From positions 1,240,001-1,304,000 of the forward strand of contig NZ_CP052766.1 of the NCBI RefSeq assembly GCF_002499975.2: a stretch of 64,000 bases of DNA, in the 5' to 3' direction. Of the stretch, positions 1 through 64,000 are shown in pieces; position 1 is the stretch's first letter; every line of letters begins with the position of its first letter. The DNA is from Alteromonas pelagimontana. Its GTDB lineage: Bacteria > Pseudomonadota > Gammaproteobacteria > Enterobacterales > Alteromonadaceae. Below the pieces are notes generated by a model. It saw nothing but the letters and a program-made list of their open reading frames with translations, ran no database searches and was not told the origin of the DNA. Both the position numbers and the translations under genes were made by a program.

Positions 1-88
1 TGTTCTCAGGCACATATTGAAACATAGCCACAGAGCCTCTGTTTGGTACTTATGTTTTAATCCCACTACTTTTGTTAAAGGAATAACG

Positions 89-340
89 ATGAGAAATATC
101 TTCTTTTTTGACGCAATGCTCACCCCTAAAATTATCACTGTGGTTTATTGGTTATTACTCGCTAGTGCGTTTATCGGTGGCCTTACTACGATGTTCTTTG
201 GCTACAACAGTAATTTCATATATGGCGTAGCCCTTACCATCGCAGGATGTATCGGCGCGCGAATCTGGTGTGAATTACTTATTGTATTATTTAAAATAAA
301 CAGTAACTTGCAGAAGCTTGCTGATAAGGTAGAACAGTAA
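89..340 (+). CDS. DUF4282-like small membrane protein
   Basis: This 83-residue protein has two hydrophobic segments (about residues 13-32 and 40-62) separated by a short turn and followed by a polar tail, the usual shape of DUF4282 family inner-membrane proteins, whose function is unknown. The start is placed at the internal ATG because AAAGGA lies 7 bases upstream; an in-frame ATG at position 17 would add 24 residues with no hydrophobic character or visible ribosome site. It ends before a bidirectional terminator shared with the convergent HIT gene. The family call is by overall appearance and is moderately sure; the membrane nature is clear. Confidence 0.6.
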   Translation: MRNIFFFDAMLTPKIITVVYWLLLASAFIGGLTTMFFGYNSNFIYGVALTIAGCIGARIWCELLIVLFKINSNLQKLADKVEQ

Positions 341-374
341 AGAAAGATTTCAGTTCTTGTAGGCATCATTAACA

Positions 375-402
375 AAAAGGGCTGTCATTTGACAGCCCTT
401 TT
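375..402. terminator. bidirectional intrinsic terminator
   Basis: A perfect 13-bp inverted repeat, AAAAGGGCTGTCA / TGACAGCCCTTTT, has a 2-base loop and T-rich flanks on both strands. It sits between the ends of the convergent DUF4282 gene and HIT gene and probably serves both. Confidence 0.85.
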
Positions 403-407
403 ATCTT

Positions 408-776
408 TTATTCAAGTTGCTTAGGTCTGTCAGTATAAGGCGGCCACCCCATCAATTTGCCAGCTAACACATGCAAGTGAATGTGATACACAGATTGACC
501 ACCAAACTCATTACAGTTCATCACTGTGCGATACCCTTCTTCTGCGAAACCCATTTTTTTGGCCAGTTTGGCAGCCACCAGCATCATATGTCCCACCACC
601 ATACGATCATCATCAGAAATATCGTTTATAGTCGCGATAGGCTTTTTCGGAATCACCAGAAAGTGAATGGGGGCCTGGGCATTAATGTCATTAAACGCCA
701 AAACGAGATCGTCATCGTAAATAATATCAGCCGGTATTTCCCGGGAAATGATTTTATCGAATATAGTTTCTGACAT
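408..776 (-). CDS. HIT (histidine triad) family nucleotide-binding protein, HinT type
   Basis: The 122-residue protein carries the histidine triad HIHLHVLAG near its C-terminus and the N-terminal IFDKIISREIPADIIYDDD region typical of HinT-type purine nucleoside phosphoramidases. These cytosolic enzymes hydrolyse AMP-lysine and similar phosphoramidates using the central His of the triad. The length is normal for the family. It lies 45 bp downstream of uppP on the same strand, so it may be the last gene of the folB-folK-uppP transcription unit, and it ends at the bidirectional terminator. No oddities were seen. The assignment to the family is secure; the cellular substrate cannot be read from sequence. 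Confidence 0.92.
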   Translation of the reverse strand: MSETIFDKIISREIPADIIYDDDLVLAFNDINAQAPIHFLVIPKKPIATINDISDDDRMVVGHMMLVAAKLAKKMGFAEEGYRTVMNCNEFGGQSVYHIHLHVLAGKLMGWPPYTDRPKQLE

Positions 777-821
777 AAATTTTACCCTTACGTTATCGCG
801 TATTTAATATAGTGACTTCGT

Positions 822-1622
822 TTATCCAAACACAAACCATAGCAGAACAGCGCCTAGCAACAGCCGATAAATAACAAATGGCAACATACCTATTCGGGAA
901 ATCCAGCTTAAGAAAAGATAGATACACAAATAAGCACTCACGAAAGAAAAGGCGGCGCCGTAGAATAACGCGCTCCAGTCGACTGCCGTATTTGACTCCA
1001 CCAGCTCAAGAGTAGCTAACGCACCCGCACCTAAGATTACCGGAATAGACAGTAGAAAAGAAAAACGTGCAGAACTTTCTCTGTCTAGTCCCAGCATTAG
1101 CGCTGCGGTCATAGTAATGCCGGAACGAGAAGTGCCGGGGATAAGGGCTACCGCTTGCGCCAGACCAATAATAACCGCTTGTCGCAACGTCATGGTTTCC
1201 AGTTTCTGCGTATGTTTAGCGGCTTTATCCGCGTACCATAACAACAGGCCGAAAATAATAGTGGTACAGGCAACCACCAGCATGGTTCGAGCGTTTAGTT
1301 CAATCCAGTCTTTTAGCAAGAAGCCAAAGACCACTGCAGGAATGGTAGCAATAATGACAAACCAGGCAAGTTTGCTGTCAGTAGTTTGCTGCTTACTAAA
1401 ACCTTTAGAAACCCAGGCGCCTGCCATTTGCGCAATGTCGTGACGAAAATAAATCATTACGGCTAACAAGCTTCCCACATGTACCGCAACGTCAAAGGCC
1501 AGCCCTTGACTTACCCAGCCCAGTAATTCTGCAGGTAGCAGTAAATGAGCCGAACTACTAATAGGTAAAAACTCAGTGACACCTTGAATAAGGGCAAGAA
1601 TGATAATTTCGAAGAGTGACAT
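822..1622 (-). CDS. uppP: undecaprenyl-diphosphate phosphatase (BacA/UppP)
   Basis: This 266-residue polytopic membrane protein has the two family signatures: [15 protein letters not shown] near the N-terminus (catalytic Glu and Ser region) and [10 protein letters not shown] in the middle (catalytic Arg). UppP removes one phosphate from undecaprenyl diphosphate at the inner membrane so that the lipid carrier can be reused in peptidoglycan and glycan assembly; the family also gives bacitracin resistance. The start lies 2 bp after the folK stop, indicating translational coupling in a folB-folK-uppP operon. Length and topology are normal. Confidence 0.96.
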
Positions 1623-1624
1623 TC

Positions 1625-2119
1625 TTACGAGGAACTCCAGTTAAATAGGATTGGCCATAGCTGTTGCGAGGATTTATCAAAATCACACCACAACTGCCGG
1701 TAGGTTTGTCTTGCGACAGGATGGACTTCTTCAGGCACCAGTTCTGCAAGGGGTTGCAGAACAAAAGCATTGAACAGTATTTCTTCCCGAGGCAATACAA
1801 CAGGTTGCATGGTGATTACATGATTGTAGGTTAATAGATCTAAATCCAGAGTGCGAGAACAAAATTTCTTTTCGCCGTGCTTTCTACCATTCTCTCGCTC
1901 GATGGCCTTCAGCCGTTGGCATACCTGCTCTATCGACAATTCTGTGCAGGCTTTCACCACCAAGTTGTAGAATCGGCTTCCGTTAAACCCTACCGCTTCG
2001 CTTTCATAAACCCTGGACCATTGCACCTCAGCAAATATCGACTCCAATGCAGTTCTGGCGGCGCGAATATGCTTTGTTCGATCAATATTTGACCCGACAC
2101 TGATAAGAATATCATTCAC
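1625..2119 (-). CDS. folK: 2-amino-4-hydroxy-6-hydroxymethyldihydropteridine diphosphokinase
   Basis: FolK transfers pyrophosphate from ATP to 6-hydroxymethyl-7,8-dihydropterin in folate synthesis. The 164-residue protein shows the N-terminal SVGSNI motif ([13 protein letters not shown]), the substrate-binding FYNLVV segment and the signature [11 protein letters not shown] with the metal-binding Asp pair, followed by [19 protein letters not shown] (family form LPHP..R.FVL.PL.E). Its ATG overlaps the folB stop by 4 bp and its stop lies 2 bp before uppP. The length is at the short end of the normal range. It shares the pathway with folB next to it. Confidence 0.95.
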
Positions 2120-2472
2120 GATGGTAGCGCCTGCCTCATTTTCACCATAACCTGCGTGGCCTGAGGCAGTATGTCAGGTTTGATAATGGTCAGGGTAATG
2201 GCATGAATTGGAAAACGAGCCAAAACGGCATCCATCACCGCTTTTCCCAAGGCTTCCAGCAGCTCAAAGGAAGTTCCTGCCGCTGTTTGTTGTACAAATT
2301 CCGCCAGCTGCGCATAATCAATGGTATCTGCAACGTTATCGCTTTGCATTGCCTTGGATAAGTCAGCATCAATTTCAATATCAAGCAATAGCCGGGTGAG
2401 TCGCTTTCGTTCCCAGTCATACACGCCAATCAGCGTATCAACTTCAAGACCTTGTATAATTATCTGTTCCAT
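2116..2472 (-). CDS. folB: dihydroneopterin aldolase
   Basis: FolB cleaves 7,8-dihydroneopterin to 6-hydroxymethyl-dihydropterin and glycolaldehyde, the step before FolK. The 118-residue protein has the typical opening IIIQGLEVDTLIGVYDWER, a central VADTIDYAQLAEFV segment and the closing LTIIKPDILPQATQV. It is the first gene of the minus-strand folB-folK-uppP unit and is divergent from plsY across about 150 bp that must hold both promoters. The arrangement folB opposite plsY, with tsaD and rpsU beyond, is conserved in many gammaproteobacteria. Confidence 0.95.
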   Translation of the reverse strand: MEQIIIQGLEVDTLIGVYDWERKRLTRLLLDIEIDADLSKAMQSDNVADTIDYAQLAEFVQQTAAGTSFELLEALGKAVMDAVLARFPIHAITLTIIKPDILPQATQVMVKMRQALPS

Positions 2473-2619
2473 TCAGTTTGTATCTTTAATTGCTCATTTC
2501 GCCAGTGCGCACTCTTTGCAAACATTATTAAAAACCGTCGCTGAAAGCTAACTATGTGGCGCAATGATGGGCTTTCTAGTAGTGTGTGTAGAGTGTAACG
2601 TGAACATCGGCAGTATGAC

Positions 2620-3219
2620 ATGATTGCAACCATTATTCTGATGATTGGTGTGGCCTATTTATTTGGCTCACTCTCCAGCGCTGTGGTGATTTGCCAGCTA
2701 TTTGGCATTGCCGACCCCCGTACTGCGGGGTCGAAAAATCCAGGCGCGACCAATGTCTATCGATTGGGGGGAAGATTTCCCGCCATACTTGTGCTTTTTA
2801 TGGATATTTTGAAAGGCACGGTACCAGTTTATATCAGCTACTGGATGGGCATTGAGCCCATACCCTTAGGTTTTATCGGTATTGCCGCCTGCCTAGGTCA
2901 CATTTTCCCTTTATATTTTGGTTTCAGAGGAGGAAAAGGCGTTGCCACTGCTTTTGGCACCTTGCTACCCATTGGACTGGATCTCGCCGGGCTGCTTATT
3001 TTAACGTGGGGATTGGTGGTGTTTTTCTGGGGCTACTCATCGTTAGGAGCCATTATTGCTGTCAGCTTGGCGCCACTTTTCACCTGGTTTATCAAACCGA
3101 TGTACACAGTACCAGTAGCAATGCTGTCGCTACTGGTCATTCTGCGCCACCACGGCAATATCACGCGTTTAATAAGAAAAGAAGAAAGTAAAGTGTGGGA
3201 TAAAGTCAAATTAAAGTAA
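2620..3219 (+). CDS. plsY: glycerol-3-phosphate acyltransferase PlsY
   Basis: PlsY moves the acyl group from acyl-phosphate to glycerol-3-phosphate, making lysophosphatidic acid at the inner membrane. The 199-residue protein has about five membrane segments and the three family motifs: [12 protein letters not shown], the glycine-rich [12 protein letters not shown] that binds phosphate, and [21 protein letters not shown]. It is divergent from folB and convergent with the phosphodiesterase gene, ending 31 bp from that gene's stop. Length and motifs are normal. Confidence 0.95.
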
Positions 3220-3250
3220 TTACGCATCTTTATCCCGCGGGGTGACTCAA

Positions 3251-4513
3251 CTAAGGGGTTTTTAACCCTTTTTCAAAGACGCGAGTATTGCCGTCAACAT
3301 CGGTAAGCAGCTTTAATCCCATTATTTTTGCCAGCCCGGGATAGATTGCCAGGTTCTGCATCACGGGCAAGGTAACGTCTTTTTTAAAAGCCGGCCCGGC
3401 AGCAACAAAAAGTGCCCCCATATCTGGGTGCGAAGGCAAATACCCGTGTCTACCGACACTGCGATGCCCATCTGTAGTGGTAAAGCTGGCTGGCGGAGAA
3501 ATCTCCAACAAAATATCGCCGGTACGTGAATTCGCTGGCATATAACGTTCTTCGCGTTCTGCATCAGTTAGTACATGATATCTTCCCTGACTGAGACGCT
3601 GGAGCGACTGGCGAAGTTTGTCAATGTCACTGTTTTTGACACCGGGCTTGGCATAAATCATAGTTTGACTGCTTGCTACTTCAACCACAAAAGCATCGTC
3701 GTCTATATCCAGTGTATCTACGTTGAACAGGCGTTTTTCTTCAATTTTGGTCATACCATGATCAGACACAATGACTAAATTGACTGGCACGGGCAGAGCT
3801 TGCAGGCGATCATAAAGTTGTCCAATTAACGTATCCACAGTTTGCACGGCAGCGTGAGTTTCCTGCGCATCCGGACCGAATTTATGACCCATGGAATCCA
3901 CCAGAGAAAAATAGCCGGCAACGAAAAGCGGCCGCTGCCCTTCAGGTAAACTCAGCCATTGGATAATCTGGTCGATGCGCGCCTGATAATCCGAATATTT
4001 TGAATAATGATAATAATAACTGGGGGTGGCGCCATTAATTAATGCATCGGACTCAGGCCAAAAATAAGTGGCCGATTTAAACCCGCTGAACTCCACCAGA
4101 TTCCATAACGGCATTCCTTGTATCCAGGTACTGTCGGCGCCGCCTTTACCCATACTGTAGCGTGCATAAGTATCGCCCTTCGGCCGCTTTTTATCATAAA
4201 AAGCATTGTTTACAATACCATGATGAACAGGCAGCAAACCCGTAATAATAGAAATATGGTTAGGAAAGGTACTGGCCGGATACACCGACAGCATATTCTT
4301 AGCCCTTACCCCCTCACTGGCTATACGCGCAAGATTTTTCGCGTCATGTTTTTCGATATAATCATGACGAAAACCATCTAAGGACATTAGCACTACATGC
4401 TGACGTTCATTTTGCGCCACAGAGTTTGTGATACCAGTCTGATTATTGGCGTGAGAAATGCCGATAACACTCAGTAAGCCTAATGCAATGACAAATCCGC
4501 TGTTTACTTTCAT
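3251..4513 (-). CDS. secreted type I phosphodiesterase / nucleotide pyrophosphatase family protein
   Basis: The protein of about 420 residues has an N-terminal signal peptide (MKVNSGFVIALGLLSVIGIS, cut near SHA-NN) and the alkaline-phosphatase fold motifs of PF01663. These are VLMSLDGFRHDYI (metal Asp), PASTFPNHISIITG with the nucleophile Thr, DSMGHKFGPD, SDHGM and GRHGYLPSHPDMGALF (metal ligands). It probably hydrolyses phosphodiester or pyrophosphate bonds of nucleotides in the periplasm. The start at 4513 is chosen because AAGGA precedes it and the signal peptide begins there; an in-frame ATG at 4621 lies inside tsaD and would bury the signal. The true substrate is not predictable. The gene follows tsaD on the same strand. 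Confidence 0.85.
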   Translation of the reverse strand: MKVNSGFVIALGLLSVIGISHANNQTGITNSVAQNERQHVVLMSLDGFRHDYIEKHDAKNLARIASEGVRAKNMLSVYPASTFPNHISIITGLLPVHHGIVNNAFYDKKRPKGDTYARYSMGKGGADSTWIQGMPLWNLVEFSGFKSATYFWPESDALINGATPSYYYHYSKYSDYQARIDQIIQWLSLPEGQRPLFVAGYFSLVDSMGHKFGPDAQETHAAVQTVDTLIGQLYDRLQALPVPVNLVIVSDHGMTKIEEKRLFNVDTLDIDDDAFVVEVASSQTMIYAKPGVKNSDIDKLRQSLQRLSQGRYHVLTDAEREERYMPANSRTGDILLEISPPASFTTTDGHRSVGRHGYLPSHPDMGALFVAAGPAFKKDVTLPVMQNLAIYPGLAKIMGLKLLTDVDGNTRVFEKGLKTP

Positions 4514-4562
4514 CAATCCTTTTTCCAGTTTATTTAAATAAATAGTAGGGACGGTAATAACC

Positions 4563-5576
4563 TTATACCGGAGCGAGAGAATCCAGCGCCCAACGGGGTT
4601 TTGCCGGCGCGCCCAGGTCACACGTCTGCCCCGCCTTTAGTCGCTGCATACCGGCGTAGGCAATCATGGCCCCGTTGTCGGTACAAAACGCCAAATCCGG
4701 ATAAAAGACCTCGCCGTGCAGTTCTTTCATCAACGCCGACATTTTTTCTCTTAAATAGCTATTTGCACTTACCCCACCCGCGATAACCAAACGCTTCATG
4801 CCAGTTTGCTTCAATGCCCGCTTGCACTTTATCAGCAGGGTATCGACTACGGCTTCTTGAAACGCAAACGCTATATTTGCCTTTGTTTGTTCACTGTCAT
4901 CAGCATCGCGAATGGTATTTGCGGCAAAGGTTTTAAGACCGCTGAAACTAAAATCCAACCCAGGCCGGTCGGTCATTGGCCGAGGGAATTTATAGTGACC
5001 GCCCTCGCCTTTTTCGGCCAGTTTCGCCAATAATGGACCGCCGGGATAATCCAGACCCAGGAGTTTGGCGGTTTTATCAAAAGCTTCACCCGCCGCGTCA
5101 TCAATAGATTCACCTAACACCGAATAACGCCCAATGCCATCCACTTTTACCAGCATGGAATGCCCGCCAGATACCAGTAGAGCGACAAATGGGAAAGCCG
5201 GGGCGTTTTGCTCCAACATTGGCGCCAGCAAATGCCCTTCCATATGGTGTACGCCCACAGCGGGAATATTCCACGCGTAGGCAAGTGAACGGCCTACCGA
5301 CGAGCCCACTAATAACGCCCCGACTAATCCGGGGCCTTGAGTAAACGCGATGCCGTTAAGATCTTCAGAAGTGGTATTTGCCTCTACAAGCGCCTTCTTT
5401 ATTAAAGGAACAATTTTGCGCACATGATCGCGGGAGGCAAGCTCCGGCACCACACCGCCATAGTCAGCGTGAAGCTTTACCTGGCTGTATAACTCGTGGG
5501 ATAATAACCCCTGCTCATCGTCGTAAACCGCAATACCGGTTTCGTCGCAGGATGTTTCGATTCCCAAAATGCGCAT
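4563..5576 (-). CDS. tsaD: tRNA N6-threonylcarbamoyladenosine transferase TsaD
   Basis: TsaD transfers the threonylcarbamoyl group from TC-AMP to A37 of ANN-reading tRNAs, together with TsaB and TsaE. The 337-residue protein starts [14 protein letters not shown] and shows the metal site HMEGH, the ASKHA-fold segments [11 protein letters not shown] and [14 protein letters not shown], and [20 protein letters not shown] or ATG start slightly upstream (5591) is possible, but [14 protein letters not shown] is the standard N-terminus. The gene is divergent from rpsU, the usual order in this lineage. Confidence 0.97.
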
Positions 5577-5799
5577 ATTTAATTTCCACAATCACCGTCA
5601 AGGCCGCTGAGTTTACCGTTAATGCCCGTATCAGGGAATGGTAATCCACAAAATTAGCAGGTGCTGGCTATTTTTTAGCAAATCCGGCTTTACTTTTGTC
5701 GGAGATATGATTAGAATTTCGCACCATTTTTAACCCGGGTGCCGTATTAGCGCTTAATTTTACCCGGTATTCCTAGTAAAATTTTGAGGTAAGAATTTA

Positions 5800-6015
5800 A
5801 TGCCCATCGTTAAAGTTAGAGAAAACGAGCCATTTGACGTAGCGCTTCGTCGTTTTAAGCGTTCTTGTGAGAAAGCAGGTGTATTGTCTGAAGTTCGTCG
5901 TCGTGAGTTCTTCGAAAAGCCTACTTGGGAACGCAAGCGTAAGAAAGCTGCTGCTAAAAAGCGTCATCTGAAAAAGCTGGCTCGCGAAAACGCGCGTCGC
6001 GTAAAACTCTACTAA
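5800..6015 (+). CDS. rpsU: 30S ribosomal protein S21
   Basis: This 71-residue, Arg/Lys-rich protein ([20 protein letters not shown] at the start, [17 protein letters not shown] in the middle) matches S21 end to end. S21 belongs to the small ribosomal subunit and helps in mRNA recognition. It is the first gene of the classic macromolecular synthesis group rpsU-(yqeY)-dnaG-rpoD. The gap to tsaD (223 bp) holds its promoter, and a hairpin terminator follows, so dosage relative to dnaG can be set by partial termination as in E. coli. Confidence 0.98.
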
Positions 6016-6030
6016 GATAGTGTTGGCAAG

Positions 6031-6055
6031 AGGTGTCGGTTACCGGCGCCTTTAT
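6031..6055 (+). terminator. attenuator-like terminator after rpsU
   Basis: A 9-bp stem (AGGTGTCGG / CCGGCGCCT with two G-U pairs), a 3-base loop and a broken T run (TTTATTGTCTTTTG) lie between rpsU and yqeY. The imperfect T tract suggests partial read-through into the downstream genes; that is inference. Confidence 0.55.
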
Positions 6056-6110
6056 TGTCTTTTGTTACCTGCCTAAATCTGATTCCACTAACACACGTTA
6101 GGTCTTTATC

Positions 6111-6557
6111 ATGGCTTTAATTGACGATCTGAAAAACGCGCAGAAAGAAGCAATGCGTGCGAAAGACAAAGTCCGTTTGGGCACCATTCGCATGACAATG
6201 GCTGCAATTAAACAGCGTGAAATTGACGAGCAAATTACTCTTGAAGAGTCTGACATTCTGGCGATTATCACCAAAATGGTTAAGCAACGTCAAGATGCCG
6301 CATCTCAGTTTGACCAAGCTGGTCGCGAGGATTTGTCTGCCAATGAACGCGCAGAAATTGTGGTACTGGAATCATTCCTGCCTCAGCCTTTAACCGAAGA
6401 TGAGCTTAATGCACTAATAGAAGATGCAATGGCGTCAACAGGTGCTAACGGTATGCAGGACATGGGTAAGGTAATGGGTGTTCTGAAGCCACAAGTTCAG
6501 GGGCGCGCCGACATGGGTGCGTTAAGCGGCAAAATTAAGGCTCGCTTGAATTCCTAA
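6111..6557 (+). CDS. yqeY: GatB/YqeY domain protein
   Basis: This 148-residue protein has the whole YqeY fold, related to the tRNA-binding tail of GatB: MALIDDLKNAQKEAMRAKDK at the start, then TIRMTMAAIKQREID, the central ESFLPQPLTEDEL and the C-terminal GMQDMGKVMGVLKP...GRADMGALSGKIK. Its role is not settled, though tRNA binding is suspected from the fold. It sits between rpsU and dnaG, as in many gammaproteobacteria, and is followed by a strong terminator, so dnaG must be served partly by read-through or a promoter of its own. Confidence 0.93.
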   Translation: MALIDDLKNAQKEAMRAKDKVRLGTIRMTMAAIKQREIDEQITLEESDILAIITKMVKQRQDAASQFDQAGREDLSANERAEIVVLESFLPQPLTEDELNALIEDAMASTGANGMQDMGKVMGVLKPQVQGRADMGALSGKIKARLNS

Positions 6558-6563
6558 GATTCG

Positions 6564-6597
6564 TGGCGCAACGTTATTAAAGCGTTGCGCCATTTCT
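6564..6597 (+). terminator. intrinsic terminator after yqeY
   Basis: The perfect 10-bp stem TGGCGCAACG / CGTTGCGCCA has a 9-base loop and is followed by TTTCTTT. It lies 7 bp after yqeY and about 50 bp before dnaG. Confidence 0.75.
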
Positions 6598-6643
6598 TTA
6601 GCTTGCTAAAGTAACCTTTCATTTATTTACTTACGCAGTGCTC

Positions 6644-8425
6644 ATGGCCGGAAAGATTCCCCGCGATTTTATCGACGATATTCTTGCTCGTACTGATGTA
6701 GTCGACATTGTAGACAGCCGCGTAAAGTTAAAAAAAGCTGGCAAGAATTACCAGGCCTGCTGCCCCTTCCATAGTGAAAAAACGCCTTCTTTTACCGTTA
6801 GTCAGGATAAACAGTTCTATCATTGTTTCGGCTGTGGCGCCCACGGCAATGCCATCTCCTTTGTCATGGAATACGATCGCCTGGAGTTTGTAGATGCCAT
6901 TGAAGAGCTTGCCCGGCTGCATGGTATGGAAGTGCCACGAGAGCAAAATTCCCGACCTGCAATAAGTGAAGCAAAAAAGGCGCAACAAGAAGACGACTAC
7001 GCGTTGATGGAAAAAGTCGCTCGCTTTTTTCAGCACCAGTTGCGTCACCATAGCAATAGCGAAAAAGCCATCGACTACCTGAAACGACGTGGCTTATCAG
7101 GCGATGTTGTCAAGCAATGGGAAATTGGATACGCGCCTTCAGAATGGGACGGTGTGTTAAAGGCGTTTGGCAGCAATGCTCAGCGGGTAAACCAGTTGCT
7201 GGAGCTTAAACTGATCAGCCAAAATGATAGCGGCCGCCAGTACGACTTTTTTCGCGACCGGATTATGTTCCCTATTCGCGATCGTCGCGGGCGCGTGGTG
7301 GGGTTCGGCGGCCGGGTCCTTGATGAAGGCGGGCCGAAATATTTAAACTCTCCGGAAACCCGTGTATTTCATAAAGGCCATGAGCTGTTTGGTTTTTATC
7401 AAGTGAAACAAAAGAACCGGCAACTGGACAAAGTCGTTATAGTTGAAGGTTATATGGATGTGGTCGCCTTGAGCCAATACAACATTAATATTGCCACTGC
7501 AGCACTAGGCACAGCTACCACACCTGAACATTTGCAGTTACTAATGCGCACTACGGGTCACATCATCTGTTGTTACGATGGTGACCGGGCGGGCCGTGAC
7601 GCTGCATGGCGAGCACTGGAAAACGCGCTTCCGGCACTTAAAGACGGTGTGAAGCTCACCTTCCTGTTTCTGCCGGACGGGGAAGATCCAGATACTATGG
7701 TCCGTCAGATAGGTGCAAACGCCTTTTTAGCACTAACAGATGAGGCCCAGCCCCTTTCCCGTTTCTTTTTTGAAACGTTGTTAAAGCATCATGAAGTGGG
7801 TTCCCCGGAAGGGAAAATGGCGTTAAAAGCGGCAGCCCAGCCGTTGATTGATCAGGTACTAGGGGATAACCAGCGTAATATGCTGCAGGAAGAATTGGCC
7901 AAGCATGTAGGCGAATATGACCGGTTTAGACTACAGACTGACATTCAGTCTGCTAATCGCAAAGCTGATCGGCCCTTTACGTCTACTGTACAAAATAATG
8001 TGCAGAAGACCCGTTTGTCGCCGGTACGCATGATGTTACGAATTTTACTGGATAACCCACAGTTAGCTTCAGAATGCGAAGATGTCACACCGCAAATTCT
8101 GGCGCATAGTGGATTGGCGGGCATTGGATTATTGCTTGATGTTCATCAGTATTGCCAAACCCATTCCTGTGCAAAAACTGCGCAGGTGATTGAAAACTTC
8201 CGCGACCATCCCCATTCATCCATTATCGCGAAGTTACTGTTACAGGAACACCTGGTCAGCGACGAGGATGCCAAACTGGTTTATTGTGACAGTTTTGGCA
8301 AGCTGTTGGACTGGCATTTTGATAGTAGAATTGAAACCCTGATATCTCGTTCGCGGGTACAGCCACTGACGCAAGTTGAAAAGCAGGAATTAAATCTACT
8401 GATGAAGGAACGTCAGAAATCCTGA
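6644..8425 (+). CDS. dnaG: DNA primase
   Basis: DnaG makes the RNA primers for replication. The 593-residue protein starts MAGKIPRDFIDDILARTD and has the CHC2 zinc-binding domain (CCPFHSEKTPSFTV and FYHCFGCGAHGN, about residues 38-65). The TOPRIM catalytic core follows, with VIVEGYMDVVAL and CYDGDRAGRDAAWRALE (about 260-340), and then the C-terminal DnaB-interacting helical domain. An in-frame GTG two codons upstream (6638) is an alternative start, but the ATG gives the family-typical N-terminus. It sits between yqeY and rpoD in the macromolecular synthesis group. Length and motifs are normal. Confidence 0.97.
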   Translation: MAGKIPRDFIDDILARTDVVDIVDSRVKLKKAGKNYQACCPFHSEKTPSFTVSQDKQFYHCFGCGAHGNAISFVMEYDRLEFVDAIEELARLHGMEVPREQNSRPAISEAKKAQQEDDYALMEKVARFFQHQLRHHSNSEKAIDYLKRRGLSGDVVKQWEIGYAPSEWDGVLKAFGSNAQRVNQLLELKLISQNDSGRQYDFFRDRIMFPIRDRRGRVVGFGGRVLDEGGPKYLNSPETRVFHKGHELFGFYQVKQKNRQLDKVVIVEGYMDVVALSQYNINIATAALGTATTPEHLQLLMRTTGHIICCYDGDRAGRDAAWRALENALPALKDGVKLTFLFLPDGEDPDTMVRQIGANAFLALTDEAQPLSRFFFETLLKHHEVGSPEGKMALKAAAQPLIDQVLGDNQRNMLQEELAKHVGEYDRFRLQTDIQSANRKADRPFTSTVQNNVQKTRLSPVRMMLRILLDNPQLASECEDVTPQILAHSGLAGIGLLLDVHQYCQTHSCAKTAQVIENFRDHPHSSIIAKLLLQEHLVSDEDAKLVYCDSFGKLLDWHFDSRIETLISRSRVQPLTQVEKQELNLLMKERQKS

Positions 8426-8482
8426 AAAGACGATTTTTGACTAAAAAACATGCCGCTTTTCTGGCCAAATTTAAGGGAAATC

Positions 8483-8491
8483 TGCTATACT
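8483..8491 (+). promoter_or_regulatory. extended -10 promoter candidate for rpoD
   Basis: TGCTATACT in the dnaG-rpoD gap matches an extended -10 element (TGnTATAcT). No good -35 box is visible 17 bp upstream, which is tolerated with extended -10 sites. It lies about 180 bp before the rpoD start, giving a long leader. This is a single-motif reading and is uncertain. Confidence 0.4.
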
Positions 8492-8669
8492 GGTAAATTC
8501 GCTGCAAGAAGGGCTTCCCGCAGCATACCATTTTTAAGCCGGAATAATCGCAGGTTTTTTGCCTGACGGGTGCGGTAACAACACGACAGCAAGCATGGGC
8601 AGGCAAGGATTTCCGCAGCTTGAACGTGCTTTTTTGCTTAAATATTTAAATGTGAGAAGTGTAGGTTAT

Positions 8670-10505
8670 ATGGCGCAAAGCAAGCAGTCTCAGATTAAAC
8701 TCCTGATTGCAAAAGGTAAAGAGCAAGGTTACTTAACCTTTGCAGAAGTAAATGACCACCTGCCGCAAGACATAGTCGATTCTGATCAAATCGAAGACAT
8801 CATCCGCATGATTAATGATATGGGTATTCAAGTTTCAGAATCAGCACCTGATTCTGACGAACTACTCATGCAGGAAACTACGGCTGATGAAGATGCTGCA
8901 GAAGCAGCCGCTCAAGCACTGGCTACTGTCGAAAGTGAAATAGGCCGCACCACAGACCCGGTACGTATGTACATGCGTGAAATGGGTACGGTCGAACTGC
9001 TTACCCGCGAAGGCGAAATTGAAATTGCCAAGCGCATTGAAGATGGTATCAATCAGGTTCAATGTTCTGTTGCAGAATATCCGGAAGCTATCACGTATTT
9101 GCTGGAACAGTGGGATTTATATGAAGCGGAAGAGATTCGTTTAGGCGATATTATCTCCGGCTTTGTTGATCCTAATGAAGAACAGGATTTAGCACCTACG
9201 GCTACTCACATTGGGTCAGAATTGTCTCAGAAAGAACTGGACGATGAAGATGATGACGACGACGATGATGACGAGGAAGAAGAGGAAGATACCGGCGTAG
9301 ATCCAGAACTGGCGCGGGAAAAATTTGCCCAGTTACGCGAGCAGTATGTAAAAGCTCGTGGCGTTATCGAAAAGAAAGGCCGTTCACATAAAGATTCCCG
9401 AATAGAAATTGAAGCGTTAAGCGAAGTTTTTAAAGAATTCCGTTTGGTGCCGAAGCAGTTTGATCGCATGGTAAAAAACATGCGCGATATGATGGACAAG
9501 GTGCGCATTCAAGAACGCCTGGTCATGAAGTTCTGTGTAATGAACGCCAAGATGCCGAAAAAGGATTTTATTAAATCGTTTGCCGGCAATGAAACATCGA
9601 CTAAATGGCTTCATGAAGCTCTGGCTTCTAAGGCCGATTACGCCGAAAAACTTGGCGAATATAAAGAAGACATTGAGCGCTGCATTTCTAAAATGAACCA
9701 GGTTGAACAGGAAACTGGTCTGGTCATTATTGATATCAAAGATATTAACCGTCGCATGTCAATCGGTGAAGCAAAAGCGCGCCGGGCGAAAAAAGAAATG
9801 GTGGAAGCCAACTTACGACTGGTTATTTCTATTGCTAAGAAGTATACCAATCGCGGTTTACAGTTCCTGGATCTAATTCAGGAAGGCAATATTGGTTTGA
9901 TGAAGGCGGTCGATAAGTTCGAATATCGTCGAGGCTATAAGTTTTCAACCTATGCAACGTGGTGGATACGCCAGGCGATTACCCGCTCTATTGCAGATCA
10001 GGCGCGGACTATTCGTATTCCGGTGCATATGATTGAGACCATCAACAAACTCAATCGTATTTCTCGTCAGATGCTTCAGGAAATGGGTCGTGAACCGTCT
10101 CCTGAAGAATTGTCAGAACGTATGCTGATGCCAGAAGACAAGATTCGCAAGGTGTTAAAAATTGCTAAAGAGCCAATCTCGATGGAAACCCCTATCGGTG
10201 ATGATGAAGATTCGCATCTTGGTGACTTTATCGAGGACAGCACTATTATCCAGCCTCTCGATTCGGCTACGGGTGGAAGTTTGAAAGACGCCACACAGGA
10301 AGTCTTGGCTGGACTGACGGCTCGTGAAGCGAAAGTACTGCGTATGCGTTTTGGTATTGATATGAACACTGACCACACCTTAGAAGAAGTGGGCAAGCAG
10401 TTCGATGTTACCCGTGAGCGTATTCGTCAGATTGAAGCGAAAGCATTACGTAAGCTTCGTCACCCTAGCCGCTCAGAACAGCTGCGCAGCTTCCTGGATG
10501 AATAA
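8670..10505 (+). CDS. rpoD: RNA polymerase sigma factor RpoD (sigma-70)
   Basis: This is the primary sigma factor, 611 residues starting [20 protein letters not shown], the normal N-terminus; upstream in-frame codons to 8559 belong to the leader. Region 1.1 is followed by region 1.2 ([20 protein letters not shown]). A non-conserved insert holds a run of Asp/Glu of about 17 residues near residue 195, then come regions 2.1-2.4 ([37 protein letters not shown]), region 3, and region 4.2 ending [20 protein letters not shown]. It closes the macromolecular synthesis group and is followed by a strong terminator. Confidence 0.97.
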
Positions 10506-10524
10506 CCGCTATGTAGCGTAATTG

Positions 10525-10550
10525 AACAGCCACCGTAAGGTGGCTGTTTT
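10525..10550 (+). terminator. intrinsic terminator after rpoD
   Basis: The perfect 10-bp stem AACAGCCACC / GGTGGCTGTT has a GTAA tetraloop and is followed by TT. It lies 20 bp after the rpoD stop and directly before the TCTGC repeat tract. Confidence 0.88.
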
Positions 10551-10553
10551 GTA

Positions 10554-10598
10554 TCTGCTCTGCTCTGCTCTGCTCTGCTCTGCTCTGCTCTGCTCTGC
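10554..10598. repeat. pentanucleotide tandem repeat (TCTGC)x9
   Basis: Nine perfect, uninterrupted copies of TCTGC (45 bp) lie directly behind the rpoD terminator. Pentanucleotide tracts of this purity usually vary in copy number by slipped-strand mispairing. No convincing gene reads through it: on the minus strand it would encode a repeated AEQSR in a 73-codon frame without other support. It may be a simple neutral microsatellite. Confidence 0.95.
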
Positions 10599-10603
10599 AA
10601 TAA

Positions 10604-10652
10604 TACCAATACTTATTGATGCGCGATCATCACGCACTGATATAAATTGGGC
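10604..10652. repeat. imperfect palindromic intergenic repeat (ACCAAT...ATTGGG type)
   Basis: The sequence begins TACCAATACTTATTGATG and ends TGATATAAATTGGGC; its ends CCAAT/ATTGG and inner TGATGCG/CGCACTGA form an imperfect hairpin around GATCAT. Similar short palindromes are common between genes in Alteromonadales. No second full copy was found in this window, so the call is by likeness only. The rest of the gene-free stretch up to 11288 shows only one possible coding remnant (10881-10997). Confidence 0.35.
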
Positions 10653-10880
10653 CTGAAGGACCGCACTACACGATATACCGAACGGCTGGCTATTCCAGCT
10701 TCTGCCCTCTTCGCGTTCTTTCTCTGGCAACGATAACGTTTCGCATAAGCTGCCATAAATAGCCAGAACGCCTATTGATTAACCCGGTCTTGACAAAAAC
10801 GCTAGCCCCTTTTTGCTGATTTTTTGTTTAGCTGAATATGCAGGATAGTTCGGCGGGAAGTGATAGCGACTGCTTTTTAA

Positions 10881-10997
10881 ACGATAAGTGAAGATTTTCT
10901 GGCCGAACTTCTGGAGCAAGAATGTTACAGCAGAGCCATCAAGGATGATGTTACGGCGTTTCGAAGGAGAAAGCTTTACTATCTCAAGAGGCATTAA
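10881..10997 (+). pseudogene. short coding remnant sharing SEDFLAxLxEQE with a second copy near 43.35 kb
   Basis: A 38-codon open frame without a start codon reads TISEDFLAELLEQECYSRAI and ends with TAA. A second fragment at 43349-43405 reads TKSEDFLAQLVEQEWAGTLN. Over 48 bases the two DNA copies differ at about nine positions, mostly at silent or conservative sites, which points to common coding ancestry. The parent protein is not recognised; a mobile-element protein is a guess. No intact copy exists in the window. Confidence 0.3.
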
Positions 10998-11288
10998 TTT
11001 TAACCCCTTATGCTTCTGCTCTGTACAGTTCGCTCTGCGACAAAAACGGTGTTGTCTATAACGATGTTCTGACAGCAAATGTAAACAGCCCCGGAGTTTA
11101 ACGGAAAGAACCTAAGTATCCAAATTTTTGCCTTTGCGCATAGAAAGCATTACCTCCTAATGGTATCGTCTTTAGCTGAGCTATTTGCTGGGCTGCTAGC
11201 TAGACTGCAAGATCTTCGGCTAACGGTCGCTTTGCTTTTTAATTATCAGAGAACTAAACGCCTCCTTATTGTTACTACGGGTACAAAA

Positions 11289-12287
11289 ATGCTTATCACG
11301 CCTCCATATTTACTTTTTATCGGCAATGCGACCGACCCTTTGAGCATAAAGATGGCCCGTAGCGCCGCCGATTGGAGCCCCGAAAAATGTCTGGGCGAAT
11401 ACCGACTTGACGGGTGTACAGTTACAACGGGTTGCCCGGTAATATCAATTGAAGCAGCGGCCCGTGAGGGGGCAAAAAGTTTTGTGCTGGGTTTTGCAAA
11501 TAGCGGAGGGCATCTGTCGCCGGAATGGTTGCCTACCATTATTACTGCGCTGGATGCAGGAATGGACATTGTCAGCGGTTTGCACGACAAGCTTACCGAC
11601 TTTCCGGAGCTGGTGTCTCAAGCCGAAAAGGTGGGTAAGCGATTAATTGATATACGTCATCCTACCGCCAGATTTAAAACCGCCACTGGCGGCAAACGTG
11701 CAGGAAAGCGATTATTAGCGGTGGGAACAGATTGCTCGGTAGGCAAAATGTACACCGCACTCGCTCTAACCAAAGCGCTAAACCAGCGAGACGTTAAGGC
11801 AACGTTTCGAGCCACAGGCCAAAGCGGTATTCTTGTGGCCGGTAATGGCGTGGCCATAGACTGCGTAATATCAGATTTTATCTCTGGTGCTGCGGAAGGA
11901 TTGAGCCCTGCCAACGACAGTGACCATTGGGATGTTATTGAAGGTCAGGGTTCGCTGTCCCATCCAGCGTTTGCTGGTGTCAGTCTGGGTTTGTTACATG
12001 GATCGCAGCCTGACGCGCTGGTTGTTTGTCATGCTCTTGGCCGCTCTCACATGCGCGGCCTGCCACATTATCCTCAGCCTTCCATTGCACATACTATCGA
12101 CCTTAACCTTACCCACGCCAGATTAACCAACCCGGATGCAAAGGTGGTTGGCATTGCCGTAAACACCTCCAGTGTATCAGAACAGGAAGCATTGGCAGTA
12201 TGCCAGCGGCTTGCCGAGGAATTTCAGCTGCCCTGCGCCGATCCCATTCGTCATGGCGTGAAAGCTATCGTGGATAATCTACTATGA
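11289..12287 (+). CDS. dgcN: DUF1611 protein, probable D-glutamate N-acetyltransferase DgcN
   Basis: This 332-residue protein has the DUF1611 features: PYLLFIGNATDPLSIKMARS at the N-terminus, a Rossmann-like half with FVLGFANSGGHL, a P-loop-like GTDCSVGKMYTALAL near residue 150, then ATGQSGILVAGNGVAIDCV and the conserved EGQGSLSHPAF and CHALGRSHMRG. In marine bacteria DgcN acetylates D-glutamate, and DgcA then racemises N-acetyl-D-glutamate. The pair here is translationally coupled (ATGA overlap), which supports the assignment. The start at 11289 fits the family; the frame is open 43 codons further upstream (to 11160), but that extension looks unlike the family. Older annotation would be 'DUF1611 domain protein'. 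Confidence 0.8.
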   Translation: MLITPPYLLFIGNATDPLSIKMARSAADWSPEKCLGEYRLDGCTVTTGCPVISIEAAAREGAKSFVLGFANSGGHLSPEWLPTIITALDAGMDIVSGLHDKLTDFPELVSQAEKVGKRLIDIRHPTARFKTATGGKRAGKRLLAVGTDCSVGKMYTALALTKALNQRDVKATFRATGQSGILVAGNGVAIDCVISDFISGAAEGLSPANDSDHWDVIEGQGSLSHPAFAGVSLGLLHGSQPDALVVCHALGRSHMRGLPHYPQPSIAHTIDLNLTHARLTNPDAKVVGIAVNTSSVSEQEALAVCQRLAEEFQLPCADPIRHGVKAIVDNLL

Positions 12288-13282
12288 GCGTGCGCATGGA
12301 GATACTTCATGAAACCTTCCCTCTGGCTAATGTATTCCGCATTTCCCGCGGTGCTAAAACCAGTGCAGAAGTGATTGTGGTTAAGCTTACGGATGGCGAC
12401 ATTTCCGGATGGGGAGAAGCCGTTCCCTACGCAAGATATGGCGAAACTATAGACAGCGTTACCCAGCAGCTCAGGCAAATTAATTCCACTGCTACCTTAG
12501 TAGAACACCATAATGAATTGTCTACACTGTTGCCCGCAGGTTCGGCGAGAAACGCGCTGGACTGTGCGTTATGGGACCTGAAAGCCCGGCAGGCGGGAAA
12601 ACCCGTCGAGCAGTTACTCAGTCTGCCGAAGCAGACAGGTTGCTTTACAGCACAAACCATAAGCGTAGATACCGTTGAGAAAATGGAAGCGTCCGCCCGC
12701 AAATTACATAATGCACCGTTAATTAAAGTTAAACTGGGCCCTCACAACGTTGTGGAAAAAATGACAGCCATTCAACGAATATGCGCAAATAGCCAGTTTA
12801 TTGTAGATGCCAATGAAGGTTGGAGCGAACAGCTTTTACGTGAAGTCGTTGAGCCATTACATGCACTGAATGTGGTATTAATTGAGCAACCCCTACCGGC
12901 CGGTCAGGACTCGGCTTTAGCAAGCATTAACAGCCCGGTTCCGCTGTGTGCCGATGAATCCTGTCACACTGCGGATACCTTGGCACAGCTGACAGACCGG
13001 TATCAGGCGATAAATATTAAGCTGGACAAAACCGGTGGGTTATCGGAAGCCGTGAAACTGTTCCATGCCGCCAGGTCAAACGATATGGCAGTTATGGTAG
13101 GTTGCATGGTGGGTTCATCATTGGCGATGGCACCAGCTTATATATTGAGCGAAGGTGCGGATTACGTAGATTTAGACGGGCCATTATTAGTTGCTCAAGA
13201 CCGGGCGAATGGCTTTAAGTTTGATAACGGCTTTATGTCGCGCCCGACGCCATTCTTGTGGGGTACGGGTAAATCGATTTAG
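12284..13282 (+). CDS. dgcA: enolase-superfamily racemase, probable N-acetyl-D-glutamate racemase DgcA
   Basis: The 332-residue protein has the dipeptide-epimerase/MLE-subgroup layout: an N-terminal capping domain (FPLANVFRISRGAKTSAEV), the catalytic Lys in LIKVKLG, and metal ligands in IVDANEGW, IEQPLP and CADES. The second catalytic Lys is in NIKLDKTGG, and MVGCMVGSSLAMAPA follows. Proteins of this kind are often labelled L-Ala-D/L-Glu epimerase; here the overlap with dgcN (ATGA) points to N-acetyl-D-glutamate racemase, feeding D-glutamate carbon into L-glutamate. A second ATG 12 bases downstream is an equally possible start. An SSS transporter follows after one small gene on the other strand and might supply substrate. 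Confidence 0.78.
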   Translation: MSVRMEILHETFPLANVFRISRGAKTSAEVIVVKLTDGDISGWGEAVPYARYGETIDSVTQQLRQINSTATLVEHHNELSTLLPAGSARNALDCALWDLKARQAGKPVEQLLSLPKQTGCFTAQTISVDTVEKMEASARKLHNAPLIKVKLGPHNVVEKMTAIQRICANSQFIVDANEGWSEQLLREVVEPLHALNVVLIEQPLPAGQDSALASINSPVPLCADESCHTADTLAQLTDRYQAINIKLDKTGGLSEAVKLFHAARSNDMAVMVGCMVGSSLAMAPAYILSEGADYVDLDGPLLVAQDRANGFKFDNGFMSRPTPFLWGTGKSI

Positions 13283-13296
13283 GATGAGCCTGAATT

Positions 13297-13563
13297 TTAA
13301 CGTAGCTGACTGTCTTTGCTGCCGCGCCGGTTTATAGCTGATGTCGTTATCTCGTTAAGTTCGAGTTCCGCCTGACATTGCACACAGTACTGTACCCCAG
13401 GTAGCGCTTCTCGTCGGGCTTGCGGAATCATATCACCGCATTCTTCACATACCTTTGCACTCTCCCCTTTCATCATGCGGCTACGCACCCGTTGAATGCC
13501 CTCTTCAACACTGGCATCAATTTGTTCTTGTACAGCCCCATCTTTCGCCCAGCCGCCAGCCAT
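13297..13563 (-). CDS. DksA/TraR C4-type zinc-finger protein (YbiI-like)
   Basis: This 88-residue protein carries one four-cysteine zinc finger, CEECGDMIPQARREALPG followed by CVQC, the pattern of small DksA/TraR proteins. It lacks the long coiled coil of DksA and is the size of YbiI or TraR, so it might bind RNA polymerase through the secondary channel, but no role is proven for the YbiI group. It is convergent with dgcA (14 bp apart) and divergent from the SSS symporter, with a dispersed repeat in the 186-bp gap. Confidence 0.85.
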   Translation of the reverse strand: MAGGWAKDGAVQEQIDASVEEGIQRVRSRMMKGESAKVCEECGDMIPQARREALPGVQYCVQCQAELELNEITTSAINRRGSKDSQLR

Positions 13564-13606
13564 CCACTTACCTCAGCATTTTGTTATTACAGTCTATTAT
13601 TACCTT

Positions 13607-13660
13607 TATACTAATCTACATTGACATCTGATCAGCTCGGGGATAAGTGATCAAGTCGGG
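13607..13660. repeat. dispersed palindromic repeat, decayed copy (pair with 60951-61016)
   Basis: This copy starts TATACTAATCTACATTGA and contains TGATCAGCTC and TGATCAAGTC. It matches the copy at 60951-61016 over about 40 bp at roughly 80 percent by eye, and its right arm is decayed. It sits between the divergent DksA-like gene and the SSS symporter gene. The size and inverted ends suggest a non-autonomous miniature element. Confidence 0.55.
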
Positions 13661-13749
13661 AAAGCCTCATAGAAGCAACAAAAAGGCGGCGATCAAAAAA
13701 TCTTTACTTACGGTATAAACTCCGAATAATAAAGCAAAGGAGAGGCAAC

Positions 13750-15324
13750 ATGACGTGGCTGGACTACACGATTATCGGCATTTACTTAGCCGGATTATTA
13801 CTATTGGGTGTGGTGTTTCGCCAGCAGAAATCGGGTAATGACTATTTTCTTGGCGGCCGTTCCCTTTCCTGGCCCACACTCACGTTATCGGTGATGGCCA
13901 CGCAGCTCTCCGCAATCAGCTTTATTTCGGCTCCCGCATTTGTGGGCTTGCGTGAAGGAGGCGGGCTAATCTGGCTGTCTTACGAACTCGCGCTTCCTAT
14001 TGCTGTTGCTATCATGTTGTGGCGCCTGCTCCCTACTCTGCACAATGCCGGTGTGGTCAGTGTTTACGATTATCTGGAAAAACGTTTTTCTCGTTCTACC
14101 AGGCTGTTAATAAGCTTTGTGTTTCAACTAAGCCGCTCCTTTGCCACAGCAATTATGATTTACGCTATTTCCCTGATTTTACAAGGCACCATGGGGCTGA
14201 CTCAGTGGCACTCGATTATGATAATTGGTGTGATAACCCTTATTTATTCTGCCATGGGCGGGATGAAAGCTGTGGTATACGGCGATGCTATTCAAATGAT
14301 ACTGATACTGGCTGGCGCGGCGTTATGTCTTTGGGCTGGGCTGGACGCTATCGGCGGCTGGACAGAAGTAATGGCAAACGTGGATCCTCAACGTCTGGTA
14401 GCGGCAAACACCGAATCTGCTGGCTGGAGCGGCAGTGACTTTGGCTTACTTCCAATGATTTTTGGCGGCATCATTCTGTATGCGTCTTATTATGGTTGTG
14501 ACCAATCCGAGGCCCAGCGTTCCCTTTCCAGCCGTAACCTCGGGGACTTACGTAAAATGCTGCTGGCGGTGGCATTTTTACGTTTTCCCATTACCTTACT
14601 TTACTGCACTACAGGGTTAGTAATTGGAACGCTCGTACTACAGCAACCAGAATTGCAGGCGCAAATTCCAGCCAACGAACCCGACTGGATGATGCCAGTG
14701 TTTATTATTGAATACCTTCCTACCGGCTTGATCGGCATATTGGTAGTAGCAATTATGGCAGCAGCCATGTCTTCTCTAAGCTCAGCAATAAACAGTCTTG
14801 CTGCCGTCACGGTAGAAGACCTCTGCCGATTACGAAATGCTAAACCCGATAATGCGACCTACATGAAATACGCTCGCATCGCGGGTGTGGGCTGGGGGTT
14901 ACTCACTTTGCTCCTGTCTTTGTATGCGGGAGACATTGCCCCCACCGTTATCGAAGCAATAAATAAAATAGGCTCGGTATTTTATGGCCCGGTTCTGGCG
15001 GTATTTTTATTGGGAATACAGTTCCGCAGCGTCAGTGCCAAAGCTGCAAATACCGGCTTGACGTTAGGCGTACTTGTGAACGTGACGCTATGGCTGTCAG
15101 GAAGCCCGCTTTTCTGGTTTTGGTGGAACTTAATTGGTTTTGTTATCACCATGGTTGTGGCGCTGGTTATTAGTCGGTTTATACCTAATGATGTCAGACA
15201 TATTTTGCCCTCAGTCAGAGGTATTAGTGTCGGCACAGTGGCGATGTTGGTCGTATGGTCGGGGGTGCTAGTATTTATTTGTTTACAAATACCTGATTGG
15301 CTACTTGCCCTGAACGTTGGGTAA
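13750..15324 (+). CDS. sodium:solute symporter (SSS family)
   Basis: The 524-residue inner-membrane protein has about 13 hydrophobic segments and the SSS hallmarks: DYFLGGRSLSWPTLTLSVMA (sodium-site region of the first helices), ISFISAPAFVG, YYGCDQSEAQRSLSSRNLGD and AAAMSSLSSAINSLAAVTVED. It should import an organic solute with sodium. AAAGGAGA lies a few bases before the ATG, a strong ribosome site. The substrate is unknown; proximity to dgcN-dgcA suggests an amino acid or peptide, but many close relatives sit beside enolase-superfamily genes and take sugars or sugar acids. Length is normal. Confidence 0.9.
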   Translation: MTWLDYTIIGIYLAGLLLLGVVFRQQKSGNDYFLGGRSLSWPTLTLSVMATQLSAISFISAPAFVGLREGGGLIWLSYELALPIAVAIMLWRLLPTLHNAGVVSVYDYLEKRFSRSTRLLISFVFQLSRSFATAIMIYAISLILQGTMGLTQWHSIMIIGVITLIYSAMGGMKAVVYGDAIQMILILAGAALCLWAGLDAIGGWTEVMANVDPQRLVAANTESAGWSGSDFGLLPMIFGGIILYASYYGCDQSEAQRSLSSRNLGDLRKMLLAVAFLRFPITLLYCTTGLVIGTLVLQQPELQAQIPANEPDWMMPVFIIEYLPTGLIGILVVAIMAAAMSSLSSAINSLAAVTVEDLCRLRNAKPDNATYMKYARIAGVGWGLLTLLLSLYAGDIAPTVIEAINKIGSVFYGPVLAVFLLGIQFRSVSAKAANTGLTLGVLVNVTLWLSGSPLFWFWWNLIGFVITMVVALVISRFIPNDVRHILPSVRGISVGTVAMLVVWSGVLVFICLQIPDWLLALNVG

Positions 15325-15411
15325 GGCAAGCCCTCTAAGCAATACTAAGCCAATTTTGTTAAAGACCCGGCATACCCTGATTCAGAATTTTTGCAGGTAG
15401 AAGGAAACACT

Positions 15412-16053
15412 ATGGAAGCTAATTTTTGGCAACAAAAATGGAAAAAGAACGAAATTGGATTTCATGAAGAAGAGGTAAATCCCGGCCTGATTAAGCATTT
15501 TTCCAAATTGGAACTATCCACGGGCAGTCGTATGTTTGTTCCCTTATGCGGTAAAACACTGGATATTTCGTGGCTGCTGGAGCAGGGGTATCGGGTAGTT
15601 GGCGCTGAACTTAGCGAGCTTGCCATTCAACAGCTTTTTGCACAGCTAAAAATGACACCTGATATTCAACCGCAAAAGAACGCTAAACATTATCGCGCTG
15701 ATAATATCGATATTTTTGTCGGAGACATTTTCGAACTTAACGCCGACATGCTGGGCAACGTCGACGGCATCTATGATAGAGCGGCGCTGGTGGCACTGCC
15801 ACGCGATGTCCGCCATCGCTATTCTGCGCATTTACGTGCCCTCACCAATACTGCTCCCCAGCTTCTCATTGCATTTAACTATGATCAGCAGAGGATGGAC
15901 GGCCCTCCCTTTGCCGTAACACCAGAAGAAGTCGAAGAACATTATGCGGATTACTACAGCCTTACGTTACTTCAGGATTCACCAGTGAAAGGCGGCTTAA
16001 AAGGCCAGTGCAAGGCCAATAGCAATATCTGGCTGTTAGGCCAGGGCGAATGA
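15412..16053 (+). CDS. tpm: thiopurine S-methyltransferase
   Basis: This 213-residue SAM-dependent enzyme has the bacterial TPMT signatures: FWQQKWKKNEIGFHE, RMFVPLCGKTLDISWLLEQG (SAM-binding motif I), VVGAELSELAIQQLF and GIYDRAALVALP. In bacteria these enzymes methylate thiopurines and inorganic selenium or tellurium compounds. The start at 15412 has AAGGAAA upstream; an in-frame TTG at 15391 would add only seven residues. It stands alone between the symporter and the decayed efflux genes. Confidence 0.93.
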   Translation: MEANFWQQKWKKNEIGFHEEEVNPGLIKHFSKLELSTGSRMFVPLCGKTLDISWLLEQGYRVVGAELSELAIQQLFAQLKMTPDIQPQKNAKHYRADNIDIFVGDIFELNADMLGNVDGIYDRAALVALPRDVRHRYSAHLRALTNTAPQLLIAFNYDQQRMDGPPFAVTPEEVEEHYADYYSLTLLQDSPVKGGLKGQCKANSNIWLLGQGE

Positions 16054-16172
16054 ACAATACGCTGTAAAACCGTCTTCGTGGCTCCGTTGGGGCGTTCCTG
16101 CTCCAGCAGTTCGACTAAAAGTTCTTCTGTTTGAAAGGATAATATTCGCAATCCCGCCGGGCTTTTAACAGG

Positions 16173-19100
16173 CTAATCAATGTCGCCTTTCTTGTAAGGA
16201 ATTTGCGTATCTAGATCTTCCAGTGTTTTAGTGCGCGCCACAGGAGAACTTGTGTTTCTGGCCAGCAATGAGTAAGCGGTGGGGATCACATACAACGTCA
16301 TAAAGGAGGAAACGATGACACCGGCAAAAATCACCATACCAATTACCATTCGACTTTCCGAGCCTGGTCCGGTGGCCAGCACAAGAGGCAAAGAGCTGAA
16401 AACCGTGGTAAAGCCTGTCATAACAATTGGCCGCAACCTTTGGGTAGCTGCCCGTCTTAGCGCTTCCTCAAACTCAATGCCAGCGTCCCGTAGCTGGTTA
16501 GCAAATTCCACAATCAGAATCCCGTTTTTTGCTGCCAGACCAATGAGCATCACCAAGCCGATTTGACTGTAAATATTCATAGTCATGTCTGCCAGGTATA
16601 AACCGATAAACGCGCCCACCAACGCCATAGGCACAGTCAGCATGATCACCAAAGGATGAATCCAGCTTTCAAATTGTGCAGCCAGAATGAGATACGTGAC
16701 ACCTAGCGCCAGCAAAAACACAAAGATAAAGGAATTGCCCGCTTCACGATAAAGCTGCGATTCGCCTTTGTAATCAATAGACACGGCCTGCGGCAGGTCC
16801 GTCTGTACTATATTTTCAAGATAAGCCAGCGCTTCACCCACTGTATAACCTTCAGCCAGGTTCGCTGAAACAGTAATAGCACGCATTCGGTTGTAACGGT
16901 TAAGCAGCGCCGAGGTAGCCTGCTCGTCGAACGTTAGCAGGTTGTCCATTGGAATTAGCTGCCCGGTGCGCTGCGAACGGACATACAAATTGTCGATACT
17001 GCTTGGGCTGCGATAGTCTGACTCTATCCCTTCCATAATAACGTAATATTCCTCCCCGCGATCCAGGTAGGTAGAAACCCTACGCTCCCCCAGCATTACC
17101 TCAAGAGTACGACCAATATCACTGATGGAGACACCCAAATCCGCCGCCCGATCCCGATTAATGTTAATAGGCAGCTGCGGCGAAGTATCTTTGTAATCCG
17201 AGTCCATCCGGATTAACTGTTTGTTTACCGAGGCTTTATCCATCAGCGTATCCCGCCATGCCACCAGATTTTCATAAGTATCGCCTTGCAACACAAACTC
17301 CACCGGCCTGCCGCTACCGCCACTAATGCCGCTGCGCATAACACCGAAAGCGCGCACATCAGGTATAGCGCAGAGTTTTTCGGTTATTTCTTCCATTAAG
17401 TCAAAAGAATTGAAGTCCCGCTCGTCCCAAGGGATTACGCCAACTACCGCTAAACCGGCATCCGTCCCGCGTCCAGGCGTTCTCACCAACACACGATCGA
17501 TTTTCCCCTCTTTGCGATAAGTCATGATGATGTCTTCAACTTTACGCAAATTGGCCGAATTATTTTCAAATGAAGCGCCTTCCTGCGCCTGCATCATGAT
17601 ATAAAAATTTCCGCGGTCTTCTCTTGGCACAAACTCACTGGAATACGTTCATACAATTGCCAGATGGCAATAATGGTCGTAATTAACAATAGTGCCATAA
17701 TGAATGGCTGGTGAAGGGTCTTGCCAAGGCTACCGTAGTAACGCGCTTCTAAGGCTTTAAAGTGACTTTCAACCCAATTTCCGAAACCGGAATTACGCTC
17801 GCTTTTTTTTGAGTAAAAGCGAGCCCATCATCGGCGACAACGTCAGGGCGGTAAAACTTGAAAAGGCCACTGCAGCAGCAATGGCAATAGCGAATTCAGT
17901 AAACAGGCGCCCGACGTTTCCTTCCAGAAACACCAGTGGCAGAAAAACAGAAATCAGCACCATAGTGGTGGCGATAACCGCAAATCCCACTTCACGTGTG
18001 CCGCGATAGGCTGCCAAAATTGGCGGCTCCCCCATTTCGATGCGGCGGTAAATATTTTCCAGCACGACAATGGCATCATCCACCACCAATCCGATAGCAA
18101 GGACCATCGCCAATAACGTGAGCAGGTTTATTGAAAAACCCATGGCGTACATTACGATGAAAGCACCGACCATAGAAACCGGTACGGTAACTGCTGGAAT
18201 TAACGTGGCACGCACATTTCCCAGAAACAGGTAAATCACCACAATGACCAACATCATTGCGATCAACAACGTGTAATACACTTCCTCAATGGATTGTTCA
18301 ATAAACACCGATGAATCATAACTTGGCACAATAAAAATGTTATCGGGTAAGGTTTCCTGAATCAGCGCTATCTGAGCCTTGGCTGCGCGTACGACATCCA
18401 ACGTGTTGGCTTTAGACTGCTTTACAATACCCAAGCCAATCATGTTTACACCGTCACCGCGAAACTCCGTTTCATCATCTTCAGCGGCTAGCTCTACGTT
18501 GGCAATCTCTCCCAGGCGCACCAGATATCCGTCACTTCCTATCGCCACCGTTAACTGGGCAAAATCATCAGGAGATAAAAAGCTGCGTGTAACGCGAACT
18601 TCAAAGTCGCGGTCTGTGGATTCCACTTGGCCAGCGGGTAACTCCACGTTCTCAGAGCGAATGACGTCTTCAACATCGGTAACGGTAATGCCTCTTGCTG
18701 CCATAGCATTGCGGTCCAGAAATACCTTCATAGCATAGGTCCGGTCGCCACCCAGATTCACCCGCGCAACACCGTCAACAATAGATAACCGGTCCACCAG
18801 GAAACGTTGAGCGTAATCGGTTAGCTCCATAGTATCGAGATTAGTACTACGCAAATTAAACCACACCACGACATCTTCATCGGAGTTCGCTTTAGACACT
18901 TCCGGTGGTTCGGCTTGATCAGGCAGGTTGTTCAGTGCCCGGCTTACCCGCTTACGCACATCGTTAGCGGCTGCGTCAATATCACGGCTAAGTTTAAACT
19001 CAATAGTAATGTCAGAACGCCCGTTACGGCTGGTAGAGCTGATATTCTTAATGCCTTCGATACCGCTGATACGATCTTCAAGCAGCTGCGTAATACGGGT

Positions 19101-19280
19101 TTCAACAATGTTCGCCGAAGCCCCGGTATAGTTGGTACTTACAGATACAATAGGAGGGTCGATGTCGGGGTACTCCCGCAGCGACAACATGGTCACAGCC
19201 ACAATACCGAAAATGACCAGCAGCAAGTTGAGTACCGATGCAAATACCGGTCTCTTTACTGAAATATCCGACAGCCACAT
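16173..19280 (-). pseudogene. RND efflux pump inner-membrane transporter, disrupted by two frameshifts
   Basis: Read from 19280 downwards, the frame encodes an HAE1/AcrB-type pump: MWLSDISVKRPVFASVLNLL, then the helices and VVDDAIVVLENIYRRIE. It stops at TAA (about 17793) right after an eight-A run. Skipping one A restores 55 codons (GFGNWVESHFKALEARYYG ... IAIWQLYERIP), and then a missing base in the Pro codon near 17638 again shifts the frame. From there the rest runs intact from FVPREDRGNFYIMMQAQEG to the C-terminus (MVMLIGLAAKNGILIVEFA). The repaired protein would be about 1,035 residues, the normal size. As written it cannot make a pump unless there are sequencing errors. It follows the equally broken membrane-fusion gene by 3 bp. 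Confidence 0.88.
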
Positions 19281-19283
19281 AGA

Positions 19284-20341
19284 CTATTCCTTTTGATCGT
19301 CAAGGACGCGAACAAGTGAATCATTGCGCACTCGAAGTGTACCCTCAGTTACCACCCGTTCGCCCGCTTGCAGTCCTTCGACCACCTGCACTAGACCGGG
19401 CTTACGCTCGCCAATCACTACTTCCCGCTGGCTAACCAGCTTATCTTTCACCACGAACACATATTGACGCTCCTGAGCCGGCACCAGCGCCTTTTCAGGA
19501 ATGACTAACGCCTATAAAACGCGCTTTTCAAGCGTTACCTGTAGTAACATTCCCGGTCGCAACCTAGCGTCAGGATTGTCAATGACTGCCCGTATCAGAA
19601 TTGAACGGGAGATTGGATCGACTCTGGAATCTACAGTGGCAATCTTTCCTTCAAACGTTTTGCCCGGATAAGCCACCGATGTCGCTATCACTCGCTGTCC
19701 AGGAGCCAGACTAGCAATGTGGCTTTCGGCCACGCTAAAATCCACTTTAATAATATCAATATCATCCAACGTGGTAATAACATCGGCCGGGCGTACTAAA
19801 GACCCTTTACTGATATTGCGAATGCCAAGATGCCAGAAAACGGCGCACGCACTTCCAGATCGCTGAGTTGCGCGTTCGCCACATCAAGTTGCGCCTTGAG
19901 CGTCTTCACCCGCGCCAGTTGCTCATCCAGAAGTTGCTCAGACGCGGCACTTGATTGAGCAAGATTACGCACCCGTTCGTACTGCCGCTCTGCTTCATTG
20001 ATATTGGCGGCAAGCTCTTCAACGCGGGCTCGCTCTTCTTTGTCGTTGAGCTGAACCAGAATCTGCCCGGCTTTGACGTTATCGCCATCATCAAAATTGA
20101 CCTGCGTTACCACATCGGTCTGTTGTGCGGTAATGGTCACCGATTCATTTGCTTTCGCAGTTCCCAGTGCTTCGATAGTAATGGGAAATTTCTGCGTCTG
20201 CACGGTTGTCACTCGCACTGGCGTGGCAAAAGTACTGTTGTCTTCCTTTGCCTGTTCCTGAGGAATGTTTAAATACACAACAAAGCCACCCAGCAGCAGC
20301 ACGCCTATCAGCAGCGGAGAAAATTTTGCACTCAAAGACAT
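19284..20341 (-). pseudogene. RND efflux membrane-fusion protein (HlyD/AcrA type), disrupted
   Basis: The first part (from 20341) shows a membrane anchor (LLIGVLLLGGFVVYLNI), the biotinyl-like half with VTQVNFDDGDNVKAGQILVQ, and a coiled coil, then loses frame near 19828. Adding one base after GIL restores IRNISKGSLVRPADVITTLD and joins the barrel part (DIIKVDFSVAESHIASLAPG). At 19512-19514 an in-frame TAG interrupts TLEKRVL/ALVIPEKALVPAQERQYV, after which the same frame runs to the end. So the gene has one frameshift and one nonsense codon. Its partner pump gene 3 bp downstream is also broken. No TolC-type gene or regulator lies beside them. Confidence 0.87.
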
Positions 20342-20445
20342 CGTTCATTCCTATCAATAAAAGGCGTAACCCATGTGTGTTTGGGTTTAATTTGGTGTAA
20401 CGCGCAGCATATTTGTATTATTTTTCATCTATTCTACCTGAACTT

Positions 20446-20541
20446 ATGACTCAAACCTTTCACTTATCAGGTATATTCGGAGTTTTAGCGCTTTTTGGCT
20501 GTGGCACCGAAGCTCCGCAGGCGCCTTTTAAGATGATTTAA
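20446..20541 (+). CDS. possible 31-residue lipoprotein (uncertain)
   Basis: The short frame reads MTQTFHLSGIFGVLALFGCG followed by TEAPQAPFKMI and stop. It looks like a lipoprotein signal with lipobox LFGC and a tiny mature part, similar in size to LptM-type lipoproteins. No clear ribosome site precedes it and the signal core is short, so it could be chance. The remaining gene-free stretch from 20342 to 20680 shows nothing else beyond presumed promoters of the broken efflux genes and of the aldolase gene. Confidence 0.25.
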   Translation: MTQTFHLSGIFGVLALFGCGTEAPQAPFKMI

Positions 20542-20680
20542 TATCAGTTAGAAACGCATTTATTGCCGCTAATGTTCCACCTGATTCGGAAAATGAATGA
20601 CTTAGAACATTCCGGAGTTGTTGACGGTGACGGGGTTTGATAATTTGTCTATCAACGTTAAAGAGTAAGAGTGAAAATTT

Positions 20681-21448
20681 GTGTTTGAACTTAAGCACTT
20701 TAGTATCAAAAACCGCGTATCAGCTGAAGAATGGCAGACGCGAGTAGATTTGGCTGCCTGCTACCGGCTTGTGGCGGATATGCGCTGGGGCGACCTGATT
20801 TACACGCATATTTCAGCGAAAGTGCCGGGTAGCCAGCATTATCTGGTAAATGCGTTTGGTCTCACTTTTGAAGAAGTGACGGCGTCCAATCTGGTAAAGG
20901 TAGATTTGCAAGGGAATATTCTAGACGATACACCCTACGCCATAAACCCGGCAGGGTTTACCATTCACAGTGCCATTCACGAAGTTCGCCCGGATGCTAA
21001 ATGTATTTTGCACTTACATACCAAAGCGACTATTGCCGTAGCGTCAGTAAAAGGAGGCCTTAAACCATGGAGTCAGTATTCATTGTTTTCGCTGCCTTCG
21101 CTGAGTTATCACCAATATGAAGGTCTGGCGGTGGATAACAGTGAACGTCAGCGTTTGCAGGAAGACCTGGGTGATACCAACCATATGCTGCTGCCCAATC
21201 ATGGCGGTTTAACTCTCGGGCCAACAGTAGGCGATGCATTTATGCGGTTTTATGATTTGGAACGCGCCTGTGAGATTCAGTTGGCGCTAATGCAGTCAGG
21301 GCAAGAGGTTATTGAAATTCCCGAAGCCATTGTAAAAGGCATTTATCAGCAAGCCAGTGTTGTACATTCCGGTGAAACGGGTGGCCAAAAAGCCTGGCCT
21401 GCCATGTTACGCAAAGCGTATAAACTTGACCCCACTTTTTGTGAATAG
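20681..21448 (+). CDS. class II aldolase/adducin family protein
   Basis: The 255-residue protein begins with GTG (GTGTTTGAACTT) and has the class II aldolase fold. DMRWGDLIYTHISAKVPG marks the substrate loop, HSAIHEVRPDAKCILHLHTKA carries the zinc His pair (HLH), and LLPNHGGLTLGPTVGDAF carries the third His. Members cleave or epimerise sugar phosphates, or act as decarboxylases, with zinc. It is the first of three same-strand genes with a dehydratase-like enolase-superfamily protein and a dienelactone hydrolase, which suggests sugar-acid or aromatic-lactone breakdown. The substrate is not readable. Confidence 0.82.
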   Translation: MFELKHFSIKNRVSAEEWQTRVDLAACYRLVADMRWGDLIYTHISAKVPGSQHYLVNAFGLTFEEVTASNLVKVDLQGNILDDTPYAINPAGFTIHSAIHEVRPDAKCILHLHTKATIAVASVKGGLKPWSQYSLFSLPSLSYHQYEGLAVDNSERQRLQEDLGDTNHMLLPNHGGLTLGPTVGDAFMRFYDLERACEIQLALMQSGQEVIEIPEAIVKGIYQQASVVHSGETGGQKAWPAMLRKAYKLDPTFCE

Positions 21449-21488
21449 CACCTTAACGCTGTTCGCTGATTTATTTCAGGACGATTAA

Positions 21489-22676
21489 ATGAAAGTTACC
21501 AAAGTAGAGATTTTTGATACCCATTGCCCCAAACGCCCCGCCTGGAACCCGGTGTTTGTGCGTGTGTTTACGGATGAGGGAATTCACGGTACCGGTGAGG
21601 CGGGTTTGGCATACGACTTGGGCCACAGCGCCGCTGCTCATATGGTGAAAGAAATAGCCGAAGCCATGTTAATTGGGTGGGACCCATTTAACACCGAAGG
21701 GCTGTGGGGCCGCATGTTGCGGGAAAGCTTCTGGGGTTTAGGCGGCGGTCCGGTGATTTATTCAGCCATGAGCGCGATAGATACCGCGCTATGGGATATT
21801 CGCGGCAAAGCGCTGGGTGTGCCGGTATATCAACTATTGGGCGGTAAAACCAACGGCAAATTGCGCTGTTACGCCAGCCAACTTCAATTCGATTGGGACA
21901 AAGAAGTCACCAAACTTAATAAGCCAGCCGATTACGCCAGAGCAACAGAAAAAGCATTGAAGGACGGGTACGACGCAGTAAAAGTCGACCCCATTGTTTA
22001 CGATAAAGATGGCGTTACCCACTATGATCGCACCAAAATATTTACCCGCCCAGAGCTAAAATTATTTAAGGCCCGGTTGCAGGCTATCCGCGATACTATG
22101 GGCGATGACGGCGATATTATTTTCGAATGTCACAGTTTATTAGGGGCCACTACCGCCATTCAGCTGGGTGAAATTGTAGAAGAAATTGGCTGCATGTACT
22201 ACGAAGAGCCGGTGAATTATCTTAATGCCAAACTGCACGATAAAGTAGCAAAGCGGGTAAATGTTCCTATCGCCGGTGGTGAACGCTTATACAACCGCTG
22301 GGGTGTGCGGCCATATCTTGAAGATCAGTCTCTGGATGTACTCCAGCCAGATATCGGTCTTTGTGGCGGCTTCACCGAAACCAAAAAAGTATGTGACTAC
22401 GCCGATATTTATGATGTGCGTATTCAGGCGCACGTATGTGGTGGCCCTGTGGCTACAGCTGCCAGTTTGCATTTGGAAACGGCTATTCCTAATTTCTTAA
22501 TTCACGAGCATCATACCTATGCCATTAAAGACTGGAACCGTGAATTGTGCATTCAGGATCCGCAGCCGGTGAATGGATATATTGAGGTATCGGAAGAACC
22601 GGGTATTGGCATAGAATTAAACGATGAAGTCATTTACCGTTCGCCGCATATGACTGTAACCGAGCTTAAGGCTTAA
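21489..22676 (+). CDS. enolase-superfamily (mandelate racemase/MLE) sugar-acid dehydratase-like protein
   Basis: The 395-residue protein has an N-terminal capping domain and a modified TIM barrel. Visible catalytic residues are K165 and D167 in AVKVDP, metal ligands E213 (FECHS), E239 (EEPVN) and E265 (GGERLY), and likely acid/base residues H215 and H315 (QAHVCGGPVA). The His pair resembles galactonate-dehydratase-type members of the mandelate racemase subgroup, so dehydration of an acid sugar is the best guess. It lies 40 bp after the class II aldolase, which could cleave the resulting keto-deoxy acid. The specific substrate cannot be named. Confidence 0.85.
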   Translation: MKVTKVEIFDTHCPKRPAWNPVFVRVFTDEGIHGTGEAGLAYDLGHSAAAHMVKEIAEAMLIGWDPFNTEGLWGRMLRESFWGLGGGPVIYSAMSAIDTALWDIRGKALGVPVYQLLGGKTNGKLRCYASQLQFDWDKEVTKLNKPADYARATEKALKDGYDAVKVDPIVYDKDGVTHYDRTKIFTRPELKLFKARLQAIRDTMGDDGDIIFECHSLLGATTAIQLGEIVEEIGCMYYEEPVNYLNAKLHDKVAKRVNVPIAGGERLYNRWGVRPYLEDQSLDVLQPDIGLCGGFTETKKVCDYADIYDVRIQAHVCGGPVATAASLHLETAIPNFLIHEHHTYAIKDWNRELCIQDPQPVNGYIEVSEEPGIGIELNDEVIYRSPHMTVTELKA

Positions 22677-22792
22677 TTAGTTTATAAAAGCTGCGTCAGC
22701 GGGTTTTTCGCGGCTATTTCGCGCCTTTGCGTTAATACCCAATGCAAACGCCAGATTACAGGCAAGTTTAACTCTAAAGAGATTCCAACTAT

Positions 22793-23536
22793 ATGCAGAT
22801 CATTCAGGAAACGAAAGACCTGACCACTCCTACAGGCACCATGCGCTGCTATATCTACCGTCCTAATGCCACTGGTCGGTTTCCTGCTATTATCTTTTAC
22901 TCTGAAATATTTCAGCATACGGCGCCTATCGGTCGTTCCGCAGCAACAATGGCTTCTCACGGTTTTGTGGTAGTGGTGCCGGAAGTTTTTCATGAGCTGA
23001 ATCCTATTGGCACCGTGCTTGGCTACGATGATGCAGGAAAAGAGAAAGGCAATAACGACAAATGGCAAAAGCCGCTTGCTGATCATGATCAAGATACAAA
23101 AGCATTGGTCAACTATTGTCAGCAGGCTGACTATTGCACAGGTAACGTCGGCGCCATGGGCGTATGTTTGGGCGGTCATCTGGCGTATCGTGCTGCTCTA
23201 CACCCTGACGTTAAAGCCGCTTTTTGTCTCTATGCTACAGATATTCACAGCCATGCCCTGCCCGCCCCAGAGCAGGAACAAAGCTTAACCCGCATGAACG
23301 AGATCCAAGGTGAGGTATTTTTTGTTTGGGGCAAGCAGGATCCGCACGTACCTCAGGAAGGACGGCTGGCGATCTATCAGCAGTGCCTTAGTACCGGCAT
23401 CAACTATCAATGGCTGGAAGTTAATGCCGTGCACGCCTTTATGCGTGATGAAGGTGAAAGATATGACGGAGCCTTAGCATTGCAAATGTACCAACAAGCA
23501 GTCGCATTTTTCCAACGCCTCCTTTTCGCTGTTTAA
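22793..23536 (+). CDS. dienelactone hydrolase family protein
   Basis: The 247-residue alpha/beta hydrolase has the Cys nucleophile motif GVCLGGH (C125), a Glu-rich active-site strand (IIFYSEIFQH), the Asp in WGKQDPHVPQEGR and the catalytic His in VNAVHAFMRDEG. Classical family members open dienelactones in chloroaromatic breakdown; many others hydrolyse lactones or esters of unknown type. It follows the dehydratase-like gene by 116 bp on the same strand and may hydrolyse a lactone in the same pathway. Length is normal. Confidence 0.88.
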   Translation: MQIIQETKDLTTPTGTMRCYIYRPNATGRFPAIIFYSEIFQHTAPIGRSAATMASHGFVVVVPEVFHELNPIGTVLGYDDAGKEKGNNDKWQKPLADHDQDTKALVNYCQQADYCTGNVGAMGVCLGGHLAYRAALHPDVKAAFCLYATDIHSHALPAPEQEQSLTRMNEIQGEVFFVWGKQDPHVPQEGRLAIYQQCLSTGINYQWLEVNAVHAFMRDEGERYDGALALQMYQQAVAFFQRLLFAV

Positions 23537-23630
23537 CAGAAGCCGAAGCTAACAACAGGGTTATTTAACTCGCAAGGTGAAACCGCCTGTTTTAAAATTG
23601 AGTCTTTGAATACAGTCTTGGGTGTTGTTG

Positions 23631-26476
23631 GTGCAAGAAAACTCTCTTCTCTTTTTTCCTGACGCTGATATTCAGTCCGTCACAACAATTTTTGTAGCAT
23701 ATTTCCGAAGCCGTTGTGCTTATTGACGCCAACTGGAACCTAAGTTACGTAAATTTGAGCGCAAGTCTTGCTCCCTCCGTAAGTCGTGAAGACATGATGG
23801 GCGAAAATATTTTTAAAATCTTCCCTGCTATCGTCACCCCCCCCTTTTGAAGAGACCTACCGTAGGGTAATGCGAACCCGTGAAGCCGAAACGGTAGAGG
23901 CGAACTACCCTGTTCATAGCACGTGGAACAGAGTCAATGTATTCCCGCTGCAGACCGGCGGAATTGGCTTGGTTATTCAGGAAAAACCTGCTGATAAACG
24001 TATGAAGTTAATTGCGGAAAGCCAAAGCAACGCTATGGGCCTTGCGCTTGCAGGGGCGTCTTTAGAAGACGTGCTGGATATACTTGTACTGACAGTGGAA
24101 AAAAATGCTGGTCACAAAGTGTACGCTTCCATTTTATTGGTAAGTGATAATCAGCAATTTCTTCAGCATGGCGCAGCACCGAGTTTACCCGACTACTATT
24201 GTAAGGCCATTGATGGTATTGAAATTGAAGACAACTTAGGAGCCTGCGGCACCACCGCCTAGCGCGGCCAATATACAGCAACCGAAGATATTGCCACAGA
24301 TCCACGTTGGGCGTTATTTGCTGATTTAGCCATAAAGGCGGGTTTACATGCTTGCTGGTCTATTCCCATTTTTTCTACTGAGAATAAATCTGTACTGGGA
24401 ACATTTGCGGTTTATTATCCCCAGCCCCAAAAGCCGATAGAAGCGGATCGTAAAATTGTGGAAGTGCTTTCCCGTACTGCAGCGATAGTCATTGAAAAAG
24501 AAAAGGAAGCGCGAGCGCGTAAACAGGCTGAGCAGGCGCTGTTGCAAGGCACTGAAAGCTTAAACAAGCAGCGCCGTCTGTATGAAGCCGCAATATCTAA
24601 TACACCTGACTTTATTTACGTCTTCAATCTTGAAGGCCGTTTTACCTATGTGAATGATGCGTTGCTTGAGTCATGGGGGCGGACGTGGGAAGAGGCTATT
24701 GGAAAAACCTGTCTCGAGTTGGGTTACGAGCAATGGCACGCAGATATGCACATGCGCGAACTTGAGCAGGTAATCAAAACCCGAAAGCCAATTCGTGGTG
24801 ATGTTCCATTTACTGGCGCTAATGGTAGAAGAATATATGATTATATCTTTGTACCCGTTATTGGTGACAACGGCGAGATAGAGGCTATAGCCGGTACCAC
24901 AAGAGATGTAACAGAAAGACGTCAAGCCGAAGAAAATGCCCGAAAAGCAGAAGAGCGGCAACGTTTGGCTCTTGAAGCCTCGCACGGATTCGGAATTTGG
25001 GAATGGGACGTTAAAAACAATATTTTTACGGCCGATGAACGTTTAGGTTGCCTATTTGGCCTAAGCCCCGAAGAAACCCGAATGGGTATTCCTATTGAAA
25101 AAGTGCTGCTGTCAATTCATGAAGACGATATCGATCGCATTAAACAACATATAGAAGAAAAAGTCAGAGACGGTGGTCAATATAGTGAAGAATATCGCAT
25201 TCGTCAGACAGATGGCAGCGTACGCTGGGGGTCATTTAAAGGCCGTGTCGTTCGCGATGACAACGGGGAAGCAGTTAAGTTTCCCGGAGTAGGCGTCGAT
25301 ATTACCGGTGAGAAAAATGCGATTCTGGCTCTGCAGGAGGCTGATCGCAAAAAAGACGAATTTCTTGCCACACTGGCTCATGAATTACGTAATCCGCTGG
25401 CTCCTATTCGTAATGCGCTACATATTTTAAAGTCGCAGAGCGCATCCCATCTTCACCAAAAAAATGCTCACCATTTAATTGAAAAGCAAGTAACCCAAAT
25501 GGTTCGGCTGGTGGATGATTTGATGGATGTCTCCCGGATCACCCGCGGAAAAATAAACCTTTCGACATCGGTATTTAACATTGAAGAGGCTTTAATCGCT
25601 GCCATAGAAACCATTCAGCCGCTAATCGATGAACGGCAACATCAATTAACTGTTAATAGTGCAGAGGAACCTGTCTTTGTGCACGGTGATCTGGTGCGGC
25701 TATCGCAGGTGTTTGCCAATATTCTTAATAATGCCGCAAAATACACGGGCATCAACGGCAGTATTACGGTTGAAGTAACTACCACACAAGATGCGGTCAA
25801 TATCGCGATTGCAGATGACGGCGCCGGTATTCCAGCGGATATGTTGCCTAATATATTCGATATGTTTTCGCAGGTAGACGATTCGCTGGAACATGCTCAA
25901 GGCGGCCTTGGCATCGGCTTGACGCTGGTTCAACAGTTAGTGGCACTACATGATGGAGAAATCCGGGCCACCAGCGATGGTTTGGGAAAAGGTTCGTGCT
26001 TTACTGTAAATCTACCCCGTTGCTCAGCGCCTGCTGAAACGGCTGAGCACAATACAGCCTCAGAACCTGACGACAAAGCGTCTCTACTGCCGGTTAATGT
26101 TCTTATTGTAGACGATAATCAAGACGCAGCCGTTACCATGGCCTGGATTCTGGAAGCCATGGATTATCGTGTCGAAGTGGCGGAAGATGCCACCGAAGCG
26201 TTACAGATGGTAGAGCAATTTACGCCTGACCTTGCGCTGCTTGATATTGGTTTGCCAGGCATGAATGGCTATGACTTATGCGTAGCCTTGAAGAAAAACC
26301 CGGCCTTGGCCCACACTATGTTTGTTGCCCAAACGGGCTGGGGGCAGCCAGAACATATTGAACGTTCAAAAGCGAGCGGTTTCAGTTACCATTTGGTCAA
26401 GCCGGTAAATATGTCTGAAATTAAACCGTTGTTAGAGGAAGTTAAGCAAATACTAGCGCAACAACCAAAGCATTAA
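23631..26476 (+). pseudogene. hybrid sensor histidine kinase (PAS-GAF-PAS-PAS-HisKA-HATPase-REC), N-terminal part disrupted
   Basis: The C-terminal two-thirds are intact: two PAS segments (ISNTPDFIYVFNLEGRFTYV and IWEWDVKNNIFTADERLG), the HisKA box FLATLAHELRNPLAPIRNAL with the phospho-His, HATPase motifs (NILNNAAKYTG, DDGAGIPADM, GGLGIGLTLV), and a REC domain (VLIVDDNQDAAV, Asp in LALLDIGLPGMNG, Lys in LVKPVN). The N-terminal PAS and GAF parts contain a frame break near 23,695, another at a C8T4 run near 23,845 (one T too many), and a TAG at 24260-24262 where GTTAYRGQYTA is expected. An internal start could still make the kinase core from about 24458, without the GAF domain. No cognate regulator gene is adjacent. 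Confidence 0.85.
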
Positions 26477-26546
26477 TGATTGTTGAAGCGGCTCCGTGAA
26501 TTGCTATGCAACTATGGTGAATCGTGAAAGAGCTTATAACTGCAGG

Positions 26547-27392
26547 TCAATTAAACTGGTACCAATGCCGTGTATTTTCTCTTAACAAGGCTTGCTGATG
26601 CTGTGGCAGCGTCAAAGCAAGATAGGTTGCCCACTGTGCCTGATAGGAACCTCGCCACAAGCACAACGGAAAATTGCTTCCCAACATAATTCGCTCTGTC
26701 GGCACAACAGCCTGTACAGCATTCAACGCTCTGGTTACAGTGTCAGCATGCCACTGCCGCTTTACCATCTCCCAGCCAGATAACTTAATAGCGGCATGAG
26801 GGTACGCAGTAATCTTGGCTAAATTGTGCTGCCAGCGTTCAAATTCATTCCCTCCTTCGGGGATGAAGCCGGTATGATTTATAATAATCCGCAGTCCGTC
26901 TGCTGACTCGCAGAGGGAAAGAAGCGCATTGACCGCTGCCGTATCCGCAAGGGCGAACTGCGCATCGAAGCTCAGCCCCCTCTCTGCCAGTAACTTAAAA
27001 TTATCGCTCATACCCGGCCGCGTTAATATTGTCTGCGCTTGATCATCCAGAATGTGTCTTACACCGGCCACGCTGTTACGCTCAGCCAAGGCCAGCACGT
27101 CGCTTTCAAAGCTAGCAGCACACAAATCCACGCCCCCTACGCTACGAAAAGGTAACGTGCAGTGACTTTCCAGCCAGTCTACTTCGCGCCAGGGCTTGTG
27201 ATTGTCGAATCCCGTTTCAATATGGACAAACCCAGCCAGGGTTAAATTATCGCTTAAACGTAAGTCCGCTTCACAAAACGATTGAGCAATGTCGGCTTTA
27301 TCTGGCCAGAAGGGAGGATTGTGTTCTTTTAGCCAATGATAGTCGCCTTGTGCCAAATCAAACAAATGAAGGTGTGAGTCGATAATTTCCAT
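26547..27392 (-). CDS. amidohydrolase family protein, lactonase-like (fuconolactonase type)
   Basis: The 281-residue TIM-barrel protein starts MEIIDSHLHLFDLAQGDYHW, with the metal-binding HxH, and has IIINHTGFIP, AIKLSGWEM and the closing MLGSNFPLCLWRGSY. This is the COG3618 layout, which includes L-fucono- and L-rhamnono-lactonases and 2-pyrone-4,6-dicarboxylate lactonase. It probably opens a sugar-acid lactone. It lies 8 bp after an SDR gene, so the two form an operon: dehydrogenase makes a lactone, lactonase opens it. The exact sugar is unknown; an L-fucose-like pathway is one option. Confidence 0.8.
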   Translation of the reverse strand: MEIIDSHLHLFDLAQGDYHWLKEHNPPFWPDKADIAQSFCEADLRLSDNLTLAGFVHIETGFDNHKPWREVDWLESHCTLPFRSVGGVDLCAASFESDVLALAERNSVAGVRHILDDQAQTILTRPGMSDNFKLLAERGLSFDAQFALADTAAVNALLSLCESADGLRIIINHTGFIPEGGNEFERWQHNLAKITAYPHAAIKLSGWEMVKRQWHADTVTRALNAVQAVVPTERIMLGSNFPLCLWRGSYQAQWATYLALTLPQHQQALLRENTRHWYQFN

Positions 27393-27400
27393 TATTTCAC

Positions 27401-28150
27401 CTATTGAGCGGTGTAGCCGCCATCAATTACCTGCAAACTGCCGGTAATGAAACTGGCTTTGTCACTGGCCAAAAACAGTACAAGCTCGGCAACCTCTTCC
27501 GGTTGGCCTAATCTTCCCAACGGTTGCTCAGCCGCTTCGCTGGCATGGACATCGGCTTCATTCGCACCCGATGCTGCCACATAGTTATCAATGGCATTAT
27601 GGTAAAGCGGCGTCTCGATGGTGCCGGGACATACAGCGTTTGCGCGAATGCCAAATTCGGCATAATCCAATGCGGTAGTTCTGGCAATAGAGGCGAGCGC
27701 TGATTTACTGAGATTATAGGCAAAGGAGCGGCGCTTGCCCACGATAGCCTGATCAGAAGACATCAGCACAATCGCTCCTTTTCTTTGCGCTTTCATAGCC
27801 GGCAGCGCTGCCCTCACTGCTGCATAAGCGCCTTTAACGTTGATACCGAATATCCGATCTAGTTCTGCTTCTGACGTCTCTTCAATGGTCGCTGAAACAT
27901 GAATACCGGCGTTAGAAACTAACGCATCAATTTTTCCGACGTCCTCAACTACTTGCTGGATACGCACAGCAACCTCATCACAATGAGCCACGTCACAGGG
28001 TAACCAATAGCCGTTTTCGACGGGCTGGGCAAAATCCTGCAGATCCAGATTAAATACGCGATACCCCTGGCGGGAAAACGCTCTGCATATCGCCAAACCG
28101 ATCCCATGACTACCGCCGGTTACTACGCATATAGGAAAAGATTGTGACAT
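27401..28150 (-). CDS. SDR family oxidoreductase
   Basis: The 249-residue classical short-chain dehydrogenase has the TGGSHGIG cofactor loop, NNAG-type SNAGI, the catalytic Ser (MSSDQA), the YNLSK motif (Y and K), and CPGTIETPLY. An acidic residue at the end of strand 2 (NLDLQD) suggests NAD(H). It resembles 2-keto-3-deoxy-fuconate or sugar dehydrogenases and is followed by a lactonase-like gene. GAGGAG precedes the ATG. The family is sure; the substrate is inference. Confidence 0.87.
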   Translation of the reverse strand: MSQSFPICVVTGGSHGIGLAICRAFSRQGYRVFNLDLQDFAQPVENGYWLPCDVAHCDEVAVRIQQVVEDVGKIDALVSNAGIHVSATIEETSEAELDRIFGINVKGAYAAVRAALPAMKAQRKGAIVLMSSDQAIVGKRRSFAYNLSKSALASIARTTALDYAEFGIRANAVCPGTIETPLYHNAIDNYVAASGANEADVHASEAAEQPLGRLGQPEEVAELVLFLASDKASFITGSLQVIDGGYTAQ

Positions 28151-28379
28151 AGCTCCTCGCTTCTAACTTTTCTTAAAGAAGCAGAATGCCAAGGCTGTAA
28201 ATAATTGCAAGGCAGAGATGCGGTTTAAGGAAACAAACTCAAGCTGAGAGCACACATCAATGCGCGCTGGTGTTATGTAATGGCGTATTAATAATGAACC
28301 AATCCAAGATGGTATTGAGCGCCGATGTATGGCTATAATGTCATCGAATTCAAACAACCGTTTTAAAATGGAGTAAGCC

Positions 28380-30143
28380 ATGCCCCAGTATCAGGCGCCA
28401 CTTCCGGATTTCCAGTTTTTGCTTCGCGATTGGTTAGGGCTGGATGAGCATTATCAGAAGCTTGGCCTGCATGATTTCGATTTCGCTCTTGCCAATGATG
28501 TTTTGAGCCAGGGAGCGAAATTTGCCACCGATGTTGTGGCGCCGTTAAACCGTGAAGGTGATGAACAGGGATGCAAGTTACAAAACGGTGCAGTGACAAC
28601 ACCTGACGGCTTTGCTGATGCTTATCGGGAATACGTGGCGAATGGTTGGAATGCCATGTTGGGTGAAGAGGAATACGGCGGACAAGCCCTGCCCTATACC
28701 ATGGCGGTACCCATACATGAAATGCTAAACGCCGCAAATTTAAGTTGGCGGCTTACTACAATGCTGACTGAAAGCACAGTGTTGGCTGTTTCCCGTCACG
28801 CCACTGAGGAGCTAAAAGCGCATTATCTTGCCAAACTTATCAGCGGTGAGTGGACTGGCACTATGAATCTGACCGAGCCGCAAGCGGGGTCGGATCTTGC
28901 GTTACTTACCACCAAAGCGCAGCCACAGGAAGACGGCAGTTACAGCATTACCGGCAACAAAATTTTTATTACCGGCGGCGATCACGACTGGACAGAAAAT
29001 ATAATCCATATGGTACTTGCCCGATTACCTGATGCGCCAGCGGGCGTTAAGGGTATTAGCCTCTTTTTAGTACCCAAATTTCTTGTTACCGAAACTGGTG
29101 AACCTGGTGAAGCCAATGCCGTTTCAGTAGGAAGTATTGAACATAAAATGGGTATTAAAGCCAGCCCAACCTGCGTGATGAATTACGACAATGCGAAAGG
29201 CTGGCTGATTGGCGAGCCACATCAAGGGCTTGCCTGTATGTTTACCATGATGAACGATGCCCGCTTTCAGGTAGGTATGCAAGGTTTGGGCGCTGCTGAA
29301 GCGTCTTATCAGGGTGCACTTGCCTATGCCAGAGATCGCCGCCAGTCCCGTGCGCCTCAAGGCATTCAGCAACCAGAAGAAAAAGCCGACGCCATAATTT
29401 TCCAACCCGATGTAGCCAGAATGCTACTGACGCAAAAAGCCTTAACTGAAGGCTGCCGTGCCCTATCGCTGTTTTATGCTAAGCACATGGATATTGAAAA
29501 ACACGGCAGCGACAGTAAAAAAGCGGAAGCAAAGCCGGTACTTCAGTTTCTAACGCCAGTTTGTAAAGCGTTTATGACCGATATGGGACTGGAAGTCTGC
29601 AGCCTGGGAATTCAGGTGTTCGGCGGTCACGGCTATATTCGTGAGTGGGGCATGGAACAATTGATGCGCGATGTGCGCATTGCCCAGATTTATGAAGGCA
29701 CCAATGGCATTCAGGCTGCTGATTTAATTGGCCGTAAACTCACCCGCGATAAGGGCGAAATAATGCAGGCTACTTTCACTGCCTTTCATGAACTCACAAC
29801 CGCAATACAAGAGCCGGAGTTACAATCCAGAGCCCAGACATTACTAAACGACTGGTGCGCCACCTCGACAGAATGTCTGACAATGAGCGCGACAGATGCT
29901 GCGGCGGCAGCCCACGATTATTTAGCCTTCACCGCGTATTCTTTAATCGGGGTATTATGGTACAGCATGGCAAGTAAAGCTCAGGAAAGTGAAGATGGAT
30001 CTATTGCTAAAGGTAAGATGAATACCTGTGCTTTTTACGAAGCGCGTATTCTGCCGCGACGAGACGCACACAAAGCAGCAATGATAACAGGCGCGGAAAC
30101 TATTCTGAGCGTATCTGATAGTGAATTCGACTATTTGCCATAG
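28380..30143 (+). CDS. acyl-CoA dehydrogenase with C-terminal extension (DmdC-like)
   Basis: The 587-residue flavoenzyme is longer than ordinary acyl-CoA dehydrogenases and has the architecture of the group that includes 3-methylmercaptopropionyl-CoA dehydrogenase. It has an N-terminal helical extension, MNLTEPQAGSDLALL (flavin and substrate binding), GNKIFITGGDHD, MGIKASPTCVMNYD, FGGHGYIREWGMEQLMRDVR with YEGTNGIQAADLIGRK (catalytic Glu region), and an extra C-terminal helical domain. Close paralogues also serve ordinary fatty-acid oxidation, so DMSP use cannot be claimed without the dmdB/dmdD genes, which are not here. GGAG precedes the ATG and a strong terminator follows. Confidence 0.88.
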   Translation: MPQYQAPLPDFQFLLRDWLGLDEHYQKLGLHDFDFALANDVLSQGAKFATDVVAPLNREGDEQGCKLQNGAVTTPDGFADAYREYVANGWNAMLGEEEYGGQALPYTMAVPIHEMLNAANLSWRLTTMLTESTVLAVSRHATEELKAHYLAKLISGEWTGTMNLTEPQAGSDLALLTTKAQPQEDGSYSITGNKIFITGGDHDWTENIIHMVLARLPDAPAGVKGISLFLVPKFLVTETGEPGEANAVSVGSIEHKMGIKASPTCVMNYDNAKGWLIGEPHQGLACMFTMMNDARFQVGMQGLGAAEASYQGALAYARDRRQSRAPQGIQQPEEKADAIIFQPDVARMLLTQKALTEGCRALSLFYAKHMDIEKHGSDSKKAEAKPVLQFLTPVCKAFMTDMGLEVCSLGIQVFGGHGYIREWGMEQLMRDVRIAQIYEGTNGIQAADLIGRKLTRDKGEIMQATFTAFHELTTAIQEPELQSRAQTLLNDWCATSTECLTMSATDAAAAAHDYLAFTAYSLIGVLWYSMASKAQESEDGSIAKGKMNTCAFYEARILPRRDAHKAAMITGAETILSVSDSEFDYLP

Positions 30144-30156
30144 CCGATAAAAATAG

Positions 30157-30183
30157 AAAGCCCCGGCAGCCCGGGGCTTTTTC
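30157..30183 (+). terminator. intrinsic terminator after the acyl-CoA dehydrogenase gene
   Basis: The perfect 10-bp stem AAAGCCCCGG / CCGGGGCTTT has a 4-base loop and is followed by TTC. The A-rich left side means it can also work on the minus strand for the convergent nuclease gene. Confidence 0.9.
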
Positions 30184-30196
30184 GTTACGGTTCCGA

Positions 30197-33100
30197 TTAC
30201 CGCGATAAACGGCTCACGTTTGCAGAACTACCTGTTTTGGTAGGTGAAACCTCTTCAGTTCGACAAGCGTAATAGGTACACATCGTACGCATTTTCGTCA
30301 TATCCTGAGTATCGACTTTGCCGTCCTGATTCAAATCGAATTCCATTCCTATTTTTTGTTTACTCAAAAGGGCACTAAAGAACGCGCGAATATCATCAAT
30401 ATCCACATCGCCATCACCGTCCCAGTCGCCGGTCACATCTGCTGACTCCAGTAAGTAGCTGGCGATCACAGGGTCGTGATCCGAGGCGCGGAAAAGCAGT
30501 TCGTTAAGATACGACTGAGGTTTATTTTCCTCATTGTAATCAAGCGCTGTCGCTTCGTCTGCGTTGATATGCCATTCTGTGACATCTACCAGCCATTCCT
30601 GCATTGGCGCGTTAATTAGCTGATAATCCAGCGTTCCCGCCAACCCGTCGAAGGTATAGCTGTAAGATTTCTCACCTTTTAAGGCGGCTACTGTATTGGT
30701 ATAACCGGAGGTAACCAGATACTGAATAGGATCTTCTTTACCATAGGCGTTAAGATCTCCCATGATAATAGTGGCCGTGTCAGGGAAAGTCTGAGCCAGC
30801 CACGCATGCAGGGCCATCGCGGCACGCGTGCGTGTAAGGTTACAACTTCCCTGTTCGGCACTGTCGTCTCCTGAACCACATGAGGAACCTTTTGATTTCA
30901 GGTGGTTAACATCGACTACAAAGGTTTGTCCGGTTTCGCTATGAACAAATGCCTGCGCAATTGAGGGACGATTTTTCGCCGTTCCCCACAACGGGCCATT
31001 TTCATCCACAATACTGTTCGTTTCTAACAGCACCTGCGCGCTTCCCGACAATTCAACCACTGCAGGACGATAAATCATGCCTGAGGTTATTTCATCAGTG
31101 CCGACTTCACTGGTACCAACATCAACAAAGGCATAAGCGTTTACGCCCAAATTGGCATTAATATCATCCACCAGTTGCGCAATGGTACTACGCTCGCTAA
31201 AGCCGTCATTTTCCAGCTCTAGTAAACCAATAACGTCGGCATCCAGTTCAACAATGGCATTAACGATCTTGGTACGTTGACGCAAATATTCTTCGTAAGT
31301 GTCCGCGCCGCGAGATGTAGGGAAACCTTCTCCCTGTCCGTCACCATTAAACAGATTAAGCACGTTAAAGCTGGCGACTTTTAGATTGCCATCCGCTAGT
31401 ACGGGTTCATCTTCTCTTGGATTCGTATTCGCCACGCTTATTGTCTCTACCGGGCGGATGCGATATTCAGAGAAACCGTAGTCCATCACACCTGTCACAC
31501 CAGTTACCGTATCACCAGCTCGCACAGGATTGTATGGGCTAAAGCCGCCAGGCGATAACAGCAATTCTGTGGTATCGGCGCCGTCTGAGTTGTCATCAAT
31601 TAACAGATGGTCAAGCTCGTTTTGTCGCTCTACAGCGGCAAAGGCTTCTGAGCCGGGTAAGGCAACCTGGCTAGGGGTGAAAAGACGTTCAGTAGACACC
31701 ACCACTTCACCATATGCGGTATAGTTGTAGTTGTCGCTTATCACCCACGACTGGTTGCTGGATACCAGCATTCCTTCAACTGCTTCGAAACTGTCCGCCT
31801 CAGCTTTAGGCAAACTGATTGCTACGGGTGTAACAGTGTATGTGCCGCACACTAACGCCTCGCTTTGCGCCGCAATTTCAGTACGGCCGTAGGTTTCACC
31901 AATTATACCACCCACGCGTACCACATCACCCACTGCTACTGTACCAAGCAATGCAGGTGCAGCAACAAAGATGCCTTCTGAGGTATTTGCATTATTATCG
32001 TAATCAACCGTTTCTTCCTGAATAAAGAAACCACCGAGATTAGGCGTTACGTGAGAAACTGCCGCTTCCACCACTACCGTCTCGCCGCTAAGCGCAGACG
32101 TTGCACCCTCACCCTGGATAGCGCTGATATAAGTAGCCGGCTCACCACAAAATCCCAATTCAAACGGGGCTTCAACTTGTGTGTAGGAACCCAAGCCGTC
32201 GAAAGTGTCGATGGGGAATCCGTCCCACTGTGATGCGGGAACAAATTCATCTAAAGCATTGCTATCCCCGCTACGAACAGAAGATTTGCGACGTAGCGTA
32301 CTATTCAGCGTACTGGTGTCACCACTACCCCATGCAGAATTCGGCCGGAAGCCAATTTGCCCGATGGAATCAATAATTTCACCATCCAACCGCAAGGTGA
32401 CCGCATCATCTCCATTGAAAGACAGTCCGCCGGAAACTAAATCCGCCTGAGCCATTATTGCGCTACCTGCAGAGCTATTCGCAATAACAAACACATCACC
32501 TGCGGCCAGCGTACCTGTTAGCGCAATAGTAGAATTGGCGGTAGTGGCACCGTTGGCGTAAACCTGTACATCGTAACCGTTAAGATCGACATCAGAGAAA
32601 CCAAGATTCGCTATTTCCAGCGCTTTATTATTGCCACTGCCTTCAATATATTCAGAAAAGAAAAGTTCAGTAGCGGGTGGCAAATAAGTGGCCAGCGGGA
32701 ACGGGCTCGCCGCAGTACTGTTGCTGCTTTCGCCGTCCCATTCATTGGCGCCGGCAAACAGCCACTGCGACACATCAAAGGTAGCTGAACCAGCACCCGC
32801 GGTACGATACGCCCAGCTATCCAGGTATTCCCATGCCTCACCGTTGCCATCAGTGTCTACATCCCCAAACAGATCAACGACTTCACCGTTACAGAATACT
32901 TCCACTGCATCATCACCGTTTATTGCCATTGCGCCAGTGGTGTAATCCGGCGCAAACCCCATAAACGCAGCAAAACCTTCAGATTCACTGGCAACGTAAA
33001 TAAAATCGCCAGCCGAAGCGGATACCACGGGGAAGGTAAATTCTTCGCCGTCAGAGCCGCCACCATTATTGGCTGAACCCACGCCACAAACGCTTAAATC

Positions 33101-34648
33101 AGCGATATCCTGCGTAACATACAGCTCAATCCCTTTTGGTACTCCACCAGTTAACGGGCCGTCGAATACACCGGTAATGATAACTGGCGCGACACCCGTT
33201 GAAGGAGCAGGTAATTCAGGCTCTTCTGGATCGATTGGATCAACGGGTTCCTCATCACAGGTTGCCGCAGAATAGAACATATCTACCCATTCAGGGTGAT
33301 CCACAAAGGGATTCCGGTTACCTTGATACTCGTAGATTGCGTTTTGGCGGCGTTGTTCTTCAGCGTCCACTGTATCGGCTTCGTTCCACTGCAACAGCGT
33401 GCACAGTTTACCTAAACTGGCTTCGCTACCCGAGGTTATGCGGTTGACCAGCGTCAAGTCTGGTGTGGAATCGCTGCCGTTGCCTTCGTAACGAATGTCC
33501 ATGTACAGCATCATCCGCGCCACGTCGCCCTTAATGGCATCGCGAGGCTCAAAGGAATCCCCGTCTACCCGGTTTTCAGGCGCTTCGCCCAGCGGCGAAT
33601 CACTGTTATCAAAATCCAGATTTCCACGGCTTGAATTTACTGAAATATCTGTCGCGCGTAAGTGCTGTATGTCGGTGTAAGCTTCTTGTCCACTGTTTGG
33701 GAAACCATGGCTTTTCGGCCAGCTGTGCTCGCGGTTCCAGTTGTCGGGATTGTTTGAAGCTGCGCCTGAGCCATTTGAGGATTTAGCGATCGAACGGTTG
33801 GAATAGAACAACCGCACGTTTTCCGGGTTTGTAGGATCTTCGTCGGTTTCTGTCAGCGCCGTCCAGACTTCGCTGTAGGTTAGCGTACGTTGTCCGGAAG
33901 CAATAGTTTCACTGAGAATTTGGCGGACAACGTCGGTAGAAGAACCGTTATTAATTTCTGTCTGAACCGCTGCGTAGTAAACGGCAGGATTAAAGGTGCT
34001 GGCATCAGCTATCTTGTCCAGATCGGGACAGTTGGTGCATACGTTCGACAAGTCTTCATCTTCATCGCCACCGTCGCCGCTATCATCACTACCGTCATAA
34101 GTGTGACTGCCAAGATCGGTTAAGTCATCCTGCGGTAAACCTGACCAACCAATGGCAGGATCAAAGACATCTGAAGGATCGGTGTCTCCCACACTGACAG
34201 AAGCCAGTCGAATTAATGTGTTATTCTGGGTACTGGTGTCTCCAGAGCCCCATTGGGAACCAGGATCTACACCTACCTGTCCAATACTATCAACAACATT
34301 ACCTGACTTAGCCAATACCACCGCATCATCGCCGTTAAAGAACGACTGACCAGACGTGACATTGGCCAGAGCAAGAATCTCACTGCTTGCTGAGCTATCG
34401 GCAATAACGAAAGTTGCACCCGCTTCAATGGTGTCACCTAAATCGATTATCGTGCTGGCTGAAGTATTTCCGTTGGAATAAAAAGAAAGGTTATAACCGG
34501 TCAACGAGATGCTAGCATCAGTCGGGTTATAGAGTTCTATTGCTTTATTATTACTACTTCCTTCGATGTACTGCGAAATAAACACGTCATTTGCCAATGC
34601 CGTGGTTGATACGCTCAATACAAGAGGAAGCAGGACTGTTGCTTTCAT
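30197..34648 (-). CDS. large secreted double nuclease: endonuclease I domain plus ExeM/NucH-type EEP nuclease with lamin-tail domains
   Basis: The 1,483-residue protein has a signal peptide (MKATVLLPLVLSVSTTALA). Domains in order are: lamin-tail domain (from FISQYIEGSSNNKAIEL, about 20-180); an acidic linker; an endonuclease I domain with NREHSWPKSHG and DIQHLRATD (about 200-450); a Pro/Glu linker; a second LTD-like domain; and a third lamin-tail domain (FFSEYIEGSGNNKALEI, about 655-800). An OB-like region comes next, then an endonuclease/exonuclease/phosphatase domain opening LKVASFNVLNLFNGDG and including VVDVNHLKSKGS and MGDLNAYGKED (about 1085-1395). The end holds two EF-hand-like dockerin repeats (DWDGDGDVDIDD, DLNQDGKVDTQD). 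It probably digests extracellular DNA. AGGAG precedes the chosen ATG; the frame is open 56 codons further upstream with no signal there. No GlyGly-CTERM tail is seen. Confidence 0.9.
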   Translation of the reverse strand: MKATVLLPLVLSVSTTALANDVFISQYIEGSSNNKAIELYNPTDASISLTGYNLSFYSNGNTSASTIIDLGDTIEAGATFVIADSSASSEILALANVTSGQSFFNGDDAVVLAKSGNVVDSIGQVGVDPGSQWGSGDTSTQNNTLIRLASVSVGDTDPSDVFDPAIGWSGLPQDDLTDLGSHTYDGSDDSGDGGDEDEDLSNVCTNCPDLDKIADASTFNPAVYYAAVQTEINNGSSTDVVRQILSETIASGQRTLTYSEVWTALTETDEDPTNPENVRLFYSNRSIAKSSNGSGAASNNPDNWNREHSWPKSHGFPNSGQEAYTDIQHLRATDISVNSSRGNLDFDNSDSPLGEAPENRVDGDSFEPRDAIKGDVARMMLYMDIRYEGNGSDSTPDLTLVNRITSGSEASLGKLCTLLQWNEADTVDAEEQRRQNAIYEYQGNRNPFVDHPEWVDMFYSAATCDEEPVDPIDPEEPELPAPSTGVAPVIITGVFDGPLTGGVPKGIELYVTQDIADLSVCGVGSANNGGGSDGEEFTFPVVSASAGDFIYVASESEGFAAFMGFAPDYTTGAMAINGDDAVEVFCNGEVVDLFGDVDTDGNGEAWEYLDSWAYRTAGAGSATFDVSQWLFAGANEWDGESSNSTAASPFPLATYLPPATELFFSEYIEGSGNNKALEIANLGFSDVDLNGYDVQVYANGATTANSTIALTGTLAAGDVFVIANSSAGSAIMAQADLVSGGLSFNGDDAVTLRLDGEIIDSIGQIGFRPNSAWGSGDTSTLNSTLRRKSSVRSGDSNALDEFVPASQWDGFPIDTFDGLGSYTQVEAPFELGFCGEPATYISAIQGEGATSALSGETVVVEAAVSHVTPNLGGFFIQEETVDYDNNANTSEGIFVAAPALLGTVAVGDVVRVGGIIGETYGRTEIAAQSEALVCGTYTVTPVAISLPKAEADSFEAVEGMLVSSNQSWVISDNYNYTAYGEVVVSTERLFTPSQVALPGSEAFAAVERQNELDHLLIDDNSDGADTTELLLSPGGFSPYNPVRAGDTVTGVTGVMDYGFSEYRIRPVETISVANTNPREDEPVLADGNLKVASFNVLNLFNGDGQGEGFPTSRGADTYEEYLRQRTKIVNAIVELDADVIGLLELENDGFSERSTIAQLVDDINANLGVNAYAFVDVGTSEVGTDEITSGMIYRPAVVELSGSAQVLLETNSIVDENGPLWGTAKNRPSIAQAFVHSETGQTFVVDVNHLKSKGSSCGSGDDSAEQGSCNLTRTRAAMALHAWLAQTFPDTATIIMGDLNAYGKEDPIQYLVTSGYTNTVAALKGEKSYSYTFDGLAGTLDYQLINAPMQEWLVDVTEWHINADEATALDYNEENKPQSYLNELLFRASDHDPVIASYLLESADVTGDWDGDGDVDIDDIRAFFSALLSKQKIGMEFDLNQDGKVDTQDMTKMRTMCTYYACRTEEVSPTKTGSSANVSRLSR

Positions 34649-34814
34649 AATGACTCCTGCTGGTTGGTAAACTGTCCCAAAGTGCAGGAGAGAGTATAAA
34701 TAAAATACTACAATTAAATGACAATTTTTTGACCAAAACGCCAATTTTTTGACCAAACAGTCTGCTAACCCAATAGCGGTGCGGGTTACAAGAAAGGGAA
34801 TCTTTTGCTGATAC

Positions 34815-34844
34815 AAAAAACGCGTTTCCTTTCGAAAACGCGTT
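34815..34844 (-). terminator. intrinsic terminator after the DUF3016 gene
   Basis: On the minus strand AACGCGTTT and AAACGCGTT pair as a 9-bp stem around an 8-base loop and are followed by TTTTTG. It lies 20 bp beyond the DUF3016 stop and upstream of the nuclease gene. Confidence 0.75.
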
Positions 34845-34867
34845 CTTATTCATAGCGAAGGCGGGAA

Positions 34868-35398
34868 CTAAACGTTATTTTTTACTACTACGCTGGCCAT
34901 CTCTTCACGAAACCAGTCTTTCAGCATTTGCTTTTCATACGCTAAATTGTCGTGCTGCATAAAGCGAACGGTGCCGTCCATAAAGCCCATATCCTTTAAT
35001 TTTACTTCCGCACTTTTTACTTCCTGACCATCGGCATCTGTTAAGGTATAGTTGAAGGAAATTCGCGGAATGTCGACACGTTTAATAAGACGAATTTCTG
35101 ACCCTGCCGATGCACCAAAGCCAATAAAGCTGCTCGGCCATACCTGTCCTGCTAAATCTAAATTAGTAACAGTTATTGCTAATTTCTGACCGTCGGGTAA
35201 CGCTTCCGCCATTTCAGTAAAGTAGGATTCAAGCTCTTTAAAAGTCCGTTTTTTAAATTTGCTATTGGATTCATTAGAACCCCGAACGTCGGTATAGGAG
35301 TCTGGATCTTGCCAGGTTACGTCCACCTCTGCAGCGGCAAACGCAGAACTTGTAAAAACGCCACTGATCAGCATGGATACCAAGACATATTTACGCAT
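34868..35398 (-). CDS. DUF3016 family secreted protein
   Basis: The 176-residue protein has a signal peptide (MRKYVLVSMLISGVFTSSAFA, cleavage near AFA-AA) and the DUF3016 body: VDVTWQDPDSYTDVRGSNES, LAITVTNLDLAGQVWPS, RISFNYTLTDADGQEVKSAE and a C-terminal EKQMLKDWFREEM. The family is found in gammaproteobacteria and its function is unknown; it is expected in the periplasm. It stands alone, with its own terminator, upstream of the nuclease gene on the same strand. Confidence 0.85.
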   Translation of the reverse strand: MRKYVLVSMLISGVFTSSAFAAAEVDVTWQDPDSYTDVRGSNESNSKFKKRTFKELESYFTEMAEALPDGQKLAITVTNLDLAGQVWPSSFIGFGASAGSEIRLIKRVDIPRISFNYTLTDADGQEVKSAEVKLKDMGFMDGTVRFMQHDNLAYEKQMLKDWFREEMASVVVKNNV

Positions 35399-35687
35399 TG
35401 CTTCACCTCATTTCATGATTCACATTAACTGTTGCGCAATACAACGAAAAACGCGCGTCCTCTCATATAGGCTTACACTGACTACAGCAGAAAGAAAGGC
35501 GCGGCTTCTGCGCAAGTTCCTGCATAGATTCCTGCGCCGTTGCAACGCCCGTATCGGGCCTACCAAACCTGGAAGAGCATTAAACGTACCACCACGCCCA
35601 GAATTTTGCCGAGTCTGGTACTGGTTTCACAGAGTACGGATCTTATGCATTAATACTAGCAAAGAGGTCTGAACGTAGCCTGAACAA

Positions 35688-36068
35688 TCAGCCTGAGTCT
35701 AACAGCGAGGTGCGCTGAATTTCGTCACAGAAATAGTGCAACGTTCCTCCATAAATATAGGGGTTTTTATCATCATTTAAACAGTACTGGGAGTAAAAAC
35801 GATTCAAGCTGGTGCGGCTAGACATTATCTCTGTAAGATATTCTTTTTGAAATGGACGCAGTGTCTCAAAAGTAGGGGAAGTTTTCCCTTGAAGCTGACG
35901 TAGTTCATTTTGCTCGGGAATTTCCGCTACATGAACAAACCAGTCAGCAAGAAATTTTTGCAGGTCTTTAAATATGTACTGGGCGAAATCGGAACGTAAG
36001 ATAACGACAAGTATTATAATTTCAGCCACAATAATGAAACCACGTAACATACCTTCCAGACGCTCCAC
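35688..36068 (-). CDS. unrecognised membrane-anchored protein
   Basis: The 126-residue protein has one hydrophobic segment near its N-terminus (RGFIIVAEIIILVVILRSDF), then a soluble part with Phe/Tyr/Gln-rich stretches and two cysteines near the C-terminus. No family was recognised. It is flanked by gene-free DNA on both sides (288 bp and 490 bp) and has no operon partner. No good ribosome site is evident before the ATG at 36068. The anchor and normal composition make a real gene likely, but it could be lineage-specific. Confidence 0.5.
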   Translation of the reverse strand: MERLEGMLRGFIIVAEIIILVVILRSDFAQYIFKDLQKFLADWFVHVAEIPEQNELRQLQGKTSPTFETLRPFQKEYLTEIMSSRTSLNRFYSQYCLNDDKNPYIYGGTLHYFCDEIQRTSLLDSG

Positions 36069-36286
36069 AGCGGCTTGTTGACTACCGCGCTATTTTTTTT
36101 CAGCATAACCTAAACGCTTTGGCTGCATCAGGGGTGATTTTTATACCTGAATATAGTAATTCATAATGCCGATCCCTCTGATCATATTCCTGTCATAGCT
36201 TCTCCGTTGGACCCAGTAATTACCCCGAAAAACATCAGGCGGTGAATGATAAAATGTTCCTCTATGCTTCAACGGAGGTTTCTTTA

Positions 36287-36373
36287 ATGGTAACGGCGCA
36301 GAGCATTAGGCCCTGCGGTTTACAACGTCCTTTGAATTCCCATCGAGCGTCAGTGCAGATTGGAATTTCATAG
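36287..36373 (+). CDS. possible 28-residue peptide with strong ribosome site
   Basis: CGGAGG lies 8-9 bases before an ATG that opens a 28-codon frame (MVTAQSIRPCGLQRPLNSHR then ASVQIGIS). It has no hydrophobic signal and no recognised family. The strong ribosome site is the only argument; it may be the relic of a longer gene. The rest of the 36069-36560 gap shows only the FNR-like site before ccoG. Confidence 0.25.
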   Translation: MVTAQSIRPCGLQRPLNSHRASVQIGIS

Positions 36374-36477
36374 TGCAGATAGTTCTTTTAATTACCGGCC
36401 CCAAATGCTGAGGCTGGTTGAATTTCCGCCTATCCGCCCCTATTAAGTTAATCCACGCATAACGTATGGGCATTTAG

Positions 36478-36491
36478 TTGATCTATATTAA
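36478..36491 (+). promoter_or_regulatory. FNR/Anr-type binding site upstream of ccoG
   Basis: TTGAT-CTAT-ATTAA matches the FNR palindrome TTGAT-N4-ATCAA at nine of ten positions. It is centred about 76 bp before the ccoG start, consistent with oxygen-dependent control of a cbb3-oxidase assembly gene. Single-site evidence. Confidence 0.6.
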
Positions 36492-36560
36492 ACAAACCCT
36501 GTTTCTGCCTGATATAATGCGTGCCGCGGTATCTCCTTCTGTATCAACTAAGGTTTTCGA

Positions 36561-37994
36561 ATGAGTGAGCAAATTCCGGTTAAAGATGTGACTCCGGTTA
36601 AAGTCCACAAGCCTAGTCCGAAAGATCAGACCAAACATCATTCTTCTGGCACTAGTATCTACGTTCGCGCGGTAAAAGGACCTTTCGAAACGTTCCGTCG
36701 CTTTTTTGGGCTGTTTTTTCTTGCCCTCTTTGCTGTTATTCCCTGGCTACAGTATGACGGCAGGCAGGCGGTGTTACTGGATATCGCCGAGCAACGCTTC
36801 ACGTTCTTTTCTCTTACTCTGTGGCCTCAGGATCTGACGTTACTCGCTTATATTTTTATTGTGAGCGCGTTTGCTCTGTTTTTTGTCACGGCTTTTGCAG
36901 GTCGGGTGTGGTGCGGATTTATGTGCCCCCAGACCACCTGGACCTATATCTATATATGGTTAGAAGAAAAAATCGAAGGCAGCGCAAACAAGCGGATAAA
37001 GCTGGACGAGCGCCCGATGGACCTGGACAAGTTTTGGCGGAAATCCCTTAAACATTTTTGCTGGATAGCTGTAGCCTTGCTGACGTCGCTTACCTTTGTG
37101 GGATACTTCACGCCTATCGGCGAGCTATTTATCGACTTTTTTATCTTTAATGCTGGCTTTTGGGCAGTATTTTCGGTGCTGTTCTTCACCTTCTGCACTT
37201 ACGGCAACGCCGGTTGGATGCGGCAAATTATGTGTACTCACATTTGTCCCTATGCACGTTTTCAATCGGCCATGTTTGACAAAGACACTTTCACTGTCGC
37301 TTACGATCCTAATCGAGGTGACAGACGCGGCCCCCGCTCGCGTAAAATTCCTTACGAGGAATTGCCCAGCAAAGGGCTTGGCGACTGTATTGACTGCAAT
37401 CTTTGTGTGCAGGTTTGCCCCACCGGTATCGACATTCGTAATGGTTTGCAATATGAATGCATTAACTGTGGTGCCTGCGTGGATGCCTGTAACGGAGTAA
37501 TGGAAAAGATGAATTATCCGAAAGGATTAATTCGTTTTACTTCAGAAGAACAGCTGTCTGGTGGAGAAACTCATATTTTCAGGCCTAAGCTGATTGGATA
37601 CTTCTTCGTATTGGTGGTAATGATGGGGCTGTTAATAGCCAACATTACTATGCGAGTGCCGTTAGAAGTCGATATCATCAGGGATCGTAATACCTTGTTT
37701 CGCGATACAGGAGACGGCTGGATTGAAAATGTCTATACGTTAAAGGTATTGAACAAGTCGCAGTCTCCCCAGACCTACAGCATCTCGGTGCAGGATCTTG
37801 AAGACTACAAATATATAGGTACAGAGGAACTGAATATAGCCGGTGGTGAAGTAAGAAGTGTGCCGGTTTCAGTCGCAATAAAACCGGATTCACTGCAAGA
37901 ATCTGTGACAGAGTTCAGTTTTCATGTCGAGACCACTACCGTTAATGGCGATGTGGTCGAAGCGAACGAACCTACAAAGTTCATTTACCGGTAA
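36561..37994 (+). CDS. ccoG: cytochrome c oxidase accessory protein CcoG (RdxA/FixG)
   Basis: CcoG reduces copper for assembly of cbb3-type oxidase at the inner membrane. The 477-residue protein has about five membrane helices, FAGRVWCGFMCPQTTW in the second loop, two 4Fe-4S clusters in the cytosolic part (CIDCNLCVQVCPTGIDI and CINCGACVDACN), and a C-terminal Ig-like FixG domain in the periplasm. The start has AAGG upstream and an FNR-type box sits in front. No ccoNOPQ genes are in the window. It is followed after 15 bp by srkA. Confidence 0.95.
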   Translation: MSEQIPVKDVTPVKVHKPSPKDQTKHHSSGTSIYVRAVKGPFETFRRFFGLFFLALFAVIPWLQYDGRQAVLLDIAEQRFTFFSLTLWPQDLTLLAYIFIVSAFALFFVTAFAGRVWCGFMCPQTTWTYIYIWLEEKIEGSANKRIKLDERPMDLDKFWRKSLKHFCWIAVALLTSLTFVGYFTPIGELFIDFFIFNAGFWAVFSVLFFTFCTYGNAGWMRQIMCTHICPYARFQSAMFDKDTFTVAYDPNRGDRRGPRSRKIPYEELPSKGLGDCIDCNLCVQVCPTGIDIRNGLQYECINCGACVDACNGVMEKMNYPKGLIRFTSEEQLSGGETHIFRPKLIGYFFVLVVMMGLLIANITMRVPLEVDIIRDRNTLFRDTGDGWIENVYTLKVLNKSQSPQTYSISVQDLEDYKYIGTEELNIAGGEVRSVPVSVAIKPDSLQESVTEFSFHVETTTVNGDVVEANEPTKFIYR

Positions 37995-38009
37995 AAATAA
38001 AAAGAGATT

Positions 38010-38987
38010 ATGACAGATTTTGCCTTTTCAGGTTTAAGCCCTGATGCTGTTCTTGATGCACTGGAATCCTGCGGTATTTACCCAGAATCCGGTTTGCTGG
38101 CGCTAAATAGTTACGAGAATCGCGTCTATCAATTTGTTACTGACGATGCGCGACGATTGGTGGTGAAGTTTTATCGTCCCCAACGCTGGACAGACACACA
38201 AATTCAGGAAGAGCATGACTTTGCTCTGGAGCTGGCGGCCAACGACATTCCCATGGTGCCGCCAATGAAAATTGGCGGCCACACACTCCATCATGCCAAT
38301 GGCTTTCGCTTTGCGGTATTTCCTTCTGTTGGAGGGAGGCAATTTGAAGTGGATAATCTTGACCAGTTGGAATGGATGGGAAGATTTATCGGCCGTATCC
38401 ATCGGGTAGCACAGGCGCAGCCATTTGCTACCCGCCCTACGTTAGATGTGGCTTCTTATCTGAAAAAGCCTCGTGAAGAGCTACAGCACAGCCAGCTACT
38501 ACCGAGTCACCTGCGTACTGCATTCTTTGCCATTCTCGACCCGGTTATTTCCGCTACCACCGCGGCCTATCGGTGCGATGACAGCAGCCAGATACGTCTT
38601 CACGGTGATTGTCATCCGGGTAATATCCTGTGGCGGGATGGGCCCATGTTTGTGGATCTGGATGATTGCCGTATGGGTCCCGCCATACAGGATTTATGGA
38701 TGATGCTGTGTGGCGATAGACAACAACAAATGTTGCAGCTTGATGTTTTAATAGAAGCGTATGAAGAATTCAACGACTTCGACCGCAAGCAATTGGCGCT
38801 GATAGAACCTTTGCGTGCCATGCGGATGGTGCATTATATGGCGTGGTTATCGGCGCGCTGGCAAGACCCGGCCTTTCCACGTGCGTTTCCCTGGTTTGCC
38901 GAAGACAAATACTGGGAAGGTCAAATCCTCGCATTGAAAGAGCAAATGTCAGCCCTTCAGGAAAAGCCTCTCACCCAAGGCTTCTAA
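38010..38987 (+). CDS. srkA: stress response serine/threonine protein kinase (YihE/SrkA family)
   Basis: The 325-residue protein has the aminoglycoside-phosphotransferase-like kinase fold of SrkA: the nucleotide-binding part (VVKFYRPQRWTDTQIQEEHD, with the Lys), the catalytic HGDCHPGNILWRDG (Asp and Asn) and FVDLDDCRMGPAIQDLWMML (DxD metal site). In E. coli SrkA protects against stress-induced death and works near dsbA. Here it follows ccoG by 15 bp and may be co-transcribed. It is not next to the dsbA-like gene, which lies 4.6 kb on. Confidence 0.93.
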   Translation: MTDFAFSGLSPDAVLDALESCGIYPESGLLALNSYENRVYQFVTDDARRLVVKFYRPQRWTDTQIQEEHDFALELAANDIPMVPPMKIGGHTLHHANGFRFAVFPSVGGRQFEVDNLDQLEWMGRFIGRIHRVAQAQPFATRPTLDVASYLKKPREELQHSQLLPSHLRTAFFAILDPVISATTAAYRCDDSSQIRLHGDCHPGNILWRDGPMFVDLDDCRMGPAIQDLWMMLCGDRQQQMLQLDVLIEAYEEFNDFDRKQLALIEPLRAMRMVHYMAWLSARWQDPAFPRAFPWFAEDKYWEGQILALKEQMSALQEKPLTQGF

Positions 38988-39104
38988 AAATCTCTCATAG
39001 TAGCCCCTTGCGGCACTTGATTACGGGATTGGTATCACTCTAAGTTGGAAAGATTTGGAATAAGACTTACCTTTCTATCCAACTTTCAATTAGTTATACT
39101 CCGC

Positions 39105-39345
39105 GGCGTTTTAGGTGCCTGCCTCTGGCAGGGTAAACGGGAAATCAGTAGAAGCTGATGCTGCCCCCGCAACGGTAAACTCAAGTAACCTTTTCGTTAC
39201 TTTTATGCATCACCGCAGACCGCCCGGTCGGCGAACAACCACTATAGCGTTGGAAATACATTATCCGCTATGGGAAGGGATGTATATCCGCGTCTCGATA
39301 CGCTGTGAGTAAGCCCGGATACCGGCCTGGAGACACGCCGTCAGC
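39105..39345 (+). promoter_or_regulatory. cobalamin riboswitch
   Basis: The leader of btuB holds the conserved pieces of the cobalamin aptamer in order: GGGTAAACGGGAA near 39,130, GCTGATGCTGCCCCCGCAAC near 39,155-39,175, and AAGCCCGGATACCGGCC near 39,312. At about 235 bases it is on the long side because of an extended central arm. It should repress btuB when cobalamin is plentiful. The gap from 38988 has no other feature. Confidence 0.9.
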
Positions 39346-39403
39346 CTTGTCTGACTCAAGACAGTTTATTGTGCTCGGGTGGAGCACTGAAACGAGAGAC
39401 ACC

Positions 39404-41335
39404 ATGAAAATCACATTAACTTCCCGGTTGCTGCCCAAAGCAACTGCCATTGCCTGTGTATTGGCTTCAGCCTCAGCACTGGCGCAAACTTCCAATAACG
39501 ATAATATTGAAACGCTGACTATCACCGGCTCCCGTTTACCTATTGAGCTTAATCAGGTGGCGGCCTCAACATCCGTGCTTTCCGAAGATGAAATTCGACG
39601 TTCTGGTGCAGTGCAGTTAACAGACTTGCTGCGCTCGTTGCCTGGCGTCACCATTGCACAGTCGGGCAGCCCCGGCGCGTTGGCAGAAATCCGGGTTCGT
39701 GGCAGCGAGAGCAATCACCTGCTGGTGCTGATCGACGGTGTTGTGGCCAACGACATCGGCCAAGGCAGTTTAATTGACTTAGCCCATTTAACTGCCGCCA
39801 ACGTCACTCGCATCGAACTACTGCGTGGCCCGCAAAGTGCTCTCTGGGGTAGCGGCGCTATCGGCGGCGTACTCAGCATTACCACTAAGGGCGCTGCCAC
39901 ACAAAACTCCCAGAGCGTAGGGGGTACATTTGCAGTCGGTAGCCGCGAAACAACTAGAGTCAATCTTAACGCATCGGGTAACCAGGAAGATTTTAGCTAT
40001 TCGGCATTTGCTGACTGGTTCGAAACCAATGGCGACAACGTTGCTCGCGATGGGGATGAAGACGACAGTTATCGCAATATTACTACCGGCGGTGGCATTG
40101 CCTGGCGCGCGACGGACGAACACACGTTTTCGGCTAATGTTCGTATAGTAGATTACGCGAATGACTATGACAGCACAGACTTTAGCACCGGCTTGCCAGC
40201 AGACGCAGACAATGTAACTGACGGGCAGCAAATCAGCACCCAGTTAAGCTGGCTATTGGCGCCGTCGAACTCTGATTATTCCAGCGAATTAAAGCTTCAG
40301 TTCCGTGAAGATGAAAACAGCAATACTACCAGCGGTACAGATGCTGGAAGCACTACTGGTAAACGTCAGCAAGTTATCTGGGTAAATCGTTACCAGGTAA
40401 ACGACTGGCAGTTGGCTGGCGGGCTTGAATATCTGCAACGGCTTTTCGAGCAACGTGGAGCTACTGACTACGGCGATCCTAATCAGGATCAGCATGACAC
40501 CACGGTCAGCGCCTTTGGCGAGGCTGGTTCTGAACTGACCGACGATGTTTTTGCTACTTTCAGTGCACGTTTTGACAACAATAGCGAGTTCGATAATGCA
40601 GTAAGTTATCGCGCAGGATTAACATGGGAAGTTACCAGAAACTATTCTTTGTTTGGTAGCTTGGGTAAAGCCATTAAAACGCCTACTTTTACTGAGCGCT
40701 TCGGCTATTATCCGCAATCATTTGTGGGAAACCCAGAGCTGAAACCGGAAACCAGCCGCGAGTGGGAAGTTGGTGCGCGTGCCCGCTGGACCTCAGCATG
40801 GTCTGGAGAAGCCAGTTATTTCAACGCCCGTCTTGAAGACGAAATTAACGGCTATGTTTACGATCCGGAACTGCTTGCCAGCACCGCCAAAAACATTCTG
40901 GGTGAAAGTCGTCGTGAAGGCATAGATACAGAGCTCAATTATCAGGGCAGTAGTTTCGCCGTGCGACTGGCGTACAGCTATCTGGATGCCACTCAAGATG
41001 AAGCAGAAATTACTGAGCTTCGCCGCGCACAACATGTTGGCTCTGTTACCGTAAGTGGCGATTTACCCGTTGCCGGACTGGGGGCTTACGTAAAACTTGC
41101 TTATACCGGCAGCCGGGACGATATGTACTACCCGCCGTATCCTGAACCTGCTACCACTGTCGGCTTGAAGCCTTACACGTTAGCCAGTGTTAATGTGACG
41201 TACCAGCTAGCGCCTCAGTGGCAAGCGGCGCTGCGGATAGACAACGCTTTAGGCGAAGATTACGAAGATATCTATGGTTATGCTGGTGAAAAGCGCCGCG
41301 CACTATTCAGTATCAGCTATCAGATGAATCCGTAG
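39404..41335 (+). CDS. btuB: TonB-dependent vitamin B12 receptor BtuB
   Basis: The 643-residue outer-membrane receptor has a signal peptide (ending ASALAQ), a TonB box (ETLTITGSR), a plug domain (EIRVRGSESNHLLVLIDGV, RIELLRGPQSALWGSGAIGG) and a 22-strand barrel ending in an aromatic-rich C-terminus (RRALFSISYQMNP). It is smaller than FepA-type receptors, as BtuB is, and the cobalamin riboswitch in front confirms the substrate. The chosen ATG follows CGAGAG; the frame is open further upstream only through the riboswitch. No btuCDF genes are nearby. Confidence 0.94.
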   Translation: MKITLTSRLLPKATAIACVLASASALAQTSNNDNIETLTITGSRLPIELNQVAASTSVLSEDEIRRSGAVQLTDLLRSLPGVTIAQSGSPGALAEIRVRGSESNHLLVLIDGVVANDIGQGSLIDLAHLTAANVTRIELLRGPQSALWGSGAIGGVLSITTKGAATQNSQSVGGTFAVGSRETTRVNLNASGNQEDFSYSAFADWFETNGDNVARDGDEDDSYRNITTGGGIAWRATDEHTFSANVRIVDYANDYDSTDFSTGLPADADNVTDGQQISTQLSWLLAPSNSDYSSELKLQFREDENSNTTSGTDAGSTTGKRQQVIWVNRYQVNDWQLAGGLEYLQRLFEQRGATDYGDPNQDQHDTTVSAFGEAGSELTDDVFATFSARFDNNSEFDNAVSYRAGLTWEVTRNYSLFGSLGKAIKTPTFTERFGYYPQSFVGNPELKPETSREWEVGARARWTSAWSGEASYFNARLEDEINGYVYDPELLASTAKNILGESRREGIDTELNYQGSSFAVRLAYSYLDATQDEAEITELRRAQHVGSVTVSGDLPVAGLGAYVKLAYTGSRDDMYYPPYPEPATTVGLKPYTLASVNVTYQLAPQWQAALRIDNALGEDYEDIYGYAGEKRRALFSISYQMNP

Positions 41336-41367
41336 TAGCGGTTTTATCAGCCTCGCTAAGCCGGGAT

Positions 41368-41399
41368 AACCCTCACAGTCGCGTGCTTGTGGGGGTTTT
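41368..41399 (+). terminator. intrinsic terminator after btuB
   Basis: AACCCTCACA and TGTGGGGGTT form a 10-bp stem with one G-U pair and a 10-base loop, followed by TT. It reaches into the stop codon of the convergent FAD-binding protein gene. Confidence 0.75.
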
Positions 41400-43110
41400 A
41401 TGTTTCTAAATCCTTCGCAATTTTTTGCGCCACATCCGCGCAGTAATCCAGGCCGGAAAAGTCAGGGTTCAATCCGCTGATATAAGGCACAGCCATAATA
41501 TAAGTTTTAGCCGACGTGGCGCGTTTTCCATCTAAAAGCTGGTAACTGGCAGAAATATCAGCCCCTCCAATAAGTCGATAATAAACACTGGCGTTTGCAT
41601 CAAATTCAACCTCTTTTGGCGTAAGCTGCTTATCCCGCGCCCCGTTTTTAGAATATTGATACGCTACCTTTGCTGGCCTAACTCTGCCGCTTTTTCTCAT
41701 TGAAGGAAATGGAAATGCCGATAGCGGCTGAGGAGATTGCCCGATGCAGTCTATAAACGTTTGATAATGCTGCTCAACGGTTTCGTCCCGTCTATTTTTA
41801 TACCGGTAGTAAATATTATTGTCTACAACCTTTACGTCGCTTGATGTGCCCACCGATATCATGGACAACGCTCCTGCTGAATGAAGAGCCAAAAGACGCT
41901 GACATGAATGCTGCGGAATATTAGCGATAGCAATAGCGATTAAAGGCTGCAGATGTTCGTTCATGCGTTGGGTATCTTCCGCACTTAAATATCGCGCAAG
42001 CGGGTTCAATGCGTAACTAAAAACGGCAAGACACTCCTTCCAGACAATTGACACTTTATGCAACATCGACATTTCAGCTTGCAAATATTCCACTTTGAAC
42101 AGGGTAAATGGATCAAATGCTTCTCGAGAGGACAACATCTGCTGAACGAAGCCTTCGATGTTTTTATTCGCTATTTTCTTAAAACTTGCGGCATCCCTGT
42201 TTGCTACCTGCTTTTTGAAGTTGTGCTCAAACAAAAAATCCAGCGATAAAAATCCGCTATTCTCCTGCCTATGGGCCTCTAGCTCTACTTCGGTTAACAA
42301 ACCATCCGTGTTAAGTAATGGCGAATCCAGATGATATCGGATGCTGGGCATTAAACCTCCCAATGCGTGCATTACGATTTCAAACTGCTGACACTGCGGA
42401 TGTTTTTCATATTTTAATTGCCCATTGGCAGCGTGATAAAACTCGCCATTGGCAACAGCAAGCGTACTGATTGCGTCAATTGCCGTTAACGAACAGCCTC
42501 GCAGCGCCACCGCATGATTCCGCTGGTGTCGAAGTTTTATTGGCGGGTAAGGCGAATCGAAATAACCCGCGACGCTTTGTTCTTGCTTTCGCGGCCAGGT
42601 ATGGCCTGTGCAAATAGCGGCGGCGGTAAAGCCAGCATAATCGCCTTCCTTCAATATTATGCAGTGCCTATTCTCGGCATCAATTTTTACATCAATAACT
42701 GTAGCTTCATAATGCACCCGAATATCAATTCCGGCCTGTTTTGCCTTATTCACCAATGCAGAAAATTGCGCTTCTAAATAAGCGCCCATAAGCAGCCGAG
42801 GAACAATGGTTTCTTCGGTCAGACATTGCTTATTAATACTATAAGAAGCAAGCATGGTGTCAGACTGCTCAAACAGCCACTGCACAAGAGATTGCGGCAG
42901 TGCAGGGAGTTCACTTGATGAGACATTCGCCAGATGCTCCTTTAAAGCCCCTGCATTACCATAAGGCATACCCCGGCCCAATGTGCTGCGCTTTTCGAAA
43001 ATATCTATCCGCCGGAAGCCTGACTTGCCGAGTAACAGGTAATGAAGTAAATACAGAGCGCTAGGCCCACCGCCAATTATTGCCAGAGACTGGAAAGATA
43101 CTGCTTTCAA
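41398..43110 (-). CDS. FAD/NAD(P)-binding protein (FAD-NAD(P)-binding PF13454 family)
   Basis: The 570-residue protein begins with a dinucleotide-binding fold (SLAIIGGGPSALYLLHYLL), then ERSTLGRGMP-like segments with MPYGNAGALKEHLANVSS, an ICTGHTWPR stretch and the later CIGQSPQPLSAFPF. These are marks of the large PF13454 flavoprotein group, often labelled 'FAD/NAD(P)-binding protein' or HpyO-like. The reaction is unknown; members may be monooxygenases or reductases. It is convergent with btuB and has no operon partner. The hydrophobic content is low, so it is cytosolic. Confidence 0.75.
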   Translation of the reverse strand: MKAVSFQSLAIIGGGPSALYLLHYLLLGKSGFRRIDIFEKRSTLGRGMPYGNAGALKEHLANVSSSELPALPQSLVQWLFEQSDTMLASYSINKQCLTEETIVPRLLMGAYLEAQFSALVNKAKQAGIDIRVHYEATVIDVKIDAENRHCIILKEGDYAGFTAAAICTGHTWPRKQEQSVAGYFDSPYPPIKLRHQRNHAVALRGCSLTAIDAISTLAVANGEFYHAANGQLKYEKHPQCQQFEIVMHALGGLMPSIRYHLDSPLLNTDGLLTEVELEAHRQENSGFLSLDFLFEHNFKKQVANRDAASFKKIANKNIEGFVQQMLSSREAFDPFTLFKVEYLQAEMSMLHKVSIVWKECLAVFSYALNPLARYLSAEDTQRMNEHLQPLIAIAIANIPQHSCQRLLALHSAGALSMISVGTSSDVKVVDNNIYYRYKNRRDETVEQHYQTFIDCIGQSPQPLSAFPFPSMRKSGRVRPAKVAYQYSKNGARDKQLTPKEVEFDANASVYYRLIGGADISASYQLLDGKRATSAKTYIMAVPYISGLNPDFSGLDYCADVAQKIAKDLET

Positions 43111-43348
43111 AAATGGTATCCGCTATAAGTTAATATCGCTGGGCGGAAGTAAACTTTCGCCGTGCGTTTGTAGTTACCAGTAATACCAAGCCGTAGTTAT
43201 AATTGATCACTCGGTGAGTCCTGAAAAGCCCTTCAATTTAGTCAAACGAAGAAACCAAATAAATACATCGTGGTGGTACTTTTTCGCTTTCAAACAACGC
43301 TGAGTAAGGGTCTTCACATGAAAAAACGCGAGCAGAATTTAAACAAAA

Positions 43349-43405
43349 AGCGAAGATTTCTTAGCCCAACTTGTGGAGCAGGAATGGGCAGGCACGCTGA
43401 ACTAG
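43349..43405 (+). pseudogene. second SEDFLAxLxEQE coding remnant
   Basis: A short frame without a start codon (TKSEDFLAQLVEQEWAGTLN then TAG) is the partner of the remnant at 10881-10997. It is immediately followed by further stops. An overlapping 81-codon frame from 43270 in another phase exists but has no recognisable content before its last third. Confidence 0.3.
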
Positions 43406-43431
43406 CAGTAAATGTCCGGAATTTGCAGTGG

Positions 43432-43515
43432 ATGATTTATAAAAAGCACCAAGGTGCAAGCGCCCACGTATTTACCGTTAACCTCCAGCAACCGGGTACT
43501 TGTCGCGTAAGCTAG
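43432..43515 (+). pseudogene. possible REP-associated tyrosine transposase N-terminal relic
   Basis: The frame MIYKKHQGASAHVFTVNLQQ then PGTCRVS and stop recalls the conserved N-terminus of REP-associated (Y1) transposases, which reads roughly YRR...GG.YFFTVNL. Only this start is present. The likeness is short, so the call is tentative. The rest of the 43111-43574 gap shows TAATACCAA and TTGATCACTC pieces of the kind found in intergenic palindromes of this group. Confidence 0.25.
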
Positions 43516-43574
43516 GCGAAGCTTTTTTGCTGTGGTAATCTTAAGTCAATCACGCCGAAAGGAAATCTGAAAGA

Positions 43575-44201
43575 ATGAAAAAATTTGCAGCACTCATCAT
43601 ATTGGCTCTGCTTTTACCACTACAAGCATGTGCCCAGGAACAAAAGTGGAAAGAAGGTGAGCATTATAAGATATTGGATGAACCGGCAACGGATTCTCCC
43701 CAGATAAAGGAGTTCTTCTCTTACTGGTGCCCGCATTGCTATCAATTTGAGCCGCTGGTGGCGCAAATTAAGAAGAAGCTGAGTGACGACACTGAGTTTA
43801 CTAAAATTCATGTAAATTTCATGGGTTTTACGAGTCCTGAAATTCAGGATGACGCTACCCGCGCCTTAATGATTGCCCGAGCGATTAAACAAGAAGATGC
43901 TATGAATGAGGCTATCTTCAATTATATTCATAAGCAAAATGCCAGCGTTACCGGCTTAAAAGATCTTCGTAATATATTTGTAGTTAACGGCGTCGACGCT
44001 GCGGAGTTCGATAAGTTAGCATCGAGCTTTGGTGTAAACAGCATGCTGAAAAAGAATAACCAGAAAATCGACCAGTACCGTCAGTACCTCAAAGGCGTAC
44101 CGAGCTTTATAGTTAACGGTCGCTATCAACCCACATTTACCCGCGATATGACAACAGATGATATCGTTGAACTTATTGTGTGGCTAAGCGAGCAGAAGTA
44201 A
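43575..44201 (+). CDS. dsbA: DsbA-family thiol:disulfide interchange protein
   Basis: The 208-residue periplasmic oxidoreductase has a signal peptide (cut near ACA-QE), the active site C52-P-H-C55 in FFSYWCPHCYQFEP, the inserted helical domain, and the cis-Pro loop GVPSFIVNGRY. CPHC is the DsbA type, which introduces disulfides into secreted proteins with DsbB. The signal contains LQAC, but the -2 residue does not fit a good lipobox, so a soluble protein is preferred. An intrinsic terminator follows. Symbol dsbA is by family; a second paralogue elsewhere is possible. Confidence 0.9.
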   Translation: MKKFAALIILALLLPLQACAQEQKWKEGEHYKILDEPATDSPQIKEFFSYWCPHCYQFEPLVAQIKKKLSDDTEFTKIHVNFMGFTSPEIQDDATRALMIARAIKQEDAMNEAIFNYIHKQNASVTGLKDLRNIFVVNGVDAAEFDKLASSFGVNSMLKKNNQKIDQYRQYLKGVPSFIVNGRYQPTFTRDMTTDDIVELIVWLSEQK

Positions 44202-44219
44202 CTGCTCAGGCTTGCACAG

Positions 44220-44244
44220 AACGCGCCTAAAGGGCGCGTTTTTT
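44220..44244 (+). terminator. intrinsic terminator after dsbA
   Basis: The 8-bp GC-rich stem AACGCGCC / GGCGCGTT with a TAAAG loop is followed by TTTT and lies 18 bp after the dsbA stop. Confidence 0.88.
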
Positions 44245-44269
44245 ATAGCGCTTTTATAAAGGAAACATT

Positions 44270-44860
44270 ATGGAATTTGTAGACGCCCATGCATCGTTTA
44301 TTCAGGAGCTGGATAAACTAAAAGCGGTGAAAAGACAGGTTAGGCTACCTGTCGATGCTAACCGGCAGGAAAACAGCGCTGAGCATAGCTGGCACGTGGC
44401 GTTAATGACCACAGTCCTTGCAGAATATGCCGCAGAGCCCATCAATATTGCCAGAGTGGTGCAAATGATTCTGATCCATGATCTGGTAGAAATTGACGCT
44501 GGCGATATGTTTGCCTTTGCTGAAGCCAGCGATCATGCCGAGCAAGAGCTGAAGGAACTTGCCGCAGCTAAACGTATTTTCGGTATTTTGCCTGAAGCGC
44601 AAGGCCAGGCTTATCTAAAATTATGGCTCGAATTTGAAGCCGCCATTACCGCTGATGCGCAATTCGCCAAATGTATGGATCGTGTACTTCCTGTTTTTCA
44701 GAATATGCGAGCTGGAGGCGGAAGCTGGACCCGACATAAGGTTACCAGAGAAAAAATTATTAACCGAAACGCCCTTCTTGAATCTGCTGCCCCCGCCCTG
44801 TGGCGCTATGTTAATCAGCAACTGAATATCGCTGTGGAAAAGGGCTGGTTACAACAATAG
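44270..44860 (+). CDS. HD-domain hydrolase (YfbR-like)
   Basis: The 196-residue protein has the HD phosphohydrolase pattern: QENSAEHSWHVALMTTVLAE (first His), LIHDLVEIDAGDMFAF (HD pair) and a distal Asp in FAKCMDRVLP. It matches the HD_3 group, which includes YfbR 5'-deoxynucleotidases and many unassigned enzymes. A nucleotide or similar phosphate substrate is likely; metal binding is by the HD residues. TAAAGGAAA precedes the ATG. It is separated from dsbA by a terminator and is convergent with mobA. Confidence 0.85.
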   Translation: MEFVDAHASFIQELDKLKAVKRQVRLPVDANRQENSAEHSWHVALMTTVLAEYAAEPINIARVVQMILIHDLVEIDAGDMFAFAEASDHAEQELKELAAAKRIFGILPEAQGQAYLKLWLEFEAAITADAQFAKCMDRVLPVFQNMRAGGGSWTRHKVTREKIINRNALLESAAPALWRYVNQQLNIAVEKGWLQQ

Positions 44861-44881
44861 TTTGCTCCTTTCGCTTTGCTG

Positions 44882-45436
44882 TCAAGCCAGCATACGTTGC
44901 CAGTCTTCCGGATGATTGATGTTTAGTAGTTGCTCGCTACGCCATTGCTCAGCCGGTAACGCCGCAGCCTGGTTTAGCGCAATTAGCTCGCGCAGCGATA
45001 ATGAATCATTATGGGCAAAGTGCGCTTTGGCGACAGTAACGAAGGCCGGCTCCATCTTTAATACCAATGGCATCATATTACCCCTGATGTAACAGCCACT
45101 TTCATAATGTAACGCCAGGTTAAGTAGCTGCTTAAGCAGATGTGATGTTAGCAGTGGCATGTCCACCGGAATTACCATTAAATATTCGGTGGATTGCAAG
45201 AGCACTGACTGCATAGCATCCAGTGTGGCAACACCGGGGCCGCGATGAGAGTGTTTATCCTCAATATCGGCAGCGTTAGCACCCACTGTGTAGACATTGG
45301 ATACGCCAGAATTTATCAGACATGAAACCGCGTTCTCAAGCAACGTTTTGCCGTTTAATATTAACCCGCCTTTATCTTTTCCCATCCGTTGAGAAAGACC
45401 TCCGCAAAGCACTATTCCTGTTGTTCTCTTTGTCAT
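44882..45436 (-). CDS. mobA: molybdenum cofactor guanylyltransferase MobA
   Basis: MobA adds GMP to molybdopterin, making the bis-MGD cofactor that nitrate reductase needs. The 184-residue protein begins MTKRTTGIVLCGGLSQRMGK (signature LxGGxSxRMGxDK), has VIPVDMPLLTSHLLKQLL, and ends LLNINHPEDWQRML, the NxNxPEDW-type close. GGAGGAGGG sits 7 bases before the ATG at 45436; the frame is open 9 more codons upstream. It is the last gene of the minus-strand nitrate block, 43 bp after the porin gene. Confidence 0.93.
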   Translation of the reverse strand: MTKRTTGIVLCGGLSQRMGKDKGGLILNGKTLLENAVSCLINSGVSNVYTVGANAADIEDKHSHRGPGVATLDAMQSVLLQSTEYLMVIPVDMPLLTSHLLKQLLNLALHYESGCYIRGNMMPLVLKMEPAFVTVAKAHFAHNDSLSLRELIALNQAAALPAEQWRSEQLLNINHPEDWQRMLA

Positions 45437-45479
45437 TGATACCCTCCTCCAGCTATTTTTCACTCACCAAAACGTGTGG

Positions 45480-46688
45480 TTAAAAAGTGGTGCCCATCCA
45501 GACCCAGAGCTTATTGGTATCGACATACCCGCTACCATTTTCATTCGCTGAGTATCTGCCAAATTTCACGCCTGCACTAACTCTTTCGGCTATGCTGGTG
45601 ACATACTGCAGATCTATTTCATTGCCCAGATCACCAGTAACGGTGCCAGCTTTGTTTATATCGAACTTGTGATAAACCATGGTCACTGTGCCACCGGCGA
45701 AAGGCGCAGCAACCGAAACCGCTAAATCTTCCAAACCTTGCGCTGGTGTTGTGAGGAACTGATCGGTCCAGCCGTTAAATTTATGCAACGTAGCCAGCGG
45801 CGTAGAGAAACCGTATTTCCCTTCATCGGAACCTAACACTTCATACATGAGCTTTCCGGTAATGCCAGACATGAGCAATCCACCTTCTACCTTATGATAA
45901 CTGGCGTTGTAGTCGGCTAAGGCATTCTCGCTGCTTTGGGTTGCAGCTTCTGCCCCGTACACCCATTTCAGGTTTCCTTGCTTAACGCCGCCGGTAAAAC
46001 TGATACCGTAGGTATCAATGCTATTTTCCGCCTCGTTATCCTCTTCCAACAGGTAACCATAGGCTACAAATTTGCCCATAGCCGTAGTGTAGGAGGCATT
46101 AAACAGGTGATCTTTGGAGTTAATATCTGCGGCTTCGGCGAAGATGCGGTTGCGCTGATTGATATAGCCATAGAAGACATCAACCGCATCATTAATTGTG
46201 TAAGCCACGGTGACGCCATCAAAAGTCTGACGGTCTTGTCGCCATCCCACATCTCCCACGAAACGGTGGTCATCCAAAGCGATAATCTGGCGACCCGCTT
46301 TTACTGTAATATGCCGATTGCGATACTGAATCAGTGCCTGGTCTAATTCAGTGGTTTTTGGATCAGCAATAGTAGAATAGATGCCAGCATGAAAATCGGC
46401 AGGGCCAACAGAATAATCCCCCTGCCCCAAAGCAACCCTTACATCTTCAAGTTCGGCAGTAAAAGAGAAGCCGCGATATTCACCGCTGGTAATATTCAGC
46501 TGTGTACGAAACGTTAGCGCATCCGCATCTTCTAAAGTGTTGTCCTGATCCACTGCCTCATATCGTAACCGCAGATCTGCACTGGCAGTGGTTTGTGAAA
46601 GTGCGTCGTACCAATCTGCGGCTTCGCTTGCCGCGCAAAAAACGCAGGACAAAGCAATTATTAAAAAATGCTTAGGAGTTCTTCTCAT
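45480..46688 (-). CDS. outer-membrane porin of the alginate-export family, in the nitrate regulon
   Basis: The 402-residue protein has a signal peptide (ending SEA-AD) and a beta-barrel pattern with alternating aromatic residues: DLRLRYEAVDQDNTLEDADA, FTAELEDVRVALGQGDY, VKAGRQIIALDDHRFVGDVG and a C-terminal Phe (LWVWMGTTF). It resembles the AlgE-like alginate_exp family. Its place after the nitrate transporter and kinase genes, with a nitrate-type ANTAR leader in front, points to an anion or nitrate porin rather than alginate export. AGGAA precedes the ATG. The role is inference from context and the family call is moderately sure. Confidence 0.8.
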   Translation of the reverse strand: MRRTPKHFLIIALSCVFCAASEAADWYDALSQTTASADLRLRYEAVDQDNTLEDADALTFRTQLNITSGEYRGFSFTAELEDVRVALGQGDYSVGPADFHAGIYSTIADPKTTELDQALIQYRNRHITVKAGRQIIALDDHRFVGDVGWRQDRQTFDGVTVAYTINDAVDVFYGYINQRNRIFAEAADINSKDHLFNASYTTAMGKFVAYGYLLEEDNEAENSIDTYGISFTGGVKQGNLKWVYGAEAATQSSENALADYNASYHKVEGGLLMSGITGKLMYEVLGSDEGKYGFSTPLATLHKFNGWTDQFLTTPAQGLEDLAVSVAAPFAGGTVTMVYHKFDINKAGTVTGDLGNEIDLQYVTSIAERVSAGVKFGRYSANENGSGYVDTNKLWVWMGTTF

Positions 46689-46746
46689 TTTCTGTTCCTA
46701 AATTTACGTTGTGTGATGCCTATTGCAGTAGAGAAAGTAAAACAAA

Positions 46747-46854
46747 CAAAAAAGCCCACCAGCCATCGACGGAAGAGCCGTCTGGGCTGTGTGGGCGTCG
46801 TTGCCTACATTCAGATTTATTTTGCTTTTTTGGTTATACCGATCCGCATGGATC
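46747..46854 (-). promoter_or_regulatory. ANTAR-type RNA leader with overlapping terminator, porin gene
   Basis: On the minus strand GGC-AACGAC-GCC (46794-46805) is a hairpin with a hexaloop having A at position 1 and G at position 4. Its right arm runs into the terminator stem GCCCAC/GTGGGC (46754-46796), followed by six T. An upstream hairpin GATC-CATGCG-GATC (46841-46854) could be the first hairpin, though its loop starts with C. The rest of the 46689-46891 gap is plain. No sigma-54 promoter was found here. Confidence 0.65.
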
Positions 46855-46891
46855 AGTATTCGCGCAGCCTCAGGCCGCCCGCTTACTGGTA

Positions 46892-48601
46892 CTAATCTTT
46901 AAAAACCAGCTGTAGCATTACAGCGATAAATAAAAGCGCACTGACGCACTGCCAAACCAACACCGGCTTACGTTCAATTAAAGGCCGCTGTTTTTCCAGC
47001 AAACGAATTGTGTCGTCTGAACTTTCAAGCGCTGTTTCAAATTCAGAAAAGGCGGCGTAGCGGTTCACAGGATTTGGCTGCAGTGCCTTTTTTAAACATA
47101 CATCCAACCAGGCCGGCAAGTCAGGTCGTCCGCGAATCAAGGGCTTATATTCCCGGGCAAAAATGCCGCTGGATATCGTTTGACTTGCCGGTTGATACGG
47201 TAAGTCTCCGCACAGCATTTCATAGAGAACAGTAGCGCAGGAAAACTGATCACTGCGAAAATCAGCCGTATTGTGAAGTAAATATTCTGGCGCAATATAG
47301 TTCACCGCTCCCAAAGGCACTGTATGAGCCAGCTGCTCGCCTGTTTCCTCCTGAGCAGCCACAAGCACGGCACCAAAATCAATCAACTTGACTTCACCAT
47401 TGCCATTAATCATCACGTTTTCCGGCTTGACGTCCCGATGCACCATTTGTTGCCGCTGCAGCACTCGTAACGCCGCAATCAACTGCCTGGCAATACGCCG
47501 TACTTTATCCAGAGCCGGAGACGGATTATCAATCATCCATTGGCGTAACGTCTGCCCCTCAATGTACTCGCAAAGGTGATACATAAATCTGGCCGCAGCT
47601 GGCCTTGGAAAAATCTTCATTACATACGGGCTACGCAGATGTTGCCCAATCCATTCCTCTCGCAAGAAGCTGCTTAAATAAGCAGGATTATCGGCAAAAT
47701 ACTCAGAAGGTGTTTTCATGCTGAACAGCTGCCCGCTGTTGTCATCTATAACTTTATATAAACTGCTTCTGGTGCCGTTAAATAAAATTTCCAGCACTCG
47801 CATCCCTTCCAGCTTCATTCCGGGCTTCAGGGCGGGAGGTATGGCAAGACGAGTGAGTTGTTGGCAGACTTCATCAAGATTGGCACTGGGTAATCTATTA
47901 ACTTTCAACAACAGGCAGCTTAAATTGTCGTCACTGCCATTGGTCAATGCCGCCTGAACAATGTTGCGACTCGTCGCCTCCAGGTCCTGCGATTCTTCCT
48001 GTAACGCTGACTTCACTTGTTTGGTGGTGATAAACTGATGCACGCCATCAGTGGTCATCACAAAAATATCGTCTGGCTGTAAATCAATTTGTTTAAAATC
48101 GACGTCCAGATGAGGTTCAATTCCTAACGCTCTGGACAACACAGAACGCCTACCTTGCTTGATACAGTGATCCAGCGTTAGCTGTTCGAGATCGCCATTC
48201 TGATAACGGTAAATTCTCGAATCGCCTGCATGAAAAACAAATGCACTGTTTGACTTAAAAATGAGTCCGCTGAAGGTGGTAACGGCTTGGCTGCCGCCCC
48301 CGGTTGCAAACGCATTTTGACCATAACACCAGCGATTTACACTTTGCAGAACCTGTTGTGCAGAACGCTTTACTGTCCAGGTGACCGGCGTTTGCAGGTA
48401 ATCCAGCACGAAAGTAGTTACGGCAGAGTTAGCGGCTTCCTTAGCCTTAGCGCAGGCAGAAACGCCATCAGCCATGGCCGCCACTACGCCTTTTTCTTTA
48501 AGCTGGCTGCCCTGACCATGCCAGACAGCAAAAGCATCCTGATTTTCAGATTTCACACCGGCGCTACTGTAACCCCCGTAAGAAAGAGATAAATCTGCCA
48601 A
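46892..48601 (-). CDS. PP2C phosphatase - Ser/Thr kinase fusion with C-terminal membrane anchor
   Basis: The 569-residue protein joins a PP2C phosphatase (about 1-240: SENQDAFAVWHG, AAMADGVSACAKA, FVFHAGDSRIYR, TDGVHQF) to a Hanks-type kinase (about 265-530: HRDVKPENVMINGNG, LIDFGAV, PEYL). It ends in a hydrophobic helix (VSALLFIAVMLQLVF). The kinase N-lobe is short and lacks a clear glycine loop. It starts with TTG, with AAGGA 7 bases upstream, 9 bp after narK. Such fusions recur next to nitrate transporter genes (for example PA1782 in Pseudomonas), so it may control nitrate uptake or reduction by reversible phosphorylation; that is inference. Confidence 0.88.
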   Translation of the reverse strand: MADLSLSYGGYSSAGVKSENQDAFAVWHGQGSQLKEKGVVAAMADGVSACAKAKEAANSAVTTFVLDYLQTPVTWTVKRSAQQVLQSVNRWCYGQNAFATGGGSQAVTTFSGLIFKSNSAFVFHAGDSRIYRYQNGDLEQLTLDHCIKQGRRSVLSRALGIEPHLDVDFKQIDLQPDDIFVMTTDGVHQFITTKQVKSALQEESQDLEATSRNIVQAALTNGSDDNLSCLLLKVNRLPSANLDEVCQQLTRLAIPPALKPGMKLEGMRVLEILFNGTRSSLYKVIDDNSGQLFSMKTPSEYFADNPAYLSSFLREEWIGQHLRSPYVMKIFPRPAAARFMYHLCEYIEGQTLRQWMIDNPSPALDKVRRIARQLIAALRVLQRQQMVHRDVKPENVMINGNGEVKLIDFGAVLVAAQEETGEQLAHTVPLGAVNYIAPEYLLHNTADFRSDQFSCATVLYEMLCGDLPYQPASQTISSGIFAREYKPLIRGRPDLPAWLDVCLKKALQPNPVNRYAAFSEFETALESSDDTIRLLEKQRPLIERKPVLVWQCVSALLFIAVMLQLVFKD

Positions 48602-48610
48602 CGTTATTCC

Positions 48611-50077
48611 TTAGGTAACCTGAATCAGTTCCACAGTGCCGTCTTCATTCACTTCTGTCATCGTGCCTGCAGGTTCTTGCATGAACAGCAAAGCAACAAA
48701 ACCCAGTACTGCGGTGCAGCCGATTACCATAAAGAAGGTAGAAGCATCCACCAGTGAATACACAGTTAAATAAGTGACCGCTCCCACATTGCCGTAGGCG
48801 CCAGTCATACCCGCAATTTGTCCGGTAAGGCGGCGCTTAATTAGCGGCACAGCCGCAAACACAGCGCCCTCTCCCGACTGCACAAAAAAGGAACACAGCA
48901 TGACTGCGAGTACGGCTAACCAGGTAGGCCAGCCCGGATTAATGGTGCTTAGCAAAAAGTAGCCAGCCGCCAAACCGGCGGTCAAAATGAGTAAGGTTTT
49001 TTTGCGTCCAAAGTTATCTGAAATGACGCCGCCCGCAGGTCGAGACATCAGGTTCATAAACGCGTACATGCCAGCCAGCAACCCGGCTGTTGCCATATTT
49101 AACGTAAAGGTTTCAGCAAAAAAGGCCGGCAGCATGGAAATAACCGCCAGCTCGGAACCAAAAGTGGCGAAATAAAGAATATTCAGTACGGCAACCTGCT
49201 TGAATGAATAACGATGGATGGCGGGCACAGGCTGTTTAAAAATACTGGCATTTGCGCGAAACGTAGAATAAGCATCAAACAGGTACAAAGCGATAAGCGA
49301 GGTATAAATGGCATTGCAGAGTGTATCTCCCAGCCATCCCACGCCAGCCGCAGAAAGCTTCCAGTTGAGCAACGCTAAAGCCAGGTACATCGGTGTTTTC
49401 ATAACCAGCAGAAATAGAAAATCCCCTTTGCTGGTTACTTCCATACCGCCTAAATTTTTTGGCCGAAAGTAGGTTGCACCTTTGGGTGTATCCGACACAT
49501 TTACATAATAAATCACACCAAAAATGAGCGATAGCACGCCGGTTATAGCAATGGCGTAGCGCCAGCCATTGTCTCCTCCTAACAGCAGCGCCAAAGTCGG
49601 CAATGTGAATGCCGCAGCCGCCGAACCGAAGTTTCCCCAGCCGCCATAAATTCCCTCGGCAGCGCCCAGCTCTCCTGGCGGAAACCACTCACTTACCATG
49701 CGAATGCCAATTACAAAGCCCGCGCCGATAAACCCTAATGCAAAACGAGCGATGGCCAGTTGGGTAAAATCCGTAGCCAGAGCAAACGCAAAACAGGGAA
49801 TGGAGCAAACTATCAGTAGCGATGAATAGACGATTCTGGGGCCAAATTTATCTGTCAGTGCGCCTATTACCACTCTGGCGGGAATGGTCAGCGCCACATT
49901 CAAAATCAATAAGGTTTTCCAGTCATCAACTGACAGCCCAAGGTCTTCTACAATAAGCTGCTTCAGCGGCGCCATATTGAACCAGACAAGAAACGTGATG
50001 AAGAAAACCATCCAGGACAAATGCAGAATTTTCATTTTCCCGGTAAAGGACGCTAGATTGAATTTTTCGTTACTCAT
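48611..50077 (-). CDS. narK: nitrate/nitrite MFS transporter NarK/NasA type
   Basis: The 488-residue inner-membrane protein has twelve hydrophobic segments and NNP-family motifs: FVIGIRMVSEWFPPGELGAAEGIYGGWGN-type region (read as GIRMVSEWFPP and GIYGGWGNFGSA), VIGALTDKFGPR after TM2, and GQIAGMTGAYGNVGAV (second nitrate signature). It should import nitrate for assimilation. The gene has its own sigma-54 promoter, NtrC-like sites and ANTAR-type leader upstream, and is followed at 9 bp by the phosphatase-kinase gene. Some annotators would name it nasA. Confidence 0.93.
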   Translation of the reverse strand: MSNEKFNLASFTGKMKILHLSWMVFFITFLVWFNMAPLKQLIVEDLGLSVDDWKTLLILNVALTIPARVVIGALTDKFGPRIVYSSLLIVCSIPCFAFALATDFTQLAIARFALGFIGAGFVIGIRMVSEWFPPGELGAAEGIYGGWGNFGSAAAAFTLPTLALLLGGDNGWRYAIAITGVLSLIFGVIYYVNVSDTPKGATYFRPKNLGGMEVTSKGDFLFLLVMKTPMYLALALLNWKLSAAGVGWLGDTLCNAIYTSLIALYLFDAYSTFRANASIFKQPVPAIHRYSFKQVAVLNILYFATFGSELAVISMLPAFFAETFTLNMATAGLLAGMYAFMNLMSRPAGGVISDNFGRKKTLLILTAGLAAGYFLLSTINPGWPTWLAVLAVMLCSFFVQSGEGAVFAAVPLIKRRLTGQIAGMTGAYGNVGAVTYLTVYSLVDASTFFMVIGCTAVLGFVALLFMQEPAGTMTEVNEDGTVELIQVT

Positions 50078-50101
50078 AAAAGTTTCACTTTTGTTCGAGT
50101 C

Positions 50102-50170
50102 AAAAAAAAACCCACAAGCTAGATGAACATGTCATCTCGCATTGTGGGCTTCGTTGCCGGGTATCAACCC
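50102..50170 (-). promoter_or_regulatory. ANTAR-type RNA leader with overlapping terminator, narK
   Basis: On the minus strand GGC-AACGAA-GCC (50147-50158) is a hexaloop hairpin with A1 and G4. Its right arm overlaps the terminator CCCACAA/TTGTGGG (50111-50148; the inner stem AGATGA/TCATCT stacks inside), followed by nine T and GACTCG. Just upstream GGG-TTGATA-CCC (50159-50170) is a candidate first hairpin, but its loop does not fit A1/G4. The terminator ends about 25 bp before the narK start. Confidence 0.75.
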
Positions 50171-50240
50171 TAAGGCTGATTAGCTAAATTGTATAAATGG
50201 GATTGAGTACGACTGCTGACAATCCTATTGCAGATGAGTA

Positions 50241-50258
50241 AAGCACCTTTAGTGCCAA
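50241..50258 (-). promoter_or_regulatory. sigma-54 (-24/-12) promoter of narK
   Basis: The minus strand reads TTGGCACTAAAGGTGCTT: GG and GC are exactly 10 bases apart, and TTGGCAC is the consensus -24 box. The expected start of transcription is near 50,230, giving a leader of about 150 bases. Confidence 0.82.
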
Positions 50259-50320
50259 CCAGAGAAAACGTTAACAAACAAATGGTTATAGGAATCTCTA
50301 GTAGGCACTGAATACTTTTT

Positions 50321-50359
50321 TGAATCAAGATAGTGCAGCGGATGCACTTTATGTGGACA
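50321..50359 (-). promoter_or_regulatory. two NtrC-like enhancer sites upstream of narK
   Basis: Two 17-bp elements fit the TGCAC-N7-GTGCA pattern in part: TGAATCAAGATAGTGCA (50321-50337) and TGCACTTTATGTGGACA (50343-50359). Their centres are 22 bp apart, about two helical turns, and 73 and 95 bp from the -24 GG. Each has one perfect half-site. The rest of the 50078-50486 gap shows only a weak hairpin after the aldo/keto reductase gene. Confidence 0.6.
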
Positions 50360-50486
50360 TAAAGCTGGTTAACGAGCTTTCGCCTTACATAACCGGCAAA
50401 AGTTGATGAATGGAAGTGGCTTGGAGTTGATGAATAAAAAGGTAATAAGTGGCCGTTCAGGGAAACACGCCACTTTTAAACTTTTA

Positions 50487-51365
50487 TTAATTAGGAACAG
50501 GCCGGGATAAATTCGATTCTGTAGCCGTGTCTGGATCATCACCAAAGCGATGGTTCTTGTTCAAATTATCAATGGCGGTAAGTTCTTCGTCCGTTAAAGT
50601 GAAACCATAATTCAGATTCCCTTTCATATGCTTTTCGCTTTCGGCTTTTGGAATCACAATTCGCCCTTGTTGCAGATCCCAGGCAAGAATAATTTGACCC
50701 GCTGAAACCCCGTATTTTTCTGCTAGCTTCGTGATTACCGGATCAGAAATCGGTTTTTCGCTGTTATCGACTCCGCTCCAGGAGCCTGATCCTAGCGGCG
50801 ACCAGCAAGACACCACCATGCCTTTACTTTCACAGTATTCCACCAGCGCTTTTTGCGTAAGATAAGGATGTAACTCTAACTGATTATAAACGGGTTTAAT
50901 TTCTGCAAAACCCATCAGCTGCTGAATGTCCGATTTTCTGAAGTTCGATAGCCCCAGAGAACGGGCGCGGCCTTCGCGATGTAACTGCTCCATTGCCTGC
51001 CAAGTCGCCTGCGTTTTTTCCGGGTATGGCCAATGCACCAGGTATAAATCGACATAATCCATGTTCAGGCGGTTAAGGCTTTCTTCCATCGCCTGCAGAG
51101 TATTTTCATGACCCTGCTGGGTGTCCCACACTTTGGTGGTAACAAAAAATTCCTTGCGCGGAATGCCTGATTCGGCAATCGCTTGTCCTACACTTCGCTC
51201 GTTTCCGTATAACGCTGCCGTATCGATGTGCCGATAACCCATCTCAATTGCTTTAAGGACTGTATCTTTTACAAATTCATTATCTTGCTGAAATTCGCCT
51301 ATTGCGGCGGTTCCGAATCCGATTTGCGGCATACTTCGTCCATCACATAACTTTAGGGTGCGCAT
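50487..51365 (-). CDS. aldo/keto reductase (2,5-diketogluconate reductase type)
   Basis: The 292-residue TIM-barrel NADPH enzyme has GYRHIDTAALYGNE (Asp and Tyr of the catalytic tetrad), TKVW (Lys), LVHWPYP (His), the LGLSNFRKSDIQQL signature and the C-terminal IVIPKAESEKHMKGNL that holds the NADP phosphate. It reduces aldehydes or ketones; the substrate is unknown. It lies 55 bp after the trpD2-like gene on the same strand, so it may be read through from the nir operon, but it has no known part in nitrate use. Confidence 0.9.
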   Translation of the reverse strand: MRTLKLCDGRSMPQIGFGTAAIGEFQQDNEFVKDTVLKAIEMGYRHIDTAALYGNERSVGQAIAESGIPRKEFFVTTKVWDTQQGHENTLQAMEESLNRLNMDYVDLYLVHWPYPEKTQATWQAMEQLHREGRARSLGLSNFRKSDIQQLMGFAEIKPVYNQLELHPYLTQKALVEYCESKGMVVSCWSPLGSGSWSGVDNSEKPISDPVITKLAEKYGVSAGQIILAWDLQQGRIVIPKAESEKHMKGNLNYGFTLTDEELTAIDNLNKNHRFGDDPDTATESNLSRPVPN

Positions 51366-51420
51366 AATATTCTCCGGCTAAATGGATTATTACCCGCCAG
51401 GCAGGGAGACGAGATCACTT

Positions 51421-52419
51421 TTAGGCACAGGCGGAAAACGGCAACCGATGAACATCGCGGGATTCCCACAACTGGCGGGATTTACTCTGCGCCTCAGCAA
51501 CATCTAAATTTTCTGTTAGCATAAGATAACTGGTAAGGGTGGCAGAGACGGATTGCTCGGCATACTTGTGGGCTTTTTCTTTGCGCCAAACCGCGAGCAT
51601 GGTCTTCACGTCCATGTCTTTATCTTTCATTGCCCAACCGGTGTTGGATTCGGGCAGCATGATTGCTTTTGTGTTTCCCTGGCGGGTAAAGAATAGTTCC
51701 GTGGGCCTTTCACTGTTTACTTCGGGATCGCCGCCATCACCACGAAAACACAGCGAATCGTAAGCGGGAAACTGTTCGTTTACGCGTGTATGTTTATGGT
51801 CTAAGTGCATATGATAAACCCCCTGCACACTGAAGGGTGCGCCGCTAGGATTAAGCAAACGCGCCAGTGTGTTGGCGCAGGAACGTAAGCCAAACTCCTC
51901 TCGCAGTTTTATTACCTTGTTTAGCGGCGGCAGAAATGCGTTCATATCCAGGTAACTCACACCATAAGCACGTATTTGCCCGGCGGCTGCCGGTATTGAC
52001 TCTACCGTCGGCAGGCCCAGCGTGGGCAAAACGTGGCTGGCATACATTCGGCCGCTACCCGGCTCTTCGGCACCATGTAAAAATACCGTTGTGCCGCTTG
52101 TTACAAGGCAGGCAACAGCCAAAAGATACCAAGGCAACTGACGACGTTTACCGGCATAGCAACCAATATCTAGCTTGACCTGTATGTTTGCTGTGCCAGG
52201 TTCAAGATACTGGCGGCACGCCTGAATAAAGCCGGTAATTTCTTCCGGAGTTTCTTCCCGAGTGCGTAACAACATTAAAAACGCACCGCGCTGATCAGGA
52301 GTAATTTCGCCTTTTAGCAGCATACTCATCGCGGTAAATGCTTCTTCCTGCGTCAGGCTGCGGCTACCTTTCTGGCCTTTACCGATAATCTTTATATACT
52401 GGCTAAACAAATGAGACAT
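51421..52419 (-). CDS. TrpD2/YbiB-like glycosyl transferase family protein in the nitrate operon
   Basis: The 332-residue protein is built like anthranilate phosphoribosyltransferase: an N-terminal helical domain (LTQEEAFTAMSMLLKGEITP, FLMLLRTREETPEEITGFI) and a glycosyltransferase 3 barrel (VTSGTTVFLHGAEEPGSGRM, GLRSCANTLARLLNPSGAP). It lacks the GTGG phosphoribosyl loop of true TrpD, where LDIGCYAGKRRQLP stands instead. YbiB/TrpD2 relatives bind nucleic acid rather than anthranilate. It overlaps cobA by 17 bp in the nir-nas operon, as in several other proteobacteria. Its job there is unknown. Confidence 0.8.
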   Translation of the reverse strand: MSHLFSQYIKIIGKGQKGSRSLTQEEAFTAMSMLLKGEITPDQRGAFLMLLRTREETPEEITGFIQACRQYLEPGTANIQVKLDIGCYAGKRRQLPWYLLAVACLVTSGTTVFLHGAEEPGSGRMYASHVLPTLGLPTVESIPAAAGQIRAYGVSYLDMNAFLPPLNKVIKLREEFGLRSCANTLARLLNPSGAPFSVQGVYHMHLDHKHTRVNEQFPAYDSLCFRGDGGDPEVNSERPTELFFTRQGNTKAIMLPESNTGWAMKDKDMDVKTMLAVWRKEKAHKYAEQSVSATLTSYLMLTENLDVAEAQSKSRQLWESRDVHRLPFSACA

Positions 52420-53293
52420 GGGAGTAATGCTTCAATAGTTCCGGACTTACCTGCTGACGGGAGTGTATGACCTCACCAAATATCAGCAAAGCAGGACCTT
52501 CAATTTGGGCCTCGGCTACACTGGGCGCAATGGTTGTTAAGGTGCCAGTAATAACCCGTTGATTGTGACAACAGGCATTTTCAACCACGGCTACCGGCAA
52601 ATCAAGTGCTACTCCCACATCTGCTAGTCGGCTGGTGATCATGCCAAGCCTTTTAAGCCCCATATACATGACCACTGTCTCGTTCTTCATGGCGGCAGCA
52701 ATGCTCGTCCAATCCGGCTCTTTGGTGGGATCTTGAAGGTGCGCTGTCATTAACCTGACTGTTTGTGCACAACGACGGTCCGTCAGCGGAATGCCGGTGT
52801 AGGCTGATGCGCCAGAGGCTGCGGTAATGCCCGGAACAATAGCAAAAGGAATATTGTTTGCGCTCAACGCCTCTGTTTCTTCACACGTGCGGGCAAATAC
52901 CGCAGGGTCGCCGCCTTTTAAACGCACCACGGTATATCCTGCTTTGCCTAATGCTACCAGTCGCTGGCAAATATCCTGCTGAGGCATACTGTGTTTGCCG
53001 CTACGCTTGCCCACGAACTCGGTCTTCACGTGCCGGGGGATCATCGCCAAGACTGAAGCATCCACTAACCAGTCAAACAATACTATGTCAGCCACCTGCA
53101 GTAACTTGTGTGCCTTTACTGTGAGAAGGTCGGCGTCTCCCGGCCCGGCCCCCACAATAAACACCTTTCCTTCTGCTGACGCTTCACGGCTGTGAGAAAA
53201 ATCCCGCTGGGCAGCTTTACGGCGAATGCTCTCTACCACGCGAAAAACAAGGTTTGGAAAACGTGCTACCTGTGCGGCAATACTGTATGTCAT
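52403..53293 (-). CDS. cobA: uroporphyrinogen-III C-methyltransferase (SUMT)
   Basis: SUMT makes precorrin-2 from uroporphyrinogen III, the first step to siroheme, the cofactor of NirB. The 296-residue protein has GKVFIVGAGPGDADLLTVKA, VRLKGGDPAVFARTCEE, VVPGITAASGASAYTGIPLT and VVMYMGLKRL. About 45 residues precede the catalytic domain, an extension not usual in stand-alone SUMT. It overlaps nasA by 4 bp (ATGA) and trpD2-like by 17 bp. CysG-type dehydrogenase and ferrochelatase parts are not in it, so those steps must come from elsewhere. Confidence 0.94.
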   Translation of the reverse strand: MTYSIAAQVARFPNLVFRVVESIRRKAAQRDFSHSREASAEGKVFIVGAGPGDADLLTVKAHKLLQVADIVLFDWLVDASVLAMIPRHVKTEFVGKRSGKHSMPQQDICQRLVALGKAGYTVVRLKGGDPAVFARTCEETEALSANNIPFAIVPGITAASGASAYTGIPLTDRRCAQTVRLMTAHLQDPTKEPDWTSIAAAMKNETVVMYMGLKRLGMITSRLADVGVALDLPVAVVENACCHNQRVITGTLTTIAPSVAEAQIEGPALLIFGEVIHSRQQVSPELLKHYSHVSFV

Positions 53294-56061
53294 GATAAAG
53301 CTCCCTCATCAATTGAGTGAAGTAAAACGCGGGCATCGGCTTGCTGATCAATCATTCTTTTCAGCTCAGAGCGACAGGAACCGCAGTTTGTGCCACATTG
53401 AAGCTGATCTCCCAGCGCGTCAACGGTGGCAGCTCCGGCTTCAATAGCGTCGTTAATCGTTTTTTGCCGAACATTAAAACAGCTACAAATCTGAGGGCCG
53501 AGTAAATAAGCTTCATCAGGCTGCCCCCGCAGTAGTGCAGCAAGTGTTGCATCTGGTAGGTCAGCAGAGGTAGCAAAGAGGCTGTCTAACCATTCAAGCG
53601 GCATCGCCTGTGCGTTAGAATCTGTCCAGACAACCGCTGCCAAAATCTCATTCTGCAGTATGACTGCCGAGGCTTTATCATCCTGCTGGCGGGTTAACAT
53701 AATGCAGTTTTCTGGCAGCACAGATTGCCACTTCTGCAGCAAATCTTCGGCTTTAGCGTAACTTGCCACCTGTGCGCTTTCACAATGTTCAGCGGGAATT
53801 TTTACCCAATAATCAGCCACATCGGTAAGCTGAGAAAGCAACGCAGAGTTTCGCACAGCGATTTGCCCGCCAGTGGTGAACGCAGCGGGTTGAATAGCCA
53901 CCGCTGCATGCTTGAGTTCAGGCTGACCGGAAATTTCGTCGTTCGCTCCATTAAACAGGGCGCCAATCTGGCAATGCGATCCCCATGCTTTTGACCAGTG
54001 AATAGGTGCGAACACTTCACCTTTGCGCTGGCGCGTCTCCAGGGTTACAGGCAAGATAGTCGTCATCCCACCACTACTCGCGGCTGACAATGCGGCTAAA
54101 TCACCTTCTTTTAATGAGAGCTTTTCTGCATCATCCGGGTGCATAGCCAGCGTAGCCTGGGCAGTATGACGAAAAAGTTTGGCGGCTTTACCGGTGCGGG
54201 TCATGGTATGCCATTGATCCCTTAGCCGTCCGGAATTAAGCACAAACGGGAATGCTTCACAGGTAAGCTGCGCAGGAGCTGCTGGCTGGATGGCGATAAA
54301 ATTTGCACGCCGGTCAGCGGTAAAAAATTTGCCATCGCTAAAAAGTCTTTCTGTTCCCTGACAAGTGGCGTCAGCTACTGGCCATTGGGTGGGCGACAGG
54401 CGATCATACTCAGAAACCGTCATGCCACTTAAACCGCACAGATTGAGCGCCCGCTCGCCATGATTTTTGTAGGTAGTCAGCCGGGTGTGCTCATCAAAAA
54501 TTTCGCTGACATGGGCGTAACTGAAGCTGTCAGCAAAGCCCATTTTACCGGCCACGTCACAAATAATTTGCCAGTCATGACGGGCTTCACCTGGTGCGGG
54601 TAATAATCCGCGCTGACGGGAAATTCTTCTTTCTGAATTTGTCACCGTACCGTCTTTTTCCGACCAACCTGTGGCGGGTAAAACAATATCGGCAAAAGCT
54701 AAGGTGTCGGTATTGGCAACAATATCCGACACCACTACCGTCTCACACTTTTCCAAGGCGGCTTCTATTTGCGGCCGGTTTGGCATACTGACCACTGGAT
54801 TGGTGGCCATGATCCAGACAAATTTAATGTCACCCGCCGCCATGCGTTCGAACATATCTACCGCCTTTAACCCCTGACGTTCGGCCATTACAGGTGATTG
54901 CCAGAAAGTCTGAACATTCTTTCGATGCTCGGCGTTATCTATGTCCATATGTGCTGCCAGCATGTTAGCCAATCCGCCAACTTCCCTTCCGCCCATCGCA
55001 TTGGGCTGGCCAGTGATAGAAAAAGGGCCACTGCCAGGTTTGCCGATTTTTCCGCTGGCAAGATGACAGTTTATAATGGCGTTACCTTTGTCTACCCCGG
55101 TGGTTGACTGGTTAATGCCCATAGAGAAAAAGGTGATTGCGGTGGTCTTTTTAGCAAACATTGTATAAAACTGTATAACGCTTGCTTCAGGTAAGTCGCA
55201 GTAATTGGCAACCGCGGCGGTACTCCACACCGACGCATTTTCTACCGCCGCTTCAAACCCGTTGGTGGAATCAGCAATAAACGTGTTGTCGGTATGGCCT
55301 TGAGTAACTAAAAAATGCAACAAGCCGTTAAAGAGAGCAGCGTCTGTGCCTGGTTTTAAAGGCAAATGCAGATCAGCTAAGGTGCTGCTGTCTGTAGCAC
55401 GAGGGTCGATAAGAACCACGTTAAGATCCGGGTTGCGCAGTTTTGCTCTTTCCATACGCTGGAATAAAACCGGGTGAGTCCAGGCAGCATTACTGCCTAC
55501 TAAAACCAGTAAATCCGTGTGCTCTAAATCGTTATAGCTGCAGGGAACCAGGTCCTCACCGAAAGCGCGTTTGTAAGCCGCCACCGCCGAAGACATGCAC
55601 AGCCGCGAATTGGTGTCGATATTGGCACTACCGATATACCCTTTCATCAGCTTGTTGGCAACATAGTAGTCTTCAGTAAGCAGTTGCCCGGAAACGTAGA
55701 ACGCCACTGCCTCCGGCCCATGTTTGGCAATGACATCTTTAATTTTTTCCGCCACCAAACCTGTGGCGGTGTCCCAGGAAACGTTTTTTCCTGCCACTGA
55801 AGGCGACAATAAGCGGTTTTCGGCACCGTTGGTTTGCAGAAGGTTAGTGCCTTTGATACATAAGCGTCCAAAATTCGCCGGATGTTCCGGCGTACCGGCC
55901 ACGCTTTTCAGGGAAGCGTTGCGGCCATCCTGCTGGCGAATAACATCTACGCCACAGCCAACACCGCAGTAGGGGCAAGTTGTCTGCCCTAACTGTTGTG
56001 TCCGTTTTGTTGTCGTCACTGGTATCAGCGTTGACAGTTCGTGGTGCTGGCTGTGATTCAT
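53290..56061 (-). CDS. nasA: assimilatory nitrate reductase catalytic subunit
   Basis: The 923-residue molybdoenzyme reduces nitrate to nitrite in the cytosol. It has the N-terminal 4Fe-4S motif CPYCGVGCGVDV, the Mo-bis-MGD domains (NTDSRLCMSSAVAAYKRAFG, NQSTTGVDKGNAIINCHLAS, FVWIMATNPVVSMPN, VLNSGRLRDQWHTMTRTGK) and a C-terminal BFD-like 2Fe-2S domain (CSCFNVRQKTINDAIEAG, CGTNCGSC). The BFD domain suggests electrons come through a flavoprotein or ferredoxin partner. It follows nirD by 39 bp and overlaps cobA by 4 bp. Also known as nasC in some species. No signal peptide. Confidence 0.95.
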   Translation of the reverse strand: MNHSQHHELSTLIPVTTTKRTQQLGQTTCPYCGVGCGVDVIRQQDGRNASLKSVAGTPEHPANFGRLCIKGTNLLQTNGAENRLLSPSVAGKNVSWDTATGLVAEKIKDVIAKHGPEAVAFYVSGQLLTEDYYVANKLMKGYIGSANIDTNSRLCMSSAVAAYKRAFGEDLVPCSYNDLEHTDLLVLVGSNAAWTHPVLFQRMERAKLRNPDLNVVLIDPRATDSSTLADLHLPLKPGTDAALFNGLLHFLVTQGHTDNTFIADSTNGFEAAVENASVWSTAAVANYCDLPEASVIQFYTMFAKKTTAITFFSMGINQSTTGVDKGNAIINCHLASGKIGKPGSGPFSITGQPNAMGGREVGGLANMLAAHMDIDNAEHRKNVQTFWQSPVMAERQGLKAVDMFERMAAGDIKFVWIMATNPVVSMPNRPQIEAALEKCETVVVSDIVANTDTLAFADIVLPATGWSEKDGTVTNSERRISRQRGLLPAPGEARHDWQIICDVAGKMGFADSFSYAHVSEIFDEHTRLTTYKNHGERALNLCGLSGMTVSEYDRLSPTQWPVADATCQGTERLFSDGKFFTADRRANFIAIQPAAPAQLTCEAFPFVLNSGRLRDQWHTMTRTGKAAKLFRHTAQATLAMHPDDAEKLSLKEGDLAALSAASSGGMTTILPVTLETRQRKGEVFAPIHWSKAWGSHCQIGALFNGANDEISGQPELKHAAVAIQPAAFTTGGQIAVRNSALLSQLTDVADYWVKIPAEHCESAQVASYAKAEDLLQKWQSVLPENCIMLTRQQDDKASAVILQNEILAAVVWTDSNAQAMPLEWLDSLFATSADLPDATLAALLRGQPDEAYLLGPQICSCFNVRQKTINDAIEAGAATVDALGDQLQCGTNCGSCRSELKRMIDQQADARVLLHSIDEGALS

Positions 56062-56100
56062 GATTTCGCTCTTTTGTTGTTAACTGCGTTTCATTTATTT

Positions 56101-56454
56101 TTATACTGCGACTTGTACCTTGCCCATTTCCACACGCACCTCGTAAACAGGCACCGCGTAGCCGTCATTTTCAAGGCATTTGCCTGTAATCAATGAGTAG
56201 TGCTCCTTATAAAGCGGCGATGCCACTACAGGTTCGCCGCCAATGGAGCCAACAATTCCCCGATATAACACGTTGGCTTTGCCGATGGGGTCCCAGTTCC
56301 CGAGAGCAAAAGTGTGTCTTCCGCCTTTGCTCGCAAGGGTAAAAATTGCCACCTGTTGATCATCAATTAGTGCGCAAATACCACTGTTATCAATAAGATC
56401 TTCTTCATTCCCAACCTCCAGCCACTGCGGGACGTATTCGACTTGTGCTAACAT
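56101..56454 (-). CDS. nirD: nitrite reductase small subunit
   Basis: NirD is the Rieske-like small subunit of the NADH-dependent siroheme nitrite reductase. The 117-residue protein (MLAQVEYVPQWLEVGNEEDL) has the fold but lacks Rieske cysteine/histidine ligands, as is normal for NirD. It ends VYEVRVEMGKVQVAV. The start at 56454 has an AGGAG-like stretch upstream; an in-frame ATG at 56550 lies inside nirB. It begins 10 bp after the nirB stop. Confidence 0.94.
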   Translation of the reverse strand: MLAQVEYVPQWLEVGNEEDLIDNSGICALIDDQQVAIFTLASKGGRHTFALGNWDPIGKANVLYRGIVGSIGGEPVVASPLYKEHYSLITGKCLENDGYAVPVYEVRVEMGKVQVAV

Positions 56455-56464
56455 GATTTTCTCC

Positions 56465-59011
56465 TTATACCAATTCAACCGGAATGACGTTGTTACCGGC
56501 GCGTTTTTCGGCTTCTGTCGCGGGACGGATCTGCTCCCGCTGCGTGACAAATTGAATATTGCTGTCTACCGCGTTGCTGTTGATAAACTGACGAAAGCGT
56601 TTCAGTGATTCTTGAGATTCCACCGCAGTCTTCCATTCGCACTGATAGGAATCGACGATATGCTGCATCTGCGCTTCCAGCTCTTGATTAATTCCCAGTG
56701 CATCCTCTATAACGACGGACTTAAGATAGTCCAGCCCGCCTTCCAGATTGTCCATCCACACCGACGTTCGCTGTAAGCGGTCGGCAGTTTTTATATAAAA
56801 CATTAAAATGCGGTCGATGTAGCTAATGAGTGTGGGGGTGTCCAAGTCGGTGGCAAACAGGTCCGCGTGGCGCGGCTTCATACCGCCATTGCCGCAAACA
56901 TACAGGTTCCAGCCATTCTCCGTGGCAATGATACCGATGTCTTTACTTTGTGCTTCAGCACACTCGCGGGTACAGCCTGAAACTGCCATCTTAATTTTAT
57001 GGGGTGCGCGAAGCCCTTTGTAGCGATCTTCAATTGCAATGGCCTGTCCCACCGAATCCTGCACACCATAGCGACACCAGGTGCTTCCTACGCAAGACTT
57101 CACCGTGCGCAGAGACTTCGCATATGCGTGTCCGGTTTCGAAACCGCCTTCAATGAGTTCGCTCCAAATCAGCGGCAGTTGTTCCACGCGAGCACCAAAC
57201 AAATCTACACGCTGGCCGCCGGTGATCTTGGTGTACAAGTTATAGCGCTTGGCCACTTCTCCCAGCAGAATGAGCTTCTCGGGCGTAATTTCACCACCTG
57301 CTACGCGAGGCACTACCGAATAGGTGCCATCCTTTTGCATATTTCCCAAATAGGTATCGTTGGTATCCTGCAAAGGAAGGTGCGCTTTTTGTAGCACAAA
57401 GTCGTTCCAGACCGAGGCCATAATTGATGCAACGGTGGGTTTACATATTTCACAACCTAAGCCGCTGCCGTGTTTATCCACCAGCTCATCGAAGCTGCGG
57501 ATACCTTCAACTTTAACGATATGAAAAAGTTCCTGACGGGTATGGTTAAAGTGCTCACAGATTGCTTTGGACACTTCGACCCCACGCTTTTCCAGCTCGT
57601 TGTCGACGACATTTTTCAGCAACGCAGCGCAACCGCCACAGCCGGTGCTGGCTTTGGTAGACGATTTTACCTCTCCCAGGCTGCAGCAGCCTGCCTCTAT
57701 AGCTCCCACAATGTCACACTTGGCAACGTTATGACATGAACAAATGGTTGCGCTATCAGGTAGCGCATCCGCACCTAATGTCGGTGCTGCGCCTGCACTA
57801 GGTAGAATCAGGCTTTCTGCGTGCTCAGGTAGTGCAATGCTGTTTAGTGCATACTGCAGCAATGTGTCGTAATCGCTGGTATCCCCCACCAGCACAGCGC
57901 CTATCACCTGCTGTTGAGCAGCGTCCACTACCAGCTTCTTATAAATGCCTTCGGGCTGGTTATGGTAAGTAAAGCACATAGCGCCTTCGGTGCGGGCGTG
58001 GGCGTCACCGATAGATCCTACCTCAACGCCCATCAGTTTAAGCTTGGTGCTCATGTCTGCACCTTCAAACGCCATGTCATTACCCGCTATATGGGCTGCT
58101 GCGACGCGTGCCATGGTGTAACCTGGCGCTACCAACCCATAGATTCGGTTGCCCCATAGCGCACATTCACCAATTGCATAAATACTGGAATCAGAGGTAA
58201 CGCACAGGTTGTTGATGACAATCCCGCCACGCTGACCAATCTGTAGATCTGCCTGGCGCGCCAGTTGATCTGAGGGACGGATCCCGGCGGAAAACAGAAT
58301 CATGTCCGTTTCCAAAAACGAGTCATCGGCAAACACCATGCGATAGCGACAGGTTTGCCCTGCTTCAATGACCTGTGTGGCTTTTTGCGTGTGTACCTGT
58401 ACACCAAGAGCGGTAATTTTGCTTCTTAGCAGCTCACCACCAGCATTATCAAGCTGAACTGCCATCAGTTGCGAGGCAAATTCCACTACGTGGGTTTCCA
58501 GCCCGGCCTGCTTAAGTGCATTGGCGGCTTCCAGCCCTAATAATCCGCCGCCGACCACAACGCCGACTTTGCTTTGGCTGGCAGACGCTTCAATGGCTTC
58601 CAAATCTTCAATGGTGCGATATACCAGACAATGCGCCTGATCATTACCAGGAATAGGCGGCACAAAAGGAAACGAACCCGTTGCCATCACCAAAACGTCA
58701 TACTCGTAATTCTGCATAGCAGCGGTGGTGACTATCTTGGCAGTACGGTCGATACTGGTAACCATGGCCTCTTTAATATACCGCACGCCCCATTCGTCAT
58801 AAGTAGCTTCATCGGTCAGAGCCAGATCTGCTGCACTTTTACCGCTAAAGTAAGAAGATAATTGTACGCGGTCATAGGCCAGTCTTTTTTCGCCGCTAAG
58901 CACTGTAATTTCACACTGGCTTTTGCTGCTGACCAGTTGCTCTACGAAATGGTGTCCTACCATGCCGTTACCGACAACAACTACTCGCGTTAATGATGTG
59001 GATTGATTCAT
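56465..59011 (-). CDS. nirB: nitrite reductase large subunit (NADH, siroheme)
   Basis: NirB reduces nitrite to ammonium in the cytosol with NirD. The 848-residue protein has an FAD/NADH part (VVVGNGMVGHHFVEQL, VVGGGLLGLEAANAL), a BFD 2Fe-2S domain (ICSCHNVAKCDIVGAI, STGCGGCAALL), the nitrite/sulfite ferredoxin-like repeat, and the 4Fe-4S/siroheme cysteines (CVGSTWCRYG, CTRECAEAQ with CGNGG). It heads the nirB-nirD-nasA-cobA-trpD2-like operon and is controlled by the NtrC-like sites, sigma-54-like promoter and ANTAR-type leader upstream. Confidence 0.96.
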   Translation of the reverse strand: MNQSTSLTRVVVVGNGMVGHHFVEQLVSSKSQCEITVLSGEKRLAYDRVQLSSYFSGKSAADLALTDEATYDEWGVRYIKEAMVTSIDRTAKIVTTAAMQNYEYDVLVMATGSFPFVPPIPGNDQAHCLVYRTIEDLEAIEASASQSKVGVVVGGGLLGLEAANALKQAGLETHVVEFASQLMAVQLDNAGGELLRSKITALGVQVHTQKATQVIEAGQTCRYRMVFADDSFLETDMILFSAGIRPSDQLARQADLQIGQRGGIVINNLCVTSDSSIYAIGECALWGNRIYGLVAPGYTMARVAAAHIAGNDMAFEGADMSTKLKLMGVEVGSIGDAHARTEGAMCFTYHNQPEGIYKKLVVDAAQQQVIGAVLVGDTSDYDTLLQYALNSIALPEHAESLILPSAGAAPTLGADALPDSATICSCHNVAKCDIVGAIEAGCCSLGEVKSSTKASTGCGGCAALLKNVVDNELEKRGVEVSKAICEHFNHTRQELFHIVKVEGIRSFDELVDKHGSGLGCEICKPTVASIMASVWNDFVLQKAHLPLQDTNDTYLGNMQKDGTYSVVPRVAGGEITPEKLILLGEVAKRYNLYTKITGGQRVDLFGARVEQLPLIWSELIEGGFETGHAYAKSLRTVKSCVGSTWCRYGVQDSVGQAIAIEDRYKGLRAPHKIKMAVSGCTRECAEAQSKDIGIIATENGWNLYVCGNGGMKPRHADLFATDLDTPTLISYIDRILMFYIKTADRLQRTSVWMDNLEGGLDYLKSVVIEDALGINQELEAQMQHIVDSYQCEWKTAVESQESLKRFRQFINSNAVDSNIQFVTQREQIRPATEAEKRAGNNVIPVELV

Positions 59012-59032
59012 TGTCTAACCCTTTTTCGAGTC

Positions 59033-59119
59033 AAAAAAAAACCCACCGCCAACGAAAGTTGGTTGTGGGCTTCTTTGCCTGTTTCAGCGCGCATCGACGT
59101 ACGCCTGACTGCATTGTCA
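59033..59119 (-). promoter_or_regulatory. ANTAR-type two-hairpin RNA leader with overlapping terminator, nirB
   Basis: On the minus strand the first hairpin TGAC-AATGCA-GTCA (59106-59119) and the second GGC-AAAGAA-GCC (59068-59079) each have a hexaloop with A1 and G4, the pattern bound by ANTAR antiterminators. The second overlaps the terminator CCCAC...GTGGG (59042-59069, inner stem CCAAC/GTTGG), which is followed by nine T and GACTCG. The terminator ends 22 bp before nirB. Confidence 0.82.
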
Positions 59120-59161
59120 AACGGCAGTAATCTGCCTGAAGAATATGTTCAACAAGAGTAT

Positions 59162-59178
59162 TTCAAGTTCGGTGCCAA
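59162..59178 (-). promoter_or_regulatory. sigma-54-like (-24/-12) promoter of nirB
   Basis: The minus strand reads TTGGCACCGAACTTGAA: a perfect -24 TTGGCAC, with the -12 element TTGAA in place of TTGCA, so GG is followed after 10 bases by GA rather than GC. The position relative to the NtrC-like sites is the same as at narK. Confidence 0.65.
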
Positions 59179-59240
59179 CTTTTTAGACTCTAGATTTCAA
59201 CGACTTAACTGTATGAGAAGAACTCAGAGGGGAGGATTGT

Positions 59241-59276
59241 CGCACCAACCTGGTTCATCTGAACCAAGTTGATGCA
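59241..59276 (-). promoter_or_regulatory. two NtrC-like enhancer sites upstream of nirB
   Basis: On the plus strand CGCACCAACCTGGTTCA (59241-59257) and TGAACCAAGTTGATGCA (59260-59276) are each an imperfect TGCAC-N7-GTGCA site. Together they form one large palindrome of 15-bp arms with 13 matches. Centres are about 73 and 92 bp from the -24 GG of the nirB promoter. Confidence 0.6.
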
Positions 59277-59308
59277 CAAGTAACTATTGGAAGCGGTTAG
59301 CGCAAAAA

Positions 59309-60874
59309 CTATCCTAGCTTGTCGGTAGCCACACGATAGCGAGGATCTTCGGTTACGTTGATCTCGACATATTTATTGGCTTTACGTAGTAATCCGCGGC
59401 ATTCCGCGCTGATATGGCGTATGTGCAATTTTTTACCTTGCGCTTCGTACTTGTCTGCCAGACTGTCTAATGCATCAATACCGGAAGAATCCCAAATTCG
59501 GCTGTTGTTAAAATCCACAACCACATCTTCCGGATCGTTGGCAACATCAAACATATCCTTAAAATGTTGGATGGAGCCAAAAAACAGTGGGCCATCCAGC
59601 TCGTACACTTTCCAGCCGTCCTTATCGAGATGGGCCTTCACTTCAATATGTCGAGCATGTTTCCAGGCAAAGACGAGTGCAGAAACAATAACGCCCACCA
59701 CCACAGCAATAGCTAAATCGGCAATAACAGTCACGGCAGTAACTAAAAACAGTACAAAGGCGTCTTCTTTGTTTACGCCTCTTATTATACGAAAAGAAGC
59801 CCACTCAAACGTCGCAATGACGACAACAAACATGACTCCAACCAATGCCGCCAGCGGAATCATTTCAATAAGCGGTGCCGCAAATAAGATAAAGGCCAGC
59901 AGAACCAGTGCGGCGGTGATACCTGATAAACGACCACGCCCGCCGGAGTTAATATTGATCATGCTTTGACCAATCATGGCACAACCGCCCATGCCACCAA
60001 AGAAACCGTTTACCGTGTTGGCTACCCCCTGACCTACACACTCTTTGTTGCCGCGACCGCGAGTGTCGGTCATTTCATCAATAAGAGATAGCGTAAGAAG
60101 TGACTCAATCAGACCAACCAGACATAAAATGACTGAAGTTGGCAGAATAATCATGAAGGTGTCCCAGGTGAAGGGTACCAAAGGAACGGCAAAAGAGGGC
60201 AACTCACCCGCCAGTGTCGCGGTGGCTTTCTGCTCCGCAGGCAGCAGATCGCGTACAAAATCAATAACAGTGCGCGCTTCAAGATCAAGCCCATGAACCA
60301 GCAAGGTAACGGTAATAATAGCGACCAAGGATGCCGGTACCGCTTTGGTAAGCTTAGGCAATATATAAATAATCGCCATAGTCAGCGCTACCAGTCCCAG
60401 CATGATATACAGCAATGTGCCTTCCATCCACTGCCATTGGCCCAACGCATTTTGCACTTTAAACTGTCCTAACTGTGCCAGAAAAATCACAATCGCCAGA
60501 CCGTTGACAAAACCTAACATCACCGGGTATGGCACCAGGCGAATGAACTTGCCAAGCCTGAATACGCCACAGAGAATTTGCAACACCCCCGCCAGCACCA
60601 CAGCTGCAAACAGGTACTGTACGCCATGTTGAGCGACCAGTGCGACCATGACTACCGCCATTGCACCGGTTGCACCCGAAATCATTCCTGGCCTTCCACC
60701 GATAGCGGCAGTAATCAGGCCCATCATGAAGGCGGCGTAAAGCCCAATCATCGGCTCAACACCTGCCACAAAAGCAAACGCAACGGCCTCTGGAACTAAA
60801 GCCAGTGCAACGGTGATACCCGACAGCACATCATTTTTTATGTTGCTGTCCCGGCTAGTGATAATGTCAAACAT
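59309..60874 (-). CDS. SulP family inorganic anion transporter
   Basis: The 521-residue membrane protein has the SulP core ([57 protein letters not shown]) with about 11-12 helices and a C-terminal STAS domain ([32 protein letters not shown]). It moves sulfate, bicarbonate or another anion. The start at 60874 ([11 protein letters not shown]) fits the family; a GTG at 60925 in the same frame has AAAGGA upstream and is an alternative. It lies upstream of the nitrate region on the same strand but its substrate is not shown. No carbonic anhydrase gene is adjacent. Confidence 0.9.
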
Positions 60875-60950
60875 CAGGTAGATCTGCGGTGGTTTAAAAG
60901 TGGCCGCAGATTCTACCACCCTCACCTGATGAGGTCCTTTAACAGATTGT

Positions 60951-61016
60951 TATACTAATCCACCTTGATGTGTGATCAGCTCAGAGATAGAGGGATTTAT
61001 CTAATCAAGGCGGATT
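60951..61016. repeat. dispersed palindromic repeat, good copy (pair with 13607-13660)
   Basis: AATCCACCTTGAT (60957-60969) and ATCAAGGCGGATT (61004-61016) form a 13-bp inverted repeat with one mismatch around a 34-base centre that contains TGATCAGCTC. The left 40 bp match the copy at 13607-13660 at roughly 80 percent by eye. It sits between the SulP gene start and the GH13 terminator. Confidence 0.6.
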
Positions 61017-61068
61017 GATGTTACGCAGCACGGCCTCTTTTTAAGGTAAAAAAAATTTTCCGGCCAAA

Positions 61069-61099
61069 AAAAAGCAGGCGCTAACAGCACCTGCTTTTT
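61069..61099 (-). terminator. intrinsic terminator after the GH13 gene
   Basis: On the minus strand AAAAAGCAGGTGCT and AGCGCCTGCTTTTT pair as a 14-bp stem with one G-U pair and a 3-base loop, followed by more T. It lies 25 bp beyond the GH13 stop. Confidence 0.9.
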
Positions 61100-61123
61100 G
61101 TCGCCCAGAATATTCCGGCAAGA

Positions 61124-62857
61124 TTATTTTTCAGCAAAAATCATAATGCTGTAGGGCAGCATTTTAACGTAGCCGTCGTTTTCTTCCAATTCCTCTGTTT
61201 TAAGACCGTCGCTCCACGCAAATAAACAAGCTGTCTCTGGGGCCAGCCCGTCTAGACGATAGTTGTCGGTGGTATTGTTCGATAGCTGAATATAGACATA
61301 AACATTTTGCGAACCCACATCGTTGGAACGCTTATAACCGATGACTTTATTGTCATCGTCCCGATGGACTATTTCAGTGTTTCCGCCAGTTAACCCGGCA
61401 GAATTTCCGTTAGTGTTCTTACGCAGCGCCACCAGTTGCTTGTACGCTTCTGCATATTCAGCAAAGCGTTCTTTCCTGCTCCAATCCAGATCGTTCTCAT
61501 CATTAAACCATCCGGCTTCTTTGAAATCCTGGCCTTGAAACAGCATGGGAATTCCGGCGCTGGTTAACGTTAACGCACCTGCAAGCATGCCTTTTTGGCG
61601 GGCAAAGTAGTCAGAATCGACATTTCCCGGCGCAATTTGCTCCACCACTCGCGCGCGCTCGTTAGCGACTTCATCGTGAGACTCGGTATATACCACTCTC
61701 GCGTAAGCATTACCGCTATAAATGTGCAGCAAAGAACCTTCAACCTTTTGCAAATCTACATATTCGTCATTGGTTTGCGCCAGCGTAATTCGAATTGGGC
61801 GTAAAAAGGTGGCATCCCATTGATTGGTATATCCGCATCCGCCGTCTTCAATCGCGTCGGTGATAAAGTGGTGTTCGTGTAAATCCTCGGCAATGGTCAT
61901 TTTGTGCGGGAATCTCTCGCGAATATCGCCGTTGATTTTCTGAATCAACTCGTAAGCTTCCGGAATATCGTCTTCTCCGGTATCAGCTCCCGAGACGCAA
62001 CGGATGTAAGGCACCATATCCATTCGCAGCCCGTCAGCCTTAAATTCTGACAGCCACATAAGTGCATTGTCATAAATGTAGCTGCGCACTTCCGGACGAC
62101 CATAATCGGGGCGGCTGTCGCCCCACGGCGTTGCGCTACGGTGGTCGTTATAAAAGTAAATGCCGCCTTTATCGTTCTCACTCCAACCGTCGAACTGCCA
62201 GATGTCCATGTCGCTGGGGCCGAAGTGGTTATAAACTACATCAAGCACCACGCCAATGCCGGCTTTATGTGCTGCATCCACGAAACGCTTTAAACCGTCA
62301 GGACCGCCATACGCTTCTTCAACTGCATAGGGATGAGCCGGGTTATATCCCCAACTGATATCACCAGCAAATTCGTTAATCGGCATCAATTCGACAACGT
62401 TCACACCTAATGCCTGTAACTCCGGCAGCTTTTCTATGGCAGAAGCAAAAGTGCCGTTGCCATCTTCAGGCTTATTAAAGGTACCTATATGAATTTCATA
62501 AATGACTCGTTCGTGAACTGGCGGTAACTCAAAGTCGGTCACTTCCCATTCAAAATCATCATCATAAACAACAGAATTGCCGATACTGTTAGTCAGTTTT
62601 CTAGCTCGGGGATCGTTTTTAAGCAGGGGCTCATCGTCAGCCGTTTGAATTTGAAATTTATATTCTGCACCATTTTCACAACCGTCTATGTCACACCACC
62701 AGATCCCGCCGTCAATGGCTTGCATGGGATGTGCTTCGGGGTTCCAGTCGTTCATCGTGCCTACTACAGACACAGCTTTGGCATTAGGTGCCCATACCGC
62801 AAACTGGTGACCGCGTTCACGCGTTGACACCCCTAAGGTGCCGCTAAATTCTGACAT
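61124..62857 (-). CDS. GH13 alpha-glucan enzyme with N-terminal CBM48 (branching-enzyme or trehalohydrolase type)
   Basis: The 577-residue protein has an N-terminal CBM48/E-set domain (HQFAVWAPNAKAVSVVGTMN) and an alpha-amylase barrel with the four conserved regions: DVVYNHFGPS, DGLRMDMVPY (nucleophile Asp), MTIAEDLHEHH (acid/base Glu) and YTESHDEVANE. It lacks a signal peptide, so it is cytosolic. The layout resembles glycogen-branching enzyme or malto-oligosyltrehalose trehalohydrolase; it is shorter than GlgB. No glg or tre genes are adjacent. A strong terminator follows. The family is certain, the exact activity is not. Confidence 0.87.
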   Translation of the reverse strand: MSEFSGTLGVSTRERGHQFAVWAPNAKAVSVVGTMNDWNPEAHPMQAIDGGIWWCDIDGCENGAEYKFQIQTADDEPLLKNDPRARKLTNSIGNSVVYDDDFEWEVTDFELPPVHERVIYEIHIGTFNKPEDGNGTFASAIEKLPELQALGVNVVELMPINEFAGDISWGYNPAHPYAVEEAYGGPDGLKRFVDAAHKAGIGVVLDVVYNHFGPSDMDIWQFDGWSENDKGGIYFYNDHRSATPWGDSRPDYGRPEVRSYIYDNALMWLSEFKADGLRMDMVPYIRCVSGADTGEDDIPEAYELIQKINGDIRERFPHKMTIAEDLHEHHFITDAIEDGGCGYTNQWDATFLRPIRITLAQTNDEYVDLQKVEGSLLHIYSGNAYARVVYTESHDEVANERARVVEQIAPGNVDSDYFARQKGMLAGALTLTSAGIPMLFQGQDFKEAGWFNDENDLDWSRKERFAEYAEAYKQLVALRKNTNGNSAGLTGGNTEIVHRDDDNKVIGYKRSNDVGSQNVYVYIQLSNNTTDNYRLDGLAPETACLFAWSDGLKTEELEENDGYVKMLPYSIMIFAEK

Positions 62858-63527
62858 ACTGTCAACTCCGTAAAATGAGTGGTGTGTAGAGGCATCCAGT
62901 GTTCCACATTGACTAAAACACCTGGGTCCCCCGAGTTATCTATAGAGTCATCGACTGAAACCGCATTGATAACACAGCGTTTTCTCTTTTAATAAAGGCG
63001 CTTGGTTGGTGTCGTCACAACGCTTTCGACTGGGATGGTAGTAGCCATAGCAATACAAATGCCATTTCTCGTAAACCTCACCCTGTTCAGCGACAAAGTA
63101 AACGAAGTTTCAGGAAACTTTGCAGTTCATGCTGCTGCAACGCTGGGAGATCAGGGAGCGTGAGACGAACTTTTATGATTATGGATCAGGCCCTTCTGGA
63201 GCAACGGAATCGCAAAAAAAACGCCAGTGACATAAAAAGTTTCTCCTGGTAAACGTTTTTACATCCAGATGCAGGCCGCCTTTCCCGTAAAGGTTACACT
63301 GCAAAAAAGTAATTTTTGCTATACGCCCGGTTGGACTGCGAAGCAACACTGTATGAGAAGGGGAAGAAGCCGGTTTCCAACCGCTGTTATTTTGGGACGT
63401 GCCTGGATGAACCAGAACTGGTAAAGGGCGTAGTCATTTAAGTACTGGGAAAAACGGCGGCTATGAAAATAATGTGGTCCGCCGCTGCGTTAATGTCTCT
63501 CACAGAATTCCACACAATAGGTTAGTT
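62858..63527. other. 670-bp gene-free stretch with possible decayed coding sequence
   Basis: Between the GH13 gene start and the channel-like gene no intact gene was found. A plus-strand frame near 63,316-63,436 reads LYARLDCEATLYEKGKKPVS and CYFGTCLDEPELVKGVV before stopping, which has protein-like composition but no start codon. No family was recognised and no hairpin with a T run was seen. It may be the remains of a gene or plain spacer. Confidence 0.35.
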
Positions 63528-63935
63528 ATGATTTACGCGTTATTGCTGTCACTGGTGACTGTCGTGCTGGGTGTTACCCTTCACCTTTTCAATATTACAA
63601 AACTTGCAGATGCTTTACTTGATAGAGTATCCGGCAATTGGGTAAAGACTAAACTGGTGTTAATGATCGCGATTATCAGCCAGATGCTCATCGCGGCAAT
63701 TTTTACCTGTAGTTATGTTATTGGCATGAAGGCAGGGCTAGGAAGCTTTAAGAGTCCTGCCCATTTACAGGATATTTTTTATTTTTCTTTAACCACTATT
63801 ACCACCCTGGGGTTAGGAAGTATTCAGCCGACCCATGATTTAAGAATGCTCGCGGGAGTGGAATCTGCCACCGGATTTTTACTGATTAGCTGTTCGGCGC
63901 AACGTGTATTTAGAGCGATGAATGGCGAACGTTGA
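63528..63935 (+). CDS. small ion-channel-like membrane protein with altered selectivity filter
   Basis: The 135-residue protein has three or four hydrophobic segments: IYALLLSLVTVVLGVTLHLF, LVLMIAIISQMLIAAIFTCS, a pore-helix-like IFYFSLTTITTLGLGS, and GFLLISCSAQRVF. The order matches the two-helix Ion_trans_2 pore (TM - pore loop - TM), but the K+ filter TxGYGD reads TLGLGS here, so K+ selectivity is doubtful. The start at 63528 is preferred because the hydrophobic part begins there; an upstream in-frame start at 63474 adds 18 polar residues. It has no operon partner in view. The remaining 65 bases of the window hold nothing recognised. Confidence 0.6.
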   Translation: MIYALLLSLVTVVLGVTLHLFNITKLADALLDRVSGNWVKTKLVLMIAIISQMLIAAIFTCSYVIGMKAGLGSFKSPAHLQDIFYFSLTTITTLGLGSIQPTHDLRMLAGVESATGFLLISCSAQRVFRAMNGER

Positions 63936-64000
63936 GGCTACTAACCGGCACCCCCGAAGCTGCGTTGTAGCTTTGCCAGGGGAGCCAGATTTACTAACAG

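Follow-up and report, generated by a model that had tools for sequence, protein, structure and literature searches.

Antitermination by ANTAR proteins is held to need two hexaloop hairpins, P1 included, in vivo. Among described systems, P1 and its A1 and G4 are essential in the nasF leader of Klebsiella oxytoca (PMC3369936), and a published covariance search for ANTAR targets demanded both hairpins (PMC3369931). K. oxytoca NasR binds P2 alone at ~12 uM, compared with ~1 uM for P1P2 (PMC7496416), so that binding to a single hairpin is possible in principle, and a paper on the structure of EutV with RNA, in which the binding unit is reduced to one hexaloop, asks what role single-hexaloop motifs have (PMC8934654).

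The combination in series of general nitrogen control and NasR is in print for K. oxytoca (PMC5424462), and Pseudomonas nirBD is described as subject to antitermination with NasT from a sigma-54, NtrC-dependent promoter (reviewed in PMC12830290, citing Romeo 2012 and Nie 2024); serial logic joining NtrC/sigma-54 with NasR or NasT is already known from Klebsiella and Pseudomonas. Work with a nirB mutant of Alteromonas macleodii indicates that nirB decides competition for nitrate with phytoplankton (PMC8749424). No NasR leaders of Alteromonas were found in the literature, judged from listings and titles. What is new here is the extension of the known serial logic to Alteromonas nirB, with apparently altered RNA recognition, the functional statements being read from sequence. 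The nirB upstream region is very probably a two-stage switch, with an NtrC/sigma-54 stage followed by a NasR leader, in which the unit recognised is probably P2 together with a 5' element.

The nirB locus

The window, i.e. the whole stretch of 64,000 nucleotides that was analysed, contains a nitrate assimilation locus of the Alteromonas type, with the element upstream of nirB. Downstream of nirB there follow a Rieske-type (nirD-like) frame, a molybdopterin reductase (nasA-type) and then a tetrapyrrole methylase. Read on the minus strand toward nirB, positions 59276-59033 comprise two NtrC-like 17-mers, a sigma-54-type box, a hairpin leader and a terminator, the end of which (59033) is 21 nt upstream of the nirB ATG at 59011. 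The parts that the initial annotation had described are all in place on the minus strand, its coordinates being correct. The features of the region are:

59260..59276, minus strand: distal NtrC-like 17-mer TGCATCAACTTGGTTCA, 10/12 to consensus, centre 91 bp upstream of the -24 TGG
59241..59257, minus strand: proximal NtrC-like 17-mer TGAACCAGGTTGGTGCG, 10/12, centre 72 bp upstream of the -24 TGG
59195..59207, minus strand: weak candidate IHF-like site TAAGTCGTTGAAA, 8/9 to what we take to be the consensus, between the NtrC-type sites and the promoter
59162..59177, minus strand: sigma-54-type promoter TGGCAC-N5-TTGAA
59123..59136, minus strand: leader hairpin A, GGCAG-ATTA-CTGCC, a fold prediction
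59106..59119, minus strand: P1 hexaloop hairpin TGAC-AATGCA-GTCA, extending to 8 pairs at 59102-59123 and overlapping an ACAAY element
59084..59108, minus strand: competing or spacer hairpin between P1 and P2, from the minimum-energy fold
59068..59079, minus strand: P2 hexaloop hairpin GGC-AAAGAA-GCC, with C:G closing, A1 and G4
59033..59070, minus strand: intrinsic terminator with nine T, its 5' arm overlapping P2 (model match 59035-59080, E 6.6e-10)
56465..59011, minus strand: nirB, first gene of the controlled operon

Elsewhere in the window, a cobalamin riboswitch was located at 39096-39344 on the plus strand (72.7 bits, gathering score 31.5), directly 5' of a frame (39305-41335) that by eye resembles a TonB-dependent receptor. 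Two related frames flank the nitrate genes, one at 46892-48601 (minus strand) in the window and the other at 1796-3511 (minus strand) of L002; in one of the two, Pfam shows a PP2C-type phosphatase fused to a protein kinase domain, and in position one lies between the narK-type and porin-like genes and the other adjoins nirC.

NtrC-like sites and the sigma-54-type promoter

Scoring employed TGCACC-N5-GGTGCA, which we take to be the NtrC consensus, and presumed consensuses for sigma-54 and IHF. Two 17-bp NtrC-like palindromes had been proposed at about 73 and 92 bp from a TTGGCAC -24 box, together forming one large palindrome; their centres were measured at 72 and 91 bp, and the TGCAYCA..TGGTGCR pattern of the joint palindrome recurs in 14/17 genus nirB promoters. 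The sigma-54-like promoter proposed with them is likewise in place, as a TGGCAC-N5-TTGAA sequence, with TGGCA and TTG invariant in the 17 genus rows. The -24 GG element is present; the -12 element reads GA in the window (TTGA, with no C) and is off consensus, and a C after the -12 TTG occurs in 0/17 genus nirB promoters, which have A, T or G instead. In the same loci, by contrast, the -12 element often reads GTGC in the promoters of narK- and nrtA-type genes.

Taken singly over the 64 kb, neither NtrC-type matches (4 found, 3.18 expected) nor sigma-54-type matches (5 found, 3.79 expected) are above chance, and single matches of either kind were, at such counts, rejected as evidence by themselves. 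For an element proposed from sequence the strong test is its conservation in comparison, rather than counts of single motifs. The genus sample consisted of 24 genomes (the window's own plus 23), 18 of which have nirB, at a contig edge in G005 and in two frames in G017; 17 nirB upstream regions were aligned, G005 being omitted, though its upstream region displays the same parts. The invariant islands of the 17 aligned regions are the NtrC arms, TGGCA plus TTG, P2 (GGC, A1, G4 and GCCC), the terminator columns and eight T. As the alignment rows were picked by nirB and not by leader, the conservation of P2 is not built in. The gene upstream varies between relatives (with a SulP-like or a kinase-like end, by eye) while the elements persist.

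An NtrC-like 17-mer scoring at least 8/12 is situated 71-73 bp from the -24 box in 17/17 genus nirB promoters, and a second at 91-94 bp in 12/17; the outer TGCA arm of the distal 17-mer is invariant in the 17 aligned rows. NtrC-type sites also occur 5' of the glutamine synthetase gene and of the histidine-kinase gene adjoining ntrC (10/12 and 11/12). An IHF site was rejected as a general feature, with the best match at -30/-31 in 8/17 promoters and several matches no better than shuffles.

P2, the terminator and further leaders

The AAAGAA hexaloop hairpin that had been described as overlapping a nine-T terminator just 5' of the ATG was found as such and is kept in the genus alignment; it combines the features of an ANTAR leader P2, i.e. 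a hexaloop with A1 and G4, C:G closing and overlap with the terminator 5' arm. The P2 sequence with at most one mismatch occurs 3 times in 64 kb (0.40 expected), a number reached in 0/100 shuffles. The loop A1 and G4 and the GGC/GCC stem of P2 do not vary among 26 aligned leaders, which belong to different genes. The terminator stem is paired in 25/25 distinct rows of these 26 leaders, and two of its six pairs show compensatory changes. The Rfam search that had been proposed for an ANTAR-related family gave only a sub-threshold match to NsiR1 (25.9 bits, gathering score 39), and an NsiR1 identity for the leader was discarded.

Leaders of this kind also precede other genes of the locus:

50321..50359, minus strand: NtrC-like pair TGTCCACATAAAGTGCA / TGCACTATCTTGATTCA before the narK-type gene, 8 and 9/12, centres 94 and 72 bp from -24
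50242..50257, minus strand: sigma-54-type promoter TGGCACTAAAGGTGCT of the narK-type gene, the -12 element having GC
50104..50159, minus strand: P2/terminator leader of the MFS gene 48611-50077, which we take to be narK-type (model match E 2.3e-9, in the training set)
46748..46806, minus strand: P2/terminator leader of the porin-like (alginate-export-type outer-membrane) gene 45480-46688 (model match E 7.1e-9, in the training set)

No sigma-54-type box was seen by eye in the 195 nt before the porin-like gene, the leader of which may be an attenuator inside a longer transcript. The nirC-like gene beside nasR has a P2/terminator leader with a U:G-closed variant. A covariance model made from the 26 leaders gave, among 150 scored of 1249 candidates in 4.31 Mb, three strong matches, all from this locus and themselves in the model, the next having E 0.198. 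At E 0.01 the model finds leaders in 0/6 genus genomes that lack nasR and at least two apiece in 9/9 that carry it; all of these nine except G005 and G020 had contributed leaders to the model. In a rule-based scan, 14/16 fetched relatives have the leader upstream of a gene whose product is an NMT1-type binding protein, taken for the nitrate-binding NrtA. Outside the genus, a P2 leader precedes nirB in G028, where the frame upstream ends in an ANTAR-like stretch and, read by eye, appears NasT-like; no P2 was seen before nirB in L019-L022, also outside the genus.

P1 and the ACAAY element

The leader had been described as a two-hexaloop ANTAR target, a reading that is not supported in that form: both hairpin sequences are in place in the window with A1 and G4, but whereas P2 is conserved throughout, P1 is present in just 1/33 Alteromonas leaders, and Arg340 is missing from the Alteromonas protein. 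The leaders compared come from the best 80 of 497 named NasR loci, 57 of which yielded at least one candidate under a hairpin-terminator rule, some of them spurious, and with the genus loci numbered 117, or 85 once near-duplicates were removed. To count as canonical, P1 had to have an AANG loop closed by C:G, a stem of 3 or more pairs of which no more than one was G-U, and a distance of at most 67 nt from P2. So defined, and with the labels beta and other gamma assigned from record titles, P1 is found in 18/20 betaproteobacterial leaders, in 3/32 other gammaproteobacterial leaders (5/32 by an A1/G4 rule), in 1/13 leaders of a further set of the same order, and among the 33 nonredundant Alteromonas leaders (0.21 expected) solely in the window's own nirB leader. 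It is present in 9/9 leaders of the Klebsiella-like family f18, which is presumed to be Enterobacteriaceae, given that its ANTAR sequence resembles that of K. oxytoca, and had 14 leaders before 5 near-duplicates were dropped. A stricter rule gives 14/20 betaproteobacterial, 1/33 Alteromonas and 4/32 other gammaproteobacterial leaders.

Extending the P1 search to 140 nt upstream, or admitting other closing pairs, gave no excess over shuffles in Alteromonas, and P1 was not found in the other three leaders of the window's genome. The hairpin adjoining P2 in relatives was considered as P1 and rejected, its loops not being A1/G4. Upstream folding energy speaks only weakly for a conserved hairpin in the nirB leaders (mean z -0.9, 13 leaders); for nrtA-type leaders the mean z is -2.5 (9 leaders).

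The P1 of the window, with its 8 pairs when G-U is counted, is equalled in 0.00025 of shuffles; when the 33 Alteromonas leaders are shuffled as a set, the best one attains 6 pairs in 0.7-1.7% of cases. In the minimum-energy fold of the window leader the P1 3' arm is taken by the competing hairpin and P1 is not formed. The window P1 is by the shuffles good enough to be real, yet the predicted fold favours a rival hairpin. The linker between P1 and P2 is 26 nt, outside the 5-12 nt of eut leaders; P1-bearing NasR leaders of betaproteobacteria have long linkers as well. Five of the betaproteobacterial leaders (L107, L130, L134, L139 and L162) have a further predicted hairpin between P1 and P2, which would explain distances far longer than those in eut leaders.

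An ACAAY element within 50 nt of P2 is enriched in the groups that lack P1, being present in 21/33 Alteromonas leaders (7.1 expected) and 14/32 other gammaproteobacterial leaders (5.1 expected), counts to be read with the motif having been picked by k-mer counts in the same leaders. A later set gives a fairer test, but its members are related to the first; there ACAAY occurs in 6/13 leaders (2.3 expected; 0/200 shuffles) and ACAAT alone in 5/13 (4/200 shuffles). In the groups with P1 the element is found in 1/20 and 1/9 leaders. ACAAY is predicted to be unpaired (mean 0.63 over 38 occurrences); in the window nirB leader, where it sits in the P1 stem and loop, the value is just 0.13. The idea that ACAAY represents a decayed P1 loop is speculative.

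NasR and its RNA-binding residues

The initial annotation made its reading depend on an ANTAR protein gene, nasT or nasR, elsewhere in the genome, and such a gene is present: the single ANTAR match above cut-off is a 455-codon frame with NIT then ANTAR domains, collinear with K. oxytoca NasR 4AKK and having proteins of Alteromonas as its closest named relatives. As this sole ANTAR match is of the NIT-ANTAR type, NasT was rejected as the regulator here. The nasR gene is located ~9 kb from the nirB start and adjoins a formate/nitrite transporter gene (nirC-like). The genome also has ntrC (751 bits, curated cut-off 558.6) and one sigma-54 gene, rpoN. NasR is found in 18/18 genus genomes with nirB (as a contig-edge fragment in G005) and in 0/6 without nirB, although, nasR and nirB being neighbours, their joint loss could be one deletion per absence. 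The NasR match of one relative (G003:C44:191711-193027) is listed with an internal TGA.

Arg340 of K. oxytoca NasR is described as almost universal and as indispensable for binding RNA (PMC7496416); in that protein Arg366 is needed for RNA binding too. Of 122 NasR proteins, 3 were dropped as too short, leaving 119 rows, near-copies included, in which this position is Arg in 79, Gln or His in 38, Leu in one and a gap in one. The named NasR proteins without Arg340 are from Alteromonas, Alteromonadaceae, Glaciecola, Paraglaciecola, Pseudoalteromonas and Rheinheimera; the protein of the window species (L033) has Gln at both the Arg340 and Arg366 positions. On an 87-row tree the loss of Arg340 is one change (support 99), with the changed rows L189 and L199 on very long branches. 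Arg366 is mostly Gln in rows without Arg340, but with six changes on the tree.

By the present alignments, the counterpart of NasR Arg340 is EutV Arg142. In the structural work, EutV Arg142 contacts G4 of P2 and the R142A substitution costs only 8-fold in binding (PMC8934654), so that loss of Arg340 may be mild. P1 is rare as well in leaders of other gammaproteobacteria that retain Arg340 in their NasR, and hence the RNA and protein changes are not one-to-one. It is possible, at somewhat short of even confidence, that NasR and its leaders changed together in Alteromonas and related genera, P1 being lost, often with ACAAY instead, and Arg340 being replaced once by Gln/His, leaving natural single-hexaloop leaders and a re-tuned ANTAR domain.

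Proposed mechanism and alternatives

In the mechanism that we propose, nitrogen shortage would lead phosphorylated NtrC, on the paired sites, to activate sigma-54 polymerase at TGGCAC-N5-TTGAA, as the conserved sites and gene content suggest. The leader would by default fold into the terminator before the ATG, and nitrate- or nitrite-bound NasR would hold P2, whose 3' arm is the terminator 5' arm, so permitting read-through, a mechanism that has been demonstrated for NasR of Klebsiella. The unit recognised in Alteromonas is probably P2 plus a 5' element often carrying ACAAY, and not two hexaloops; the window leader additionally carries a P1-like hairpin. As P1 is missing from 32/33 Alteromonas leaders and Arg340 is replaced, binding by Alteromonas NasR is something that we infer. 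The earlier proposal that nitrogen shortage and nitrate are combined in series gains from the presence of NasR, ntrC and rpoN and from the co-occurrence of nirB, leaders and nasR in the genus. Such control would, it appears, turn the nitrite-reducing genes on only under nitrogen shortage together with nitrate presence.

The leader of the window could instead be a fully canonical two-hexaloop target, with the P1 of relatives escaping the rule used. Its P1 carries an AATG loop closed by C:G and can extend to 8 pairs, rarely equalled in shuffles, at a distance from P2 within the range of several betaproteobacterial leaders. We nevertheless regard this reading as rather unlikely, given that P1 is confined to one of the 33 Alteromonas leaders and does not emerge from the wider searches, that the three other leaders of the same genome are without it, and that the fold prefers the rival hairpin.

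For the promoter, it may be asked whether the NtrC-like pair serves another palindrome-binding regulator, the promoter not being NtrC-driven; many relatives match well only in the outer arms of the 36-38 bp palindrome, each 17-mer scoring 8-9/12, and single NtrC-type matches are at chance level. The fixed position of the pair relative to the sigma-54-type box, the presence of ntrC and rpoN in the genome, and the related sites upstream of the genes for glutamine synthetase and for the kinase encoded next to ntrC make this improbable. That the hexaloop is incidental, P2 and the terminator serving to end the upstream gene in the ordinary way or as an attenuator without regulation, is more improbable still, to the point of being scarcely credible: while no Rfam family matches the leader at threshold, the P2 loop and stem are invariant across leaders of different genes, leaders are absent from all six nasR-less genus genomes at E 0.01, and the leader is downstream of a conserved promoter. 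The preferred reading remains NtrC/sigma-54 activation followed by a NasR leader.

Comparison with known systems

With one branch of NasR leaders lacking P1 and other branches retaining it, natural sequences allow the question of two versus one hexaloop to be tested directly; if real, single-hexaloop Alteromonas leaders would contradict the rule that P1 is required in vivo. The closest known system is K. oxytoca nasF/NasR, which shares a NIT-ANTAR regulator, a P2 hexaloop with A1/G4 over a terminator and general nitrogen control (PMC3369936, PMC7496416, PMC5424462). By contrast, P1 is essential there and the regulator has Arg340/Arg366, whereas 32/33 Alteromonas leaders are without P1 and the corresponding residues are Gln or His and mostly Gln; in addition, the controlled operon here, unlike nasF, starts with nirB.

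The Pseudomonas nirBD leader (NalA) is similar in having antitermination before nirB and a sigma-54/NtrC-type promoter (PMC12830290), but employs the two-part NasS-NasT, rather than the single NIT-ANTAR NasR found here. In the dual-hexaloop EutV leaders of Enterococcus faecalis, too, a terminator is overlapped by a P2 hexaloop that has A1/G4 (PMC3369931); EutV, however, needs P1 at a 5-12 nt linker, whereas the Alteromonas leaders are without P1, save for the nirB leader of the window with its linker of 26 nt.
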